Shown piece after piece: positions 1 through 62,828 of a DNA stretch of 62,828 bases (position 1 is its first letter; each line of letters starts with the position of its first letter). The stretch is from Candidatus Edwardsiibacteriota bacterium (GTDB lineage Bacteria > Edwardsbacteria > AC1 > EtOH8). Both the position numbers and the translations under genes were made by a program. The stretch is taken from contig JAGVNJ010000021.1 of NCBI GenBank assembly GCA_020053305.1, positions 1 to 62,828 on the forward strand, given 5' to 3'. Under the pieces are notes generated by a model, which was not told the DNA's origin, ran no database searches, and worked only from the letters and a program-made list of their open reading frames with translations.

Positions 1-831
1 TAATTTTGATAAACTTAAAGGCAAAAAAAATGTTTGTTTAATTTCCATCACCTTTTCTTTACTATCGTTACTTTGTTTAAGCACATTATACATTCGAGAT
101 AAATACATATTTTTTCGGGACTGTGGTGTTTCGCCTAAAAAGCCAGTTAGAACGATATAATTTTCTGATAAATGTTTCACAATATCATCAGCCGTTTCTT
201 TTGCAACACCCTTTAGATAATTGTAGTTTTTCTCTTTTTCTTCGGTTTCAGTTAATTTTTTTATCGGTTCATCGGGAATTGACATGGTAAACACGGCATT
301 ATTTTTTGTTTTTATTGTTATGCTGTTATTATCAACTTTTACTTTTTTAATATTGCCTTTCGTTTTAGCAAATTTCACCACTTTTTCTTTTACTTTTTTA
401 GGGTCATAGCTATCATTAGGTCCATACACCATACTATTAAAGTAATCAATTACCAAAGTTAAGTCATTGTAAATTTCTTTGTCTTTTTTTGACATTACTC
501 CCACACTTGCTATTAATTTTTTACCTTCGTAATAATCATGCTGGTGAAACATCCCAGGGTAAACAATAATATTATTAATTGCGACTATCGTATCCGTTAA
601 TTCAATTGTATAAGGAGGTTTAATATAGTGGCCATAAGCAATAACATGTCCTTTGTTTATATTATTTGCTATGATTACTCTATCACTTGTTTTAGCACTC
701 AGATATTTTTGTTTTAGATCAATCCTATAATATTCAGCGCTATTGTAATATGCAGAACTATCAATAACCTGCCCTCGTGCCGTCAAAGACAGCGTGCCAA
801 GCATTACTGATATAACAATAATCTTGTGCAT
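1..831 (-). CDS. Partial AT-rich secreted protein of unknown function
   Basis: An open reading frame runs from an ATG at 831 to the left edge of the window with no stop, giving 277 codons of a longer gene. I translated it by hand from the sequence. It opens with MHKIIVISVMLGTLSLTARG, a plausible signal peptide, so the product is probably exported. The rest is rich in Lys, Asn, Ile and Tyr (for example YYNSAEYYRIDL and KKVKEKVVKFAKTKG) and I recognise no domain. Base composition is strikingly AT-rich beside the GC-rich glycosyltransferase gene that ends 14 bp upstream, which suggests a foreign origin. The C-terminus lies outside the window. Confidence 0.7.
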   Translation of the reverse strand, partial: MHKIIVISVMLGTLSLTARGQVIDSSAYYNSAEYYRIDLKQKYLSAKTSDRVIIANNINKGHVIAYGHYIKPPYTIELTDTIVAINNIIVYPGMFHQHDYYEGKKLIASVGVMSKKDKEIYNDLTLVIDYFNSMVYGPNDSYDPKKVKEKVVKFAKTKGNIKKVKVDNNSITIKTKNNAVFTMSIPDEPIKKLTETEEKEKNYNYLKGVAKETADDIVKHLSENYIVLTGFLGETPQSRKNMYLSRMYNVLKQSNDSKEKVMEIKQTFFLPLSLSKL

Positions 832-845
832 AAACTTTTTCCAAA

Positions 846-1823
846 TTATAATATATGTTCTAAAACTTTTTCTACTTGAATTCTCTCTAAATCGCACTTG
901 GCGCTTGGGCGACAGTTCTTACAGGATTCCTCCTCCGGCACCAGCTGAACATGCCCCTCTCCCAGCGGTCTCCAGCGTTCCGGGCGGCTGGCCGGCGCCG
1001 GGCAAAAAAGCCCCACCGTCTTGGCCCCCGTCGCCGCGGCCAGGTGCAGGGTGCCGGTGCTGCTGCCAGTCACCTGCCGGCAATTTGCCAAAATTGCAGC
1101 CAGCCGCCGCAATGTCAGCTCCGGCCCGGCTATGGGCACATTGGTATTGCCTTTTACTTTTTTCAGGATCTCTTCCTCCCCCGGCCCGCCCAGGATCAGC
1201 ACCTCCTGTTTGGCATCCACTAATTTCTGGACCAGCTCGCCATAGCGCTCCGGCGGCCAGTTGGCAGAGGACCCCCGGTTGGCGGGGAGTATGGCGATGG
1301 GGGCTTGGACACTCATTGACATCAGGACACTACGAGCTTCGGACATTTCCTTGTCACTCAAAACTATCTGCGGGGGTTCGATCTCTCCCGGTAGATCGAA
1401 CAGGCTGCGGGCCACGGCTAGGTTATACTCCGTTTCGTGAACATCCCTATCGTTTTGAGGGATATGCGCCGGCTTGAACCCGGTCAAAATATAATACGGC
1501 CTGAATCCCAGCCCGGCTTTAAGCTTGATCCCGGCGAAGAGCGCCGCCCAGGCCAAAATCTTTGAGGGATGCAGCATCAGCACTGCATCATAGCGGCCCT
1601 GGCGTAAAAAATAGATCAGGCACAAAAAATTCTTCCCCCACGATACCACTTCGTCCAGATAGGGCTGCCCGGCGAATAATTCGGCCAGCGGCTGGGCCAC
1701 CATGAAAGAGATATAGGCTTCCGGTTTGGTTTTCCGCAGGGATATCAGGACAGGAACGGCATTGATGGCATCGCCCAAACGGTCCTGTCGAACCACCAAT
1801 ATTTTGACCCTTTTATCAGACAT
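846..1823 (-). CDS. Glycosyltransferase family 9 (heptosyltransferase-like)
   Basis: A 325-residue protein with the GT9 plan of ADP-heptose:LPS heptosyltransferases (RfaF/WaaF type). These are soluble GT-B enzymes that add heptose to lipid A core oligosaccharide on the cytoplasmic face. The N-terminal motif RLGDAINAVPVL (about residues 15-26) and the C-terminal nucleotide-sugar motif SSTGTLHLAAATG (from about 254) are both present. A Cys-rich tail, CKNC then CDLERI near 301-315, is also common in GT9 proteins. The ATG overlaps the end of the upstream membrane-protein gene by 8 bp, implying translational coupling. A gmhA homologue at 55.9-56.5 kb makes heptose-containing LPS plausible, but the acceptor sugar cannot be read from sequence. 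Confidence 0.85.
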   Translation of the reverse strand: MSDKRVKILVVRQDRLGDAINAVPVLISLRKTKPEAYISFMVAQPLAELFAGQPYLDEVVSWGKNFLCLIYFLRQGRYDAVLMLHPSKILAWAALFAGIKLKAGLGFRPYYILTGFKPAHIPQNDRDVHETEYNLAVARSLFDLPGEIEPPQIVLSDKEMSEARSVLMSMSVQAPIAILPANRGSSANWPPERYGELVQKLVDAKQEVLILGGPGEEEILKKVKGNTNVPIAGPELTLRRLAAILANCRQVTGSSTGTLHLAAATGAKTVGLFCPAPASRPERWRPLGEGHVQLVPEEESCKNCRPSAKCDLERIQVEKVLEHIL

Positions 1824-2721
1824 CGGGAATTATTGCCGGTTCGGTTTTAGGCTCAGCATTTTTCGGAGCCGACAACTCCAAGTAAGCCAGGGTCCAATAG
1901 CCGCTGTTGAAGGTTCCGTATATCCCGCTTACGATCAGAATCAGGGGAAGCCCGATGATGATGCCCGGGATCAACCCCGCCCAGAGATTGGCCACCCCCA
2001 GAATGATGAACGGAATGGCCAGTACCACCATGGCAATGATAAGAGCTATAACGTACAGCATGGCTATCCCGATGATGATAAGCCCCAGCAGGACCGACCT
2101 GCCCAGGTTGCCTTTGAACAAGTCATAGCCCGCCGGAATGGAATCGAATATCTTCCTATCCTCTATCACGGCGATCTGGTAGCTGAAGTTGCCGATGATG
2201 GCGATGCAGTACAGCAGGGCGATCACCGGCAGGATCAGCAGGATGATCAGCAGTATCCCGAACACTTTGACCGCGCTCCCGCCCATGATGATCATCATCA
2301 CCGGCGGAAGAACTGTGATGCCCAATATCAGCACATAACCCAGCCCGAACAGGATATCGATCCCCAGCATCCGCCAGAAAAACTGCAGGCCATAGCCCAG
2401 GGTCTTTTCAAAATTATCGGGCTGGTCCTTTGATATCCGGCTGACGGACCCGATCAAGCCGCCCTTGGAGACCAGATACAGAACCATCAGGACTAGAAAC
2501 AGGCCAACGGCCGCCAGGATCAGCACAGCCACCAAACCGGGATGGGACGTTATCCAGTCCCAAACGCCTGAGGCCGCCCCGGAGGCATTGTCCTTATCGA
2601 TAAAATTATTATAATTCCCCCCGCCTCCCCCGCCCATCGAGGCGAAAAAGCCGAACACCCACAGGTATTTCTTGCGCCAGGCTATCTCCAGGGCCTGTTT
2701 GATAATCTTTCCGTATTCCAT
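1816..2721 (-). CDS. Polytopic membrane protein, Gly-rich loop, unknown function
   Basis: An integral membrane protein of about 301 residues. I chose the ATG at 2721 because AGGAGG sits six bases ahead of it; an ATG two codons upstream directly abuts that ribosome site. The amphipathic start (ALEIAWRKKYLWVFGFFAS) is followed by a glycine run and then several hydrophobic segments, for example near VAVLILAAVGLFLVLMVLYL. The tail EPKTEPAIIPDV is hydrophilic. The layout resembles uncharacterised multi-spanning proteins often found beside envelope genes. I do not recognise a catalytic motif. Its stop overlaps the start of the glycosyltransferase, and trmFO ends 15 bp upstream. Confidence 0.75.
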   Translation of the reverse strand: MEYGKIIKQALEIAWRKKYLWVFGFFASMGGGGGGNYNNFIDKDNASGAASGVWDWITSHPGLVAVLILAAVGLFLVLMVLYLVSKGGLIGSVSRISKDQPDNFEKTLGYGLQFFWRMLGIDILFGLGYVLILGITVLPPVMMIIMGGSAVKVFGILLIILLILPVIALLYCIAIIGNFSYQIAVIEDRKIFDSIPAGYDLFKGNLGRSVLLGLIIIGIAMLYVIALIIAMVVLAIPFIILGVANLWAGLIPGIIIGLPLILIVSGIYGTFNSGYWTLAYLELSAPKNAEPKTEPAIIPDV

Positions 2722-2736
2722 GGCCATCCTCCTAGA

Positions 2737-4080
2737 TCAACGGTTTACAATGCCGATGAATTCTTCCATAGCCTTCAACGAACGTTCGGCATAAGCGGCG
2801 TATCGTTCTTTTTTTGACCGGGGCGGATCAACCAGCGGCGGCAGCAGCCCGAAGTTGGCATTCATGGGCTGAAAGCCTTTGGCGTTACAAACATCGGAAA
2901 CATAGCGGGCCAGCGAGCCGGCCATGGTATGCTCCGGGGCGGATACCAATTCTTTCCCGGTTGAATATCTGTGAATATTGATCCCGGCCAGTAATCCCGT
3001 GGCCACCGATTCCACGTATCCCTCCACCCCGGTGATCTGCCCGGCAAAAAATATATTGGCATTTGATCGAGATCGCATTGTCGGTTCGATCAACCCGGGA
3101 CTCCTCAGATATGTGTTACGATGGATGCTGCCGTAGCGGTAGAATTCAGCCTTTGCCAGCGCGGGGATCATCCGAAAGATCCGCCTCTGCTCAGCTTGCG
3201 TCAGCTGGGTCTGAAAGCCCACCAGGTTGAGCATGGTGGCATCGCGGTTCTCCTGCCGCAATTGCAGAACGGCATAAGGGCGGCGGTTCTCGGCCGGATC
3301 GAAAAGCCCTACCGGCTTCATCATGCCGAAACGCAGGGAATTGACGTTCCGTTCGGCCATCACCTCCACCGGCAGACAGCCCTCGTAAAAATGTCCCTTT
3401 TCAAAATCGTGAGGAAGGTGCCGCTCGGCCTTCACTAATTGTTCCACGAACTCCAGGTATTGCGCCTTGCTAAGAGGGCAGTTCCAGTACTGGCCCGGCT
3501 CGTCGGAATAACGGCTGGCCAGGAACATCTTATTATGATCCAGCGATTCGGCCGATATCACCGGCGCGATGGCATCGTAAAAGAAAAGGTTATCGATCCC
3601 GGCAAACTGCGCCAGGGCTTTGGCCAATTTTTCCGAGGTCAGCGGTCCGGAGGCCACGATCAGCGGGCCATCCGGCAGTTCGGTCATCTCCCGGCCGATA
3701 ATTTTGATATTCTTATCCGCAGCGATCCTGGCCGTAATCAGCTTGGCAAACTCCAGCCGGTCCACCGCCAGGGCCTTGCCAGCCGGAACGGCGGTCTCCC
3801 TGGCACAGCGCAGGACAAGGGAATCCATCATCTCCAGGTCGGCCTTGAGTAGGCCGTGAGAGTTGGTCCTTTCGACGGATTTCAGGGAATTGCTGCAGAC
3901 TAACTCCGACAGCAGGCCGGTTTCATGGGCCGGAGTATGCAATTCGGAAGGCTGGTCATTCCCGGTATAGCGCATTTCGTAAAGATTGACGGCCAGCCCC
4001 CTTTTGGCTGCCTGATAGGCCGCCTCGCAACCGGCCAGCCCGCCGCCGATGATGGTGATCCTGCTATCTTGAGTTTGCAT
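2737..4080 (-). CDS. trmFO: Folate/FAD-dependent tRNA m5U54 methyltransferase
   Basis: TrmFO makes 5-methyluridine at position 54 of the tRNA T-loop, taking carbon from methylenetetrahydrofolate and electrons from reduced FAD. The 447 residues match the family length. The FAD-binding glycine loop GGGLAGCEAAYQAAKRG lies at residues 12-28. The two conserved cysteines are visible in VCSNSLKS (Cys62) and YEGCLPVEVMAER (Cys234). The C-terminal FFAGQITGVEGYVESVATG segment is typical of the GidA-like fold. A terminator-like hairpin lies between this gene and the DTW gene upstream, so trmFO probably has its own promoter. A weak TTGATT/TATCCT pair with 18-bp spacing lies just upstream of its ATG. Confidence 0.95.
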   Translation of the reverse strand: MQTQDSRITIIGGGLAGCEAAYQAAKRGLAVNLYEMRYTGNDQPSELHTPAHETGLLSELVCSNSLKSVERTNSHGLLKADLEMMDSLVLRCARETAVPAGKALAVDRLEFAKLITARIAADKNIKIIGREMTELPDGPLIVASGPLTSEKLAKALAQFAGIDNLFFYDAIAPVISAESLDHNKMFLASRYSDEPGQYWNCPLSKAQYLEFVEQLVKAERHLPHDFEKGHFYEGCLPVEVMAERNVNSLRFGMMKPVGLFDPAENRRPYAVLQLRQENRDATMLNLVGFQTQLTQAEQRRIFRMIPALAKAEFYRYGSIHRNTYLRSPGLIEPTMRSRSNANIFFAGQITGVEGYVESVATGLLAGINIHRYSTGKELVSAPEHTMAGSLARYVSDVCNAKGFQPMNANFGLLPPLVDPPRSKKERYAAYAERSLKAMEEFIGIVNR

Positions 4081-4120
4081 AGATTTTAAGGATACACCAA
4101 ATGGCCCTTAAAAATCAAGA

Positions 4121-4149
4121 TAAAACAAACCCCGGCGTATTGGGCCGGG
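4121..4149 (-). terminator. Intrinsic terminator after the DTW-domain gene
   Basis: On the minus strand a CCCGGC/GCCGGG stem with a 7-nt loop (arms at plus 4144-4149 and 4131-4136) is followed by GTTTGTTTTA. The plus strand also has a T-rich run beyond the stem (ctattttt), so it may act in both directions. The remainder of the 225-bp gap between trmFO and the DTW gene shows nothing else I can name. Confidence 0.6.
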
Positions 4150-4305
4150 ATCTATTTTTCACCCTGAGATAACAGATACATTAGGCAAGTTGAATGGGTG
4201 ACCTGCCAGGAGTTAAAGACAAGTATTTTTTAAAACGCTGGGACTTTACGGCGAAAATTCTTTCGCAGACTTTCGTGTGTTTCGTGGGAAAAATACTTTC
4301 TTGCG

Positions 4306-4935
4306 CTAGGCGGTCAGCATTCCTCGCGGCATGTCGGCCTTGGCGATCCGCCCCTTGATATACAAACTGCGGTAGATCCACACCCGGAAGAAAGCGTCTA
4401 GCTTCTCCTCGGCCCGGCTCCCCTCTATCACCCCCAGGGCCCGGATAATGGCTTCGAAGGTGCACAGTTTAAAGGGGTCCTCCTGGGCGCGGATCCGGTA
4501 TTTGGCCTGGATGCCGGCCGGGAGATGCACCTTGACGGCATTCTTCATCAGCGGTTCGCGCTTGACCATGCTGGAGGCCTGGTTCCAGCTACCGTCCGGG
4601 ATCAACAAGCGGACGGGGCGGGTTATTTCGGACAGGAATTTATCGTTCAATTCCACCGAACCATGGCCCGGGAAAAGCGCCAAATCGGTCCGATACTCTT
4701 TATCCGTGGCAGCTTCCACCGGTTTGTCCTTTAGGCCCCGGATATGAACGGCGCTGTTTGGGAGGGCCAGGGCGACCAGCCTGCCGCTGTTGCTCATCTT
4801 GCGGATATCGGCATAATGGATCACCACCTCCACCCTGGTTTGCAGGTCCAGCCGGGGGGAAAGATGGCAGACGCACAATTCAAGGTGCATCCGGCAGTCC
4901 GGACAGCGCAATCTCTGGTTCAGTTTCTGTCTCAT
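4306..4935 (-). CDS. DTW-domain protein, probable tRNA-uridine aminocarboxypropyltransferase
   Basis: A 209-residue DTW-domain protein. Characterised members (TapT/YfiP in E. coli and relatives) transfer the aminocarboxypropyl group of SAM to tRNA uridines, giving acp3U. The N-terminal cysteine pairs RCPDCRMHLELCVC (Cys11, 14, 21 and 23) are diagnostic. The family's DxTW signature appears as DGSW at residues 114-117, with Ser in place of Thr. The gene is 18 bp downstream of a small hypothetical gene and the S9 peptidase, probably in one transcript. A terminator follows it. With trmFO next door, this corner holds two tRNA-uridine modification enzymes, though they are separated by the terminator. 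Confidence 0.85.
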   Translation of the reverse strand: MRQKLNQRLRCPDCRMHLELCVCHLSPRLDLQTRVEVVIHYADIRKMSNSGRLVALALPNSAVHIRGLKDKPVEAATDKEYRTDLALFPGHGSVELNDKFLSEITRPVRLLIPDGSWNQASSMVKREPLMKNAVKVHLPAGIQAKYRIRAQEDPFKLCTFEAIIRALGVIEGSRAEEKLDAFFRVWIYRSLYIKGRIAKADMPRGMLTA

Positions 4936-4953
4936 CGTCCGGATATTTCCTTT

Positions 4954-5343
4954 TCAGCAGGGATCATGGGTGAGATGCTGATTGATCATCGCCAATTTGA
5001 AGGTTTTGTCAATGATGTTCCCCCGGTCGAATATCTCCAGCACCACTCCACCCTCTTCCAGGGTCATGGTTTGGCAGCAGCCGAATATGGTAGGCGACCG
5101 GAAGATTCTCTGTTTTTTGAGGTCCAGCATCAGCAGGTAGAATCCGGGGAAGTTGTACCCCGGATCCCAGCGTATCAGGATCAGCCGGTGTTTTGATGGA
5201 TCATAGGCATAACGGTCCTGGAAATCACCCTGTTTAAGGTAGGGGTGGTCGAAACCCTCCACCCGGACCTTTCCCACGTTGTAGGGCGAATCCATCCGGA
5301 TCCCAACCATGCCGGAGAATTTCACCGGGGATTTAACCTTCAT
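4954..5343 (-). CDS. Small hypothetical protein
   Basis: About 129 residues from an ATG at 5343. I preferred this to the in-frame GTG five codons upstream because GAGGAT lies eight bases ahead of the ATG. The sequence is soluble and beta-rich, with no signal peptide. It includes a VRVEGFDHPYLKQGDFQDRY segment and an RLILIRWDPGYNF strand. I do not recognise the family. It lies between the S9 peptidase (33 bp upstream) and the DTW gene, so it is presumably co-transcribed with them. Confidence 0.65.
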   Translation of the reverse strand: MKVKSPVKFSGMVGIRMDSPYNVGKVRVEGFDHPYLKQGDFQDRYAYDPSKHRLILIRWDPGYNFPGFYLLMLDLKKQRIFRSPTIFGCCQTMTLEEGGVVLEIFDRGNIIDKTFKLAMINQHLTHDPC

Positions 5344-5376
5344 TTTATTTATCCTCACAATGCGATTGGATGTGAT

Positions 5377-7833
5377 CTAATTGCCCGAAACGGCCGGGGC
5401 ATCCTTGACATATCGGTCGAACCAGTTAAGCATTTCATACAGCACATGCTCCACCGATTCCCGGGCGATGTATCCATGATTCTCATACGGCAGCATCACC
5501 AGCCTGGCGGTGCCTCCCGCCCCCCGGACGGCATCGTAAAGTTTCTCCGACTGCAGGGGCACCGTTCCGGGATTGGCGTCTATTTCTCCGTGGATGATCA
5601 GCAGCGGCTCGTTTATCTTGTCGGCCTGGAGCACCGGAGAATTCTTGATGTAGGTATCCCTGGCCTGCCACAGTGTCCGCTTCTCATTCTGATAGCCAAA
5701 GGGCCGCAGGGTGTGGTTATAGGCCCCGCTGCGGGCGATGCCGGCCCGAAATAGATCGGTATAGGCCAAAAGATTGGCGGTCATCAGCGCGCCGTGGCTG
5801 TGCCCCGCCACTCCCACTCGGTTTGGATCGCTTACGCCCATCTCCACGGCCTTGTCCACCGCAGCCCTGGCGTTGGCGCTTATCTGCTCGATGAATTGGT
5901 CATAGGCCGTGCCCGGCGGGCCGACCACCGGCATGGAGGCGTCATCCAGCACCGCATAGCCGTTAAGCAGGAAGAACAGCTCCGAGGTCCCCCGGATGGT
6001 GGTGAATCTTTGGGAGCTTCCCTCCAGCTGTCCGGCCGCCTCTTTTTGGGCCAGGTCGCTGGGATAGGCCCACAGCAAGGTCGGCAGACGGGTCCCCTTT
6101 TTGTATCCCGGCGGCAGGTAAAGGGTGAACGACAACTGCAACCCGTCATCCCGCTGATAAGTAACGATCTGTTTCTTTATTTTGCGCAATACCGGGGCCG
6201 GGTCGGGAAATTTTGTTATGGCTTTAGAAGAAGATTTCCAGGATGCCTCACCGGGATCAGTTTTGGTCAAAGGTTTATCGGACAATAAACGCCTAAAATA
6301 ATTGGGCGGCTCGGCAGGGGACTCCCGCCGGGTGATGAAGGTTTCTTTCTCGGGATCCATCCAGGCAAAATAGGTTTCGTAACAACCTTTATCCGATCGG
6401 AAAAGCCTCTCCGTCTTAAGTGTATTCAGATCCATCCGGTCCAAGAACGGCCGATCACCTTCGGGAGAACTGCCATGCCCGCTTAAGAATAACCAATCCC
6501 CCTGGCGCCGGACTACGTTTACACCGTTGGGCATTATCATCATCACCGGATCACCGGGTTTTTGATATCGTTCGTGGATGCTCATGTCCCACACCAGGCG
6601 CGGGGCCTGGGCGTCATTATCGACATCGTGCATATATACCTTGAACCATTTGCGGTCGCGGTCATACTCCCAGACCAGTACTTTCCCGCTCTGCTGTATC
6701 CAGCGCATTTTGTAGTAGCGATGCTCGATCCGGCATAATTCACTAGCCTGACCGCCCACCGGCTTCTGCATCAGGCGATCGCGATGGGTGACCTTGTTCT
6801 CAGGATCACCTCCGTCCAGGGCTTCGGCCCAGATCACCGTGGCGTCGGCGGTGGGACGCCAGGCGTGTTCCCGGGGCCCGGTGATCTCTCCGTCTATCGG
6901 CACCTGCTCGGCCAGCGGCTGGCTGGCCAAATGATCAACCAAATTTCCTTTGTTGTCCCAAACCTCCACCTCGCGAGGGAAACGTTCGTAGGAGCGCTGG
7001 TAGGAATACGGTCGATGGATCCAATTTACCAGCAGATATTTCCCATCGGGCGACGGCTCAACCTCATCATAGATCGCCGGTTTGCCTATAAATTCAACCC
7101 TGCCGAAATGCAGACTGATCAATGCCAGCTGGGAAGTGGCGTAATACTCGAAAAGATCGGCGTCCCCCGGGGTTTTCAGCACGTCCCTGACCTCGTAGGT
7201 GCTACTGGCTGTTGCCGAACCCGAACTCTCCATTATCTTCGGTCCCGGGGGAACGTCCGAAGGTTTTGGCGGTGCGCCCCGCTCCGGCGGGATCAGCTTG
7301 ACCAGCAGGCTCTTCTGGTCGGGCATCCATTTCAGGTAATTATCCAGCAGGGGATTTATCTTGACTCCTGCGATCTTCTTGGCTTGGCAAGCAACGGCAT
7401 CCAGCACCCACAGGTCGGCCCCGCCCTCGCTTTCGTTGATAAAAGCAACCATGTTGCCCGCGGCGTTCCATTTGATGCCTTCTATCCGTTTGACCTCGGG
7501 CGGCAGCCGTATCGGAGTCTCCTTACCCGTGGCAATATCCTTAAGGCTCAGGCTCTCCCAGTAAAAGATATAACTCCGCTCCATGTTGGTGCGGGGATTG
7601 ACCCGGACCCCGGCCAGGGGAAGCATCGGCTCGGCCAGATCGGCAATGGAAGGGTAAAGCGACGGCTGAGCCATCAGCATCTTTTGAGCCGTGGGATCTA
7701 TAAACACGGTCGGTGAAAGCGGCGCGTTAAGAACGTCCAACACTGCTTGAGGCGGTTTTTGGTATGCCTGCTGGCAGAAGGCCTGGGACAGACCAAGAAA
7801 GAGAATGAAAAAGAAACAATATAAGTTGTTCAT
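5377..7833 (-). CDS. Secreted S9-family serine peptidase (prolyl oligopeptidase type)
   Basis: An exported alpha/beta-hydrolase peptidase. The start at 7833 gives a clean signal peptide (MNNLYCFFFILFLGLSQAFC); the longer in-frame start at 7875 adds a polar stretch before it. The N-terminal two-thirds are propeller-like, with repeated strands such as KYLLVNWIHRPYS and NMVAFINESEGG. The C-terminal catalytic domain has the nucleophile elbow GHSHG (about residue 677), the acid in IHGEIDANPG (about 752) and the catalytic His in PYENHGYI (about 783). The order and spacing match S9 peptidases, and the closest flavour is the glutamyl endopeptidase/DPP-like branch. At about 818 residues it is full length. 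A TTGACA/TATAAT promoter lies just upstream. Confidence 0.88.
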   Translation of the reverse strand: MNNLYCFFFILFLGLSQAFCQQAYQKPPQAVLDVLNAPLSPTVFIDPTAQKMLMAQPSLYPSIADLAEPMLPLAGVRVNPRTNMERSYIFYWESLSLKDIATGKETPIRLPPEVKRIEGIKWNAAGNMVAFINESEGGADLWVLDAVACQAKKIAGVKINPLLDNYLKWMPDQKSLLVKLIPPERGAPPKPSDVPPGPKIMESSGSATASSTYEVRDVLKTPGDADLFEYYATSQLALISLHFGRVEFIGKPAIYDEVEPSPDGKYLLVNWIHRPYSYQRSYERFPREVEVWDNKGNLVDHLASQPLAEQVPIDGEITGPREHAWRPTADATVIWAEALDGGDPENKVTHRDRLMQKPVGGQASELCRIEHRYYKMRWIQQSGKVLVWEYDRDRKWFKVYMHDVDNDAQAPRLVWDMSIHERYQKPGDPVMMIMPNGVNVVRRQGDWLFLSGHGSSPEGDRPFLDRMDLNTLKTERLFRSDKGCYETYFAWMDPEKETFITRRESPAEPPNYFRRLLSDKPLTKTDPGEASWKSSSKAITKFPDPAPVLRKIKKQIVTYQRDDGLQLSFTLYLPPGYKKGTRLPTLLWAYPSDLAQKEAAGQLEGSSQRFTTIRGTSELFFLLNGYAVLDDASMPVVGPPGTAYDQFIEQISANARAAVDKAVEMGVSDPNRVGVAGHSHGALMTANLLAYTDLFRAGIARSGAYNHTLRPFGYQNEKRTLWQARDTYIKNSPVLQADKINEPLLIIHGEIDANPGTVPLQSEKLYDAVRGAGGTARLVMLPYENHGYIARESVEHVLYEMLNWFDRYVKDAPAVSGN

Positions 7834-7866
7834 GATTTTCCAACATCCCCAACAATTAACAAAATC

Positions 7867-7897
7867 ATTATACACCCTCTTACCCGATATATGTCAA
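7867..7897 (-). promoter_or_regulatory. Sigma70-type promoter for the S9 peptidase operon
   Basis: On the minus strand, TTGACA (plus 7892-7897) is followed after 19 bp by TATAAT (plus 7867-7872) with TG immediately upstream of the -10. Both hexamers are consensus, but the spacing is 2 bp longer than ideal. The -10 is about 33 bp ahead of the chosen ATG at 7833. Confidence 0.6.
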
Positions 7898-7902
7898 GGA
7901 TA

Positions 7903-7931
7903 AAATAAGAAGGCGGCTGTTAAACCGCCTT
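7903..7931. terminator. Bidirectional terminator hairpin
   Basis: AAGGCGG and CCGCCTT pair across an 8-nt loop (arms at 7910-7916 and 7925-7931). On the minus strand the stem is followed by CTTATTTTAT, and on the plus strand by ATTTG. It would insulate the S9 promoter from transcription coming out of the IS110 element. Confidence 0.65.
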
Positions 7932-8035
7932 ATTTGACCTCACCAATGCGGGGAGGGTTAAATTTTGTGCCTTGGTGCCACTTCGACAAGGGGGACAGTG
8001 AGTCTGCCGAACCTCTCAGTGCATCGCTTTGTAGT

Positions 8036-8108
8036 TAAACCAGATCAGCTAAATCAGCGAAAATCAGCGTCCCATTAAGCCCTGGATTCCCGATCAGGTC
8101 GGGAATGA
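8036..8108. repeat. Dispersed repeat unit with ATTCC palindrome, left of the IS110 element
   Basis: The sequence accagatcagctaaatcagc ... attaagccctggattccc ... gggaatgac matches the units of the tandem block at 9663-10105 on the other side of the IS. The core is an inverted repeat, ATTCCC-N9-GGGAAT, at 8086-8106. The rest of the 310-bp gap between 7833 and 8144 holds the promoter, the terminator and a CCTGAT/ATCAGG palindrome at 8122-8135. Confidence 0.6.
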
Positions 8109-8143
8109 CAAAACCCCTCGCCTGATTTATCAGGAGAGACTTA

Positions 8144-9367
8144 CTATGTCAAGGAGTGTGTTAATAAACTGTGTTTAGCCCTGCTGGCTAAGAACAATTT
8201 TTCATCGTACAGCGTATGGTTGGACCACATCGAATGAATGATTTTTAACCAGATATTGCCCAGCATCCTCAATGCGGCAGCATGCCGTTTACCTTGGCGC
8301 ATCTTACGCTTATAATATTCTCTGGCCCATAAACACTGTTTGAGACTGGCAAATGACAGGTTGTGAACCGCATCTCGCAGATGTTTATTGCAGGCATATC
8401 GGAACTGGACATAATGGCTGTGGCCGCTGGCCTTGGTAACCGGGGCTGTCCCGGCCTGGCATTGCAGGGCCGTGGCATCGGGGAAGTTCTCCCGACAATC
8501 ACCCATTTCGGCCAGGAGACGGGGTATGGTGCTGCCACCGCTTCCCGGCAGACTCCGGAAGATATCGCTGTCCGGATGTTGCTCAAACAACTCCGTAATG
8601 CTCTGGTCGTATTGTTTTAATTGATCATTCAGCGACGAAAGCTGTACAACCAGACTGGCCATCAGTTTGCTTTTGGCTTTGATGACGAATGGTTCGACTG
8701 GCAACTGAGGTTGATGAAGTTTTTCATGGATCATACCGGCCTTTGCCATCCCCGGATAACTATTTCGCTTAAGAAAAATTGTAAACCGCGCTAACGTTAC
8801 TTTCCGGGCATCCTCTGGCATCGGAAACTCTCGTAAAAATGCCAGGAATATCTTCGAGTCCGGTTCGCTGAACAGCTCCAAGGCCCGGGGATAATAGGCC
8901 TTCAGGCAACTGATTAATTGATTGACCAGTTGGGTCCGAAACGCGACCAGCGTTTGCCGGTCCCGGGTGAGCAATCGCAGTTCTCTGGCTGATTCCGAGG
9001 AAGGTTTGAACGGCCGCAGACATCCGTGATCGTTCTTCAGGAATCGGGCTAAAACCAGGGCATCGCTTTTGTCGGATTTCGCGCCGGCAACGCTGTAGTT
9101 CTCTCTCGCTCGTTCGGACTGCTTCGGGTTGATCGGATACACCGGATAACCAGCTTCCAGCAATACATCCACCAAGACATGCTGGCTGGTTTCTATGGCA
9201 AAGCAAATGCCGCTCTTATCCGGCGCCAGTTCCAATGCCAGGTTCAGAAGTGTTTCGATTCCCTCCGCCTGATGCGGAATGGCAAAGTTTTTTAACTCTT
9301 CTCCGTGCTCATCAACCACAGCAATCTGGTGCTGGTCACTTCCCCAATCGATTCCGACGTACACCAT
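8144..9367 (-). CDS. IS110-family transposase (RuvC-like DEDD recombinase)
   Basis: A 407-residue recombinase that looks intact. The RuvC-like N-terminal domain shows the acidic set at Asp7 (GIDWGSD), Glu59 (AIETSQH), Asp99 and Asp102 (AKSDKSDALVLARFL). The order and spacing fit the IS110 DEDD residues. The C-terminal Transposase_20 domain has SLPGSGGSTIPRLLAEMGD (272-290) and VTKASGHS, whose Ser314 is the likely nucleophile. GGAGG lies seven bases before the ATG. Known relatives are guided by a bridge RNA made from the element's own non-coding end, and the 230 bp upstream of this gene fits that role. No frameshift or stop was seen, so it could still be active. Confidence 0.93.
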   Translation of the reverse strand: MVYVGIDWGSDQHQIAVVDEHGEELKNFAIPHQAEGIETLLNLALELAPDKSGICFAIETSQHVLVDVLLEAGYPVYPINPKQSERARENYSVAGAKSDKSDALVLARFLKNDHGCLRPFKPSSESARELRLLTRDRQTLVAFRTQLVNQLISCLKAYYPRALELFSEPDSKIFLAFLREFPMPEDARKVTLARFTIFLKRNSYPGMAKAGMIHEKLHQPQLPVEPFVIKAKSKLMASLVVQLSSLNDQLKQYDQSITELFEQHPDSDIFRSLPGSGGSTIPRLLAEMGDCRENFPDATALQCQAGTAPVTKASGHSHYVQFRYACNKHLRDAVHNLSFASLKQCLWAREYYKRKMRQGKRHAAALRMLGNIWLKIIHSMWSNHTLYDEKLFLASRAKHSLLTHSLT

Positions 9368-9600
9368 GGCTCTTCCTCCGGGGGTAATTTATACTATCTA
9401 TCCAACAGTTTCGAACCTGGGACTTGGCCTTCTATCAGTTCTCGTTTTGGAACAACTTACTATTAAAGTTTTGGGTTCTACTTCTGGGAAGGAACAGTCT
9501 CCCCCGGGTTATCAAGTAACAGGGGTAGGGTGGTTCTCAACCCAGATTTGTTGAATGAACAGTCGTAGGTAAACACCCCCCTGGTTTACACTACCTTCTG
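9368..9600 (-). ncRNA. Candidate IS110 bridge RNA region
   Basis: A non-coding stretch immediately upstream of the transposase on the same strand, where IS110-group elements encode the bridge RNA. It contains a strong 5' hairpin: GTAG-T-GTAAAC pairs with GTTTAC-CTAC around a G-rich loop (plus 9565-9594). Further complementary segments lie downstream (for example CTGGGTTGAGAACCACCC), which could form internal-loop stems. Position, length and the 5' stem support the call. The guide loops and exact ends cannot be fixed without knowing the element boundaries. Confidence 0.45.
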
Positions 9601-9662
9601 TGATATTACCATCCTTTTACAAGTAAGTCTATCATAGAAGGGGTTGGGGTGAGGTCACAAAC

Positions 9663-10105
9663 AGTCAACCAGATCAGTAAAATCAGCGTTCTATTAAGAC
9701 CTGGATTCCTGTCTTCACAGGAATGACAACTATGGATTGCTTCACTGCGGAAGTAATTCAAGGTGCTGGGCTCAGTGCAGGCTCTTGCCATCCAACGATG
9801 ACTCCTCGCAAGGACGTTAGCACCTTCGCAGTCAACCAGATCAGTAAAATCCGCGTTAATCAGCGTCCTATTAAGACATGGATTCCCGACTTCACAGGAA
9901 TGACAACTATGGATTGCTTCACTGCGGGAGCAATTCAAGGTGCTGGGCTCAGTGCAGGCTCTTGTCAACCAACAATGACTTCTCGCAAGGACGTTAGCAC
10001 CTTCGCAGTCAACCAGATCAGTAAAATCCGCGTTAATCAGCGTCCTATTAATACATGGATTCCCGACTTCTCGGGAATGACACCCGAGGTGCCTTGGTGG
10101 TTTTA
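9663..10105. repeat. Tandem repeat block, about 2.5 units of 167-177 bp
   Basis: Units begin with agtcaaccagatcagtaaaatc at 9663, 9830 and 10007. The first is 167 bp and the second 177 bp, differing mainly by one aatcagcgt insertion; the third is truncated. Each holds an ATTCC(T/C)-N8-(A/G)GGAAT palindrome (9705-9724, 9882-9901, 10059-10078). The first two units also share a trailing segment with ggattgcttcactgcgg and caaggacgttagcacc. The apparent 120-residue reading frame across it is repeat DNA, not a gene. The block fills the gap between the IS110 element and topA. Confidence 0.8.
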
Positions 10106-10138
10106 ATTAAATCAGCGAAAATCAGCGTTCTATTAAAC

Positions 10139-12376
10139 CTATTTCTTCTCTACCTTGACCTCCGGCTCCCACTTGCATTTGGGACAGGCCGGAAAGGCCC
10201 CCCGCTGTTTGGTGTATTTCTCCACCAGATGCCCGAACCCGCAGTTCTCGCACTTCTGGGGCAGGGGCTTGTTCCACACCGCATACTTGCAGTCGGGATA
10301 TTTGCTGCAGGAAAAGAAAGCCTTCCCCCGTTTGGTCTTGCGCTCGGTCAGCTGACCGTCGCAGCCCGGCTCGGGGCACGGCACCCCGGTGGAGATGGGT
10401 TTGATGGATTTGCACTGGGGATAGTTGGAGCAGGCCAAGAACTTCCCGAAGCGGCCCCGTTTGAGCACCATCGGCCCGCCGCATTTGTCGCATACCACGC
10501 CCTCCGCCGCCTTCTGCTGTTCCTCTTCCTCCTCCAGGGGCTTGGTGGTCTTGCATTCCGGATAGTTGGAGCAGGCGTAGAATCGCCCGAAGCGGCCCCA
10601 TTTGATGACCATCGGGTTCTGGCAGTTGGGGCATTTGATGTCGGTCTGTTCCACCAGGGACTTCTTGATCTCCTCCTTGGAGGATTCGGCCGAGTTCAGA
10701 TCGCGGGAGAAGGGATCGTAAAAGTCCTTCAGCACCTGGATGCGGTCCAGCTTGCCCTGCTCGATCTTGTCCAGCTCGTTCTCCATGTCGGCGGTGAACT
10801 GCACCTGGAAGATATGGGGAAATTTTTCCACCAGGATCTTGCTGACCACCTGACCCAGCTCGGTGGGCTTGAGCTGTTTCTGCTCCCGATCCACGTACTT
10901 GCGGTCCAGCAGGGTGCTGATGATGGAGGCATAGGTGGAGGGCCGACCGATGCCCTGGGCCTCCAGGGTCTTGATCAGGCTGGCCTCGTTGTAGCGGGCC
11001 GGCGGCTCGGTGAAATGCTGTTTGGGCAATAATTCCAACAGTTTGAGAGCCTCGTCCGGGGTCAGCTCCGGCAGCATCTTGGAATCGGCGTATTCGCCGG
11101 AGTCGTCCTCCTGCACCCCGTAGGCGGCCAGGAACCCGGCGAACTTCATGGTTGATCCGGTGGCCCGGAAAAGATATTTGCCGGCGGTGATGTCCACCGC
11201 CTTGGTGGAATATATTGCCGGGGTCATCTGGCAGGCAATGAAGCGGCTCCAGATCAGGCCGTAAAGTTTGAACTGATCGATGTTGAGAAAATTCTTGACC
11301 GACTCCGGGGTGTGGTCGGCCATGGTGGGACGGATGGCCTCATGCCCCTCCTGGGCCCCCTTGCGCGATTTGTAGTGGTTGGCCTCGGCCGGCAGATATT
11401 CCGGGCCGTATTTTTTGGCAATGAGTTCCCGGGCGGCGGTTATGGCCTCCGGCGCCAGGCGGACGGCGTCGGTGCGCATGTAGGTGATCAGCCCCACTGC
11501 GCCTTCCTCCCCGATCTCGACGCCCTCGTACAACTGCTGGGCCAGCATCATGGTCTTCTTGGCGCTGTAGCCGTAAGCCCGGGCAGCAGCCTGCTGTAAT
11601 GTGCTGGTGATAAAGGGCGGATAGGTGGAGCGTTTGCGGTCCTTTTCGTCGATATTGCTGATGGTGAACTGTGATTTATTCAGCTCCTTGACAATGGCCT
11701 GGGAGGTTTTCCCATCCTTGATGGCCGCCTTCTTGCCGTCTATCTTTAAAAGCGATGCTTCGAAGGGAGATTTTGATATTCCCTCCAGCCGGGCGGCCAG
11801 CGACCAGTATTCCTGGGGTTTGAAAGCGGCGATCTCGTCCTCGCGCTCGCAGATCAGGCGCAGGGCCACGGTCTGGACCCGTCCGGCCGAAAGCCCCCGG
11901 CGGACGGTGGTCCACAGGAAGGGGCTGACCTGGTATCCCACCAGCCGGTCCAAAATGCGCCGGGCCTGCTGGGCCTCTACCCGGTTCATGTCTATCTTGC
12001 CGGGATGGGCGATGCCCTTGGTGATGCTGTCCTTGGTGATCTCGTAGAACATCACCCGGTGGACCTTCTTCTTGGCGTCCTTGACCTGCCCGGAGATATG
12101 CCAGGCGATGGCCTCCCCCTCGCGGTCGGGATCGCAGGCCAGGTAGACCTTTTCGGCGGCGTTGGCGCTCTTCTTGATCTGGGACAGGGTCTTGGTCTTG
12201 CCCTTGATGGTCACATACTGGGGCTTGAAGTCGTCCTTGATGTCCACCCCCAGCTTGCTGGCCGGCAGGTCTATCACATGGCCCATGGATGACAGGACCT
12301 CAAAATCCTTGCCCAGGTATTTTTTGATGGTCTTGGCCTTGGCCGGAGATTCCACAACTACCAGGTTTTTTGACAT
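10139..12376 (-). CDS. topA: DNA topoisomerase I with four C-terminal zinc-finger repeats
   Basis: Type IA topoisomerase that relaxes negative supercoils through a 5'-phosphotyrosine intermediate. The Toprim domain opens with VVESPAKAKTIKKYLG and carries the DPDREGEAIAWH acidic motif. The active-site tyrosine is in GLITYMRTDAV (about residue 299). After the core come four topoisomerase zinc-ribbon repeats (about 595-740). Three have the full CxxC...FxxCSxYPxC pattern (CPNC/CSNYPEC, CDKC/CSNYPQC, CPEPGC/CSKYPDC) and the last is CENCG/CPKC. The length of 745 is normal. No close promoter stands out; upstream lies a 215-bp gap with a palindromic repeat and a TK-C gene end. Confidence 0.96.
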   Translation of the reverse strand: MSKNLVVVESPAKAKTIKKYLGKDFEVLSSMGHVIDLPASKLGVDIKDDFKPQYVTIKGKTKTLSQIKKSANAAEKVYLACDPDREGEAIAWHISGQVKDAKKKVHRVMFYEITKDSITKGIAHPGKIDMNRVEAQQARRILDRLVGYQVSPFLWTTVRRGLSAGRVQTVALRLICEREDEIAAFKPQEYWSLAARLEGISKSPFEASLLKIDGKKAAIKDGKTSQAIVKELNKSQFTISNIDEKDRKRSTYPPFITSTLQQAAARAYGYSAKKTMMLAQQLYEGVEIGEEGAVGLITYMRTDAVRLAPEAITAARELIAKKYGPEYLPAEANHYKSRKGAQEGHEAIRPTMADHTPESVKNFLNIDQFKLYGLIWSRFIACQMTPAIYSTKAVDITAGKYLFRATGSTMKFAGFLAAYGVQEDDSGEYADSKMLPELTPDEALKLLELLPKQHFTEPPARYNEASLIKTLEAQGIGRPSTYASIISTLLDRKYVDREQKQLKPTELGQVVSKILVEKFPHIFQVQFTADMENELDKIEQGKLDRIQVLKDFYDPFSRDLNSAESSKEEIKKSLVEQTDIKCPNCQNPMVIKWGRFGRFYACSNYPECKTTKPLEEEEEQQKAAEGVVCDKCGGPMVLKRGRFGKFLACSNYPQCKSIKPISTGVPCPEPGCDGQLTERKTKRGKAFFSCSKYPDCKYAVWNKPLPQKCENCGFGHLVEKYTKQRGAFPACPKCKWEPEVKVEKK

Positions 12377-12461
12377 TTGGATCAGCCTATATTAAAGTTT
12401 AAGATTTATTTTCACACAGATTGGAACGGATTTGCACAGATACAACTTGTTTGAGTTTGTC

Positions 12462-12503
12462 ATTCCCAAGAAGCTTGTCCTCGTGAAAACGGGGAGCGGG
12501 AAT
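12462..12503. repeat. Long-loop variant of the ATTCCC palindrome
   Basis: ATTCCC and GGGAAT arms 30 nt apart, flanked by gtc and cca as in the shorter copies elsewhere in the window. A further fragment (gtcaccctgagtttgaca) lies to its right. The rest of the gap between topA and the transketolase C-terminal gene shows no coding signal. Confidence 0.5.
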
Positions 12504-12592
12504 CCACGGCTATATAAAGAATCGTCACCCTGAGTTTGACAAGCTTGTTTAGCATACCGCAGTCAGACTGATGAAGCAATCAAAATCAAATA

Positions 12593-13579
12593 TTATTTCT
12601 TCCTCTGAACAGCCCTTTTCACCGCTTTAGCAATATCCCCATCCATCAAGTGATACTTCTTCATCAGCTCCCAGGGCTGGCCGGATTCGCCGAAGGTGTC
12701 CCTCACCCCAACCATCTCCATCGGCACCGGGCATTCCTGCGCCAACACCTCGGCCACCGCGCTTCCCATGCCCCCGGCCAGCTGGTGTTCCTCAGCCGTG
12801 ATTACGGCTCCGGTCTTCTTGGCCGAAGCTATCAGCGCCTTCCGGTCTATCGGCTTGATGGTGTGCAGATTGATCACTTCGCAGGAGATGCCTTCTTTGG
12901 TCAGCTTTTGAGCCGCCAACAGAGAGAGGTAAACCATCAATCCGCAGGCAATAATCGTGACATCCCTGCCCGGCTTCATGATCTGGGCTTTACCAACATT
13001 AAACGGGGTCTTTTGTGTTGTAAGGACCGGTATCGGCTCGCGCCCCAGCCGGATATACACCGGGCCGGACATTTGGGCAGCCGCCAGGGTGGCCAGCCGG
13101 GCCTGACGGGTATCGCAAGGAACGATTACTTTCATGTTTGGCAGGACCCTCATGATGGATATCTCCTCCAGCGCCTGGTGGGTGGCCCCGTCCGGGCCTA
13201 CGGATAATCCGCCGTGAGCCCCGGCCAGCTTGACATTCAGATCAGCATAGCAAATGGAGGTCCGGATCTGGTCCCAGGCCCTCCCGGCCAGAAAGACCCC
13301 GTAGGTGGTGACGAAAGGAATCTTGCCGGTCAAAGAAAGGCCGCCGGCCATCCCCAGCATGTTCTGCTCGGCGATGCCGATATCAAAGAATCTCTTGGGA
13401 TATTTCTCGGCAAATCGGCTGGTCAAAGTGGACTTTGATAGGTCGGCGTCCAGCACCACCACCCTTTTTTCCCTGGTTCCCAGCTCCAGCAGGGCGTCGG
13501 CATAACCGAACCGGGTCGGCTGCTGCTCCATGGAATTCAGTTCCGTTATCTTTGCCAGGAAATTATTCTTCATGATCAT
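12593..13579 (-). CDS. Transketolase, C-terminal subunit
   Basis: The C-terminal half of a split transketolase (328 residues), which carries the pyrimidine-binding domain and the C-terminal domain. Transketolase moves two-carbon ketol units between pentose-phosphate sugars using thiamine diphosphate. GIAEQNMLGMAGGL contains the catalytic Glu that protonates the cofactor. GAHGGLSVGPDGATHQALEEIS follows as in the family, and the C-terminal domain has TAEEHQLAGGMGSAVAEVL. The partner half (15981-16793) is not adjacent: three genes separate them. The start overlaps the stop of the upstream lipoprotein-like gene (ATGA), so the two are translationally coupled. Confidence 0.92.
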   Translation of the reverse strand: MIMKNNFLAKITELNSMEQQPTRFGYADALLELGTREKRVVVLDADLSKSTLTSRFAEKYPKRFFDIGIAEQNMLGMAGGLSLTGKIPFVTTYGVFLAGRAWDQIRTSICYADLNVKLAGAHGGLSVGPDGATHQALEEISIMRVLPNMKVIVPCDTRQARLATLAAAQMSGPVYIRLGREPIPVLTTQKTPFNVGKAQIMKPGRDVTIIACGLMVYLSLLAAQKLTKEGISCEVINLHTIKPIDRKALIASAKKTGAVITAEEHQLAGGMGSAVAEVLAQECPVPMEMVGVRDTFGESGQPWELMKKYHLMDGDIAKAVKRAVQRKK

Positions 13580-14079
13580 CTTTGAGGATGTTTATCTAAT
13601 ATGACCGAGAAAGGCCAGTTGAAAAACTCGATCACCGTGGGCTTTTGAGCCGATTTGATATCTCCGGAATTGATGTCGTAATAGAGACCCGGCAGCCGGG
13701 CGTATATCAGGGTTCCGCTTATCCTGCCCCGATACCTGGCATCCATTTCATCGATCAAGATCCTGGCATAACCGCCGGGCTCACTGGACTCGTAAGCCAG
13801 GACCAGCCCTTCATTTGTGGTGGGGCGATGAGGAGGCCGGAAGGAAACGCTGGAATGTCCGGAATTCAAGCTATCGCCAAACTCGGTCTCTGCTCCGGCC
13901 GCAATGTTGTTTACGCTTAGTTTAAGTTCCAGGCCCGGGAGAGGGAACGCCGTTCTTTGTCTCAGGGGAAATATAATATCGATCGTTTTAGGCTGCAGCC
14001 CCAGGTCACCATAACCTTCGATAACGAAACCAGCCTCCGGTCCTGGTTCCCAGACATATTTGGAACCGTCCAATCTCAT
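13576..14079 (-). CDS. Hypothetical lipoprotein, apparently frameshifted near its start
   Basis: The continuous frame gives 167 residues from an internal ATG at 14079 with no export signal. Just upstream an ATG at 14165 opens MIHKWLVIFVNVSLF in another frame. If the seven-base A run at 14119-14125 (T7 on the coding strand) had eight bases, the two would join. They would then read MIHKWLVIFVNVSLFFGCSS followed by RKTPTEQFS and the annotated start. That is a textbook lipoprotein signal with lipobox LFFGC. I therefore think the real gene spans 13576-14165, with either an assembly error or a slippage-prone homopolymer. The body is beta-rich and unfamiliar. It lies between the aldo/keto reductase (18 bp upstream) and transketolase-C. 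Confidence 0.7.
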   Translation of the reverse strand: MRLDGSKYVWEPGPEAGFVIEGYGDLGLQPKTIDIIFPLRQRTAFPLPGLELKLSVNNIAAGAETEFGDSLNSGHSSVSFRPPHRPTTNEGLVLAYESSEPGGYARILIDEMDARYRGRISGTLIYARLPGLYYDINSGDIKSAQKPTVIEFFNWPFSVILDKHPQR

Positions 14080-14183
14080 GGAAAATTGCTCAGTTGGCGT
14101 TTTCCTTGAAGAACATCCAAAAAAAGCGAAACATTAACAAATATTACTAACCATTTATGTATCATTTTGTTGGATACTGTATT

Positions 14184-15320
14184 TTATTGTGGTTTTAATG
14201 CTTTATGAACCCTTTCCAGCAGATCCGGGATCTCCAGCATTTGGGGGCATTTTGGCAGGCACCTCTGGCAGCCGGTACATGCCGAAGCCCTTTCTTCGTC
14301 TTTGAGGCGATTGACATACTGCCATTTAGGGCTATTATAATTATTATAACGTTCGGCCTCGTTATACATGGCGAAATTGGCCGGGATATTGATCCCATAG
14401 GAACACGGCATGCAGTAGCCGCACTGGGTGCAGTCCATGGCCTTGGAATCCAAATAGGCCTTTTTCACCTTTGCGATGACCTTCATCTCGGCCTCGGACA
14501 TTTTCCGGGACTCGTAGTTCTCGGCTATCCGCAGATTATCCCTGACCTGCTCCAGGTTGCTCATTCCACTGAGCACCAGGGAGACCCCCGGCTGGCTCCA
14601 GGCCCATAGAAGGCCCCATTCGGCCGGGGTACGGGTTATGCCAGATCGCTGGAAGACCTGTCGTATATTCTCCGGTGGATTCGCCAATGAACCTCCCCGC
14701 AAAGGTTCCATTACTACCACCGGGATGTTCTTGGAGCTGGCATATTGCAGGCCGGCCGCGCCGGCCTGGTTTTCAGTATCCATGTAATTGTACTGGATCT
14801 GGCAGAAATCCCACTTATGCTCGTCAATTATCTGCCTGAAGATCTCCGGCCCATCGTGAAAGGAAAAGCCCAGGGAGCCGATCTGCCCGTCATCCAGCTT
14901 GCTTTGGGCCCATTCCAGCACGTTGAAGCCTTTGAGCTTCTCCCAGGCAGTTTTGCTGAGAGCGTGCAGCAGATAATAGTCTATCTTCCCGGTCTCCAGT
15001 CTAGCCAATTGCTCGGCAAATATTTGGTCCATATCTTCGGGTGCATTGACCGCCCAATATGGCAGCTTGGTCGCCAAACGTACCTTTTCACGATAACCGT
15101 CCCTTAAGGCCTGGCCCACCGCCATTTCGCTCTTCCCGTTGTGATATCCGTAAGCGGTATCGATATAGTTGACGCCATTGTCCACCGCCAAGCGGATCAT
15201 CTGGGTGGCCTGGGACAGATCTATATCTCCCGGATCGGCACTCCTAAGCGGCAAGCGCATGGCGCCAAAGCCCAGGACCGAGACCTGAATATCGTCCTTG
15301 CCGAATTTGCGGTAGTGCAT
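14184..15320 (-). CDS. Aldo/keto reductase with C-terminal 4Fe-4S clusters
   Basis: A 378-residue predicted oxidoreductase of the aldo/keto reductase superfamily fused to a ferredoxin-like tail (COG1453-type). The barrel shows GFGAMRLP, the catalytic Asp/Tyr region NYIDTAYGYHNGKSE, a Lys in ATKLPYW and YYLLHAL. The tail has two cysteine groups: CTQCGYCMPCSYGINIP (from about 297) and CTGCQRCLPKCP (from about 348). The second is followed by a Pro, as in 4Fe-4S ligation motifs. The substrate is unknown; the clusters suggest electron input from ferredoxin rather than NADPH alone. The gene sits between the two transketolase halves, behind the nitroreductase. Confidence 0.9.
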   Translation of the reverse strand: MHYRKFGKDDIQVSVLGFGAMRLPLRSADPGDIDLSQATQMIRLAVDNGVNYIDTAYGYHNGKSEMAVGQALRDGYREKVRLATKLPYWAVNAPEDMDQIFAEQLARLETGKIDYYLLHALSKTAWEKLKGFNVLEWAQSKLDDGQIGSLGFSFHDGPEIFRQIIDEHKWDFCQIQYNYMDTENQAGAAGLQYASSKNIPVVVMEPLRGGSLANPPENIRQVFQRSGITRTPAEWGLLWAWSQPGVSLVLSGMSNLEQVRDNLRIAENYESRKMSEAEMKVIAKVKKAYLDSKAMDCTQCGYCMPCSYGINIPANFAMYNEAERYNNYNSPKWQYVNRLKDEERASACTGCQRCLPKCPQMLEIPDLLERVHKALKPQ

Positions 15321-15402
15321 AAAAGCAAGTCAGCCTATATGGGTTTAAGAGGTTTTTAAGGTTAAAGAAGTTGAGAAATCCACCAAAGCATCGATAAACT
15401 AA

Positions 15403-15912
15403 TCACCATTTATCCTGGTGTACTTTTTTGGTGGAATAGCGTTTCACCGGCTTACCTTTGGTTTTGGGATAACCGATCGAAATCAGAGCCAGCGGAATAA
15501 CGCTTTTCGGTATGCCCAGATATTTCTGGAATGCCTTCACCCTTTCCAGCCGGGGATACACTCCGCACCACACCGCACCCAGGCCCAGAGCATGGGCCGC
15601 CAGTAGGATATTCTGGGTGGCCGCCGAGCAGTCCTGCACCCAGTAATCCTTGCTTGTTTCAGCCTTAAGATCGCCGCATACCACTATGGCGCAGGAGGCT
15701 TCCTTCAGCATCTGGGCGTAGGGATGGATCTTGGTAATGGCAGCCAGTATTTCGCGGTCCGACACCACGATGAACTGCCAGGCCTGCTGGTTGCAGGCCG
15801 AGGGGGCGTTCATGGCGGCTTCCAGCAGTTTCTTGATCTGCGAAGAAGAAATCCTTTTGTTGGTATAACTGCGGATGCTGCGCCGGGTCATTATGGCTTT
15901 TATGGTTTCCAT
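15403..15912 (-). CDS. Nitroreductase-family flavoprotein
   Basis: A 169-residue FMN-dependent oxidoreductase of the nitroreductase superfamily, which acts as a dimer. The FMN phosphate-binding start TRRSIRSYTNKRIS and the NAPSACNQQAWQFIVV segment are characteristic, as is the C-terminal ALISIGYPKTKGKP. It is at the short end for the family but complete. It lies 68 bp downstream of the transketolase N-terminal gene and 82 bp upstream of the aldo/keto reductase, so it probably shares their transcript. The physiological substrate cannot be told from sequence. Confidence 0.88.
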   Translation of the reverse strand: METIKAIMTRRSIRSYTNKRISSSQIKKLLEAAMNAPSACNQQAWQFIVVSDREILAAITKIHPYAQMLKEASCAIVVCGDLKAETSKDYWVQDCSAATQNILLAAHALGLGAVWCGVYPRLERVKAFQKYLGIPKSVIPLALISIGYPKTKGKPVKRYSTKKVHQDKW

Positions 15913-15980
15913 GTTTACCCGATCTGTGATTAAAAGTTTAACAGGTTGAACAAGTTTAAACTGTTTAATAATTCAACCAA

Positions 15981-16793
15981 TCAGCCATTCAACTCTTGCA
16001 TAGCCATTTCATATTCTTCCTTGTTCGGTGCTTTGCCGTGCCACCCGGCCTGATTCTCCATGAATGATATCCCTTTGCCTTTGATCGTCCGGGCGATGAT
16101 GACGGTGGGCTTTGTCTTTGACTGCCCGGCCTTGATGAAAGCACTTTTTATCCGGGAAATATCATGCCCGTCAACCTCGATAACATTCCAGCGAAAAGCC
16201 CGCCATTTGTCGGCCAGCGGCGCCAGGCCCATCACCTTCTCCACCGGGCCGTCTATCTGCAGGTTGTTGTAGTCCACGATGCCTATAAGATTATTCAGCT
16301 TGAAATGTCCGGCGGCCATGGCCGCCTCCCAGATCTGACCCTCCTGCAGTTCGCCGTCGCCCATCAGGCAGAATATCTTTGATCTATTACCGTCCATCTT
16401 CAACCCCAATGCCGTTCCGGCGGCAATGGACAGTCCCTGTCCCAGCGATCCGCTGGACATCTCTATTCCAGGAGTCTTCAGGCGATGGGGATGTCCCTGC
16501 AAGATAGAATTAAGCTGCCGGAAGGTGGCCAGATGTTTCTTGGGAAAGTATCCCGATTCTGCCAAGGCGGCGTACAGCACCGGACAGGCATGGCCCTTGG
16601 AAAGAAAGAACCGGTCCCTTTTTTCCCATTTGGGTTCCTTGGGATCGTGCCGCATGATGTCGAAATACAGGACCGCCATGATATCAGCCGACGAAAGCGA
16701 CCCGCCGGGATGTCCGGAGCCCGCTTTATATGTCATCTCGATTATATCCCGGCGTATCTGTCGGGCGATTTTATTTAATTGGAGAACCGTCAT
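15981..16793 (-). CDS. Transketolase, N-terminal subunit
   Basis: The thiamine diphosphate-binding half of a split transketolase, 270 residues. GSGHPGGSLSSADIMAVLYF carries the conserved His/Gly motif. GDGELQEGQIWEAAMAA is the ThDP-Mg motif (GDG...N, completed by DYNNLQIDG). Its start is 3 bp after the stop of the transaldolase gene, so the two are one operon. The matching C-terminal half lies about 2.4 kb downstream, after a nitroreductase, an aldo/keto reductase and a lipoprotein-like gene. Together with transaldolase this supplies the non-oxidative pentose phosphate pathway. Confidence 0.93.
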   Translation of the reverse strand: MTVLQLNKIARQIRRDIIEMTYKAGSGHPGGSLSSADIMAVLYFDIMRHDPKEPKWEKRDRFFLSKGHACPVLYAALAESGYFPKKHLATFRQLNSILQGHPHRLKTPGIEMSSGSLGQGLSIAAGTALGLKMDGNRSKIFCLMGDGELQEGQIWEAAMAAGHFKLNNLIGIVDYNNLQIDGPVEKVMGLAPLADKWRAFRWNVIEVDGHDISRIKSAFIKAGQSKTKPTVIIARTIKGKGISFMENQAGWHGKAPNKEEYEMAMQELNG

Positions 16794-16796
16794 GGT

Positions 16797-17441
16797 CTAT
16801 TTCTTTACCTTGGCCCAGTCGTCGTTGAACTTTTTTATCCCGATGTCGGTCAGGGGATGCTGGGCCAGCATCTTCAGTACATTGAAAGGCACCGTGGCTA
16901 TATGAGCCCCTATCTTGGCGCAGTCCAGCACATGCAGGGGTGTTCGGATGCTGGCCGCCAGCACCTGGGTGGGTAGCTCGTAGTTGCCGTATATTAGGAC
17001 TATCTCCTCGATCAGACCAATGCCGTATTCCGAGACATCGTCCAAACGTCCCACGAACGGGCTGATGAAGGTGGCCCCGGCCTTGGCCGCCAGCAGGGCC
17101 TGGTTGGCCGAGAACACCAGGGTGATATGGGTCTTGATGCCTTTTTTCGACAGTTCCTTGACCGCCTTGAGCCCCTCCAGGGTCATCGGTATCTTGACGG
17201 CCACATTGGGGTGGATATTGATCAGCGGCTCGGCCTCTTTCAGCATGCCGGGGGCATCGGGGCTTAGCACCTCGGCCGAAACCGGCCCGTCCACTATGGC
17301 GCAGATCTCCTTGACCACCTGGGCGAAATCGCGCCCCTCCTTGGCGATCAGGCTGGGATTGGTGGTCACCCCGTCGATGATCCCCCAGCTGGCGGCCTCT
17401 TTGATCTCGGACACATTGGCGGTATCTATGAACAGCTTCAT
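16797..17441 (-). CDS. tal: Transaldolase (short, fructose-6-phosphate aldolase-like)
   Basis: A 214-residue class I aldolase of the short transaldolase/FSA (TalC) type, which transfers dihydroxyacetone units in the pentose phosphate pathway. It begins [16 protein letters not shown]. The [14 protein letters not shown] motif lies near residues 23-36 and the Schiff-base lysine is in VAVKIPMT (Lys83). NITL-type segments ([16 protein letters not shown]) and FVGRLDD follow. The length of 214 fits the short subfamily, where sequence alone does not firmly separate transaldolase from fructose-6-phosphate aldolase. Adjacency to transketolase favours transaldolase. A perfect-consensus promoter and a terminator-like hairpin lie in its leader. 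Confidence 0.93.
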
Positions 17442-17460
17442 TTGATCGCTCCTGTATTAA

Positions 17461-17494
17461 TTAAAAAACCTTCGTTCCTGATAGTGAACGAAAG
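17461..17494 (-). terminator. Terminator-like hairpin in the transaldolase leader
   Basis: On the minus strand CTTTCGTTC pairs with GAACGAAGG (nine pairs, one G-U, 8-nt loop; arms at plus 17486-17494 and 17469-17477) and is followed by six T and AATTAA. It lies between the promoter and the transaldolase ATG, so it would act on that promoter's own transcript. It may be an attenuator or give a short RNA. I saw no convincing competing stem. Confidence 0.6.
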
Positions 17495-17520
17495 CGACTG
17501 TTGACCTGACATCGGGTTTC

Positions 17521-17549
17521 ATTATACTTAAAATGCCCGGGTTTGTCAA
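17521..17549 (-). promoter_or_regulatory. Consensus sigma70 promoter for the transaldolase/transketolase operon
   Basis: TTGACA (plus 17544-17549) and TATAAT (plus 17521-17526) on the minus strand with exactly 17 bp between. It starts just downstream of the Omp85-like gene's stop at 17554 and about 80 bp ahead of the transaldolase start. Confidence 0.8.
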
Positions 17550-17553
17550 CCGC

Positions 17554-19242
17554 CTAGAAATCGCTGTTCAGACTGATATGGACCTTCCCCTGTCCCCAAC
17601 CGTCACCCCGGCCCAGTCCGTAGACCAGGCTGATCCAGCCCAGGGCGGTGTCCATCCGGAAGCCGGCCCCGTATCCGGAGCGGTAGCCCCGCTGAGACCT
17701 TTCGGGATCATAGTAATAGCCCAGATCGTAGAACGGAAAAAGCTCCAAACGGCGGTCCGGCGAATAGCGGTATTCCAGATTGCCCCAGGCCAGCTGATTG
17801 GCGATAAACTGCTCCTCCCAGTAGCCCCGCAGGGAAGCGGCCCCGCCCATGGAGAACTGATCCGGCCGCGGCACCGGCTGCTCGCTGGAGATGACCGCCC
17901 TAAAATGCCCCGCCAGCGATATCGATTGCCTGCTGAATATTCCCTGGACCTGGCCGGCGTCCAGTTTGACCCGGGAGACGGTCAATTGGACCGCAGGGTC
18001 ATAATAATTTTTACGGCCGTATTCAATCTCTAATTTTGATAAGAAACCCCTGGGGCTGACAGATCCGTCCCGGTAATCGGCCTCCAGGGACCACAGAGAG
18101 TTGTATTTGATGTTCCGCTTGATTAGCTGGGCCGACCCCGGCACCACCCGCACCGCCTCGACCCCCACTCCGGCGGTGAAATGCTCCCCGGCCGGAAGAT
18201 CCGCCATCATCCTGCCCGAGCTTTGGGTATAGGTTGAGTCCTCAATGCGGTGGCTGACCGCGGCGCTAAGGCCCATATCAAAAGAGAAAATCCAGGGAGT
18301 GGAGAACTCGGCCGACAGCCGGCTGTTCTCCTGGCGCAGGCGCTGCCAGCTGATCCTGGCCCGGCGCCCGGCCCCGCCCAGATTGGAGAAGGCCATGTCA
18401 AGGCTGCCGGTCAGCCAGCCATCCTGCCTGGTCTCGTCGCGGTTATATCCCACCGCTCCGAAGATATTATTGTACCGTCCCTCCTCCACAGCGATCAGCA
18501 GGTTCTCGGATCCCGCCCGATCTCCGGCGGTCAGCATCGGCTCGGACACCGTCCGGAAAAGCCCGCTCTTGATGAGCCTGGCCCGGCCCTTTTCAATGTT
18601 CCTTCGGTTGAAGGCCTCTCCCGGAACCAGGCCCAAATATCTCAGCAAAGCATACTCTTTGGTCTGGACATTGCCGGCAAACCTGATCTGGTCTATGTTC
18701 ACTCTGGGGCCTTCCTCGATCGTATAGCTGTAATCCAGCCGGCTGCCGGACAGGGAGAAATCACCGACCGCTATTCTGGCATGGGGGAATCCGTTATCGG
18801 CATAAACCAGCGACAGCGCCGCTATGTCACGCTGTATCTTGCCTTCCGAAAGCGTCCCCTTTGGCCGGGCAGAAAGCAGGCTTGCCAGATAGCTCTGGCC
18901 CAGATAGCTGTTGCCGGTGATCATTATATTTCCAGCGCTGGGAATGATGCCGTTGGATATTTTCACTTTGGCCTTGGTGCTGTCTGGCGAATATTCCATC
19001 TCCAGTCCGGCCAGAAAACATCCGGCCCGGTTGAATTCCCCCAGCAGTCTGTTCAGCCCCGCCGGCAGGCTTTCCGGAGACATGCCGCTTTCCTGGGAAA
19101 AGCCGATGATGGCATTCATCTGTTTTGTGCTGAACGGAGACTGCCCCTCATAATCCATTTGCCTGACCATAGCCGGCCAGGCGGCCGAAGCCAGGGTCAG
19201 CAGGATGGCCGCCGGCAGGATATGTGTTCTCGCTTTAAAAAT
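17554..19242 (-). CDS. Omp85/BamA-like outer membrane protein with POTRA repeats
   Basis: An outer-membrane protein of the Omp85 superfamily (BamA/TamA-like), which inserts or exports other envelope proteins. The N-terminal half has POTRA-like units, for example RVNIDQIRFAGNVQTKEYAL and ITGNSYLGQSYLASLLSARP. The C-terminal half is a 16-strand-type barrel with FSMGGAASLRGYWEEQF (the surface-antigen RGY motif), ending in HISLNSDF with a terminal Phe. The first ATG (19170) leaves out the export signal. In-frame codons back to an ATT at 19242 encode FKARTHILPAAILLTLASAA, a clear signal peptide, and GGAGG lies nine bases before that ATT. No ATG, GTG or TTG occurs in between, so I propose the ATT start. 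It overlaps the giant-barrel gene by 8 bp. Confidence 0.85.
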   Translation of the reverse strand: MFKARTHILPAAILLTLASAAWPAMVRQMDYEGQSPFSTKQMNAIIGFSQESGMSPESLPAGLNRLLGEFNRAGCFLAGLEMEYSPDSTKAKVKISNGIIPSAGNIMITGNSYLGQSYLASLLSARPKGTLSEGKIQRDIAALSLVYADNGFPHARIAVGDFSLSGSRLDYSYTIEEGPRVNIDQIRFAGNVQTKEYALLRYLGLVPGEAFNRRNIEKGRARLIKSGLFRTVSEPMLTAGDRAGSENLLIAVEEGRYNNIFGAVGYNRDETRQDGWLTGSLDMAFSNLGGAGRRARISWQRLRQENSRLSAEFSTPWIFSFDMGLSAAVSHRIEDSTYTQSSGRMMADLPAGEHFTAGVGVEAVRVVPGSAQLIKRNIKYNSLWSLEADYRDGSVSPRGFLSKLEIEYGRKNYYDPAVQLTVSRVKLDAGQVQGIFSRQSISLAGHFRAVISSEQPVPRPDQFSMGGAASLRGYWEEQFIANQLAWGNLEYRYSPDRRLELFPFYDLGYYYDPERSQRGYRSGYGAGFRMDTALGWISLVYGLGRGDGWGQGKVHISLNSDF

Positions 19243-22200
19243 AAGCCCTTACCTCCATCCTCCCGTTGTGAGCGGTCTTTTTACCGTCCTCTTTCCGTCC
19301 GTCATAGGAAGACGATATGGTGAAATAGTTGTTCATGCGGTAATCGTATGTTGCCCGCCAGGTCTTGGTCCAATCCAGGGGGCGGGTGTAGCGGAACTCC
19401 AGGGGAATGTTCTCCAGCATCTGATCGGCTTTCCGGTGGGTCACCCCGGCCTCAGCCTTAAGCTGTCCGGAGAGCGACAGCTTCCGGGACAGCCCGGACG
19501 AAAACGACCAATGCTGGAAGTTCGTGACCGGCACCGGCAGGTTGTATCGCTGAATTCTCTCCCTGCCGGCCTCCAGTTTGGCGCTCAGATCAAGCTGCCG
19601 GCTCAGGTTATGCAACACTTCCAATCCAATGACATCCGGCCGAGCGCTGTTTTCCAGGCCCACCAGGTCGTTGTAGGTCTCCGCTATGTTTGATGACAGA
19701 TAGAACGATAACCGGGTCCTGTCATCCAGGGGATACCCGAACTCTGTTTTTCGCTCGTTGCTACGGCGCACCGTAGCAGTGGACAGGGTCTGATTGTCGC
19801 GGTCCCTGCGCCAGCGGTACAGCAGCCTGGCGTTCCATCCGCCCCCGGCATAGTAGCCGAAATCCCCCGACAGGTCCATCGATCCGGAGATATCCTGGGG
19901 ATGGCTTTCCAGAGAAGGCAGGGTGGCCAACAAGGCAGGGTTCAATTTTCTCAGGGACCTCACTGCCGAAAGAGCCGCCAGGTCCAGCCGGAAGCCGGTC
20001 CACCAGGCCGGAGAAAAGTACTGCCCCGGATTGAACTGCAGATAGCTTCTGGCCGAGATCTCGTTGGCCCGGCTGGATGGCCCCTCCTCCAGGATCTGCT
20101 TGAGGTAGTTTCCGGCGGTATCGGGATAGTAGGCCCCGGAAAGGGAGTCGTAGCTGTAATCACCGGCCCGGTCCGGCACCTTGACATACACCTCCTTCAA
20201 GAGGCGGGCTTCGGTGGCATTGAGGCTGTAATCCAATCCGGTCCGGAGAGACTGCTGCCAGGCGGAGTAATCCACCCTCAGCAGCCCCAAGTTGCTTTTC
20301 TGGCCCTGCCCCGAGGAGTTCGGCCGGATGACCTTGCTGCGATAGGTATGTTCCAGGCTCAAGGCCAGCGATCCTCCGGCATCATACTTCATGAAACTGC
20401 TGACCTGATCGGTATGGCTGGTCCCCTGCCAGATCTGCTCCAGGCTGTCGCGCAACAGGTTCTCGCGCCGGGAATAGCGGCTGCCCCAGTTAAGTTTGTT
20501 GGGGCGGCAGGCAAACCCCAGAAAACCTTCCATTATCCGGCCGCCTGCAGAGGCCCCGCTGAGATAATATAAATCATCCAGAATATTTCCGGCCCCGGCC
20601 TGATAGGTAATAATCCCCCGGGAGAGATCGGCCTCAGTCCGGTGTTCCTGCCGTCCGGCCGAAGACAGCAGGCTGTCGATCCAGGCCCTGCCCAGCAGGG
20701 TCTTCCGGTAATTGTAGGAGACGGTCAGGTCCGGCCGAGGCTTGAAACTGGTGATCCCCTGATACTTGCGCAGCCACAACCCGTCCCTCAGATTTAGCCG
20801 CCCCCAGCCTCCCCCGACCTTAAGATACCCGGCCGGCCAGTAGCCGGCCTTATATTCCTGGGAACGCTGCCCCTCCATGGGATCATGCCGGTTGAGGCCG
20901 GTCCAGCCCCCCAGCCCCCAGCGGCTCTCGAAATCCCCCTCGGCAAGGCCCAGCTCCGGCCGGAAATCGCTGCCGTAAGATATGCCCCGGCCGGATACTT
21001 CGAAGCCGCCCCAATCCAGGGTATCCCGGCGCCAGAGCAGATCATACTTGCCGCCGTCGCCGGCATTGTCGCCGTCATCCAGCGATGACAGGGTGTTCAG
21101 ATCCTTCCAGGTCCTGGCCCCGTTGAGCGCCAGCCGGCCGCCCTTCCAAAGGGTCTTAAGCTGCAGGCCCAGCGACCGGAACTCCTCGGGGCGGGGGTAT
21201 CTTTTCAGGGCCGCATAGTCGCCTTTTCCCGGACCGGCATATACAAAAGCCCCCAGTACGCTGTCGTAAAGGTAATCGCCTTTCCCCGAGCCAATCCAGG
21301 TGAAGGACACTACATATTGGCCCAGCCCTCTGCCGGCGTAGACATAGACGGAGTCCGGTTTATCGTAGTCGCCGTTACCGCTATCGGCCGGAGATCCGCC
21401 GTCACCCCAAAGCTTTGTGGTATCGTCCCCGGCCTCGGTTAAAACCGATCTCCAGACATCGTTCATCTCCCCGGCTGACGGTTGTTTGGGGTCATCGGAT
21501 TCCTGGTAATAGGCGCTGCTTATCAGCAGGTTCTTTCCGGCACACAGGTCGCTGCTGACAAAATACAGATCCCGGGAAAAGCTCTCCAACGAATATTCAA
21601 ATTCGGCGGTGATCTTGGAATCATCGGTGATCATCCGGCGCGGGGTGAACAATATCTGGCCCCGGTCATAGTCCAGGGTATAATCGCGGTCGCTCCCCCG
21701 CTGCAGCAGCGCCCCGTCCAGCCAGACCCGGTCGCTGTTGGCCAGCACCCGGAAAGCATTGGATCCTTCCGGCACGGTAAGCTGGTAGGGCCCCTGAACC
21801 CCGTCCCGGCCGGAGAAGCGGACATATCCCGGCTTTCCCTTGGCGCTGGACACCGAGAACCCCAGGGAATTGGCCCGGTAGGAGAAGGCCGCATCCAGCC
21901 CCTGCAACTGGCGCTGGACATTGAGCAGTTCCTGGCGGTGGTATGACAGGTCGTAATCCCCCACCACGGCCGACCAGTTGGAGGAATTGGCCCGGATGAA
22001 GATCTTGTCTATCTGGCTCAGCTCCTGAGTGCTGCCGCTGACCGGTATCCCCTGGTCAGACAGCATGGCGTTTACCTCCAGGTTCTCCCCCAGACGCCCG
22101 TTGACCCTGACGTTCAGTGACTGGTCCAGGGACAGATCCCTCCCGCTGCCCAGGCTTATTCCCACGGATTTGCTTCCGCCGAACCTCAGCTGTCCGTCCC

Positions 22201-22615
22201 TGGCCTGCAGCCATTGATTCAGGCTATCAGATCCGGCCTGCGGCATCTGGGCCGGCAAAGAAACCAGTTTAAAGGTATCGGGGAATAATTTCAGATATTG
22301 ACTCTGCGGAGGTATCCGCAGCGGCAGGGCCGAAAAATAGATGTCGAGGGTATCCCCCCAGGCCAGGGGCGATGCCAGATAGACGGTCCCCCGGTTGTAA
22401 TCGATGGCGTAATCCAGATTGCGCAGCAGGCGCTTCTCACCCAGCAGGACGCTGTCGCTGCCGGCAAAAACAAAGGGCGCCCCCAGCCGATATTCATTCA
22501 CGGCGGGATCGCCTGCGATCATAATGCTTTTCCGGATCGGGGAGATGCTCTCCGCCCCGGAATAACCAAACCATAGGCCCAGGGCAGCAATGATTATGGC
22601 CGTGCTGGTCCGCAT
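19235..22615 (-). CDS. Giant outer-membrane beta-barrel protein, unknown function
   Basis: About 1126 residues from the ATG at 22615, which gives the signal peptide MRTSTAIIIAALGLWFGYSG; the longer in-frame start at 22660 adds an unlikely prefix. The body is almost all alternating beta strands and ends EVRAYF with a C-terminal Phe, as expected for a barrel. The N-terminal third has DYNRGTVYLASPLAWGDTL, LSDQGIPVSGSTQELSQIDK and DYTLDYDRGQILFTPRR. From memory these resemble segments of large FCB outer-membrane proteins, possibly including SprA. Two clusters of GxGDYxYDSxxGxYxY motifs (near 420-470 and about 870) look like metal-binding or turn repeats. It overlaps the Omp85 gene downstream and follows a lipoprotein gene by 4 bp. 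Confidence 0.75.
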   Translation of the reverse strand: MRTSTAIIIAALGLWFGYSGAESISPIRKSIMIAGDPAVNEYRLGAPFVFAGSDSVLLGEKRLLRNLDYAIDYNRGTVYLASPLAWGDTLDIYFSALPLRIPPQSQYLKLFPDTFKLVSLPAQMPQAGSDSLNQWLQARDGQLRFGGSKSVGISLGSGRDLSLDQSLNVRVNGRLGENLEVNAMLSDQGIPVSGSTQELSQIDKIFIRANSSNWSAVVGDYDLSYHRQELLNVQRQLQGLDAAFSYRANSLGFSVSSAKGKPGYVRFSGRDGVQGPYQLTVPEGSNAFRVLANSDRVWLDGALLQRGSDRDYTLDYDRGQILFTPRRMITDDSKITAEFEYSLESFSRDLYFVSSDLCAGKNLLISSAYYQESDDPKQPSAGEMNDVWRSVLTEAGDDTTKLWGDGGSPADSGNGDYDKPDSVYVYAGRGLGQYVVSFTWIGSGKGDYLYDSVLGAFVYAGPGKGDYAALKRYPRPEEFRSLGLQLKTLWKGGRLALNGARTWKDLNTLSSLDDGDNAGDGGKYDLLWRRDTLDWGGFEVSGRGISYGSDFRPELGLAEGDFESRWGLGGWTGLNRHDPMEGQRSQEYKAGYWPAGYLKVGGGWGRLNLRDGLWLRKYQGITSFKPRPDLTVSYNYRKTLLGRAWIDSLLSSAGRQEHRTEADLSRGIITYQAGAGNILDDLYYLSGASAGGRIMEGFLGFACRPNKLNWGSRYSRRENLLRDSLEQIWQGTSHTDQVSSFMKYDAGGSLALSLEHTYRSKVIRPNSSGQGQKSNLGLLRVDYSAWQQSLRTGLDYSLNATEARLLKEVYVKVPDRAGDYSYDSLSGAYYPDTAGNYLKQILEEGPSSRANEISARSYLQFNPGQYFSPAWWTGFRLDLAALSAVRSLRKLNPALLATLPSLESHPQDISGSMDLSGDFGYYAGGGWNARLLYRWRRDRDNQTLSTATVRRSNERKTEFGYPLDDRTRLSFYLSSNIAETYNDLVGLENSARPDVIGLEVLHNLSRQLDLSAKLEAGRERIQRYNLPVPVTNFQHWSFSSGLSRKLSLSGQLKAEAGVTHRKADQMLENIPLEFRYTRPLDWTKTWRATYDYRMNNYFTISSSYDGRKEDGKKTAHNGRMEVRAYF

Positions 22616-22619
22616 AGCC

Positions 22620-23486
22620 CTAGAACTTGACGAAGGCCAGGTTGCCATCCTCGGCCACAACCCCGCTGCCGAACGGGCTCAGGGCTACGGCATAAGGCTT
22701 CCGGAAGGGAACCCCCATCTGTTTGACCCATTGGTCGCCTTCATAAACATACACCCCGACCATCCCTTGTTCCGGCTGGCAGATCCACAGCCGACCCAGG
22801 TAATCAAAGCCCGCCGCCTGGGCATGGTTGCCCACCGGTATCTGCATTGAGCTGTGCCTGGCGCCGTAAAGGTTGTAGAGCACGACGATACCGCTGCGAG
22901 AGTCGGCCAGGGCCATAATATTCCTGGATACGTCAACCGTGATCGAGCCGGGCCGGAACACACCCCCGCCGGACAGCTCGATGCGAAAACTCCTCAGTTC
23001 ATAGCCCGACCGATCAACCACCTTGACCTGGGCGTTGATGCCGTCCAGCAGATAGATGTCGCCGGCGATGGTGGCGGCGCCGGTCGAGGCCGAGATGCCG
23101 GAAAAGCCAGCTTCGGATAACTGCTGCCCTTTCCGGTCGAAACATTTTATTTTCCGGTCCAGGTTATTCAGCAGCCAATAGCAATCCGCCCCGCCGGTTA
23201 TAAGGACATCCCGGGGCTGGGACAGATCTGAACGGAAAAGCTCCGTTCCATCCCAGCCGGCCGAGGCCAGAACCCAGCCGGCCGCCTGGGTATAACAGGC
23301 ATTGCCCGAACGGTCGACGGCCAGGGAAGAAACCTGGGACGAGATCTGGAGCGGATACCGCAATGCTATTTCAACCGATTTTTCATTCATCCTGACCGAG
23401 GGCCGCGGCGGATCAATGTAGGCGGTGCAGGAAAGAACCGCCAGGCCGAAGATCAGCAGATACCTTTTGGGCTTCATGATATTCAT
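22620..23486 (-). CDS. Beta-propeller (NHL-like) lipoprotein
   Basis: About 288 residues, opening MNIMKPKRYLLIFGLAVLSC. The lipobox LAVLSC marks an export and lipidation signal. Translation may start at the second Met (23477). The mature part repeats strands of the NHL/SMP-30 kind, for example SSLAVDRSGNACYTQ, PRDVLITGGADCYWL, GSITVDVSRNIMALADSRSG and QAAGFDYLGRLWICQPEQG, consistent with a six-bladed propeller. Its stop is 4 bp from the start of the giant barrel gene, so it may be an accessory lipoprotein of that barrel. Two terminator-like hairpins occupy the 227-bp leader. Confidence 0.75.
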   Translation of the reverse strand: MNIMKPKRYLLIFGLAVLSCTAYIDPPRPSVRMNEKSVEIALRYPLQISSQVSSLAVDRSGNACYTQAAGWVLASAGWDGTELFRSDLSQPRDVLITGGADCYWLLNNLDRKIKCFDRKGQQLSEAGFSGISASTGAATIAGDIYLLDGINAQVKVVDRSGYELRSFRIELSGGGVFRPGSITVDVSRNIMALADSRSGIVVLYNLYGARHSSMQIPVGNHAQAAGFDYLGRLWICQPEQGMVGVYVYEGDQWVKQMGVPFRKPYAVALSPFGSGVVAEDGNLAFVKF

Positions 23487-23493
23487 CCCCAGT

Positions 23494-23543
23494 AATTAAA
23501 AAATCCTCCGCGACTGTGATTTTGCAATAATAGCAGGAGGATT
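23494..23543 (-). terminator. Terminator-like hairpin next to the propeller lipoprotein start
   Basis: Minus strand AATCCTCC pairs with GGAGGATT across a 26-nt loop and is followed by TTTTTAATTA, ending only about 8 bp before the first possible ATG. Because it also contains a GGAGG, it could influence either transcription or ribosome access. Confidence 0.45.
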
Positions 23544-23565
23544 CAATATACCGCTAAACTGTGGC

Positions 23566-23628
23566 AAAAAACCGAAATAATGCCATCTTGAGATGCCTCC
23601 CCTGCCCAACAAGCTGTAAGATGGCATT
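23566..23628 (-). terminator. Long-stem hairpin with T tract after the DUF5683-like gene
   Basis: Minus strand AATGCCATCTT pairs perfectly with AAGATGGCATT (11 bp, 28-nt loop). A downstream ATTTCGGTTTTTT run follows. It lies 86 bp after the stop of the gene at 23714 and probably ends, or attenuates, transcription from the upstream secretion genes. Confidence 0.55.
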
Positions 23629-23713
23629 GTCACCCTTCAAATTGAAAGGCAAAAAAGTTATCTCAGGTGACAAAAATGGAATATTGATATTTCAGTGTTT
23701 TCAGTTGCGGAAA

Positions 23714-24520
23714 TTAAAAACATTTTCCCAGGGCCACACCGATATCGCAGTTGCGGGTGGTCAGGAATTTAAGCTGCCAGCTCTCCTCCAGCTCCGCCCT
23801 TTTCAACCGGTTCTTGTTGTATCGCTTGGTCAGCCGGGCGGCATTGACCGCCGAAAGGAGATGGTTCAAAATGGCGGCCCCGTAGGAATAACTTATCCGG
23901 TGCAAAGATTCCTGGCTCCTGACCCTCAAACCCCGGTATTGATACCAATCACCTTGGGTCTGCCAGGCCCAGTCGTCGGGGTATCCGTATAACAGGCCGG
24001 ACACATAGGTCTCCTGGGCCTGGGGGTCATCGGGATAGATCATCCGGGCCTCGGCCCAGATATCCTCGTTGTACCAGTAACTGCTGGGGTATTCGTAGAT
24101 ATTCTGGTAATAGATATCCTCGGTCTGTTCCGGGTTGGCCCCGGCCTGCTGGGCGGCAAAATTACGGTAATCCCGCTTCCACATCTCCCCCTGAAATTTG
24201 TTGAAGGCGGCGAAGGACCAGATCAGAGCCTCGGCTCCCAGGAAAGCCTTGGCCTGGGTCTTGGCCCCGGCGTAATATTCTCCGGCTCCCGGAAGAACCA
24301 GAGACATGAAGAAAGCCTTTTTAATAGATTTTCTGGGACCGCGAATCTTGTCGGTAAATCCACCTGTCATTTCATCATTCCTGCCACCAGGGGATATAAC
24401 CTTTTCATTCAAGATATTTATGGTATCGGCCTCTGCTTTTTTGATTACATCGGTTTCCTGGGCCGGCAAACTGCCGATCAGCATTGATGTCATAATAGAA
24501 ATCATTATTAAATACCTCAT
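23714..24520 (-). CDS. DUF5683-like exported membrane protein
   Basis: A 268-residue protein with signal peptide MRYLIMISIMTSMLIGSLPA. After a polar linker comes KKAFFMSLVLPGAGEYYAGA, the hallmark of DUF5683-type proteins common in FCB bacteria. A second hydrophobic stretch follows (AFLGAEALIWSFAAF), then an aromatic-rich periplasmic region (YYQNIYEYPSSYWYNED). Near the end, SYGAAILNHLLSAVNAARL is helical. Function is unknown. Its ATG overlaps the M6 protease stop (ATGA), so it is translated with that gene, and a hairpin terminator follows it. Confidence 0.78.
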   Translation of the reverse strand: MRYLIMISIMTSMLIGSLPAQETDVIKKAEADTINILNEKVISPGGRNDEMTGGFTDKIRGPRKSIKKAFFMSLVLPGAGEYYAGAKTQAKAFLGAEALIWSFAAFNKFQGEMWKRDYRNFAAQQAGANPEQTEDIYYQNIYEYPSSYWYNEDIWAEARMIYPDDPQAQETYVSGLLYGYPDDWAWQTQGDWYQYRGLRVRSQESLHRISYSYGAAILNHLLSAVNAARLTKRYNKNRLKRAELEESWQLKFLTTRNCDIGVALGKCF

Positions 24521-27500
24521 CTTATCACCGCCGCTTTCAATATCTGATATTGGGTATCGTTAGTGGATACAGCCTCCAGCCGGATCAAGTAGACCCCGAA
24601 GGCTAGGTTGCCAAGTTGCCACAATATTTCGTTCTCTGTTCCGGCAAATCCCGGCTGACTGAAATCCTGGACCAGATCGCCGGCCAGGTTGAAAACTTTG
24701 ATATTTACGGCAGCCTGGCTATTCAGAGAAAATCTTATCTTGGCAGAGTTCCCCCTGGCCGGATTGGGATACACATAAGCGTTGGCCAGCAATTTATCGC
24801 CAGCTTTAACGGGATGCTGGGATAGATCCCAATTCAGGTACCCGGAGTTGGCCTGGTCGTTATGGAACCCGGTCCAGTGGCTGGTCCGTGAAGAGAAAGC
24901 CGACGGCAGGCTCCAGGCATACAATCTTCCGTCATCGCAGCCGATGGCCAGTTCGGTATTTATTGAATCCCCGTCAAGATCGAACGCCAACGGCGTGGAA
25001 TAGGTGCGTCCGCCGATGGTCAAAGGAAACCCGGCCGCGTCGCTGCCGTCATTATTGAAGGCCATCAAGGAATTGTCCGGGGAGCCGATCACGATCTCCG
25101 GCAGGCGGTCCCCGTCCACATCGGCCATTATGGGAGAGGACTGCACCAGCTGAGACGCCGAAACAACCACCGGGAATCCCTCCACCAGGGTGCCGTTATA
25201 GTTGTAGACATGAAGTTTATTGTTGATCGCCACCGCCAGTTCCAAATACCCATCCCCGTCAATATCACCCAGGGCCGGAGAAGAAATAATGGTGTATTTC
25301 AATCCGGTGAAATCTATCGGCCAACCCTTTAACATCCTGCCTGCCCGATTGACAACGTAGATGCCTTTGTTGGTGCAGCAGACGATATCAGGATTCCCGT
25401 CCCGGTCGATATCGCCTACCGCCGGCGAGGAGCTGACCACATCGGCCCATGGCTGCAAAGCCGGAAACCCCGCCACCAATTCGCCGTTCCCCTTGAAGGC
25501 AAATATCCGGCTGTCGCCGGAAAGAACGATAATCTCCTTGCCCGACGACGTGATATCTAATTCGGCCAAAGCCGGGGTGGAACGGGTCTCCATAGCCAGA
25601 TCTTGGGGAAATCCTGCCAAGACATTTCCCTGATGATCCCAGATATGAAGTTTCATATCCTCGCCGGCCGCTATCACCTCCAAGGTATCATCGCCGTTGA
25701 CATCGCCCAATGCCACCGAGGAATATATTGGTGCAGAAACACTGACCGGAAATCCCGGAATCGGCGTGGCGTGATAAACCACATAGGGATTTCCTTTGTC
25801 CGATAGCACCGTATCCGGCTGGGGGATCAGGCTGAACCCGGATACCTGCCCCTCGGTCATGGAGTAAGACGAGGAGATGAACACCTCCGGCACCCCGTCC
25901 AGATTTATATCCGCCACCGCCGGCGAGGAGTACACATAACTGCCTTCCTTTACCCGGGCAATCTCCGCCCGGATCCTTACTGTATCGTATCCGGCCAGCA
26001 CGGTGTCGCGTTCCTGATTGAACAGTCCTGAACCGTCAGCCTTCCAGGCATACAATCTGCCCAACACTCCGGCGGCCAGCACCGCCTTATAGGACGAATC
26101 GGTGCCCGGATACATTGTTACATAATTGACGCTGTTCCAGTCCACTGTGTCCCCCAGCACTGCCGGGAAGCCAGGCACCGACCAGCCCACCTTCACCCGG
26201 GCTTTCATGGTGTCGCCCGGAAGCGAGATGTTGTATATTGATATATGGGTGGAGGAGCCGTCGTTGGCCAGGGTGGCCGGGTTGCTGGCGTCATCCAGCC
26301 GGTCGTTGTTGCCCCTGAAATAGGCATCGTAGGGGCTGGCGATGGTAGAATACGGCGAGCTGACCCAGTGCCGCAGGTCCTGGATGTGGTCGGCCTCCAG
26401 CATAAAGATGGCCTTGACATTGCCGGTCATCAGGCTGTTATCCTCCCAGCGTTGCCGGATCAGATTCTCGTCCACATGATATACCAGCAGGCCCCCTTTG
26501 TTCAGGTCGAAAGGCAATGACATATCGTAATCGTCCACCTTCACCAGCACCCCGTTGCGCCAAACTCTGACAGCACTGCTGTCCGATCCGTAGCCGTATA
26601 TCGAATCTTGATAAATTACCTGATCATTGGGGTTGGCCCAGGCTCGGCGGTTCTCGATCAGGTAGTATTCGTGCGAATTGATCGGTATCTTGACGATGGC
26701 CTTGGGATCCTTGGCCACCCAGGCAAAGGCCTGCTCGATGTCGTCGCCCGGCTTGAGTTCGATGGGCTCGGCCCAGCCCAGAAACACCTTGCACCAGGCC
26801 GAAAGATGCGGCGGGACATAGGCGTTCATGTTGAATGAGCCCCAGGACATCAGTTCCCACTCCCCCAGCCCGGCCGACTCGTAGCTGTAATCGTACAGGT
26901 CGGGCAGGCCCAGCTGGTGGCCGAACTCGTGGGCGTACTCTCCCTGCGAGCCCAGCACCATGCCGTCCTGGCTCTGGGTGGCGGCGACCAATATGCCGTC
27001 GGGGATGGTGTCGGCCCCGGCATTGGCGATCAGCGGCTGGTCGCCCAGGGATATGAACACCGAGGGGATGTCGGCCCCCCAGGGATCGGTCTGCCAGCAG
27101 GAGCCGGCATGAATGATCAGAAATGATTGGTAATCACGGAAGGATATGTTCAGCGGGTCGTTATCGGCCGCGGCGATGGCGTCCCGGAACAGGAAATACA
27201 GCCCGGCTCCCCAGTTATCCCAGTTGTTATAATAGTCGCTGTAAAAGGACATCTGGTGCGGCAGGGTATAGGCGGCGGTATCGCCCTTGGGAAACTGTTC
27301 GAACTCTATATGGAGCTTCCCGTAGGAGACCGCCCAGTAGTAATTGCGCAGGGCCAGCATCTGATTATGGATATAGGTGCTGTTATGGGGCGGCTCATAA
27401 TACAGGTTGTGCCCCTGAGCCGGGTCATTGTTGGTGTAGATCGGCTCTCCGTTGCCGGCATAGTCGAAATGCCCGCTGCCGGTGGTGTTGATGTCGTTGT

Positions 27501-27777
27501 CCAGCTGGAACTGGGCCTTGATCACCAGCACTTTTATGGTGTCCGGGGCGGAGGCCTTGGCGCCTTTTTTTATCTTGGCATCCCGGATCCCGCCCAGGAT
27601 ATTGCGGGTGGAAACGGCATCCCGGTAGCCCCTGGGCTGTTGTTTGATCTGTTCGGCGATAGGCATGGAGCTTTTCCAGGTCGCCTTCAGATTTTTCAGA
27701 TCATCGCCATGCAGGTTGGCGGCAAGCAATGCCGAGACGACAGCCAGCCCGAGCAGGTTATTTAGTGATACCCTCAA
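24517..27777 (-). CDS. Secreted M6-family metalloprotease with FG-GAP repeats and sorting-type tail
   Basis: A secreted zinc protease of 1086 residues from a TTG start at 27777 (AGGAG seven bases ahead) with signal peptide LLGLAVVSALLAANLHG. The catalytic domain has HEFGHQLGLPDLYDY (about residues 280-295), the M6 HExxHxxGxxD zinc motif, with a Met-turn-like ELMSWGSFN after it. From about 600 to 960 there are FG-GAP/VCBS propeller repeats with Asp-rich loops (DINLDGVPE, DVNGDDTLE, DIDRDGNPD, DIDGDGYLE, DVDGDRLPE). The C-terminal 85 residues, from YVYPNPARGN to GVYLIRLE, resemble type IX secretion (type A) sorting domains. It follows the PorV-like gene by 37 bp and overlaps the DUF5683-like gene, so it is a likely cargo of the neighbouring system. 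Confidence 0.88.
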   Translation of the reverse strand: MRVSLNNLLGLAVVSALLAANLHGDDLKNLKATWKSSMPIAEQIKQQPRGYRDAVSTRNILGGIRDAKIKKGAKASAPDTIKVLVIKAQFQLDNDINTTGSGHFDYAGNGEPIYTNNDPAQGHNLYYEPPHNSTYIHNQMLALRNYYWAVSYGKLHIEFEQFPKGDTAAYTLPHQMSFYSDYYNNWDNWGAGLYFLFRDAIAAADNDPLNISFRDYQSFLIIHAGSCWQTDPWGADIPSVFISLGDQPLIANAGADTIPDGILVAATQSQDGMVLGSQGEYAHEFGHQLGLPDLYDYSYESAGLGEWELMSWGSFNMNAYVPPHLSAWCKVFLGWAEPIELKPGDDIEQAFAWVAKDPKAIVKIPINSHEYYLIENRRAWANPNDQVIYQDSIYGYGSDSSAVRVWRNGVLVKVDDYDMSLPFDLNKGGLLVYHVDENLIRQRWEDNSLMTGNVKAIFMLEADHIQDLRHWVSSPYSTIASPYDAYFRGNNDRLDDASNPATLANDGSSTHISIYNISLPGDTMKARVKVGWSVPGFPAVLGDTVDWNSVNYVTMYPGTDSSYKAVLAAGVLGRLYAWKADGSGLFNQERDTVLAGYDTVRIRAEIARVKEGSYVYSSPAVADINLDGVPEVFISSSYSMTEGQVSGFSLIPQPDTVLSDKGNPYVVYHATPIPGFPVSVSAPIYSSVALGDVNGDDTLEVIAAGEDMKLHIWDHQGNVLAGFPQDLAMETRSTPALAELDITSSGKEIIVLSGDSRIFAFKGNGELVAGFPALQPWADVVSSSPAVGDIDRDGNPDIVCCTNKGIYVVNRAGRMLKGWPIDFTGLKYTIISSPALGDIDGDGYLELAVAINNKLHVYNYNGTLVEGFPVVVSASQLVQSSPIMADVDGDRLPEIVIGSPDNSLMAFNNDGSDAAGFPLTIGGRTYSTPLAFDLDGDSINTELAIGCDDGRLYAWSLPSAFSSRTSHWTGFHNDQANSGYLNWDLSQHPVKAGDKLLANAYVYPNPARGNSAKIRFSLNSQAAVNIKVFNLAGDLVQDFSQPGFAGTENEILWQLGNLAFGVYLIRLEAVSTNDTQYQILKAAVIR

Positions 27778-27814
27778 GATATGTCTCCTGATTCATTATT
27801 CGTTCGAATGGCTG

Positions 27815-30289
27815 TTAAAACTCCGCTGACAGCGAGAATTTTTTATTGAAGTTCTGCAGATCGCCGCCCGGCTCCATGGCAAAATCAAATTGTATCTTGC
27901 GGAATCCCACCCCGGCGCCGTAGGTGGGGCCTTTGATAGAGCCGACCTCGTCCAGCACATATCCGGCCCTTAGTGCCAGGCTGGCCGGGCCCAGGTACCA
28001 GTATTCCATCCCCAGGTGGTGCACCACATCCTGAAGCTCCTCCCTCCAGGGGCGGTCGGGGGAAAGGTCAACGATTGTCTTGGTAAAATCCCAGGCGGCG
28101 GTCAGTTTGGAGTACTTGCCGTCCAGGATGTCGTAGGCGGTGCCGACCCTGACGTTACGGGACAAGGGGTCGGCCTCCTGGGCGTCGATATAGGTAAGCT
28201 TGGGACCGATGTTCTGGACATTCAGGCCTAGGGCCAGACCGTCAAACGGCCCGCGATAAAGCAGTCCCAGATCCACCGCCCAGGTGGTGGCGATTCCCTT
28301 CCCCTCCTCGCCCGGAGCCCCAAAGGGAGCCAGATGCGAGTAGATCAGCTTCAGGTTGATCCCGCCGGCCAGGTTGCTGTATATCTTGTTGGCGTAGGAC
28401 AGGGATGGCGAAAACTCGTAGCTGGAGAAGGTGCCCAGCACCTTCTCGTCATTGTCAATGCGCTGGTTGGTGCCCATGGAAATAAAGACCACATTTCCGC
28501 CGAAAACCCCCCAGTCCTTCACCGGCTGGGCATAGGCAATGAACTCATAGTACATGTCGCCCACATCGCCCCAGATATCGGAAAGCCACGGCGAGTGCAT
28601 CATGGTGGCGTAATGCGGAGTGGGTTCTATTTTTCTTTTCAGGGCGCCGGGCATGGCCGATTCCAGAAGCTTCCGGTTCAATGCGGTAAGGTCTTCTATG
28701 CCCAGGTAATCTATCCCCTCCTGGATGTAGCCTATGGCCGCCGGGTCAAGATTTTCGTTTTTGAAATGTTCGGCTCTATACAAAGCCCGGTTGGCCAGCA
28801 ACTGGTTCAACCCTCCCAGCAACGATTCCTTGTCCTCCCGGCTGACAGCCTTGTTGGTCCGGTATTTGTCGCAAATGGCCTTAAATTCCGGAGCCAGCAG
28901 GCTCCGGACGTGCATCTGGACCGAGGCCAGTATTTTTTTCCGGTAGCTGGCCAGATCGGATGGAAACAAGCTTTCCATGGCCTCCCGTTTTGCCTTAAGG
29001 GCCGGCAGGTTATCCTTCTGGCCGGCCTCGCCGGTTTCATAGCCGTTGATAACCGAGTTCAGGAATTCAAGGACGCCGGCCTCCTCCTCCGGGGTCATAG
29101 CCGCCTGGCCTTGGTATCCCTTCAGCGATTCCCAGCCCGGCTGGTTTATTTTATCCAGAAAATACAACGAGAGAGAATCTTTTTTAACCCTGTCCTCGTA
29201 GGGTTTTATTTCGGAAGGCAGATAGGCCTCGCACAAGAACCGGTTCAATTTCAGGCCGTTTTGCTGACCGATCTTTTGAAAATCCACCGCCAGCCGGATA
29301 TACCGGGGATAGGCAGCCTCCAGCAGCTGGATATTCAGCAGCGCCAGCTCTCCGCCTTTGGGGTTCAGGGACAACCGGCCTTTGACTTCCTCCGGCAGTT
29401 CCACCCCGGAGAAGCGGCTGGCCTGATAGAGCCGACCTTTTAATATCTTATTAAATTCTACCGCCAGGACAAGGGCGGCCGAATCGGATGTCGGCCCCCT
29501 TTTAAGGGCAGCCTTGCTGGATAGTGAAAATCTGCCCCACAGATGTCGGGACAGGGGATCATCGGCCGCCGCCAGTTTCTGTACCAAGGCTTCAGGGTTT
29601 AATAAATCTCCGGCGGTAAATTCTTTGATGTCCCGGTCGTATTTGCCGTTTTGTACGATGGCCTTGGCCGATGGCGGCATTTCAATGCCGTCCAATGCCG
29701 ACTGACGGCAGATGGCGGAGCCCGCCGACAGCTCCCGGTTGATGCTGTGCAATACCGTCCATTTATCCTGCAGGGTCATCAGGCTGTCGGTGCTGGAGAT
29801 AACGGCCCGGGCGGTGCTGTCCAGCCATCCGGACATCAGCCGGTAAGCCCGGCTATCCTTGGTGGAATCAACCAGCAATTCGCGGAACTTGTTCCAATCC
29901 GAAATGTCCGCCACGGTCAGCAGGGGCGACTGCCTGGCCTGCAGGATGACGGAAGCGGGATCCAGCAGATCCTGCTGCTGGAACAGATAGAATGCGTCCT
30001 TGTCCTGCAGGTTGGACACTAAAATCGCCCAATCCTTGATGTCGTCCTCCTGGAAATACTGGACCACGTCCGGCATCAAAAAGGCCAGCCCGGCCGGGTT
30101 GAAATAGGTGGCGGTGGCGTCATCGGAGATGGCGGCGAAGGCGCTGCCCATGCCGCTGGGCCTGGCCCCGGGACGGATCAAAAGGAAGATGGCGCCGCCC
30201 TCGGAGATGGCGTAAGCCGTGCCGGATGCCGACGCGATGAACATCGCGGTCAACAGCATGATGATCCTGGTTGGTCTTTTAAACAGCAT
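27815..30289 (-). CDS. PorV/PorQ-like outer membrane protein with large helical insertion
   Basis: An 824-residue outer-membrane protein. After the signal peptide (IIMLLTAMFIASASGTAYA) it shows GARPSGMGSAFAAISDDATATYFNPAGLAFL in two adjacent pieces, the signature start of PorV/PorQ-family barrels. In P. gingivalis PorV works with PorU in type IX secretion. The barrel continues only near residue 550, with HYATMMHSPWLSDIWGDV, and runs to the C-terminal FNKKFSLSAEF. In between (about 75-545) lies a mostly helical, charged stretch I do not recognise. Typical family members are roughly 350-400 residues long, so this is about twice that size. It is 33 bp after the PorU-like gene and 37 bp before the M6 protease. 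Confidence 0.82.
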   Translation of the reverse strand: MLFKRPTRIIMLLTAMFIASASGTAYAISEGGAIFLLIRPGARPSGMGSAFAAISDDATATYFNPAGLAFLMPDVVQYFQEDDIKDWAILVSNLQDKDAFYLFQQQDLLDPASVILQARQSPLLTVADISDWNKFRELLVDSTKDSRAYRLMSGWLDSTARAVISSTDSLMTLQDKWTVLHSINRELSAGSAICRQSALDGIEMPPSAKAIVQNGKYDRDIKEFTAGDLLNPEALVQKLAAADDPLSRHLWGRFSLSSKAALKRGPTSDSAALVLAVEFNKILKGRLYQASRFSGVELPEEVKGRLSLNPKGGELALLNIQLLEAAYPRYIRLAVDFQKIGQQNGLKLNRFLCEAYLPSEIKPYEDRVKKDSLSLYFLDKINQPGWESLKGYQGQAAMTPEEEAGVLEFLNSVINGYETGEAGQKDNLPALKAKREAMESLFPSDLASYRKKILASVQMHVRSLLAPEFKAICDKYRTNKAVSREDKESLLGGLNQLLANRALYRAEHFKNENLDPAAIGYIQEGIDYLGIEDLTALNRKLLESAMPGALKRKIEPTPHYATMMHSPWLSDIWGDVGDMYYEFIAYAQPVKDWGVFGGNVVFISMGTNQRIDNDEKVLGTFSSYEFSPSLSYANKIYSNLAGGINLKLIYSHLAPFGAPGEEGKGIATTWAVDLGLLYRGPFDGLALGLNVQNIGPKLTYIDAQEADPLSRNVRVGTAYDILDGKYSKLTAAWDFTKTIVDLSPDRPWREELQDVVHHLGMEYWYLGPASLALRAGYVLDEVGSIKGPTYGAGVGFRKIQFDFAMEPGGDLQNFNKKFSLSAEF

Positions 30290-30322
30290 TGAATAAACTC
30301 CCCTAAAAATTTTTATCTTGTT

Positions 30323-33300
30323 CTATTGACGCATTATCACTAATTTCCCGAACCCCGAGTTTTCCAGGCCGCCCTCCCGGGCGGTTACTTTATAGAGATA
30401 GGCCCCGTTGGCCGGGATGCTTCCCCTGTCATCCCTTCCGTTCCAATGTATCTGATTGTATCCGGCGTTCAGGCTGTTGGCGGGGATCTCCCGGATCAGG
30501 TTCCCGGCCACGGTGAATATTCTGATGGTCACATCCCCCGGCTGGGAAAGCATGAAGGTGAAATAGGTTTCATCCTTTAGAGGATTGGGGAAATTGTAGA
30601 TCAAGGATACCTTCAGGTCGGTCTCAATGTTGACCGCATTTTCCCACAGCCCTTTCCTCAGCCTGGTATCATAGGCTTCCACCCTGATGGTATATTTGCC
30701 GCTGGAGGTAAAATTATAGGCGTACTCCGCCGCGCCGGATGTCAGGGTGTCGTTGGAAAGGCTGTAGATAAAATCCTTGGCGATATCGGCCGAGACCAGC
30801 TGTTTCCCGTCTTTTATAATGGTGAATTTTATCTCGCCGTATTTGGAGACGCCGGGGGCGATGTTGATGCCGCTCTGGTCCGATATCTCCACCCGGAACT
30901 TGGACTGGCTGGGCAGGTAATCGTCCTGCTTTAGGGCCAACCCCCCGGCGTATACGGTTATCTTCGGCGCGGATGTATCCTGATAGGTGGTGTCAGGATT
31001 CGGGTCTACCCCGCCTATCCAGATGGTGTCGGGTGTAACCCCGGCGGCATCAGTTGATGAATTCCAGGCATAGGCCCGGACCTTGGCCCCCGGTACCGGA
31101 CCGGTATGGAGTTGGTCGGGTATATTGACGATCATTTGAAAGCTGTCATTGGCCACCGGAAACTCCCCTCGAAAAATGATATTCCCGGGAAGCAGGTAAC
31201 CGTTGCTATTGTCGGGGATATCCCTCAGTTCCAGCATCACCCTGCCAGTGAAAACACTGGAGGTTTTCACAATTCCATTGATATTGTAACGGCCTTGATT
31301 ATAAAGCGTGTCTGAACTGACGGTGATTTCAATGGGGTTCTGGGGCTGGCTGAACCTGATCCCCGGATCGCCCAGCAGTGTATAACACTGGTTATATTTG
31401 GCGGCTCTGTCGATAATAGTATCGTTACGAACATTACTTTTTAATTTTGCCAGCAATACAGATCTTCCCATATCAAACGATGAATCATATAACGCAGAAT
31501 ACAGATTTTTATTTAAACTCAGATTTAAGTCACTGTAACTCTCGCGGGTACTTCCAAAGGAAGCTATGGCGCCGCCGGAAGCTTTGGTGACCACTAAGGA
31601 ATTGATACATTTGTAATACGGATTATCAAAACGTGACACACCGCAGGAAGCTGTTATCACTAATGGCAGGCGGCTGCTATTGGACAGGTAGGGTACATCG
31701 GTGTCGCGGAAATACCATTCTTTGCCCCAGGTCCACCAGGCTCCATGACCTACAAAGTTTACGATGCCAGCTCCCTCGTTCCATTTTTTTATCACATCAG
31801 CTCTAGCGGCTGGTTTATAATCTCCTACCAGAGGATAGCTACTGCCATATACCTTATTTGCATTATATACTTTTGGTAAACGACGATACAGATCTTCCGT
31901 ATCGTTCAAATCACCATCATCCGCCACCATTATCGCTTGCGTTCGCCAGGGGGAAAAAGTATTTGGCGAATCGTAATTAATTGTTTTGTTCACCACCGCC
32001 CAGGCCTCTTCACTGTTGGCCGCCGGCAGACGAGCGATTGAGAACTGGGGATAAATGCTGGTATCACAATAGGCATACCAGTCATCATAGGAATGCACTT
32101 GATACTCACTCAAGACAAAATTCAAATTATCCTCCTGGTGAATAGGAGCCAGGTTGGTATTGGCGATGGAACGATCAACATGCCGGTAGTCATAATTACC
32201 GTTACCGAAAAGCACGCACCAGACCGGGCTGGTGCCGCCGGAATTTGTATAAATATATTTGAGGAAATTGCGGATGGCCGCCGGATCGCTGAGCCCGAAA
32301 CCGAATTCATTGTATATCCAGGAGAGCTTGACCGCCAGGGCTGGCTGCTGCTCCGGTTTGGTTTTATGATGGTTCAACAGAGCCTGGGCCTGGGGCCATA
32401 ACTGATCGGCTGTAATAACAAGATATTTCACGTCGGCGCATAATTCCCTCAAACGATTTGGCTGGTAGGCTTCCACCCTGTTCGGTTTGAGCCATGATGA
32501 TGCTGCTGACGCAAAATACCTGTTGCCGCTTTTCCAACTATCGTCAAACTGAATATAGGCCGGAAATATCTTTGAGGTCTGCAGGAACACCGGAACCTCC
32601 GGATCGGATATATCCAGCAGCTGGCAGCTATCGGAATTGAATCCGGTCAGATAGAAGCGATTGACAGTTTGACCGGATGAATCAGATCTAAATTTCAACG
32701 CCCCTTTGTATGCCTGGTATTTGCGAGAGGATATTAATTCCACCCAGTTGAAATATATGGCATCAGTAGTATCTGCGTTTTCCTTCAACAGGGTGATGGT
32801 CAAAGTGTTATTTCCATCCCGCAGATTAACGATGTTCACTGAATCGATCTTCTCTTTGACTGTTATTGGCTCACTGCCATTATCCGGCGGCCCCGGACTG
32901 CCAGTCCAAGAAAAGTCCTTTGACGGCGATCCGTTCAAACCCCAAACCACATGATGCTTGGAATCAAGCCCTGCCCTGAGAGATATCCGCAATTTCCCAT
33001 TTGCGTCGGAAACACCGGGGATGGCCAGGTCATACGAATATGTCCGGCTGTTTTCCGAGGAGGCCCTCCTCATATTGGCCCAGTAATAGAACTCTCCGGA
33101 ATTGAAGGGATTGAATTTATCCTGTTCAAAATGCAGGGTATCGGTAAAAGACTGCAATGGCTGCAGATTTTCCTGACCCGGCTCGCAGTTCCTTACCTGC
33201 ATCCGCCGGCCGTTGTCGCCGCCCCAGGTCAGCCAGTAGCAGTTGGTATCGGTATAAGGATTGAAAAACTGCGGGGTCGTCAATTTTGAATTTTTGTTCC

Positions 33301-34267
33301 AGCCCGACAGATCCTGCCCGTAGAAAATTATATGATCACCTTGGTCAAACCGGCCGTCCTCCTGCCCTTTCACCCAAAGGGCGATCTGTTTCATGGTATC
33401 CGGCACGGCAATATTTCGGTCCTTGGGCAGGGCCGCCGAGCCTCCCGAGAATATCTTGATGGTCCGGGGATCGATGACCGCCGGATCTACTCCGTTGCGC
33501 AGCAGGTAATCATAATCCAGGCGGTAGATGCCCTCCTGGGTTACCTTTACTTTATACCATACGGGATGTCCGTCAAACGGGTCAACCGCTTTTGCTTTGG
33601 AAGTTTTTTCAGAAACCTTCCAATTGCGGCACTGGGGATAATTGACCAGCAGTTTTGAGAACACCGGAACAAAGGCCTGATCCGGCCGGGAATCGTTATC
33701 CCGCCCGGCGATATCCCAGCTGACCTTGACCGTTATTCTTTTGTTCAGCCTTAATACGCCCGCTAAAGGGTCGTATTGGACCGGAGCCACCTTTACTCCG
33801 GCTATATTAAACTGCCGCAGCCTTTCGACTGATACCAGGCTGGCAATTGCCCCGGGCAGCATACCCGCCTTGCCATAGTGTGAAGGATTCTTAACATACC
33901 TGTATGAGCCCAAGCCGGGCTGACCAGATGATGTCAGGACGGGGTTAGGAGCCAAGTTGAAGTCATGGATATCCTCCGATTCCACCGACAAGACCTGCAC
34001 CTTGACCCGGGCTCCTTCCGGAACGCCCAAGCTTAGCGGGTGCTCCAAAGCAGCCGGCGCTCCGGGCTCCCCTGCCGTCTGGCAGCCGGGCAGAAATATG
34101 ATCTGCTCGCCATCGGCATTGGTCTTGAACTCCGGCTGCTCCATGGTGTATTCGACGACGGCGGAGAATGCATCGGCCGAAACCAACCGGGTCTCTGCCC
34201 TAAGCAAACCGCAAGTTGCCATCATTAGGATCAGGATATATGTGAACTTTTTCATCATACTTTTCAT
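30323..34267 (-). CDS. PorU-like C25 (gingipain-family) cysteine peptidase
   Basis: About 1314 residues from an ATG at 34267, with a second candidate at 34258, chosen because a signal peptide follows (KKFTYILILMMATCGLLRA). The catalytic His is in NFVGHGAWW (about residue 839) and the catalytic Cys in TASCGVSRFDNP (about 874). These are the two halves of a C25 active site, in the form seen in PorU, the type IX sortase that removes cargo sorting domains and attaches A-LPS. The C-terminus (NFPNPLKDETYF to GAYLYKVTA, then KLVIMRQ) is a FlgD/type A sorting-like Ig domain, as PorU itself carries. It is the first gene of the envelope cluster. Its leader holds a consensus promoter and competing hairpins. 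Confidence 0.85.
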   Translation of the reverse strand: MKSMMKKFTYILILMMATCGLLRAETRLVSADAFSAVVEYTMEQPEFKTNADGEQIIFLPGCQTAGEPGAPAALEHPLSLGVPEGARVKVQVLSVESEDIHDFNLAPNPVLTSSGQPGLGSYRYVKNPSHYGKAGMLPGAIASLVSVERLRQFNIAGVKVAPVQYDPLAGVLRLNKRITVKVSWDIAGRDNDSRPDQAFVPVFSKLLVNYPQCRNWKVSEKTSKAKAVDPFDGHPVWYKVKVTQEGIYRLDYDYLLRNGVDPAVIDPRTIKIFSGGSAALPKDRNIAVPDTMKQIALWVKGQEDGRFDQGDHIIFYGQDLSGWNKNSKLTTPQFFNPYTDTNCYWLTWGGDNGRRMQVRNCEPGQENLQPLQSFTDTLHFEQDKFNPFNSGEFYYWANMRRASSENSRTYSYDLAIPGVSDANGKLRISLRAGLDSKHHVVWGLNGSPSKDFSWTGSPGPPDNGSEPITVKEKIDSVNIVNLRDGNNTLTITLLKENADTTDAIYFNWVELISSRKYQAYKGALKFRSDSSGQTVNRFYLTGFNSDSCQLLDISDPEVPVFLQTSKIFPAYIQFDDSWKSGNRYFASAASSWLKPNRVEAYQPNRLRELCADVKYLVITADQLWPQAQALLNHHKTKPEQQPALAVKLSWIYNEFGFGLSDPAAIRNFLKYIYTNSGGTSPVWCVLFGNGNYDYRHVDRSIANTNLAPIHQEDNLNFVLSEYQVHSYDDWYAYCDTSIYPQFSIARLPAANSEEAWAVVNKTINYDSPNTFSPWRTQAIMVADDGDLNDTEDLYRRLPKVYNANKVYGSSYPLVGDYKPAARADVIKKWNEGAGIVNFVGHGAWWTWGKEWYFRDTDVPYLSNSSRLPLVITASCGVSRFDNPYYKCINSLVVTKASGGAIASFGSTRESYSDLNLSLNKNLYSALYDSSFDMGRSVLLAKLKSNVRNDTIIDRAAKYNQCYTLLGDPGIRFSQPQNPIEITVSSDTLYNQGRYNINGIVKTSSVFTGRVMLELRDIPDNSNGYLLPGNIIFRGEFPVANDSFQMIVNIPDQLHTGPVPGAKVRAYAWNSSTDAAGVTPDTIWIGGVDPNPDTTYQDTSAPKITVYAGGLALKQDDYLPSQSKFRVEISDQSGINIAPGVSKYGEIKFTIIKDGKQLVSADIAKDFIYSLSNDTLTSGAAEYAYNFTSSGKYTIRVEAYDTRLRKGLWENAVNIETDLKVSLIYNFPNPLKDETYFTFMLSQPGDVTIRIFTVAGNLIREIPANSLNAGYNQIHWNGRDDRGSIPANGAYLYKVTAREGGLENSGFGKLVIMRQ

Positions 34268-34270
34268 AAT

Positions 34271-34333
34271 AATAAAAACCGGTATCCCGTTAAGAGACCC
34301 GGCTTTTGTGGGGTTAACATAATAGTAAAAGCC
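34271..34333 (-). promoter_or_regulatory. Candidate transcription attenuator ahead of the PorU-like gene
   Basis: Minus strand, two exclusive structures. Terminator: AAAAGCCGGGTCTC pairs with GGGAT-A-CCGGTTTTT (14 pairs with G-Us, one bulge, 5-nt loop; plus 34274-34307) and ends in TTTTTATTATT right before the start codon. Antiterminator: GGCTTTT (plus 34327-34333) pairs with the same AAAAGCC (plus 34301-34307), extendable by two pairs. The remaining leader of about 130 nt is AT-rich and has another complementary pair, TGGGGT with ACCCCA. No known riboswitch class was recognised. Confidence 0.5.
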
Positions 34334-34468
34334 AGTGTCGCTTAAATCTTTATATGCCAAAATAGGATATTTATCAATTTAAAATCGACAAACACCCCAA
34401 GCACTAAAAATTTAAACCAGGGTCACTGACTTTAAGATCCTTATAAAAGCTCCGATTAATTTACATTA

Positions 34469-34497
34469 ACTATAATCTAAATTAGGTTATTTGTCAA
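34469..34497 (-). promoter_or_regulatory. Sigma70 promoter for the PorU-like gene cluster
   Basis: TTGACA (plus 34492-34497) and TATAGT (plus 34469-34474) on the minus strand with exactly 17 bp between. It would start a leader of about 195 nt ahead of the PorU-like gene. Confidence 0.75.
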
Positions 34498-34535
34498 GGG
34501 GTTAGATTGATTTACAAATCAATAAAGCCGAGTTT

Positions 34536-35090
34536 TCACTTAACTAAATTTACCAAACTATTATACTCTTCTAATATCTGTTTTAGCGCTTTTGTTTGTT
34601 CAGGGGAAACATCTTCGCCACCCAAAATTAATGCCGCACCAGCACCTGCGGCAGCACCGACGCCAATGCTAATTGGCAAACCCAAAAGAATAGATTTAGG
34701 ATCGCCCCAAGGCTCGGCAATACTTAAACTGGCTGCGTAAATAAGTAACACTACGTATAAACCACCACCCAGTTTAGCGCCGGTTCTTAAACCAGTAACA
34801 ACGGATCTTTTTTTATTTTGACAATAGTTTTTTTTCTGGATATTATTTAAGCTATCAGCTTTAACAACAATGGGTAATAATCTTTCATCACTTGGGAAAT
34901 AATTATTTACATTGTTTTTCATTTCCCTTATTTTGTCGTCAAATGTAGCTTGATACATTTTTTCACCAACAGGCACTTCAATATATAAATAATCTCTCGT
35001 ATCATTTTTTGTCAACTTACCATTGCCGGTTGCACAACCAGTGGTAAATATAACGATTAACAAAAATAGCGTTACGTTATTTTTAATCAT
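34536..35090 (-). CDS. AT-rich lipoprotein with glycine-zipper membrane segment
   Basis: A 184-residue protein with signal MIKNNVTLFLLIVIFTTGCA and lipobox FTTGC, so it is probably lipidated. The middle is charged and Lys/Asn-rich. It then has two hydrophobic stretches: GGGLYVVLLIYAASLSIA, and a Gly/Ala zipper (ISIGVGAAAGAGAALILGG) that could insert in a membrane. The tail EQTKALKQILEEYNSLV is helical. I do not recognise the family. Its AT-rich composition differs from pilD and the secretion genes on either side, like the partial gene at the left edge and the broken lipoprotein at 46.6 kb. Confidence 0.75.
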   Translation of the reverse strand: MIKNNVTLFLLIVIFTTGCATGNGKLTKNDTRDYLYIEVPVGEKMYQATFDDKIREMKNNVNNYFPSDERLLPIVVKADSLNNIQKKNYCQNKKRSVVTGLRTGAKLGGGLYVVLLIYAASLSIAEPWGDPKSILLGLPISIGVGAAAGAGAALILGGEDVSPEQTKALKQILEEYNSLVNLVK

Positions 35091-35125
35091 TTTAATACCT
35101 TTGTTGCTTTAGTGCATGAAATCAT

Positions 35126-35971
35126 TTATAACCCGAAAAGCCTTAAATAAAACCCCAGCAATTCCCGGCCCCAGAAAAGGGCTAATATGCCGCCCAAGGC
35201 CAAAAACGGACCGAAGGGAACCATGGCCTTGGGGTTTACCCCTTCTGGGACCTCATTCTTTTTAGCCCGGCCCAATATGATCAACAGGATGCCGACAACC
35301 GACCCGGTCAAGAATGCCAAAAAGAAACTTACCAGCACTGCCTTCCAGCCGAAGAAGGCCCCGATCATGGCGGCCAGCTTGATATCTCCGCCGCCCATGG
35401 CCTCCTGCTTGAACACCTTCTCCCCCAACCAGGCTGCCAGCCACAGGAACCCACCCCCCAGTACCACGCCGATGGCGCTGTCCACCAAGGGCCATTGCGA
35501 CAGGACATCCGCTCGGCTGAATACCGTTTGATCAACCGGGATCCCAAAGGTAGCCAGGGCCGCCAATACAAGACCCATAGCCAGGCCGGAGAGGGAAAAG
35601 ACATCGGGGATGATGTAGTGCTCAAGGTCTATGGCCGAGATCACCAGCATGGCCCAGACGAACGGTATGTATCCCGCCAATCTCCAGTCGGCGCCGAATT
35701 TGAGGTAGACCCCCAGGAATAACAGCGCGCTGAGCAGTTCAACCACGGGATAGCGCCAGGATATCACGGCCTTGCAGCTGCGGCATTTCCGCCCCAAGAT
35801 TAGATAGCTTAATACCGGGATATTATCGTACCATTTGATGCTGTTTAGGCATTTGGGGCAGTGCGATGGAATGACAATTATCTCTTTCTTGCGGGGGATG
35901 CGCCAGATGCAGACATTGGCGAAGGAGCCGAACAACAGCCCCAGAATAAAAATGACAACTCCTTGAAACAT
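35126..35971 (-). CDS. pilD: Type IV prepilin peptidase/N-methyltransferase
   Basis: The inner-membrane A24 aspartic protease that cleaves and N-methylates type IV pilins and pseudopilins. I place the start at 35971, where GGAGG lies five bases ahead, rather than four codons upstream. The first domain has the zinc cysteines CPKC (SHCPKCLNSIKW) and CRSC of bifunctional enzymes. Both catalytic aspartates are visible: SAIDLEHYIIPD and GGGDIKLAAMIGAFFGW (the GxGD motif). Several membrane helices fill the rest. About 281 residues is a normal length. pilB at 40.7-42.5 kb and pilT at 47.8-48.9 kb complete a set pointing to type IV pili, although no pilin gene is in the window. Confidence 0.93.
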   Translation of the reverse strand: MFQGVVIFILGLLFGSFANVCIWRIPRKKEIIVIPSHCPKCLNSIKWYDNIPVLSYLILGRKCRSCKAVISWRYPVVELLSALLFLGVYLKFGADWRLAGYIPFVWAMLVISAIDLEHYIIPDVFSLSGLAMGLVLAALATFGIPVDQTVFSRADVLSQWPLVDSAIGVVLGGGFLWLAAWLGEKVFKQEAMGGGDIKLAAMIGAFFGWKAVLVSFFLAFLTGSVVGILLIILGRAKKNEVPEGVNPKAMVPFGPFLALGGILALFWGRELLGFYLRLFGL

Positions 35972-35986
35972 CTTTTCCTCCATCTT

Positions 35987-37354
35987 TTATCTTATGACTA
36001 TGCCGCCCAGATCATAATCCCAAGCTTTCTCAATGGCGGCTTGGTATATTCTGCCCATGATCAACTGACGGGAATTGCGGATATATATCTTGCCGTCTAT
36101 CTCCGGGGCCTCGGCATAACTGCGGCCATAGTATTGATAACCGGATTTGAAGGGAACATCCTTATTTCCTTTTGCGGCCCGTCCTTCAATGATAACCGAA
36201 ACAGTTTGACCCACCCTTAATCGGTTCTTGTTGGTGGAAATTTTTCTCTGCAGGAGCATTAAAGAGTCCAGCCGTTGGGATTTTGTTTTTTCAGAGACCT
36301 GGCCCGGCATCCTGGCGGACCTGGTTCCGGGCTCGTTGGAATAAGCGAAGACCCCCACCCGGTCCAGTTTCATCTCGCCGGCAAAATCATGCAACTCGGA
36401 GAAATCAGCCTTCGCCTCTCCGGGGAACCCGACGATGAAGGTGGTCCGCAAGATTATCCCAGGTATTTTCGTCCGTAGTCTGTGGAGCAGTTCGACAATT
36501 CTTTGTTTCGTCACCTTGCGTCCCATTTTTTTGAGAATACGGTCGGAAACGTGCTGCAGGGGGACATCCAGATATTTTAGGATCTTCTTCTCCCGCGATA
36601 AGATGTCCATCAATTCATCGTCTATATGGGCCGGATGGGTGTACAGGATCCGTATCCACTCCGGACCCTCGATCCGGCATAAGCTTTTCAGCAATCGGGG
36701 AAGGCTGCGCCGGCCGTAGATATCGGTGCCGTAGGCGGTGGTGTCCTGAGCGATCAGGTTGATCTCCCTTACCCCAAGGCTGGCCATCATTTTTGCTTCC
36801 CGGACTATCTCCGGGATCGGGCGGCTGCGGAATCTTCCCCTGATGGACGGGATAAGGCAATAGCTGCAACGGTTATCACACCCGTCGGCTATCCGCAAAT
36901 AGGCCCAGCCCGGCCCGGTGCTGATCAGACGGTTTTGATAGAATTTAGCATGGTAGTCGCAGCCATTGGCCGGAATGGAATTTTCCTTGCCGCCTTCCAC
37001 CGCCGCCAGGATGTTGTCGTAACCGTGAACCCCCACCAGAGCGTCTATCTCCGGGACCTCATTTTTCAATGATCGGCCCATCCTCTGGACCAGACAGCCG
37101 GTGACCACCAGCCGGAAGCCGAGTTGCTCCTTCTGCAGAGCCAGGGCCGATATCTCGGCCAGCCCCTCCTCCACCGCCTCCTGCAGAAAACCGCAGGTAT
37201 TGACGATGACCGTTCCGGCGCTATTGATATCATTTGTGAAACAATAACCCTTTTTTGTCAGTTGCCCCATCATGGCCTCGGTGTCGATGCGGTTCTTGGG
37301 ACAGCCCAAGGAAATGATATGGACGTTATTATTAGTTTTACTGGGGGTGATCAA
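35987..37354 (-). CDS. rimO: Ribosomal protein S12 methylthiotransferase
   Basis: A radical-SAM enzyme that adds a methylthio group to a conserved Asp of ribosomal protein S12. The N-terminal MTTase domain shows its three cluster cysteines in SLGCPKNRIDTE, NTCGFLQEA and TGCLVQRM. The radical-SAM motif is CDNRCSYCLIPSIRGRFRSRP. A C-terminal TRAM domain begins near RVGQTVSVIIEG. SLGCPKNRIDTE rather than the MiaB pattern supports RimO. The start is a TTG at 37354 with GGAG about eight bases ahead. The PLD gene ends 3 bp upstream and pilD starts 15 bp downstream, so they are probably co-transcribed. Confidence 0.94.
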   Translation of the reverse strand: MITPSKTNNNVHIISLGCPKNRIDTEAMMGQLTKKGYCFTNDINSAGTVIVNTCGFLQEAVEEGLAEISALALQKEQLGFRLVVTGCLVQRMGRSLKNEVPEIDALVGVHGYDNILAAVEGGKENSIPANGCDYHAKFYQNRLISTGPGWAYLRIADGCDNRCSYCLIPSIRGRFRSRPIPEIVREAKMMASLGVREINLIAQDTTAYGTDIYGRRSLPRLLKSLCRIEGPEWIRILYTHPAHIDDELMDILSREKKILKYLDVPLQHVSDRILKKMGRKVTKQRIVELLHRLRTKIPGIILRTTFIVGFPGEAKADFSELHDFAGEMKLDRVGVFAYSNEPGTRSARMPGQVSEKTKSQRLDSLMLLQRKISTNKNRLRVGQTVSVIIEGRAAKGNKDVPFKSGYQYYGRSYAEAPEIDGKIYIRNSRQLIMGRIYQAAIEKAWDYDLGGIVIR

Positions 37355-37357
37355 AAT

Positions 37358-37888
37358 TCACTCCATTTCCCGGTATTCAAAGCAATATTTTTTCCTTTTA
37401 CAGCCGGGACAATGCTGTCCCATCCATAACTCGTCGAATTGCTGCATGATCTTCCCCACCAGGCCCGGGTCTCTGGTAATGATGCCCGATTCGAAATTGC
37501 GTTTGCCGTCGGATTTGGCCCCCATCCCCGCTCCGGTCAGGTTGGCGCTGCCGGAATAGGCGAATTTGCCGTCCACTATTACCGATTTGAAATGTATCCT
37601 GGGGCACAGCAGTTTTTCCATCCCTTCCACCAGATTGGGATACCGGTCGAAATCCTTTCGGAAGTTGGGACCGGGTTCCTTGGCATGGATCAGGCGAATG
37701 GATACATTGTCATCTATCAATTGGGAGAGAAGTTTTAAAAAAGGGACTTTCTTTTTCCCCTGGTCTATGTAAAGGTCCTTCAGGTCAGAAGTTCCTATCC
37801 ACAGGAATTTTTTGACTGACGGAATCTCCTGCAATATCACCTGCCGGTAGATATCGGCATCGGAGATGAACTCCAGGTCGCATTTCAT
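37358..37888 (-). CDS. Phospholipase D-like protein with one HKD motif
   Basis: A 176-residue member of the PLD superfamily. I use the ATG at 37888 because it overlaps the stop of the DUF3795 gene by one base (TAATG); a longer frame upstream only covers that gene. One HxK(x4)D catalytic motif is present in RIHFKSVIVDGKFAYSGSANLTGAG (written here across the motif: HFK, then D, then GSANLTG). Single-motif members such as Nuc act as homodimers. A Cys cluster near the end (HCPGCKRKKYC) may bind metal. No signal peptide. Possible roles include nuclease or phosphodiesterase activity; the substrate is unknown. Confidence 0.82.
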   Translation of the reverse strand: MKCDLEFISDADIYRQVILQEIPSVKKFLWIGTSDLKDLYIDQGKKKVPFLKLLSQLIDDNVSIRLIHAKEPGPNFRKDFDRYPNLVEGMEKLLCPRIHFKSVIVDGKFAYSGSANLTGAGMGAKSDGKRNFESGIITRDPGLVGKIMQQFDELWMGQHCPGCKRKKYCFEYREME

Positions 37889-38247
37889 TATAAATCTTTT
37901 CGGATTCCGTCCAGCATCAGTTTGGCCTCCGGTACTATGTCGAAGAATTCGTTGAGCCTGCCGCAGGCATATTCCGGACAATGGGCGCAGTTATCCAATT
38001 TTCTGGCCCGACCGCATTCTCTGATCTTGCAGGTGCGGCAGTGCCCGAACAGCACCGGCCCTTCGGAGGTGCAGCCGTCGCAGAAGACGTCCTCGGGCTT
38101 GATGTCGGCGTGGTAGATCTTGGACCAGGTCTCGGCGGTCTTCCGGCGCAGTTCGGGATCGTCGGCATGCCGGGCGATGAAGGCCGGACAGACCGAGCAG
38201 TCCAGCCCGCAGAAGGAGATTTTCTTATTCATATTTTCTATGGCCAT
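37888..38247 (-). CDS. DUF3795 cysteine-rich protein
   Basis: A 119-residue protein whose pattern FCGLDCSVCPAFIA ... FCDGCTSEGP ... CRTCKIRECGRARKLDNC ... CPEYACGRL is typical of DUF3795, a small family found mostly in anaerobes. The cysteine spacing suggests zinc or iron-sulfur binding. The function is not known. The stop overlaps the start of the PLD-like gene, so the two are translated together. Upstream is a 530-bp repeat-rich gap. Confidence 0.88.
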   Translation of the reverse strand: MAIENMNKKISFCGLDCSVCPAFIARHADDPELRRKTAETWSKIYHADIKPEDVFCDGCTSEGPVLFGHCRTCKIRECGRARKLDNCAHCPEYACGRLNEFFDIVPEAKLMLDGIRKDL

Positions 38248-38390
38248 TATTGCGTTATAGTATTTATGCCGTGCTGTAATCCAGATGCTTTATGGTTTCC
38301 TGCTGGAAGCCTGCCCTGTGTAAGGCATGCAAGCCCTGCTGACTCAGGGTTTATGCTGAATGCAATGAAGTGCAGTAATGACCGAAGCGC

Positions 38391-38486
38391 GTCATCCTGA
38401 GCAGAGCGCCACGCCCAACAATCGAAGGATCTGCGCCGACAGAGATTCTTCGGCTGGTCCGGCAAGAGGTCGGTCTCAGAATGACG
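38391..38486. repeat. 96-bp dispersed element, copy A
   Basis: Starts GTCATCCTGAG and ends CTCAGAATGACG, imperfect inverted termini. It contains an inner GAAGGATCT/AGATTCTTC inverted repeat. A near-identical copy lies at 40531-40625. The stretch 38248-38390 to its left shows no gene or clear repeat. Confidence 0.7.
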
Positions 38487-38510
38487 ACGGGCATCCTTTG
38501 TGTTCTTTGT

Positions 38511-38722
38511 GGTTCAATAGACCTGGATTCCTGTCTTCACAGGAATGACATGAATAACTTGTAAGGTAAAAAGTCTTGGCGTTCTTGGCGCCTTGGCGGT
38601 TCAATAGACCTGGATCCCTGTCTTCACAGGAATGACATGAATAACTTGTAAGGTAAAAAGTCTTGGCGTCCTTGGCGCCTTGGCGGTTCAAAACCTGGAT
38701 TCCTGTCTTCACAGGAATGACA
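38511..38722. repeat. 87-bp tandem repeat, two units and a part of a third
   Basis: Units start with ggttcaatag or ggttcaaaac at 38511, 38598 and 38685. Each carries acctggattcctgtcttcac-aggaatgac, an ATTCCT-N8-AGGAAT palindrome (38527-38546, 38614-38633 with one mismatch, 38699-38718). The first two units then have atgaataacttgtaaggtaa and a Gly/Leu-coding-like cttggcg stretch. Apparent peptides across it are artefacts of the repeat. Confidence 0.8.
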
Positions 38723-38777
38723 CGTTTGCCCGATGCCAAGCAAAACCTTTGGGCCGAGGTGTCTTGGTGGCAAAAGA

Positions 38778-39194
38778 TCACCTCTTGGCCGGCCGGACCA
38801 GTTTACCGCTGGCGCTGGCCAGAATATTACCCTGTTGGTCGGCTATCTCCGATTCGGCCTCCACCATCCGACCCTTGTCGCTGATCACCCGGCCGGCAAG
38901 AATGACCGGCTCCCCTATCTTGACCGGATTTTTGAACCTGACCGTCAGCTCGGCTGTCACCGCGCCGGAAGCACCGCCCCCGCCCTCGGAGCCGCCCACG
39001 GCGTGGGCCAAAGCCTCGTCCAGTAGCGTTGAGACTATACCGCCGTGCAGGATGCCTTGCCAGCCCTGGAATTTTGCCGGGGGAACGAACTCCGCCCGGC
39101 ATTGCCCGGTTTCGGGATAGGTGAATTTTATCTGTAGTCCGTCGGGATTGTTCTTCCCGCAGGCAAAGCAAAAATGATCGTCGTTAAGCTTCAT
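38778..39194 (-). CDS. PaaI-type hotdog thioesterase
   Basis: A 138-residue single hotdog-fold acyl-CoA thioesterase. The family signature is in GWQGILHGGIVSTLLDEALAHA in two overlapping pieces: HGGI and the catalytic-region Asp in LLDEA. The strand TAELTVRFKNPVKIGEPV follows, as in 4HBT proteins. An N-terminal CFACGKNNPDGL with two cysteines is common in one subgroup. Such enzymes hydrolyse short or aromatic acyl-CoAs; the substrate here is unknown. Its start overlaps the end of the dGTPase-like gene by 11 bp. Confidence 0.88.
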   Translation of the reverse strand: MKLNDDHFCFACGKNNPDGLQIKFTYPETGQCRAEFVPPAKFQGWQGILHGGIVSTLLDEALAHAVGGSEGGGGASGAVTAELTVRFKNPVKIGEPVILAGRVISDKGRMVEAESEIADQQGNILASASGKLVRPAKR

Positions 39195-40314
39195 GCATCC
39201 CCCGGGGAATGTCGAACTTCAGAGGCTCCGGGATGAACACCTCGTGGATGCACTTTAAAGCGTAATCGTCGGTCATCCCGGCGATGTAATCGCCCACTAT
39301 CGCCGGGGCCGGGGTCTTCTCCTTCTGGTATATCTGGCTGTACTTGTCCAGGTGCCGGCCGAATCGTCTGAACAGAGGCACTGGGTCGTGGTCGTAGCGT
39401 TCCTGATCCTCCCCGTATCTTTGGTAGACGCTGGTCAGCTCCTCGAACAGGGTCCGCAATATCTTCTCACTGAACAGACCGTACTCCTCCAGGGGCGGCG
39501 AGGTATAGATATTTTTCATGTTGAAGTCGTACAGGGCCTTCATCAGCTGGTGGTTCTCCTCGGACAGCGAGATGCGTCCGGTGCCCTGGGTCTGGGTGAT
39601 GATGTCCTTGACCAGGGTGTCTATGATCTCGCCGTTCTTGCGCCCCAGCTTCTGCTTAATGCCGGGCGGCACCTGATCCTCATCCACCAAGCCGGCCCGG
39701 ATGGCGTCCTCCAGGTCGCGGCCCAGGTAGGAGACCTTGTCGGCCATCCGGACGATGGCCCCCTCGTAAGAAGCCGGATATATCCCCAGCTTTTTGATGC
39801 CCTCCAGGTCCACCTTATCCGAGCGGGGGGAGATCTCCTTTTCGTACTTCTCGCCGCAGTGGCAGATGATGCCGTCCCGCACCCCGTAGGTAAGATTGAG
39901 CCCGGCCCCGTCGTTGGCCAGCTTGTCAACCACCCGCAGGGCGTACAGCTCGTGATGGAACCCGCCCTGGTCCTTTAAAAGATCCTGCAGCACCTCCTCC
40001 CCCCGGTGCCCGAACGGGGCATGCCCCAGATCGTGCCCAAAAGCAATGGCCTGGGCCAGGTCCACGTCTAAGCCGAAGGCCCGGCAGATGGCCGAGGCGA
40101 TGGTGGCCACGTGCAGGGTGTGCTCCATCCGGGTGCAGACATGGTCGTTGTCCGGGGAGAAGAACACCTGGGTCTTGTGTTTCAGCCGCCGGAAGGGCAT
40201 GGAATGTATGATGGCGGTCTGGTCCCTAAAATACGGGCCGCGGATGTCTTCCTCGCGGGGGCGCACTCGTTCGGTGTAAACTTCAGGCTTCAGCGGGTTC
40301 TTCAATGTTTCCAT
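39184..40314 (-). CDS. dGTPase-like deoxynucleoside triphosphohydrolase (HD domain)
   Basis: An HD-domain enzyme that splits dNTPs, mainly dGTP, into nucleoside and triphosphate. I place the start at 40314, where AGGAG lies four bases ahead, giving METLKNPLKPEVYTERVRP; the longer frame begins in repeat DNA. The HD metal motif is HDLGHAPFGHRGE and the upstream CTRMEHTLHVATIA supplies the first His. MPFRRLKHKTQVF is typical of the family. About 376 residues fits the shorter, non-E. coli type (COG0232). It overlaps the thioesterase gene downstream. Upstream lies a 354-bp repeat-rich gap. Confidence 0.92.
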   Translation of the reverse strand: METLKNPLKPEVYTERVRPREEDIRGPYFRDQTAIIHSMPFRRLKHKTQVFFSPDNDHVCTRMEHTLHVATIASAICRAFGLDVDLAQAIAFGHDLGHAPFGHRGEEVLQDLLKDQGGFHHELYALRVVDKLANDGAGLNLTYGVRDGIICHCGEKYEKEISPRSDKVDLEGIKKLGIYPASYEGAIVRMADKVSYLGRDLEDAIRAGLVDEDQVPPGIKQKLGRKNGEIIDTLVKDIITQTQGTGRISLSEENHQLMKALYDFNMKNIYTSPPLEEYGLFSEKILRTLFEELTSVYQRYGEDQERYDHDPVPLFRRFGRHLDKYSQIYQKEKTPAPAIVGDYIAGMTDDYALKCIHEVFIPEPLKFDIPRGMHEA

Positions 40315-40392
40315 AATGCTCCTGTATCCATATATAAAAATGCTTTCAACATGGTCGTTCCTGCGAATGCAGGGATCCACCTAGTTCAATGG

Positions 40393-40412
40393 ATTCCCGT
40401 CTGCACGGGAAT
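40393..40412. repeat. ATTCCC palindrome in the dGTPase/pilB gap
   Basis: ATTCCC-N8-GGGAAT, followed by gacgcgg, as in the other copies. The 354-bp gap 40315-40668 otherwise holds the 95-bp element at 40531-40625 and no gene. Confidence 0.65.
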
Positions 40413-40530
40413 GACGCGGAAATCATGTCATCCTGAGAAGACTATCGTGTTTTGCTGGGCGTTGGATGACAATGATCACCCATTCAACCCATCGGACAGG
40501 CAGCAATTTCAGGGTGACGATTTGAGGCGC

Positions 40531-40625
40531 GTCATCCTGAGAGGTCGCCACCCCCGACCATCGAAGAATCTGCGTCGATATAGATTCTTCGGTTTGTCCG
40601 ACAAGCTGCCGGGCTAAGAATGACG
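40531..40625. repeat. 95-bp dispersed element, copy B
   Basis: Begins GTCATCCTGAG, ends TAAGAATGACG, and contains the inner GAAGAATCT/AGATTCTTC inverted repeat. It aligns with copy A at 38391-38486 over its whole length, with scattered substitutions. Confidence 0.7.
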
Positions 40626-40668
40626 AAAAGAAAAGTTTTTAGCGTCTTAGCGGTTTGAATCCCCGGCA

Positions 40669-42459
40669 TCAGCCCGAGACGGAATAGACCTCCTCGTAGG
40701 TGGTCACCCCCTCGATCATCTTGCGCAGGGCCACCTGCTTTAGATCCATCATGCCGTCGGCGGCGATGGCCTTGTTCAGTTTGTTGATGGTGACGGTGCG
40801 GGTCAGGGCGTTCTTTACGTTCTCGGTCATCTCCATCACCTCGAAGATGCCGGTGCGCCCCTTGTAGCCGGTGTTGCGGCACTCGCTGCAGCCCTCGCCG
40901 TAATACAGCTTGGATACCTTCTCATCCAGCAGTTTGTTCTCGGGGTCGTCCGGGGCCACTTCTCGGATAGCGCGGCAGTGGGGGCAGATCTTGCGCACCA
41001 GCCGCTGGGCCACTATCCCCACCACGGTGGAGGCGATCAGGTAGTAGGGGATGCCGATGTCCATCAGCCGGATTATGGCCGAGGGCGAGTCGTTGGTGTG
41101 CAGGGTGGTCAGCACCAGGTGCCCGGTAAGGGCCGACTGAATGGCGTGGTCGGCGGTCTCCTTGTCCCGGATCTCGCCCACCATGATCACGTCCGGGTCC
41201 TGGCGCAGGATATAGGGCAGAATGTTGGCGAACGACACCCCAGCAGTATGCTGGACCCCTATCTGGTTGAAGTCCTCGATCACCATTTCTATCGGGTCTT
41301 CGACAGTGATGATGTTGATGTCCGGCGATGACAGCGATTTCAGCGAGGAGTACAAGGTGGTGGTCTTGCCGCTGCCGGTGGGCCCGGTCACCAGGATGAT
41401 GCCGTTGGGCCGGTGAATGAAGGCGTTGTATAATTGATATTCCCGGGGATAGAAGCCCAGCTGATCCAGGTCCTGCATCAGCACTTCGGGATCGAAGATC
41501 CGGATGACCACCTTCTCGCCGAAGGCCACCGGTATGGTGGACACCCTCAGCTCCATCTCCTTGCCGCCGTAGTTGGTCTTGATCCGGCCGTCCTGGGGCC
41601 GCCGCTTCTCGGCGATGTTCATCCGGGACATGATCTTTATCCGGGACAATATCGGGGCGTGCAGGGCCCGGGGGATGGTGTATATGTAGTGCATCACCCC
41701 GTCGATCCGCAGGCGGACATAGGATTTTTCCCGCTTGGGCTCGATGTGGATGTCGCTGGCCCGCTGGTCGAAGGCGTAGTGCATCAGGTATTCCACCGCG
41801 CTGGTGATGTGCTGATCGTTGGCCTCGATCTCGTCCTGGCCCCGCAGCTTGATGTACTGCTCCAGGTTTCCCAGCTCGGTGGAGGTGATCCGCTCGGACT
41901 CGGCCGCCTGGACCGAGGCCCTAAAGCCGTAGAATTCCCGGATGATCTTCAGCACATCGGTCTTGGAAGTCAACACCAGGGTGACCTTGATGTTCTTGGC
42001 TATCTGCAGGCTCTCGATGTGATCCAGATTATAGGGGTCCACCACCGCCAGGGTCACCAGGGTATTGTTCTCCTCTATGGGCACCACCAGGTGGCGCATG
42101 GCGTAGGGCTTGGAGATGTGCGAGGTGACTACGTCCAATTTGAGTTTCAACGGGTCTATCTTTTTATACTCCATACCGGACTCCTCGGCCACCGCCCGGG
42201 TGATATCGTCCTCGGACAGCAGGCGCCCGCTGCCGTCGGGTATCAGCAGGTTGAAGGAGGAAATGATCTCGGCCGGGGTGATGATGTTGGCGGCCTGGTA
42301 CTGCCTGCGGCTGGCGTTGGTCTCCTGGTATTTCTGGAGTTTAGCCCGCTGGGCGTTGCCCTTGATCTGGACGTCCTGGTACTGGTCCTTGGTGATCCTC
42401 CCCTTTTTGAGGAGCACCTCCAGCACGTATTCCACAGTGAGATGGGTGGGCTTTTTCAT
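40669..42459 (-). CDS. pilB: Type IV pilus assembly ATPase
   Basis: The cytoplasmic ATPase that drives pilus extension (GspE/PilB family, 596 residues). An N-terminal MshEN-like region (residues 1-200, with FNLLIPDGSGRLLSEDDI) precedes the motor domain. Walker A is GPTGSGKTTTLYSSL (about 361-375). The Asp and His boxes are VEDPIEM and LTTLHTNDS. Walker B is DPDVIMVGEIRD. Near 497 a zinc site, CPHC ... CSECRNTGYKGRTGIFE, marks PilB/GspE rather than PilT. The type II secretion ATPase GspE cannot be excluded, but pilT in the window favours PilB. Confidence 0.92.
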   Translation of the reverse strand: MKKPTHLTVEYVLEVLLKKGRITKDQYQDVQIKGNAQRAKLQKYQETNASRRQYQAANIITPAEIISSFNLLIPDGSGRLLSEDDITRAVAEESGMEYKKIDPLKLKLDVVTSHISKPYAMRHLVVPIEENNTLVTLAVVDPYNLDHIESLQIAKNIKVTLVLTSKTDVLKIIREFYGFRASVQAAESERITSTELGNLEQYIKLRGQDEIEANDQHITSAVEYLMHYAFDQRASDIHIEPKREKSYVRLRIDGVMHYIYTIPRALHAPILSRIKIMSRMNIAEKRRPQDGRIKTNYGGKEMELRVSTIPVAFGEKVVIRIFDPEVLMQDLDQLGFYPREYQLYNAFIHRPNGIILVTGPTGSGKTTTLYSSLKSLSSPDINIITVEDPIEMVIEDFNQIGVQHTAGVSFANILPYILRQDPDVIMVGEIRDKETADHAIQSALTGHLVLTTLHTNDSPSAIIRLMDIGIPYYLIASTVVGIVAQRLVRKICPHCRAIREVAPDDPENKLLDEKVSKLYYGEGCSECRNTGYKGRTGIFEVMEMTENVKNALTRTVTINKLNKAIAADGMMDLKQVALRKMIEGVTTYEEVYSVSG

Positions 42460-42987
42460 ATGTTTGAATTATTTGAGTTGCAGGTAGATGGATGAAATAT
42501 TATCGCAGATAGAGGGGGAAAATGCAAGGGGAGAAATGAAATTCCCCCTCCGCATCGGAGGGGGTTGGGGGCGGTTAAACAGCCGGGCATGCAGGTAGGG
42601 GCAATTCATGAATTGCCCCTACGATAATTTGCCATAGAATACGGGTCTGCGGCGTTTCGGACACGGCCCGCCGTGTCCCTACGGCAAATGGCCATCCATA
42701 CGGGTCTGGGCGATTGATTCAGCCTACGTAGCATATTGTCATATTTATGCATACTCCGGCGAAGAAGGCCCAATCGCCCCTACAAATTGGGCAATGATAT
42801 GGGCGTGGATTGCTTCGCCGTTAACCTTCGATGCCCTTCTCAATGACATCTCCCTCGCCAAATTTATTTGGAGAGGGTCGGGGTGAGGTCAAACAAAAAT
42901 CCCCCTCCGCATTCAGCCTACGTAGCCTATTTTTACAGGGGCTACTTCGGCGAAGTATGCTCGGAGGGGGATCAGGGGGCGGTCAAT
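42460..42987. other. 528-bp gene-free spacer packed with short repeats
   Basis: Between yajQ and pilB. It contains a 28-bp perfect palindrome (42595-42622), a GGACACGGC/GCCGTGTCC hairpin (42659-42678), and two copies of a ttcagcctacgtagc-type unit with ggcgaag (42718 on and 42912 on). It also has ccctccgc/ggaggggg runs near 42544-42566 and at its right end. No coding signal was seen on either strand. Confidence 0.65.
42595..42622. repeat. 28-bp palindrome identical to one inside the RAYT gene
   Basis: Perfect inverted repeat with half-site GTAGGGGCAATTCA. The same 28 bases occur at 62362-62389 within the tyrosine transposase gene, and a G-to-A variant overlaps that gene's stop at 62099-62122. 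It is a candidate REP target of that transposase family. Confidence 0.8.
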
Positions 42988-43482
42988 CTAGGTCGTCCTA
43001 TAATTGGTATACTGCAGGGCCAAGCCCAGGTCGTCCTCCCGGAACAGGGCGATCACCTTCTGCAGGTCGTCCTTGTCCTTGCCGCTGACCCGCACCTGCT
43101 GATCCTGGATCTGGGCCTGGACCTTGATGCCGCTGGCCTTGATGCGTTTGACCATCTCCTTGGCCTTGTCCATGGGAATGCCCTGCACCAGATTCAGCTC
43201 CTGGCGGATCATGCCCTTGGCGGCGGTATCCACCGGGCCCAGCTCCAGACATTTTACCGACAGCCCGCGCTTGACCATCTTTCCGTAGAGGATGTCCAGC
43301 ATGCTCTTGCGCTTGAACTCGTCGCTGGCCAGCAGGGTGATCTTCTCGGGGCCCAGATCAATCTGGCAGTTGGCGCCCTTGAAATCGAACCGCCCGGTCA
43401 TCTCCTTCTGGGCCATCACCACGGCGTTCTTCATCTCCTGGGCGTCTATCTTGGATACGATATCGAATGAACTTTGGCTCAT
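42988..43482 (-). CDS. yajQ: YajQ-family nucleotide-binding protein
   Basis: A 164-residue UPF0234/YajQ protein with two ferredoxin-like folds. Some homologues bind cyclic di-GMP and act as transcription co-regulators; others bind RNA or ATP. The opening SSFDIVSKIDAQEMKNAV is diagnostic, as are GRFDFKGANCQIDL and the near-terminal KDDLQKVIALFREDDLGLALQYTN. The length is standard. lolA ends 82 bp upstream. Downstream (lower coordinates) is the repeat-filled spacer before pilB, and a link to pilus control through cyclic di-GMP is only a suggestion. Confidence 0.93.
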   Translation of the reverse strand: MSQSSFDIVSKIDAQEMKNAVVMAQKEMTGRFDFKGANCQIDLGPEKITLLASDEFKRKSMLDILYGKMVKRGLSVKCLELGPVDTAAKGMIRQELNLVQGIPMDKAKEMVKRIKASGIKVQAQIQDQQVRVSGKDKDDLQKVIALFREDDLGLALQYTNYRTT

Positions 43483-43564
43483 ATTAGTTATTTGTTATTA
43501 GTTATTGGTTGTGGGTATACTGTGAACTGTAAACCGTGAACTGTCCGCTATACGCTGGCATTTA

Positions 43565-44194
43565 TCAATTGGCGTCAATCAGCTTGGCCTGCTTGGGCAC
43601 TACGAAGTTGAACCGATCTTCCTTGATTCCGGAATTGGTCTTGATCTTGGTGAAGCGGTATTCGCTGGAATTGTCGCTCATGTCCACCACATCTATCCCG
43701 GTGATCTCGTAGGTCTTTTTGTCCACGATCACCTTGACCTCCTTGAACAGTTCCTTGAAATCCGGAATATCCAGCCAACACTGGTAATTTCCGTTGGTCT
43801 TGCAGCCGTTCTTGACCTTCCCGGTCAGCAGCTTACCCAGGGGGTTCAGCAGCACCAGAAAATCCCTGGATTCGGCCAGGTCGGTCCGGATAACCTGTTT
43901 GTCTTTTTCTATGTAAAGCCACAGACTCCTGCCGTCGCAGACGATCTGCTGGGCCTCGGGCTTCTTGATGTCCATCCGCAGTTTGTTGGGGCGCTTCATC
44001 TCCACCTTGCCCTCGAAGCGGTGGCAGGTGCCGGTGGCCGAAGCGCAGGAGATCAGCTCCAGATCGGCCTTGAAATCGGTGACATCCTTGTATCTGGCCC
44101 TGACCTGAGCCATGATCGCCTCCGACTCCTGGGCAAAGGACATCCCAGAGATCAGCAGCAGTACGGCGGCCCACAGGACAGCCATTCTTTTCAT
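43565..44194 (-). CDS. lolA: Outer-membrane lipoprotein carrier protein LolA
   Basis: A periplasmic chaperone that ferries lipoproteins from the inner membrane to the outer membrane. Signal peptide: MKRMAVLWAAVLLLISGMSFA. The mature part has the LolA beta-fold pattern, with FEGKVEMKRPNKLRMDIKKP, then SLWLYIEKDKQVIRTDL and LNPLGKLLTG. A Cys pair (CASATGTC) and two further Cys (GCKTNGNYQC) could form disulfides, which is unusual for the family. It overlaps ftsK's stop by one base. With several lipoproteins in this window, its clients are close at hand. Confidence 0.88.
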   Translation of the reverse strand: MKRMAVLWAAVLLLISGMSFAQESEAIMAQVRARYKDVTDFKADLELISCASATGTCHRFEGKVEMKRPNKLRMDIKKPEAQQIVCDGRSLWLYIEKDKQVIRTDLAESRDFLVLLNPLGKLLTGKVKNGCKTNGNYQCWLDIPDFKELFKEVKVIVDKKTYEITGIDVVDMSDNSSEYRFTKIKTNSGIKEDRFNFVVPKQAKLIDAN

Positions 44195-46407
44195 CAGTCA
44201 GACTCCTGGTTTTTGATTAATACTTCGCGGGCCTTGCTTCCATCGAAGGGGCCCACCACGCCGGCGGCCTCCAGCTGGTCTATCAGCCGGGCCGCCCGGG
44301 AATAGCCCACTTTAAGCCGGCGCTGCAGCAACGAGACCGAGCCCTGCTGGTGTCTGATCACCAGGGCCTGGGCCTCCTCGAAAAGCTCATCCTGCCCTTC
44401 CTCCCCGCCCGATCCCTCGGGCGGCAGAGCCACCTCCATGCTGTATTCGGCATTGTTGTTCTCGGCCCGGTTCTCCGGGGCCGATTCATCCTGTCCCTCA
44501 TTGACTCCGTACCATTCCTTGATAAAGCTGACCACTTTTTCGGTCTCGGCGGTGGAGATGAACGGCCCATGCAGCCGCTGGGGCTCGGCCTTGCCCGGCG
44601 GCATGTACAGCATGTCGCCCCGGCCCAGCAGGGTCTCGGCGCCGTTGGCGTCCAGCACGGTGCGGGAGTCGGTCTTGGAGGCCACCTGGAAGGCGATCCG
44701 GGCCGGGAAATTGGCCTTGATCACCCCGGTGATGACATCCACCGAAGGCCGCTGGGTGGCCAGGATCAGGTGGATGCCCACCGCCCGCGACATCTGGGCC
44801 AGCTTGGCTATACGACTCTCAATCTCCGAGGCCTCGCGGGAAAGCATCAGATCAGCCAGTTCATCTATCACTATAAGCAGATACGACATCTTTTTGTCGG
44901 ATTTGCGGTTATAGTCGCTGATATTGCGGCACCCCTCCTTGGCCAGCACCCGGTAACGGGCATCCATCTCGCTTACCGCCAGGCGGAACACCTGCACCAC
45001 CTCCTGGGAGTCGGTCACCACCCCCTCGATGGTCCGGGTGACCGGCTGGTCGCCGGTATTCTCCACCTTGTACTGGAATTGCAGATGCGGTATGCCGCGG
45101 TAGATGGACAGTTCGATCCGCTTGGGGTCGATCATGATGAAATGCAGATCCTCCGGGGTGCACAGGTACAGCAGGCTGGTGATGATGGTGTTCAAACAGA
45201 CGCTCTTCCCCGAGCCGGTGGAGCCGGCGATCAGTATGTGGGGCATCTCCGACAGGTCGGTCGAAAAGGACTCGCCGGTGATGGTCTTGCCCAGGGCCAT
45301 GGTCAGCGGCCCATCCTGGGTCCTGAAATTGCCGGATAAAAAGAGGTCCTTCAGCATCACCAGCTTGCGGTGTCTGTTGGGGATCTCGATCCCCACCACC
45401 CCCTTGCCCGGTATGGGGGCCAGGATGCGGATGCGGTGGGCCTGCATGGCCAGGGCCAAATCATCGGACAGGTTGGATATCTGGTTGACCTTGACCCCGG
45501 GGGCCGGCTTGAACTCATAGCGGGTGACCACCGGGCCGGTGTAGCGGTCGGTGATCTCGCCCTCGATGCCGAATTCCTTTAGCTTCTCCAGCAGGATCTC
45601 GGTCTTGTCCTCCTCCTCGATCTCGGCCTTGTCCCGGTCGTCCTCCAGCAGCGCCAGCAGGCGGCTCTGGTAATCGTTGCCCAGCTTGGTAAGCCGGGGC
45701 TTGGGCTCGGCCTTGGGTTTGGATTGTTCCTTGGGCTGGGCCGGTTTTACCGGCTGGGCCGGATCTTCGGCAGGCATCTCCGGCTCATCCGGCTGTTCAT
45801 CCTTCGGGGCCGGTTTCTTTTTAAAGGTCAATTCCTTGGGGGCCTCCTGGGCCTTTTTAAGCCGGTCCTTGACCGGCTTGACCGCAATGTTGAGCCAGTT
45901 TTGAAAGTTTACCTCGGTCCCCACCAACAGCAGGATCAGGAAAAGGCCGGAGATTATCAGCCAGCTTCCCACCGGACCGAAGCTATTACGGGCCAGATCG
46001 GATAAAAAGACGCCCAGCAAACCGCCCCCGGCCAAGGAGCCGGTGTAATACGAGACATGCAACAGTCCGATGGTGGCCAGACACAACAGAGTGAAGGCCA
46101 TCAGCAACAGGCTGTTGATGATGGAACGGCCCAGGGCCTTATGCCTCAGCCAGATCCATCCCCAGATCAGCAGCAGCGCCGTCAGCATGAAGCCGGCGTA
46201 GCCCAGCAGATGAACCGCGCCGTAGGCCAGCATATCTCCCAAGGGTCCGCCCCAGTTGACCCGGGCCCAGTCCTGGTGCCATTGGTGGCTGTCGCTCCCG
46301 GAAAAAGAAACCAGGCCCACCAGCAGGAACAGGCCCAGGATCATCACCGACAGCCCGAAGATCTCCCGGCCGCGGCTTATTTTTTTCTTATTTTCTTGGG
46401 ATTTCAT
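44194..46407 (-). CDS. ftsK: DNA translocase FtsK/SpoIIIE
   Basis: A membrane-anchored ATPase that pumps chromosomal DNA through the division septum. The N-terminal part (residues 1-170) has four hydrophobic spans, for example IFGLSVMILGLFLLVGLVSF. A Pro/Glu/Lys-rich linker follows (about 190-240). The motor has Walker A GSTGSGKSVCLN (about residue 398) and Walker B LLIVIDELADLM. The C-terminal gamma winged helix, SLLQRRLKVGYSRAARLIDQLEAAG, reads the KOPS polarity sequences. 737 residues is a common size. The gene starts downstream of the broken lipoprotein and overlaps lolA. Confidence 0.96.
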   Translation of the reverse strand: MKSQENKKKISRGREIFGLSVMILGLFLLVGLVSFSGSDSHQWHQDWARVNWGGPLGDMLAYGAVHLLGYAGFMLTALLLIWGWIWLRHKALGRSIINSLLLMAFTLLCLATIGLLHVSYYTGSLAGGGLLGVFLSDLARNSFGPVGSWLIISGLFLILLLVGTEVNFQNWLNIAVKPVKDRLKKAQEAPKELTFKKKPAPKDEQPDEPEMPAEDPAQPVKPAQPKEQSKPKAEPKPRLTKLGNDYQSRLLALLEDDRDKAEIEEEDKTEILLEKLKEFGIEGEITDRYTGPVVTRYEFKPAPGVKVNQISNLSDDLALAMQAHRIRILAPIPGKGVVGIEIPNRHRKLVMLKDLFLSGNFRTQDGPLTMALGKTITGESFSTDLSEMPHILIAGSTGSGKSVCLNTIITSLLYLCTPEDLHFIMIDPKRIELSIYRGIPHLQFQYKVENTGDQPVTRTIEGVVTDSQEVVQVFRLAVSEMDARYRVLAKEGCRNISDYNRKSDKKMSYLLIVIDELADLMLSREASEIESRIAKLAQMSRAVGIHLILATQRPSVDVITGVIKANFPARIAFQVASKTDSRTVLDANGAETLLGRGDMLYMPPGKAEPQRLHGPFISTAETEKVVSFIKEWYGVNEGQDESAPENRAENNNAEYSMEVALPPEGSGGEEGQDELFEEAQALVIRHQQGSVSLLQRRLKVGYSRAARLIDQLEAAGVVGPFDGSKAREVLIKNQESD

Positions 46408-46562
46408 TTATTAACCCGGTCAATATATTTGTTGCATTCTCTTGCCGCTTTCATACAAACCAAATGGGCAACGGCACTAATTACAGCTTGATTACATTGA
46501 TAAGGTGTCCGTCTAAAGTTTTATTAGCGTGTTCTATACTGTTTCTTAATAGGCGGATAATT

Positions 46563-47005
46563 TTACTCAATTCTTTTCACGTCTAAGTAATTTGGTCCGC
46601 CGTCAACCGGATAACCGTTAACTAATTCACCTTTCACTCTAACTTTTTTATTCATATAGTCATCCAATTCGATTGTGTCGCTTTTTAAGGCATATATAGT
46701 TTTACCGTTTGAATCTGCCAGTATATGAGTGCCATATTGATATGTTGTTATGCCTTGTTTTTTTATGGTTCCATCAGATGAAATACCATAATTTATATCT
46801 GGTCCTGTTGGTAGGTTTGCGCAACTTATTACTCCGGCAATTAAATAGGTCAATAATTCCTGTTGTCATGCCATTGAAGAATGGCATCCAGGCCTGGATT
46901 CCCGCTTTCGCGGGAATGACAAATTGCTGTATTAAGTTGCCGAAGTAATAATATAAGTAATGTTGCAAATAGGCTGACAATCCGAAGGCGATTAAAGTTA
47001 TTCAT
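46563..47005 (-). pseudogene. Small lipoprotein gene split by a TA-flanked miniature element
   Basis: An ATG at 47005, with GGAGG about nine bases ahead, starts MNNFNRLRIVSLFATLLIL. The frame then runs into inserted DNA and stops. After the insert the frame resumes to give the 80-odd residues ending YLDVKRIE. Removing the 120-bp core at 46829-46948 and one TA restores a single 107-codon frame with FATLLILSCANLPTGP, a lipoprotein signal with its cysteine. The mature part (KKQGITTYQYGTHILADSNG, IELDDYMNKKVRVKG) may be a small OB-like domain. AT-rich composition suggests a foreign gene. As it stands, no exported product is expected. Confidence 0.8.
46829..46948. mobile_element. MITE copy 1 (120 bp, TA target duplication)
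   Basis: Terminal inverted repeats TTACTCCGGCAA and TTGCCGAAGTAA, one mismatch apart, flanked by TA on each side (46827-46828, 46949-46950). The middle holds an ATTCCC-N8-GGGAAT palindrome (46898-46917) and a tgccatt/aatggca inverted repeat. No transposase is encoded. The TA duplication is what IS630/Tc1-mariner-type enzymes make. Confidence 0.8.
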
Positions 47006-47096
47006 ACAGTAATCCTCCTTTTTTATTCCACCCAATATCACAATTATAAAAAGCCCTTCTATGTGCTCGAAAACGGCATCAAACAAGTGCTTTTCG

Positions 47097-47816
47097 CTAT
47101 GATTTCACTATCCGGCCGTCCTTGAATACCGGCACGGTTTTGGAAATATCCAGCTGGGAAGCATATTTCAGATCCTCCAGGTAGCCCAAGGAGATCAGAT
47201 ACTCACCGTGCTGGCTTTGTTTGAAAGCCTTCAGCAGGGACTTGCCCTCTTTTTTATAAAGGGAGACGGCCATCCTGGCGCCGTCGCTGAGGATGGCCTC
47301 CGGATTGCCTTCCCAGACCAGCCCGGCCAGCAGCCCGGCGCAAAGCATATCCTCCAGGGAGAAGCGTCCCAGCTTTCCGGAACAGATCAGCAGAATGTCG
47401 CTGCCGCCGGAGGCCAGAAATTCGGCCACCGCCCCGGCATTCGAGAACCCGGCGATGGAAAGCACCGTTGCCGGCTTGGCCCGGGAGATGACCGAGGTGC
47501 CGTTGGTGGTGGACATCAGCAGAGTCTTATTTTTTACCACCGGCTCGGTGAACTCCAGCGGGGAGTTTCCCAGGTCGAAGCCGTTGATCTTGTTGCCCTC
47601 GCGCTCCCCGCACAGGGTCACGTTCTCCCGGCCCAAAGTCTCGGCCAGCCGGGTGGCCTCCTCCACGCTGGGGCAGGGAATGATGTCGCGGCATCCGGCA
47701 TCCAGGGCCGCCACCATGGTGGTGGTGGCCCGGAGCACGTCTATCACCGCGACCCAGCGGCCCGACAGGTTGATATCGCTCAGCTCGGAGGGGGTTAAAA
47801 TTACGTCTATCTGCAC
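47097..47816 (-). CDS. comB: 2-phosphosulfolactate phosphatase family protein
   Basis: A 239-residue ComB-family protein. Characterised members remove phosphate from 2-phosphosulfolactate in coenzyme M synthesis, but many bacteria carry comB without the rest of that pathway. Family motifs include VIDVLRATTTMVAALDAGC near residues 24-42, LCGEREGNKINGFDLGNSP, LLMSTTNGTSVI and LICSGKLGRFSLEDMLCAG. It lies 4 bp after pilT in the operon that starts with the TPR gene. No other coenzyme M gene is in the window, so the physiological substrate is open. Confidence 0.88.
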   Translation of the reverse strand: MQIDVILTPSELSDINLSGRWVAVIDVLRATTTMVAALDAGCRDIIPCPSVEEATRLAETLGRENVTLCGEREGNKINGFDLGNSPLEFTEPVVKNKTLLMSTTNGTSVISRAKPATVLSIAGFSNAGAVAEFLASGGSDILLICSGKLGRFSLEDMLCAGLLAGLVWEGNPEAILSDGARMAVSLYKKEGKSLLKAFKQSQHGEYLISLGYLEDLKYASQLDISKTVPVFKDGRIVKS

Positions 47817-47820
47817 TGCT

Positions 47821-48939
47821 TTATTTCTTGGTGGTTGACGGATCGAAAGTATCCCAGCCCCGGGAATCGGTGGACTCGATGCCCCTCAGGCGGAGCTTGA
47901 ATTCGTCGGGGTTGGTGACGCTCTGGATGGCGGTTTCATAGGTGATCAGGCCGTCCCGGTAATGCTTCATGATCGACTGGTCGAATGACTGCATGCCGTA
48001 TTGGGAGCTGCCCTCCTGGATCAGTTGGGGGATATCCAGGGTCTTTACCGGGTCCAGCAAATAATCCCTGATGGTCTGATTGTTGATCATCACCTCCACC
48101 GCCGGGACCCGCCCCTTGCCGTCGGCCCGGGGCAGCAGCCGGAGAGAGATCACCCCCACCAGGGTGGCCGACAGCAGCACCCTGACGTGCTCATGCTGGT
48201 GCGGCGGGAAGAAGGAGATGATGCGGTTGATGGTCTCCGGGGCGTTCAGGGTGTGCAGGGTGCTGAACACCATGTGCCCGGTGTCGGCCGCCTGCAACGC
48301 GGTGGCCAGGGTGGTCTTGTCCCGGATCTCCCCGATCAATATCACGTCCGGGTCCTGCCGCAGCACATGCTTTAAAGCCGCGGCGAAGGTCTTGGTGTCG
48401 GTGCCTATCTCCCGCTGGCTGATCAGGGATTTCTTGTCCCGGAAGATGAATTCGATGGGATCCTCCACCGTGATGATGTTGCGGTTCTCGGTCTCGTTGA
48501 TGAACTCCAGCATCGAGGCCAGGGTGGTGGATTTGCCCGATCCGGTGGTCCCGGTCACCAGCAGCAGCCCCCGGTTGCTGAGGGCCAGCTCCTTGGTTAT
48601 CGGCGGCAGCATCAGCTCGTCAACCTTCTTGATGTTGAAGGGAATGGCCCTCATGGCCAGGGCCACCGAGCCCCGCTGCATGTAGACGTTGACCCGGAAG
48701 CGGCCCAGTCCGGCCACCCCCATGGAGAAGTCCAGCTCCTTCTCATCGGCGAACATCTGCTGCTGGTCCTTGGGCATCAGCTGCAGGGCCACCTGGCGCA
48801 GCTCCTCCGGCGACAGCGGAGCCTCCTCCAGGGGGCGCAGAAACCCGTCGACCCTCAGCACCGGGGGAAGCCCGGCCTTGAGATGCAGGTCCGAGGCGTT
48901 CTCCTTGACCATCCGTTCCAGGGTTCTTTTAAGATCCAT
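47821..48939 (-). CDS. pilT: Twitching motility/pilus retraction ATPase
   Basis: A hexameric ATPase that powers pilus retraction (372 residues). The PAS-like N-terminal part has ASDLHLKAGLPPVLRVDGFL. Walker A is GTTGSGKSTTLASML (about 131-145). The Asp and His boxes are VEDPIEFIF and FSTLHTLNAPET. Walker B is DPDVILIGEIRD. SQYGMQSFDQSIMKHYRDGL near the C-terminus is PilT-type, and the PilB zinc site is absent. It sits between efp (6 bp upstream) and comB (4 bp downstream). Confidence 0.94.
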   Translation of the reverse strand: MDLKRTLERMVKENASDLHLKAGLPPVLRVDGFLRPLEEAPLSPEELRQVALQLMPKDQQQMFADEKELDFSMGVAGLGRFRVNVYMQRGSVALAMRAIPFNIKKVDELMLPPITKELALSNRGLLLVTGTTGSGKSTTLASMLEFINETENRNIITVEDPIEFIFRDKKSLISQREIGTDTKTFAAALKHVLRQDPDVILIGEIRDKTTLATALQAADTGHMVFSTLHTLNAPETINRIISFFPPHQHEHVRVLLSATLVGVISLRLLPRADGKGRVPAVEVMINNQTIRDYLLDPVKTLDIPQLIQEGSSQYGMQSFDQSIMKHYRDGLITYETAIQSVTNPDEFKLRLRGIESTDSRGWDTFDPSTTKK

Positions 48940-48945
48940 CTTCTA

Positions 48946-49503
48946 TCACACTCTTTCCAAATATTTTCCGGTCCGGGTATCTATTTTGAGCACGTTTCCT
49001 TCGTTGATGAACAGCGGGACCTGGGCCACCAGACCCGATTCCAGGGTGGCCGGCTTGGTCACCGACGAGGCGGTGTCGCCCTTGAAGCCGGGATCGGTCT
49101 GCACCACCTTCAATTCCACCGACATGGGCACCTCCACCCCGATGACCTCCTCCTTGTTCATCAGCACCTGGACCTCCATGTTCTCCTTGAAGTAAAGCTT
49201 GATGTCATGAACCATCTCCTCGGGCAGCTCCATCTGCTCGTAGGACTGGGTATCCATGAAATTATAGGTCGAGCCGTCGTTGTACAGATACTGCATCTTG
49301 CGGCGCTCCAGCCGGACCTCGGTTAGCGATTCCCCGGAGCGGTAGGTGCGGTCGATCACCGCGCCGGTCCTGACGTTCTTCAATTTTGTCCGGACAAAAG
49401 CCCCGCCCTTGCCGGGCTTGACGTGCTGGAACTCCACCAGGTAGAACAAAACCCCGTCTATATTCAGCGCCATGCCGGTCCTGAAATCTGCTGTGGATGC
49501 CAA
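48946..49503 (-). CDS. efp: Elongation factor P
   Basis: EF-P relieves ribosome stalling at polyproline. The 185 residues hold the KOW-like N-terminal domain and two OB domains. The tip loop HVKPGKGGAFVRTK has the lysine (Lys32) that is post-translationally modified in lysine-type EF-Ps; no epmA or epmB is in the window. The C-terminal domain carries GFKGDTASSVTKPATLESG and ends DTRTGKYLERV. The start is TTG at 49503 with GGAGG ahead. The neighbouring TPR protein has many Pro residues, so EF-P dependence of its translation is possible. Confidence 0.96.
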   Translation of the reverse strand: MASTADFRTGMALNIDGVLFYLVEFQHVKPGKGGAFVRTKLKNVRTGAVIDRTYRSGESLTEVRLERRKMQYLYNDGSTYNFMDTQSYEQMELPEEMVHDIKLYFKENMEVQVLMNKEEVIGVEVPMSVELKVVQTDPGFKGDTASSVTKPATLESGLVAQVPLFINEGNVLKIDTRTGKYLERV

Positions 49504-49531
49504 AACTTACCTCCTTAGGATTTAATTCGTT

Positions 49532-50608
49532 CTATGCTTTGATGGTTATCAATTTTTTGGTCGATCTGCTCAATATCCGGCAGCCCACCTTGGCGACCAC
49601 CACCAGGTCCTCGATCCGGACCCCACCCCAGCCCGGAAGGTAGATGCCCGGCTCGACGGTGACAACGGAATTCTCCGGCAGGGGGTTCTCGGATTTCATG
49701 CCCACTCCGGGAGCCTCGTGGACCGCCAGGCCCACCCCATGCCCCAAGCCGTGTCCGTAGTATTTCCCGTAGCCGGCGTCGTTGATGATTTTACGGGCGG
49801 CCTGGTCGGCCTCCCGCCCCTTGACCCCGGCCCTGACCGCTTTCAGCCCGGCGGCCTGAGCCTGGGTGACGATATCGTATATTTTGAGATGCTTCTCGGT
49901 GGGGCGGCCCAGGCACACCGTCCGGGTCATGTCAGAGTGGTAGCCCTGGTAGATGGCCCCGAAATCCAGCACGATGAAATCGCCTTTCCGCACCTTGCGT
50001 TCCCCCGGCTGGGCGTGGGGCAGAGCCCCGTTGGGCCCGGAGCCCACGATGCTGTCGAAGGAGGGATTGGTGGATCCTAGCAGCTTCAGGGTATGGTCCA
50101 GCTGGGCGGCGATCATTCTCTCGGTCAGGCCGGGCTTGATGAACTTAATCATCCTGGCAAAGGCCTGATCGGCTATCCGGGCGGCCCTGGCGATCTTCTG
50201 GATCTCATCGCTGGTTTTCACCTGGCGCAGGTCTTCGGCCATCCCGCTTACCGGGATGAGTTTCTTCCTCGGGGCCAGTTTCTGCAGCTGCAGAAACTGG
50301 GCATAGCTAAGGCTCTGCTCCTCGATGCCGATCTTTTTGGCTTTTACAAAAGCCGGCAGACTGGTGAGCTCCTCCAGCAGGCTGTTTGCTATGATATTGA
50401 TCCTGGCCCCTTTTACCTCCTTGGCCGACTGCTCCTGGTATCTGAAGTCGGTCAGAAAATCCGCCCCCCGGGAATTCACCAGCAGCATACCGGAACTGCC
50501 GGAATATCCCGCCAGGTACCTGATGTTAAGCAGGTTGGTGAACAGCATGGCATCCAGCTTCTTCAGATCCAGGGACTTTTTAATATTATTGATGCGGTGG
50601 TTGACCAT
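49532..50608 (-). CDS. Xaa-Pro aminopeptidase (M24 family)
   Basis: A 358-residue dinuclear-metal peptidase that removes N-terminal residues before proline. A creatinase-like N-terminal domain (to about 130) precedes the pita-bread domain. Metal ligands are visible in VLDFGAIYQGYHSDMTRT (two Asp), GHGLGHGVGLAVHEAPG (His), TVEPGIYLPGWGG (Glu) and GVRIEDLV (Glu). It lies 28 bp before efp. An aminopeptidase P-type gene next to efp is a common bacterial pairing. Confidence 0.93.
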   Translation of the reverse strand: MVNHRINNIKKSLDLKKLDAMLFTNLLNIRYLAGYSGSSGMLLVNSRGADFLTDFRYQEQSAKEVKGARINIIANSLLEELTSLPAFVKAKKIGIEEQSLSYAQFLQLQKLAPRKKLIPVSGMAEDLRQVKTSDEIQKIARAARIADQAFARMIKFIKPGLTERMIAAQLDHTLKLLGSTNPSFDSIVGSGPNGALPHAQPGERKVRKGDFIVLDFGAIYQGYHSDMTRTVCLGRPTEKHLKIYDIVTQAQAAGLKAVRAGVKGREADQAARKIINDAGYGKYYGHGLGHGVGLAVHEAPGVGMKSENPLPENSVVTVEPGIYLPGWGGVRIEDLVVVAKVGCRILSRSTKKLITIKA

Positions 50609-50688
50609 TAAATGTAACTCCTTAATATTTCATCAGCGAAAGCGGCCCGCCCCGGGGCCCTTTTAAAACAGCCGGCATCAGGTTATTG

Positions 50689-52182
50689 TTACTTTTGGAT
50701 CTGCGACAGCCAGGACTGAAAACTGCTTACGGTGTCGTCGGCATCGCCGGCCTTATTCCCAGGTTTGGCTTCAGCCTCAGGCTTGGCCGCCTCGGCGGCC
50801 GGAGCGGCCTTCTCCGGCGGGGGCTGGGTTGTCCCGGCATCGTTGAACAGGGCGCCGAAATCCATGCCCGAAGTATCCCCGGAGGGTTCCGGGGTTTTCT
50901 CCTGGGCTACGGGAGCGGCGGCCGGCGAGGGTTTTGTCTCCTGGGCGGGAGCCGGCGCAGATGTTTCGGGGTTGACCGGCTGGGCCGCAGGTTCTTCCTT
51001 TTTATCCGATGAACCGAACAGCTGGGCAAAGGGATCGGCGGCCGGGGCGGCTTCGGGCCGTGGCTTATGTTCTTCAGCCGGCGCCGGCAGTTCAACTTCA
51101 GTTACCACGAGAGCAGGCTTCTCTTGGGTCTTTTCCGCTGCCGCTTCCGCTTCCGCTGGGGCCTCTATTGGTTCGGCAATGGCCGGGGCTTCTTCCGGAT
51201 AGGCCTTCTCCAAAAGCTCATCCATCCGGTTCTTGTATTCCTCATTATCCGGCTGGGCGGCGACCAGTTCCTTGTAAATATCTATGGCCTTCTCCAGAAA
51301 ACCCTGCTGAACATAGATCTCGGCCAGGGTGCTGGTGGGGCCCTGAGGCTCGGCATCAGCCTGCTCCGTTTTCTTCTCATCCAGCTGTTCGGGAGAAGCA
51401 GCGATCGCCTCATCATCAGCAGATAGTGCCGGCTCGGCCTCGGTTATTTCCGCCTTGATCCCTTCTTTAACAGGAGTCGGTTGATCAGCAATTTCAACTT
51501 CTGCAGCGGGATCCTCAGCCAGTACTGACGGCAAGGCGATCTCCGGTGGTTCTTCTTTATCGGCGGCCTTTTCCTCATCGGACTGCAGAACTTCGGGCAA
51601 GGGTGGCATCTCCTGAGCAGGAGCTTCGACCACCGGCTCAGCCGGCGTAATCATTGGCTCGGCCATTGGTGCTTCGGCTGCTGCCGTTTCGACCACCTCG
51701 GCCACCGGCAGCGCGGCCGGTTCGGGCTCGTCCGGAGCGGCTTCCATCTGAGGCTCGGGCTGTTTCATACTTTTAAGGCTGGCTACTTTTTCCGTCAGCT
51801 CGGCGTCGGCCGGCTCCAGGTCCAGGACCATCTGGTAATACTTCAGGGCTTCGGGATACATGTTCTGTTTTTCGTAGGTCTCGCCCAGCAATTTATAGCC
51901 CACCAGGTTCTGCATATCGTTCTTGATGGTCAGTTCGAACTCCTCCCGGGCCAGGGCGTACATTCCCTTGGCCAGATAGCAGCGGCCCAATATCAGATGG
52001 GCGATGGCGTAACTGGGATGGTTCTCCAAGCCCCTCTTGGCCGTGTCTATCGCTTCATCCAGCAGACCCGATTTACGGTAGGCATCGGCCAGCTGGGCAA
52101 AAACCCGCGATTTGGGGTCGGCCTGCAGTTTTTCGCTGAGCTGTTCGATCTCCGGAGAAAGTTTTATGTTTTCCTGGGCCAT
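50689..52182 (-). CDS. TPR protein with long Pro/Ala/Glu-rich linker
   Basis: A 497-residue soluble protein without a signal peptide. The first 125 residues are tetratricopeptide units (FAQLADAYRKSGLLDEAIDT, AHLILGRCYLAKGMYALARE, GYKLLGETYEKQNMYPEALK). A low-complexity acidic and proline-rich stretch follows. A second TPR lies near 275-320 (TLAEIYVQQGFLEKAIDIYK), followed by another Pro/Ala/Glu-rich tail ending VSSFQSWLSQIQK. It is probably a scaffold. It heads the operon with pepP-like, efp, pilT and comB behind a perfect promoter. Confidence 0.82.
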   Translation of the reverse strand: MAQENIKLSPEIEQLSEKLQADPKSRVFAQLADAYRKSGLLDEAIDTAKRGLENHPSYAIAHLILGRCYLAKGMYALAREEFELTIKNDMQNLVGYKLLGETYEKQNMYPEALKYYQMVLDLEPADAELTEKVASLKSMKQPEPQMEAAPDEPEPAALPVAEVVETAAAEAPMAEPMITPAEPVVEAPAQEMPPLPEVLQSDEEKAADKEEPPEIALPSVLAEDPAAEVEIADQPTPVKEGIKAEITEAEPALSADDEAIAASPEQLDEKKTEQADAEPQGPTSTLAEIYVQQGFLEKAIDIYKELVAAQPDNEEYKNRMDELLEKAYPEEAPAIAEPIEAPAEAEAAAEKTQEKPALVVTEVELPAPAEEHKPRPEAAPAADPFAQLFGSSDKKEEPAAQPVNPETSAPAPAQETKPSPAAAPVAQEKTPEPSGDTSGMDFGALFNDAGTTQPPPEKAAPAAEAAKPEAEAKPGNKAGDADDTVSSFQSWLSQIQK

Positions 52183-52256
52183 ATCCTTAACTCCATTAAA
52201 TTTGCAAATTGATAGATGGTATCAACGTTAGAGCATAAAATCTAAGTTATAGTCAT

Positions 52257-52285
52257 ATTATATGCTTACCGGCCTGGTTTGTCAA
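52257..52285 (-). promoter_or_regulatory. Perfect-consensus sigma70 promoter for the TPR-efp-pilT operon
   Basis: TTGACA (plus 52280-52285), 17 bp, TATAAT (plus 52257-52262) on the minus strand. The leader to the TPR ATG is about 70 nt, with a short TTGAT/ATCAA hairpin. Confidence 0.82.
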
Positions 52286-52315
52286 CATTTTTCGCCCGAT
52301 ATAGCTGGCCTAAGA

Positions 52316-53347
52316 TCAGCCTGATATCCCTTTAATTGCCCTGCCAAAGGGCGGCCGGATGACACCCTTTTCGGTGATCATGGCGCTGACCAATTTGCCG
52401 GGGGTAACGTCGAAGGACGGGTTGAAAACAGCGATCTTTCCGGGAGCGGTGCGGCATTGGCCGAATCTTCTGACCTCATCGGGCTTTCTCTGCTCGATGG
52501 GGATCCGGCTGCCGTCAGCCAAAGCGACATCGAAGGTCGAAAGCGGCGCGGCCACATAGAAGGGAACGCCGTGATAACGGGCGTTGACCGCCAGGCTGTA
52601 GGTGCCGATCTTGTTGGCAAAATCCCCGTTGGCGCAGATCCGGTCGGCCCCCACTATGGCGCAGTCGATCTTGCCGGCCGCCATCAGGGAGGCCGCCATG
52701 TTATCGCAGATCAGGGTGGCCGGGATCTTCTGCCGGGCCAGCTCCCAGGTCGTCAGTCGGGCCCCCTGCAATAGGGGCCGGGTTTCATCGACATAGACGG
52801 ATCTTACCCTGCCCATTTTGTGAGCGATGGAGATGACGCCCAGGGCGGTGCCGATACCCCCGGTGGCCAGCTCCCCGGTATTACAGTGGGTGATGATCAC
52901 GGCGTTCTTTTTTATCAGCTCCGCACCGTATCGGCCGATCAGGCCGCAGGTCACAGCATCGTCATGGTGGATATCCAGTGCAGCCTGCAGCAGTTTTTTC
53001 TTAAACGATCCGGCCGCAACGCCGGACTTGATAAGGGAATTGAACCGGGCCTCCATCCTGTCCAGAGCCCAGAAAAGATTGACCGCGGTGGGCCGGGTTC
53101 TTTTTATCCGCCGGTAGCTTTTTCGGAAATCAGCGCCGAGGTTCTTGGCATCGGAATGCCAGACGCCCAGCACCAGGCCGTAGGCCCCGGCTATCCCGAT
53201 CAGCGGAGCGCCCCTGACCGCCAGCCCTTCGATGGCCACCGCCAGATCCTCCACCTTTTTGCAGGCCAGATATTCGACTTTCAGCGGGAGCCGCCGTTGG
53301 TCCAGTAATTTTATGGCGCCGTTCTGCCAGGCGATGACTTTTTGCAT
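52316..53347 (-). CDS. mtnA: Methylthioribose-1-phosphate isomerase
   Basis: Converts 5-methylthioribose-1-phosphate to methylthioribulose-1-phosphate in the methionine salvage pathway. RGAPLIGIAGAYG (about 46-58), the catalytic cysteine in ITHCNTGELATGGIGTALG and the catalytic Asp in VGADRICANGDFANKIGTY are all present, followed by YVAAPLSTFD. 343 residues is typical. It overlaps maf by 37 bp and ends the gmhA-to-mtnA run. No other mtn genes are in the window. It belongs to the eIF2B-alpha-like fold, but these motifs favour the isomerase. Confidence 0.94.
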   Translation of the reverse strand: MQKVIAWQNGAIKLLDQRRLPLKVEYLACKKVEDLAVAIEGLAVRGAPLIGIAGAYGLVLGVWHSDAKNLGADFRKSYRRIKRTRPTAVNLFWALDRMEARFNSLIKSGVAAGSFKKKLLQAALDIHHDDAVTCGLIGRYGAELIKKNAVIITHCNTGELATGGIGTALGVISIAHKMGRVRSVYVDETRPLLQGARLTTWELARQKIPATLICDNMAASLMAAGKIDCAIVGADRICANGDFANKIGTYSLAVNARYHGVPFYVAAPLSTFDVALADGSRIPIEQRKPDEVRRFGQCRTAPGKIAVFNPSFDVTPGKLVSAMITEKGVIRPPFGRAIKGISG

Positions 53348-53934
53348 CTTAAAATTTCCATTTTATGTATCATGGCATTCAGTTTGACCAGGGGCAGGCC
53401 CATCACATTGAAGTAGCAGCCGTCTATCCCCTCCACCAGCAATGAGCCCAATCCCTGGATCCCGTAGGCCCCGGCCTTGTCCATCGGCTCGCCGGTGGCA
53501 GCGTATCTTTTTATCTCCGGGAGGGACAGCTTGCGGAACTTGACCCTGGTCATTTCATGGCCAATAAGCTTTATTTTATTTACCGGATCGTACAGGCAGA
53601 GCCCGGTATATACCTGGTGCCATTGGCCGGACAATATTTTGATCATCCGCCGGGCATCCCTTTCATCGGCCGGCTTTCCCAGGACATGATGGCGGTAGGC
53701 CACCACCGTATCCGCCGCCAGGATCAGGCGGGAGCCGAATGACACCCGCCATTTTTTCCCCAGGAACAGGGCCTTTTGTTCGGCCAAGTGTTCCGCTATC
53801 TTTCGGGGATCGGAGAAACCGCAGTTCTCCTCATCCACCCCGGCCGGCTTGATGATGATATCCGCCCCCAGCCCCTCCAGCAGGGCTTTGCGGCGGGGCG
53901 AGGCCGAGGCCAGCAGCAAAGGCGGCCAATTCAT
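53311..53934 (-). CDS. maf: Maf-like nucleoside triphosphate pyrophosphatase
   Basis: A house-cleaning enzyme that hydrolyses dTTP/UTP or modified nucleotides to the monophosphate. I set the start at 53934, where ATGA overlaps the tsaD stop, giving MNWPPLLLASASPRRKALLE. The family motif LLASASPRRKALL, the LAADTVV segment with the catalytic Asp, GKPADERDARRMIKILSGQWHQVYTG in two parts and KAGAYGIQGLGS are present. About 207 residues is usual. The 3' end overlaps mtnA. Confidence 0.93.
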   Translation of the reverse strand: MNWPPLLLASASPRRKALLEGLGADIIIKPAGVDEENCGFSDPRKIAEHLAEQKALFLGKKWRVSFGSRLILAADTVVAYRHHVLGKPADERDARRMIKILSGQWHQVYTGLCLYDPVNKIKLIGHEMTRVKFRKLSLPEIKRYAATGEPMDKAGAYGIQGLGSLLVEGIDGCYFNVMGLPLVKLNAMIHKMEILRCKKSSPGRTAP

Positions 53935-54950
53935 GAAGTTTGATATCTTGGCCAAACCGCCCTGGCGCTCACTTTATATTCGAATTGTTTATCAGGCGAA
54001 TTCCGGTAAAGATGGTAACCACCACAGGCAATCATGGCGGCATTGTCGGTGCAAAGCTCCCGCCCGGGCATTATCATGGTTTTTTTCTCCTGCTCGGCAA
54101 ATGATTGGAGCTTATCCCGCAAGGCCCCGTTGGCCGCCACTCCCCCGCCCACCATCAGGGTATTGCATTTCGTCAGGATTGAGGCCCTTCGCAGTTTTTC
54201 TATCAGCACCTCGAACACCGCCTCCTGAAATCCGGCGCAGATGGAGGAAAGTTCCTCATCAGAAATATCACCCTTTCCCCGGCTCTGCAGATGATTGAGC
54301 ACCGCTGTCTTCAGGCCGGAGAACGAAAAATCCAGGCTGTCCTGTCCCAGCAGGGCCCGGGGAAATTTCACCGGCTTGATCTTATTGGCCGCCGCCTGGC
54401 GTTCGATCAGCGGACCGCCGGGATAGCCCAGCCCCATCATCTTGGCGGACTTGTCGAAAGCCTCGCCGGCGGCATCATCCAGGGTCTGGCCCAGCAGGGA
54501 TATTTTTTGATCGCGGTCCATGTAAAACAGCGAGGTATGGCCGCCGGAGACCGCCAGCGCCACCAGCGGCAGCTTAAGATCCGGCCGGCTTAAAAAAGCG
54601 GTGTAGATGTGGCCGGCCACGTGATTCACCGGAACCAGCGGTTTTCCCAAACTCAGGGCCAGTCCCCGGGCGTAGCTGAACCCCACCAGCAGGGCCCCGG
54701 CCAGGCCGGGCTGGTTGGTTACCGCTATCAGGTCGAGCCGGCCCTGATCAACCCCGGCTTTGGTCAACGCTTCCTCCGCCACCTGGGACACCCGGTTCAG
54801 ATGATCCCGGGCCGCCAGTTCCGGCACCACCCCGCCGTATTGCTGGTGGATAAGCTGGGAATAGATCACATTGCTTAAAACGATCTCTCCGTCCTGCACC
54901 AGGCTGGCCGAGGTCTCATCGCAGGAGCTCTCGATCCCCAGCACTATCAT
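53931..54950 (-). CDS. tsaD: tRNA t6A37 threonylcarbamoyltransferase TsaD
   Basis: Transfers the threonylcarbamoyl group to A37 of ANN-decoding tRNAs. It starts VLGIESSCDETSASLVQDG. The metal-binding HxxxH is in VNHVAGHIYTAFL. VAVSGGHTSLFY-type residues (ALAVSGGHTSLFYM), DDAAGEAFDKSAKMMGLGYPGG and MVGGGVAANGALRDKL complete the ASKHA fold. 339 residues is standard. The start overlaps the ybbR-like gene stop (ATGA), and the stop overlaps maf. tsaB, tsaC and tsaE are not in the window. Confidence 0.96.
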   Translation of the reverse strand: MIVLGIESSCDETSASLVQDGEIVLSNVIYSQLIHQQYGGVVPELAARDHLNRVSQVAEEALTKAGVDQGRLDLIAVTNQPGLAGALLVGFSYARGLALSLGKPLVPVNHVAGHIYTAFLSRPDLKLPLVALAVSGGHTSLFYMDRDQKISLLGQTLDDAAGEAFDKSAKMMGLGYPGGPLIERQAAANKIKPVKFPRALLGQDSLDFSFSGLKTAVLNHLQSRGKGDISDEELSSICAGFQEAVFEVLIEKLRRASILTKCNTLMVGGGVAANGALRDKLQSFAEQEKKTMIMPGRELCTDNAAMIACGGYHLYRNSPDKQFEYKVSARAVWPRYQTS

Positions 54951-55873
54951 CGGATGTTGACCTCGAAATCCCTGGGACTGGCGGCGATCAGCACCAGTTT
55001 GTCCGGCAGCTCGATGGTAGCCTGCAGCTGGTGTTTGCCCGGCGGGAGCTCCTTCAGGTCAAGAACTATTTTCAGATCGGATTGTTTTGATGCGTCCAGT
55101 ATATTTCTGGGCCCGGACACCACCAGGTCTATGGTGCCGGGGGCGAAACTGACCAGATAGTTCCTGCTCCGGTTGATAACCGATAAGGGTACGTTTTTGA
55201 ACACCCTTTCACCGCTTTTTTCAAATCGGAGATATACATCGATGGAGTCGGGGCTGACTGCGAACAGGCAGGAATCCGGCAACATCAATGCCGTCCTAAC
55301 CAATGTTCCCTCCGAGAAGCCCTCAACCCGTATGGGAGACGAATAAACGGCATCCAGCATCTCCAGTTGCCGGGCCGGCCCCTTTAACAAAGCCGAAACC
55401 GGTTCATAGCGGATGTTATCGGAAAGCACGAACCCGTCCGCCGGATCGCCCACCAGGTCAAGCAGGATGTTGACTACTTTCTCGGTTTGGCGATCCAGGT
55501 TTATTTCCATTTCCTCGTCTATGAACTGAACCGATCGGACCTTTAGTCGAAAAGGCAGGACCAGGTGATCCTGAGTAAGCTTAGCCTTGAATTTTTTGAT
55601 CTGGCGGTTCTCGGCATCAATAATCACCATCGGTTTCTTGAACTGGAAAGCGACCAGGTCCTTACCACTGGCCTCGATATCGCAGATCACCGGAGGCAGG
55701 CACCGGGCCAGGGAATACCCCGGGGGAATATTAGTGACCTCGATCGGGCAATGAAAGGTAAGCTTATAGTATCTTTCGGTGGAGGCATACAGCCACAGGG
55801 TAACCGCCAGCACCAGGGATACTATTCGGATATCCAGGTTCCTGAAAATATTTTTATTTCCGGTGATCTTCAT
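54947..55873 (-). CDS. YbbR-domain membrane-anchored protein
   Basis: 308 residues with one N-terminal membrane anchor (RIVSLVLAVTLWLYASTERYY) followed by YbbR-like beta repeats such as CPIEVTNIPPGYSLARCLPP and VPLSVINRSRNYLVSFAPG. In Firmicutes the homologue CdaR regulates the diadenylate cyclase CdaA, but no cdaA gene is next to this one. The four-repeat layout matches the family. It sits between gmhA and tsaD with no spacing. The function here is open. Confidence 0.82.
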   Translation of the reverse strand: MKITGNKNIFRNLDIRIVSLVLAVTLWLYASTERYYKLTFHCPIEVTNIPPGYSLARCLPPVICDIEASGKDLVAFQFKKPMVIIDAENRQIKKFKAKLTQDHLVLPFRLKVRSVQFIDEEMEINLDRQTEKVVNILLDLVGDPADGFVLSDNIRYEPVSALLKGPARQLEMLDAVYSSPIRVEGFSEGTLVRTALMLPDSCLFAVSPDSIDVYLRFEKSGERVFKNVPLSVINRSRNYLVSFAPGTIDLVVSGPRNILDASKQSDLKIVLDLKELPPGKHQLQATIELPDKLVLIAASPRDFEVNIR

Positions 55874-56461
55874 CTATTTTTCAAAATCCTTCTCCACCAG
55901 ATCGCAGATGGCGTGCTCGACCATCAGCATGGATTCCTGTATCCGGAAGGTTTTAGCTCCCGCAGCTTTTATGCATACCCGGCAGTATTTTCCCAAGGTG
56001 CCGGATGCCGGCCCGGTCAGGCCGATGACAGTCAGGCCTTTTTTCCGGGCGGCCTTGGCCGCCACGATTATATTGGGCGATCGGCCGCTGGTGGTGATAG
56101 CCAGCAGTACATCGCCCCTATTACCCAGGGCCTCCACCTGACGCGAGAAGATGGTATCGAAACCATGATCATTTGCCTCGGAGGTGATGATGGAAGTATC
56201 GGTGGTCAGGGCGATGGCCGGCAGGGCCTTCCTCTCCTTAAGAAAGCGGACCACCATCTCGGCCGCAATATGCTGGCTGTCGGCGGCGCTGCCCCCGTTC
56301 CCGCAGATCAAAAGCTTCCCGCCTTTTTTAAAGGCCCCGGCAATGATATCGGCCGCTTTGATTATATCGCCCGCTGAGCTTTCCGCCGTATTGATAAGGG
56401 CCTGGGCGCTGGTCAGCATTTCCCGCCGCAATTGAGCCGAAGCAATACTTATATTTTTCAT
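55874..56461 (-). CDS. gmhA: Phosphoheptose isomerase-like SIS-domain protein
   Basis: Converts sedoheptulose-7-phosphate to D-glycero-heptose-7-phosphate, the first step to ADP-heptose for LPS core. I start at 56461 (AAGGA before it), giving MKNISIASAQLRREMLTSAQ. The SIS motif CGNGGSAADSQHIAAEMVVRF is the GmhA signature. ITTSGRSPNIIVAAKAARKKG and the C-terminal ESMLMVEHAICDLVE also fit. About 195 residues is normal. The substrate ties to transketolase/transaldolase at 12.6-17.4 kb and to the GT9 enzyme at 0.8-1.8 kb. Confidence 0.92.
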   Translation of the reverse strand: MKNISIASAQLRREMLTSAQALINTAESSAGDIIKAADIIAGAFKKGGKLLICGNGGSAADSQHIAAEMVVRFLKERKALPAIALTTDTSIITSEANDHGFDTIFSRQVEALGNRGDVLLAITTSGRSPNIIVAAKAARKKGLTVIGLTGPASGTLGKYCRVCIKAAGAKTFRIQESMLMVEHAICDLVEKDFEK

Positions 56462-56474
56462 ATATCCTTTAGTA

Positions 56475-57320
56475 TTATTTGATATACTCCGTTTCCTTGA
56501 GATAATCATTTAACCCTTCCTCCCAGGGCCTCAAAGTTTCCCCGAAGGTCCTTTCCCAGCAAAAATTCCGCAAGACAGAATAAGCCGGGCGTTTGGTGGG
56601 GGTGGGATAATCGGAAGAAGAAATAGGCAGAACCTCGGCTTTGATCCCGGAAAGCTCCACCGTTTTCTTGGCAAAATCGAACCAGCTGCAGACGCCGGAA
56701 TTCGACAGATGATAGGTGCCGTACTTATTGCTGGAGATCAGCCTGGCGATTGCCCGGCACAGGTCCCTGGCATAGGTGGGCGATCCCACCTGGTCGTTGA
56801 CCACCTTTATCGTTCCGGCCTCTTGGGCCTTTGCCAGTATGGTGCTGATGAAGTTCCGACCGTGTTTCCCATACAACCATGAGGTGCGGACGATGTAGAA
56901 TTTTTTCAGCAGTTCCCTGACTGACTTCTCACCATCCAGTTTGGATCTCCCATAATGCCCCAACGGATTGGGCTGATCCCATTCACAATAGGGCTCGCCT
57001 TTTTTACCGTCAAAAACGAAATCGGTGCTGATGTACAGCATGGGGATATCAAGCTGGTGACAAGCCAGTGCCACGTTCTTGGTGCCCAGCCCGTTGACGG
57101 CATAGGCAGCATCGGGATCTTTTTCGCAGCCGTCAACATTGGTCATGGCTGCGCAATGCAGGACCAGCTCCGGTTCATATCCGGCGATCTTTCCGGGCGC
57201 TTCCCCGGCGATGATATCAAGATCCTGGATATCGATCCCCGTCACCTGATGATCGGCAGCCAGCTCCCGGCACAGGTCGGTGCCCAGCATCCCCTTGGCC
57301 CCGGTGATCAATACCTTCAT
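56475..57320 (-). CDS. rfbD: dTDP-4-dehydrorhamnose reductase
   Basis: The last step of dTDP-L-rhamnose synthesis, an extended short-chain dehydrogenase of 281 residues. Rossmann motif: VLITGAKGMLGTDLCREL. The catalytic YxxxK is in GHYGRSKLDGEKSV. ISTDFVFDGKKGEPY supplies the conserved Ser/Thr. The C-terminal RPAYSVLRNFCWER is the RmlD substrate-loop pattern. The start overlaps the rfbA stop by 4 bp. rfbB and rfbC are not in the window, so the pathway must be completed elsewhere. Confidence 0.92.
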   Translation of the reverse strand: MKVLITGAKGMLGTDLCRELAADHQVTGIDIQDLDIIAGEAPGKIAGYEPELVLHCAAMTNVDGCEKDPDAAYAVNGLGTKNVALACHQLDIPMLYISTDFVFDGKKGEPYCEWDQPNPLGHYGRSKLDGEKSVRELLKKFYIVRTSWLYGKHGRNFISTILAKAQEAGTIKVVNDQVGSPTYARDLCRAIARLISSNKYGTYHLSNSGVCSWFDFAKKTVELSGIKAEVLPISSSDYPTPTKRPAYSVLRNFCWERTFGETLRPWEEGLNDYLKETEYIK

Positions 57321-58048
57321 TTATTGTTCCTGGCCCTTTGCCCGATGAATTGGTTCACCACCCACAGGTCTTCGATGGACGAACCGGCGTCGCCCCACCA
57401 GCCCTTGATGATCTCGTAGGTCATTTGGCCTTTTTTGATGAAGGCATTGTTGACGTCGGTGATCTCCAGCTCGCCCCGGCCCGACGGCTTAAGGGTCTTC
57501 AGAATGTCCCACACCTGGGAGTCGTACATGTAGATGCCGATCACGGCGTAGTTGCTCTTGGGGTTCTTGGGTTTTTCCACGATGTTCTTCACCAGCTGGC
57601 CCTTTATCTCGGCCACCCCGTATTCCCGGGGATTATCGACCGTTTTCAAAAATATCTTAGCCCCCGAATCCTGCTTCTGAAAATCGTTCACTGCCTTTTT
57701 AATGGAACCGTCCAAGATGTTGTCACCCAGCATCACCACCACCTTGTCATCCCCCACGAAGTGCCGGCACAGGCCCAAGGCCTCGGCGATGCCACCCTCG
57801 CGTCGCTGGTAGGTATAGTTAATGTGCTTGAGGCCGAACTCCTCGCCGTTGCCCAGCAGGCGCAGGAAATCGCCGGCCGCGTTGCCGCCGGTCACCAGCA
57901 TGATGTCCTTGATCCCGGCCTGCACCAGGGTCTGGATGGGATAGTAGATCATGGGCCGGTCGTACACCGGCAATAAGTGTTTGTTGGTGATGCTGGTCAG
58001 GGGGCGCAGCCGCGTTCCCAGTCCGCCGGCTAAAATAACGCCTTTCAT
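57317..58048 (-). CDS. rfbA: Glucose-1-phosphate thymidylyltransferase, short form
   Basis: Makes dTDP-glucose from glucose-1-phosphate and dTTP. The nucleotidyltransferase signature GVILAGGLGTRLRPLTSITN opens the protein. IMLVTGGNAAGDFLRLLG, VVMLGDNILDGSIKKAV and GEIEIT-type GRGELEITDVNNAFI follow, and WWGDAGSSIEDLW near the end is typical. At 243 residues it is shorter than the classical enzyme of about 290, matching the short RmlA group. AAAGGG precedes the ATG. A MITE lies directly upstream. Confidence 0.9.
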   Translation of the reverse strand: MKGVILAGGLGTRLRPLTSITNKHLLPVYDRPMIYYPIQTLVQAGIKDIMLVTGGNAAGDFLRLLGNGEEFGLKHINYTYQRREGGIAEALGLCRHFVGDDKVVVMLGDNILDGSIKKAVNDFQKQDSGAKIFLKTVDNPREYGVAEIKGQLVKNIVEKPKNPKSNYAVIGIYMYDSQVWDILKTLKPSGRGELEITDVNNAFIKKGQMTYEIIKGWWGDAGSSIEDLWVVNQFIGQRARNNK

Positions 58049-58097
58049 ATTACCCTTTCAATATATTTTCTTATTAACCACAGAAACACGGAATTTA

Positions 58098-58311
58098 TTA
58101 CTTCGGCAATCAAATAGATCAATAAACCGTACCTGTTTATGAACATCCTTTTTGTCATGCCATTCCCGCATCAAGTGCGGGATAAATTCCAAATGGCATC
58201 CAGGTCTGGATTTCCGACCTCTCCCTGCCTTCCGGCTTCCCTCTCCAATGTGGAGAGGGATTGAGGGAGCGGTCAGGGAATGACCCATTGCGCTATTACC
58301 AGCCGAAGTAA
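58098..58311. mobile_element. MITE copy 2 (214 bp, TA target duplication)
   Basis: Termini TTACTTCGGC and GCCGAAGTAA are perfect inverted repeats flanked by TA (58096-58097, 58312-58313). The ends and subterminal parts (caatcaaatagatcaataa, gtcatgccatt, aaatggcatccaggtctgga) match copy 1 at 46829-46948. The centre is about 94 bp longer, with a cattcccgca/tgcgggat arm pair and a ctctcc/ggagag inverted repeat. It fills most of the 295-bp gap between GGGP synthase and rfbA. Confidence 0.75.
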
Positions 58312-58343
58312 TAATTTCAATTCAGTTCCGTAACTTTCGGCAT

Positions 58344-59102
58344 TTAGTGTTTCCGTGGTTGGTCCTTGTAATGAATGGCCCTGGCAAAACTGATGATGAT
58401 ATCGTTTTTGAATTTCCCCTCCAGCACGTTTCCTATGACCACTGCGGCAGCCCCGGCTCTGGCTTTCATCCCGGCGGTCTCGGGATCCTTTATCCCCCCG
58501 CCCACCACCACCGGCAGTCCGGCATACTTGGCCACCCCGCCGATCATCTTTTCCGAAACCGGCGAAAGGGCGCCGCTTCCGGCATCCATGTAGATGAGCT
58601 TCATGCCCAGGTACCTGGCCGCCAGGGCATGAGCCATAGCGATGTCGGGCTTGTCATGGGGTATGGGGATGGAATGGCTCATGTAGTTGGCCGAGGTCAG
58701 CCGGCCGGATTCCACCAGCATGTAGCCGGTGGGGATCACCTCCAGGCCGGAGCGTTTGACCATCGGGGCGGCCTTGACCTGCTCTTCGATGAGGAGATTG
58801 GCGTTGCGGCCGCTGATCAGCGATAGATACAGCAGGGCATCGGCCTCCTTGGTCACCTGATAGGCGCTGCCGGGGAATATCACTATCGGCCGTTTGAAAT
58901 TTCTTTTCAATGCTTTTGCAATAAGATTTATCTGATCCGACATCAGCAGGCTGGTGCCCAGGAATACGGCATCCGCTCCTTCTTTCTGGAAGACCGCTCC
59001 CAGCTTCACAGCCTGGGCCGGCTTGACCTTGTCGGGATCCACCAGCACTACGAAAGCCGAGCCCTTGGCTTTGGCGGTCTTTAAAAGATATTCATAGAAC
59101 AT
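58344..59102 (-). CDS. Geranylgeranylglyceryl phosphate synthase-family protein
   Basis: A 252-residue TIM-barrel prenyltransferase of the GGGPS/PcrB family, which joins a polyprenyl diphosphate to glycerol-1-phosphate. This is the committed step of archaeal ether lipids. Visible motifs are FVVLVDPDK (metal/pyrophosphate), DAVFLGTSLLMSD, VIPTGYMLVESG, KLIYMDAGSGAL, VVVGGGIKDPETA and VVIGNVLEGK, which together bind the glycerol phosphate. The length and the LVDPDK/YMDAGSGA pattern fit the group II type found in Bacteroidetes and some archaea. The ferredoxin gene lies 107 bp upstream. The prenyl chain length and product are not predictable here. Confidence 0.9.
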   Translation of the reverse strand: MFYEYLLKTAKAKGSAFVVLVDPDKVKPAQAVKLGAVFQKEGADAVFLGTSLLMSDQINLIAKALKRNFKRPIVIFPGSAYQVTKEADALLYLSLISGRNANLLIEEQVKAAPMVKRSGLEVIPTGYMLVESGRLTSANYMSHSIPIPHDKPDIAMAHALAARYLGMKLIYMDAGSGALSPVSEKMIGGVAKYAGLPVVVGGGIKDPETAGMKARAGAAAVVIGNVLEGKFKNDIIISFARAIHYKDQPRKH

Positions 59103-59209
59103 AAAATTCCTTTCGACCTTCTCGATTGATCCCCTTCCCCCGCGGGGAAGGGCCTGTACTGAGAAGAATTTTTATTTTGCCCAACGAAGTAGGGCGGTGG
59201 TTAGGTTGG

Positions 59210-59374
59210 TCAGGTCAGCGCCCCGGTGGGACAGACTGTTACGCACTTCCCGCAGGAGATGCATTTATCCTGATCTACCTCCAGTCCCCAGCTGTGAAGT
59301 ATTATGGCCAGCGCCGGGCACACGCCCGAGCAGAGCCCGCACTGACCGCAGAGTTGTTGTTTGATGGTTATCAT
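59210..59374 (-). CDS. Two-cluster 4Fe-4S ferredoxin, 54 residues
   Basis: A short gene I translated by hand: ATG at 59374, TGA at 59210. It encodes two CxxCxxCxxxCP motifs. The first is CGQCGLCSGVCP (residues 9-20) and the second CISCGKCVTVCPTGALT (38-54), as in clostridial-type 2[4Fe-4S] ferredoxins. It is a small, soluble electron carrier. It lies 44 bp after alaS and before GGGP synthase. The aldo/keto reductase with cluster-binding tail at 14-15 kb is one possible partner, but nothing in the sequence links them. The Shine-Dalgarno (AAGGA) is a little far from the ATG. Confidence 0.88.
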   Translation of the reverse strand: MITIKQQLCGQCGLCSGVCPALAIILHSWGLEVDQDKCISCGKCVTVCPTGALT

Positions 59375-59399
59375 TTATTAGTTCGTTTCCTTCTTTAGC

Positions 59400-59419
59400 C
59401 CAGGCATTAATGCCCGGGT
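59400..59419. repeat. Palindrome between alaS and the ferredoxin gene
   Basis: CCCAGGCAT-TA-ATGCCCGGG: nine-base arms with one mismatch, at the alaS stop. No T tract follows on the minus strand, so it is a REP-like palindrome rather than a clear terminator. Confidence 0.5.
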
Positions 59420-62055
59420 TAAGAAAAGATAATATTCTCCATTTGCCCCATCTGCTCCTTCAGCTTCCCATCGTCCCTGCCGCCCACCTGGGCCAGCTGG
59501 GGTCGTCCTCCGCCCTTGCCGCCGGTGGCCGTAGCGATCTTCTTGGCAATGTCCCCGGCCATGAACTTCTTGGCCTTGAGCAGTTCATCACCCACCGCGA
59601 TGGTGAACCCGAACTTGCCGTCGTCCACGCTGGCCAGGATGATGACAGCGCCCGGCAACTTGATCCGCAGTTTGTCGGCCATCTCCCTCATGTCGTCCTG
59701 GGAAAGGCCATCCAGCAGTTTGACCAGCAATTCAACATCTTTAACTTTTTTAATCTCTTTAACCAACCCTTCGACCATACCACCCTGCTGCTGTCTGGCC
59801 GCATCCTTCTTGGCCTTCTCCAACGCCTTCAGTTCCTCCATCTGGGCGTTAAGCTTTTTGACAATATCATCGCGATTGCACTTCAGCCGGTCCTGGACCT
59901 CGGCCACCAGCAGTTGGTCCTGTTTGATCTGCCTGTAAGCGGCCTCGCCGGCCACGGCCTCGATCCTCCGCACTCCGGAGGCGATGGCCTCCTCTTTGAT
60001 GATCCGGAACAGCCCCAGCTCGCCGCTGTGCTTGACGTGGGTCCCGCCGCACAGTTCCTTGGAGAAATCCCCGCAGGAGATCACCCGGACATCCTCTCCG
60101 TATTTTTCCCCGAACAGGGCCATGGCCCCGGTCTTCTGGGCCTCGGACAGCTTCATGTGCTGGTCGGTCACCGGAATGTTGTCCATTATCTTTCGGTTTA
60201 CCAGGCGTTCCACCTCGTCCAGCTGCATCGGGTCCAGGGCGGCAAAATTGGTGAAGTCGAAGCGCAGGCGCTCCGGGCTGACCATCGAGCCCTGTTGTTG
60301 GACATGCCTGCCCACCACCTGTTGCAGGGCCGCCTGCAGAAGATGGGTAGCGGTGTGATGCCGGGCGGTGCTTAAGCGGGCCGCCTGATCTACCGCAGCT
60401 GTGACCTTGTCCTGCACCTTTATCACGCCGGATATTATCTCGGCCTGGTGGACGGTCGATCCGTTGAAGGTCTTGACGGTATTCAGCACCTTTATCCGGC
60501 AGTTGGCATTCTCCAAAATCCCGATGTCCCCTGCCTGCCCGCCCCCCTCGCCGTAGAACGGGGTGTTCTCCAGGGTAATGTCGACGGTCTCCCCCTTTTC
60601 GGCTGACTCCAGGTTAAGCTCCTTGCGGTAGATGCCGCTGATCTTGGTCTTTCCCTGAAGACTATCGTATCCCACAAAAATGCAGGACGGGTATTCAATT
60701 TCCTTGGCGGCGGCAAATGTTACCTCGCCCCGGGCCGCCCTGGCCCGTTCCTTTTGCTGTTCCATGGCCTGGTTGAAACCGTCCAAGTCCAGGGTCAGAC
60801 CCTGTTCCGTTGCGATCTCCTGGGCCAGGTCGATGGGAAAGCCGAAGGTGTCGTAGAGTTTGAACAGCACCTCGCCGGGGATGGTTTTCTCATTGGGCGG
60901 GGTGATGGCCGCGGCCGATTCCAGCAGTTTGGTAAGCCCCACCGCCACGGTGGAGATGAAATTATCTTCCTCGTTTTTGATGACCATGGCGATGTGCTCG
61001 GTCCGGGGCTTAAGGTCGGGATAGGCCTGGCCCATGATGTCGATGACGGTGGAGGCCAGCCGGTAGAGGAACGGCTGCTTTAGCCCCAGCAGGCGCCCGT
61101 GCCGGGCCGCCCGCCGCAGGATGCGCCGGATCACATATCCCCGGCCTTCGTTGGAGGGCAGCACCCCGTCGCCGATGGTGAACACCAGCGCCCTAATGTG
61201 ATCGGCGATGACCCGGAAGGACATGCCTTCGGGTCCGGCATTGTACTGCTTGCCGGAGATCTCCCCGGTCTGCTTGATGATGGGCGCAAAAAGATCCGTG
61301 GCGTAGTTGGAGTCCTTCTCCTGCAGCACCCTAACCAGCCGCTCGAAACCCATACCTGTGTCCACGTGCCTGCTGGGCAGGTCCTTCAGCGTGCCGTCCG
61401 GGCCCCGGTCGTACTGGATGAACACCAGGTTCCAGATCTCCACGAACCGCCCGCAGCCGTCAACGTTGACCCCGCAGACATGCCCGTCCTTGTCGGCTTT
61501 GGTACAGGTGCCTTGGCCCATGTCCATGTGGATCTCGGAGCACGGCCCGCAGGGGCCGGTCTCGCCCATCTCCCAGAAATTATCCTTCTCTCCGTGGCGG
61601 CTGATGTGTGAATGGTCCATATCGGTCAGGGTCTTCCAGAAAGTGTAAGCCTCTTCGTCGTTGACGTAGACCGTGGCGTAGAGTTTGTCCTTGGGCAGTT
61701 TCCAGACATCAGTCAAAAGTTCCCAGGCCCAGGAGATGGCCTCCTTCTTGTAATAGTCGCCGAAGGACCAGTTGCCCAGCATCTCGAAAAAGGTGTGATG
61801 GGTATGATCCCGCCCCACCTCCTCCAGGTCGTTGTGCTTGCCGGAGACCCGCAAGACCTTCTGGCTGTCGGCCGCCCGTTTGTAGCCCCGGTCCTCCAGC
61901 CCCAGGAAGATCTTCTTGAACTGGTTCATCCCGGCGTTGGTGAACATCAGAGTGGGATCGTCCTTGGGCACCACCGAATCGGACGGCACGATGGTGTGGC
62001 CTTTGGATTTGAAGAAATCCAGGAATGATTGGCGTATTTGGTTTGATGATTGCAT
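59419..62055 (-). CDS. alaS: Alanyl-tRNA synthetase
   Basis: Charges tRNA-Ala. I start at 62055 (MQSSNQIRQSFLDFFKSKGH), the usual AlaS opening; a longer in-frame start adds 12 residues. The class II catalytic core has PSDSVVPKDDPTLMFTNAGM and HHTFFEMLGNWSFGDYYKKE. The editing domain has HHTATHLLQAAL (zinc HxxxH) and the CGGTHV motif. The C-terminal DHH-like part ends with GGKGGGRPQLAQVGG. About 878 residues is full length. It has a weak ribosome site. Upstream is the REP-associated transposase. Confidence 0.97.
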   Translation of the reverse strand: MQSSNQIRQSFLDFFKSKGHTIVPSDSVVPKDDPTLMFTNAGMNQFKKIFLGLEDRGYKRAADSQKVLRVSGKHNDLEEVGRDHTHHTFFEMLGNWSFGDYYKKEAISWAWELLTDVWKLPKDKLYATVYVNDEEAYTFWKTLTDMDHSHISRHGEKDNFWEMGETGPCGPCSEIHMDMGQGTCTKADKDGHVCGVNVDGCGRFVEIWNLVFIQYDRGPDGTLKDLPSRHVDTGMGFERLVRVLQEKDSNYATDLFAPIIKQTGEISGKQYNAGPEGMSFRVIADHIRALVFTIGDGVLPSNEGRGYVIRRILRRAARHGRLLGLKQPFLYRLASTVIDIMGQAYPDLKPRTEHIAMVIKNEEDNFISTVAVGLTKLLESAAAITPPNEKTIPGEVLFKLYDTFGFPIDLAQEIATEQGLTLDLDGFNQAMEQQKERARAARGEVTFAAAKEIEYPSCIFVGYDSLQGKTKISGIYRKELNLESAEKGETVDITLENTPFYGEGGGQAGDIGILENANCRIKVLNTVKTFNGSTVHQAEIISGVIKVQDKVTAAVDQAARLSTARHHTATHLLQAALQQVVGRHVQQQGSMVSPERLRFDFTNFAALDPMQLDEVERLVNRKIMDNIPVTDQHMKLSEAQKTGAMALFGEKYGEDVRVISCGDFSKELCGGTHVKHSGELGLFRIIKEEAIASGVRRIEAVAGEAAYRQIKQDQLLVAEVQDRLKCNRDDIVKKLNAQMEELKALEKAKKDAARQQQGGMVEGLVKEIKKVKDVELLVKLLDGLSQDDMREMADKLRIKLPGAVIILASVDDGKFGFTIAVGDELLKAKKFMAGDIAKKIATATGGKGGGRPQLAQVGGRDDGKLKEQMGQMENIIFS

Positions 62056-62098
62056 GATATTATATGATTTGATATTTATTCGTTGGGGCAATTCCTAT

Positions 62099-62122
62099 AG
62101 GGGTAATTCATGAATTACCCCT
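62099..62122. repeat. 24-bp palindrome overlapping the RAYT stop codon
   Basis: Half-site AGGGGTAATTCA, perfect inverted repeat, extended to 26 bp by flanking T/A. It supplies the last residues (SRGNS) and stop of the transposase gene. It is a G-to-A variant of the 28-bp palindromes at 42595 and 62362. Confidence 0.75.
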
Positions 62123-62698
62123 ACTAATTACGGCCGTCACACGTTCCGGGTTTTCGTCGTCCGCCGCCCAATGCCATGGATTATCGCGGATGTATTCCCT
62201 GATTTTATTTAATGATTTATCATTTCGGATGACGTGTTCCCAATAATTACGTTGCCAGACCGTTTGCCCCGTTGTATTGCATATTTGGTTTATTTGTTTG
62301 GCGGAATTCATTTTAAAATACCCAATTATTTTGGGCAATATCATGACACGACGTTTTATTCGTAGGGGCAATTCATGAATTGCCCCTACCCCGTTATAAA
62401 CATCCCCGCCAACAACAATTATGGCATGCATGTGATTGGGCATTATCACATATTCATCCAACGCCACAACCCCATATCTTTCCGGTATCCTCTGCCACCA
62501 ATTATCAATAATCCTGCCATATTCCGACAATGCAATTTTGCCGTTCCGTATTTTACCGAACAAACATTTCCGGTACTGGGTGCAGATGGTTATATAATAG
62601 GCTCCTCCCCGGGAATAATCATATTCCGGCAGGCGGATGGAACGCCTGCCCAGAGCGTTGTCGAAGGGCCTATGGAATCTGGGGTTTCTTGTAGACAT
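62108..62698 (-). CDS. REP-associated tyrosine transposase (RAYT, Y1 family)
   Basis: A 196-residue single-domain HUH nuclease of the TnpA-REP type, which is thought to mobilise REP palindromes. The HUH motif is MPNHMHAIIVV (His89 and His91). The catalytic Tyr is in IREYIRDNPWHW (Tyr169). RLPEYDYSRGGAYYITICTQ at the start is a family hallmark. Residues 104-113 (around GAIHELPLR) are encoded by a 28-bp palindrome, and the stop lies in another. No frameshift was seen, so it could be functional. Relatives are usually single-copy genes kept by the host. Confidence 0.92.
   Translation of the reverse strand: MSTRNPRFHRPFDNALGRRSIRLPEYDYSRGGAYYITICTQYRKCLFGKIRNGKIALSEYGRIIDNWWQRIPERYGVVALDEYVIMPNHMHAIIVVGGDVYNGVGAIHELPLRIKRRVMILPKIIGYFKMNSAKQINQICNTTGQTVWQRNYWEHVIRNDKSLNKIREYIRDNPWHWAADDENPERVTAVISRGNS
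62362..62389. repeat. 28-bp palindrome inside the RAYT coding sequence
   Basis: Perfect inverted repeat with half-site GTAGGGGCAATTCA, in frame in the transposase gene. It is identical to 42595-42622 in the yajQ-pilB spacer. Confidence 0.85.
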
Positions 62699-62774
62699 AA
62701 TTAAACGGAGCGTAAATACACATTACATAATCCTCAAAAATGCACGAAATAGACTTCAGAATCTCTTGAAAGCA

Positions 62775-62803
62775 TAGAAAATACGGGCCTTTTGGTGTAT
62801 AAT
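62775..62803 (+). promoter_or_regulatory. Possible plus-strand promoter at the right edge
   Basis: TAGAAA (62775-62780), 17 bp, TATAAT (62798-62803). The -10 is perfect and the -35 weak. It would drive a gene outside the window. Otherwise 62699-62828 shows nothing I can identify. Confidence 0.3.
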
Positions 62804-62828
62804 CGCGGCAGCTCACAAAGCGTCCAAA

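Follow-up and report, generated by a model that had tools for sequence, protein, structure and literature searches.

In the Bacillus subtilis rplJL leader, an autogenous attenuator, L10(L12)4 stabilises an anti-antiterminator with a kink-turn and a UAA, to which L10 binds, and the leader is on by default (PMC4538822). In the vmlR leader of the same species, the anti-antiterminator is opened by a stalled ribosome (PMC9226507). Metabolite riboswitches with transcription-terminator platforms exchange strands between P1, antiterminator and terminator, one segment serving in only one of its pairings at a time. Regulation of the type IX secretion system (T9SS) has been studied mainly via sigma factors and two-component systems in Bacteroidota. 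High osmotic pressure induces porU in Flavobacterium psychrophilum, where the gene is listed as having an alternative-sigma-type promoter (PMC9723704).

We analysed a window of 62,828 nucleotides from a Candidatus Edwardsiibacteriota bacterium (contig JAGVNJ010000021.1), in which a structured leader precedes porU. This leader shares with rplJL three overlapping structures, namely an anti-antiterminator (AAT), an antiterminator (AT) and an intrinsic terminator (T), and in our proposal the regulator likewise acts on the AAT. Genes and phylum differ, and the porU leader is predicted to be off by default. Neither an rplJL-type kink-turn/UAA nor another known binding motif was identified in it. Attenuators of the vmlR and trp type resemble it in the AAT/AT/T logic and in a Shine-Dalgarno-like block before the AAT, but need a translated upstream ORF, whereas the porU leader has no conserved ORF. 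Since a search of it for a leader ORF and for known binding motifs found none, membership in the rplJL or vmlR class is not claimed. The strand exchange of metabolite riboswitches is also alike, although the porU leader lacks a conserved aptamer or Rfam class. In Bacteroidota, porU and T9SS genes are condition-controlled, as proposed here; the F. psychrophilum promoter is of the alternative-sigma type, whereas the present leader has a housekeeping-type promoter and its control is predicted to lie in the RNA leader.

The porU leader and the genes behind it

The TTGACA/TATAGT promoter with 17-bp spacing reported in the preliminary description is present on the minus strand, with TTGACA at 34497-34492 and TATAGT at 34474-34469. 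A pattern search of the genome for the extended form TTGACAAA-15-TATAGTTA, allowing up to 2 mismatches, gave 40 matches compared with 3 for the reversed control pattern, which indicates that this is the genome's normal promoter type. The predicted promoter is thus housekeeping-type, and transcription is expected to start there. Approximately 190 nt separate it from the terminator end, directly upstream of porU. The porU leader sequence was not found elsewhere in the genome, and this single-copy occurrence led us to reject a mobile repeat. The elements flanking the folded part of the leader are as follows.

34469-34497, minus strand: sigma70-type promoter TTGACA-17-TATAGT; a TTGACA-type promoter precedes porU in 10/10 genomes
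34450-34453, minus strand: purine block GGAG, Shine-Dalgarno-like, ~20 nt 5' of the AAT left arm
30323-34258, minus strand: porU, the controlled gene, a T9SS sortase and C25 peptidase (NF033707, 618.7 bits against a cut-off of 420; Pfam C25 and propeptide)
27815-30289, minus strand: PorV/PorQ-family gene after porU (NF033709, 195 bits against a cut-off of 90)

The PorV/PorQ-family gene is probably on the same transcript as porU. Its 824-aa product is an unusually long PorV relative, in which the family match covers only the C-terminal part (residues ~561-823) and a weak PorV2-like match covers residues 23-70.

Three overlapping folds

The whole porU leader of the window genome (G000) folds at -63.8 kcal/mol (z = -6.8), and 0/200 shuffles were as good. 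Its structural elements are listed below.

34424-34433, minus strand: AAT (P1) left arm AAAGTCAGTG, pairing with 34328-34337; pairing kept across genera
34328-34337, minus strand: AAT (P1) right arm CACTGGCTTT, from the fold; overlaps the AT left strand
34341-34414, minus strand: upper part of the AAT in the long-hairpin fold, AU-rich with a variable interior; kept within the genus, not between genera
34327-34339, minus strand: AT left strand GACACTGGCTTTT, the best leader partner of the terminator 5' arm; in the homologous place in 16/16 leader instances
34296-34307, minus strand: AT right strand AAAAGCCGGGTC, doubling as most of the terminator 5' arm
34274-34307, minus strand: intrinsic terminator, a 14-pair hairpin with a TTAAC loop and a U tract; identical in four congeners

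The preliminary description had 34301-34307 pairing either with 34327-34333 or inside the terminator hairpin, and both pairings are present in the sequence. The AT core is formed by AAAAGCC (34307-34301) and the complementary GGCTTTT (34333-34327). The nine antiterminator pairs described earlier are real and extend to 12, with one bulged A (34339-34327 with 34307-34296). In the terminator, 34307-34294 pairs with 34288-34275, again with one bulged A, and T5 lies at 34278-34274. This upholds the 14-pair hairpin and T run proposed previously but not their placement against the start codon: the other three congeners read ATT in place of the first ATG, the one at the T-run end (34267-34265), so that the porU start conserved in an alignment of the four congeners is probably at 34258.

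The ~130 nt upstream of the AT, earlier left unassigned and suggested as a sensor, fold in G000 into one long hairpin, the AAT. Its base, AAAGUCAGUG:CACUGGCUUU (34433-34424 with 34337-34328), occupies the bases of the AT left strand, and AAT, AT and T therefore form a chain of three overlapping structures. Each fold shares bases with the next and neighbours exclude each other, so that, as judged from sequence, the three are mutually exclusive. The suggestion of a sensor is thus borne out only in part: the segment forms the AAT hairpin but shows no sign of a conserved ligand-binding aptamer, since the AAT interior is not conserved across genera or copies. In G000 this interior is an almost continuous helix in which a binding pocket is not evident.

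In G000, the AT left strand is the leader segment that pairs best with the terminator 5' arm (-16.6 kcal/mol; p ~0.015 against dinucleotide shuffles). In a window-wide test of the same kind, in GC-rich DNA, numerous terminator-like sites had 'antiterminators' at least as strong. Given this p value and how common chance AT-like pairings are in GC-rich DNA, a single sequence is weak evidence. The predicted attenuator is instead established by its conservation in 10/10 genomes and by a second copy, not by G000 alone.

Conservation and a second copy

All 10 available genomes of the phylum, which represent one family and four genera, were compared. Promoter, AAT, AT and a T-type hairpin precede porU in each (10/10), following a shared plan: a hairpin with a GUC(A/G)G... 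base, whose 3' side contains an AT strand, and then a GCCGG...CCGG hairpin. Three overlapping structures were found in 10/10 porU leaders and in 6 second copies. In 10/10 porU leaders and 6/6 second-operon leaders, no other segment pairs as well with the terminator 5' arm as the AT left strand, which lies in the homologous position each time. The terminator/antiterminator architecture proposed from one sequence is therefore backed by the cross-genome comparison. A purine block of GGAG/GAGG/GGGG type lies 18-23 nt 5' of GUCAG in 14 of the 16 leader instances compared and is absent from the G004 and G007 leaders; the anti-SD p values of individual blocks are mostly not significant.

Covariation in relatives, which had been suggested as a check, was found as two-sided changes with pairing kept in 3/10 AT columns and 3/9 P1 columns. 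These counts come from a hand alignment of ~8 distinct leader groups, too few for formal covariation statistics, and so support but do not prove P1 and AT pairing. When all ten porU leaders were aligned automatically, RNAalifold detected no further helix besides the terminator; the automatic MAFFT/RNAalifold route failed because the interiors are too divergent. Alignment succeeded within a genus, within one of the two copies, or manually on the AAT base. A shuffle control on A6 was not significant. Within the genus, leader identity is 85-91% versus 58-70% at porU fourfold sites. The AAT interior varies from genus to genus and also from one copy to the other within a genome. Both copies share the P1 base and a 5' UUNAANGUCAG-type stretch.

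The quality of the U tract varies. Before porU it is clear in G000-G003, G005 and G006 and fair in G008 and G009; G004 has a weak or displaced tract and G007 an offset one. Before the second operon it is weak or displaced in G000, G002 and G003. The gene upstream of the porU leader in G004 and G007 is a divergent M19 dipeptidase, which indicates that the element belongs to porU and that the hairpins are not an upstream operon's terminator in these two genomes.

Covariance model R1, for which only G006, G008 and G009 supplied porU leaders, gave one extra, syntenic place each in G000 and G001, with E values of 0.11 and 0.33 that are weak alone. Model R2 confirmed this second copy in all four congeners.

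L076 2060-2255 (G000:C26 ~15559-15755), plus strand: second copy in the window genome, with the same attenuator architecture
L077, L078, L079, L080 and L081: further second-copy loci

The second copy carries the full set of promoter, UGUCAGUAUC...GAUACUGGCUA, AT and T. The operon behind it encodes first a type-A T9SS-sorted protein (TIGR04183) and then a PorU2-like C25 protein, suggesting that a single signal governs a small T9SS regulon. The copy occurs in two of the four genera. The window's genus has it in 4/4 genomes; in the second genus G006 and G009 have it, and there the AT of the second operon is kept with other bases (AUGAUGCCGGCC:GGGCUGGUAUCA type) by paired changes. In G004 and G007 (L083 and L084) the second T9SS operon has no attenuator and its promoter lies almost at the start codon; the element was thus gained or lost at this operon in one genus. 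A third model, trained on the second copies and the G004/G007 porU leaders, recovered untrained porU leaders at weak significance (E values of 0.013 for G008, 0.044 for G006, 0.23 for G003 and 0.35 for G001).

Weak additional R2/R3 matches were rejected. L089, L090, L095, L096, L105, L107, L108, L111, L112, L114 and L119 are ordinary-looking terminators near gene ends without an AAT, and L113 has neither structure nor AAT. An AT-plus-T pattern search of the window genome gave 34 matches versus 22 in the control, and among the 30 inspected only the C26 copy had both promoter and terminator. Within search sensitivity the window genome has two copies; highly diverged further copies are possible.

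A proposed default-off attenuator and its alternatives

Fold energies were computed for all ten porU leaders. On full-length RNA, the T fold beats a forced AT by 2-26 kcal/mol in 10/10. On nascent RNA reaching only as far as the T 5' arm, the difference between AT and AAT is 0-4 kcal/mol in 7/10; in G006, G008 and G009, AT is 6-17 kcal/mol worse than AAT even on nascent RNA. A terminator that is more stable at full length, with AAT and AT close on nascent RNA, predicts a default-off attenuator, the folding kinetics being our inference from these energies.

We consider it likely that the porU leader is a three-state, default-off transcription attenuator opened by a trans-acting factor. The AAT hairpin would emerge first, its 3' arm CACUGGCUUU being the AT left strand. 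With the AAT closed, AAAAGCCGG... would remain free and fold with the downstream CCGGUUUU into the terminator, leaving porU off by default. Were a trans-acting factor to keep the AAT from closing, CUGGCUUUU could pair with AAAAGCCGG and block the terminator, which would permit transcription of porU and the downstream porV-like gene. The factor would most likely be a protein or other regulator that acts on the conserved AAT base or on the 5' segment with the purine block. A trans-acting factor is favoured by the lack of a conserved interior, of a conserved ORF and of CsrA. Control by CsrA had been considered because of GGA motifs and was rejected: PF02599 is absent in G000, G002, G004 and G006, while control genomes were positive.

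A T fold that is always favoured at full length would also suit a fixed, unregulated partial terminator merely setting a low PorU level. Such a terminator, however, needs neither an AT in 16/16 instances nor a competing hairpin, and we find this account rather unlikely. The variable interior and the lack of a conserved leader peptide argue against both a classical metabolite riboswitch and trp-type attenuation. A new metabolite or ion riboswitch, in which a ligand would stabilise an AAT aptamer and shut porU off, has in its favour the same P1/AT/T expression-platform logic, an ordered leader under purifying selection, and the P1 base and UUNAANGUCAG-type stretch common to both copies. Yet the hairpin interior varies between genera and between same-genome copies, the G000 helix is near-continuous with no evident pocket, and no aptamer conserved in sequence and structure was found across relatives and copies. 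The preliminary description had recognised no known riboswitch class; in agreement with this, none of the 4227 Rfam 15 families matched the window at the gathering threshold, and at relaxed thresholds the window leader and its relatives gave nothing above chance-level matches. A riboswitch is accordingly unlikely.

Ribosome-mediated attenuation of the trp or vmlR type would have a short leader ORF translated over the AAT left arm to free the AT. The placement of the Shine-Dalgarno-like block in 14/16 instances would fit this scheme, and vmlR uses the same three-structure logic (PMC9226507). The block is, however, absent in G004 and G007 and mostly not significant individually, and starts, frames, lengths and stops vary between genera with no conserved ATG/GTG/TTG ORF. 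No conserved short ORF overlaps the AAT left arm, and reading AUA/AUU starts by eye as well gave no conserved frame. We regard this mechanism as quite improbable. More doubtful still, and in our view very improbable, is an independent small RNA gene, 6S for example, or an upstream operon's terminator unrelated to porU control. Length (~190 nt), a strong promoter, high structure and a terminator at the end would be consistent with a small RNA, but 6S RNA is encoded elsewhere in the genome, its single RF00013 match (85 bits) lying at G000:C28 and not at the porU leader, and the leader stays with porU in all genomes. An upstream terminator is at odds with the divergent upstream gene in G004 and G007 and with the recurrence of the leader before another T9SS operon.

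Returning to the factor-opened attenuator, we hold with evenly balanced confidence the wider proposal that these leaders form a new, phylum-restricted and factor-bound cis-regulatory RNA family, which would couple T9SS sortases (PorU and the PorU2-like operon) to a physiological signal via attenuation. If so, an RNA layer common to two operons in an uncultured phylum would be added to T9SS control, providing a defined handle for finding the trigger. The family would also represent an attenuator that keeps its switching base while the remaining 'sensor' hairpin turns over. A limited search, covering the open-access literature, turned up no published RNA switch on T9SS genes; to our knowledge and within that search, a T9SS switch acting at the RNA level would be described here for the first time.

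In the window genome, the prepilin peptidase gene and the porU leader are separated by a 184-aa gene (34536-35090, minus strand) for which Pfam, NCBIfam and PHROGs gave no match. The congeners seem to have the prepilin peptidase gene immediately next to the porU leader.
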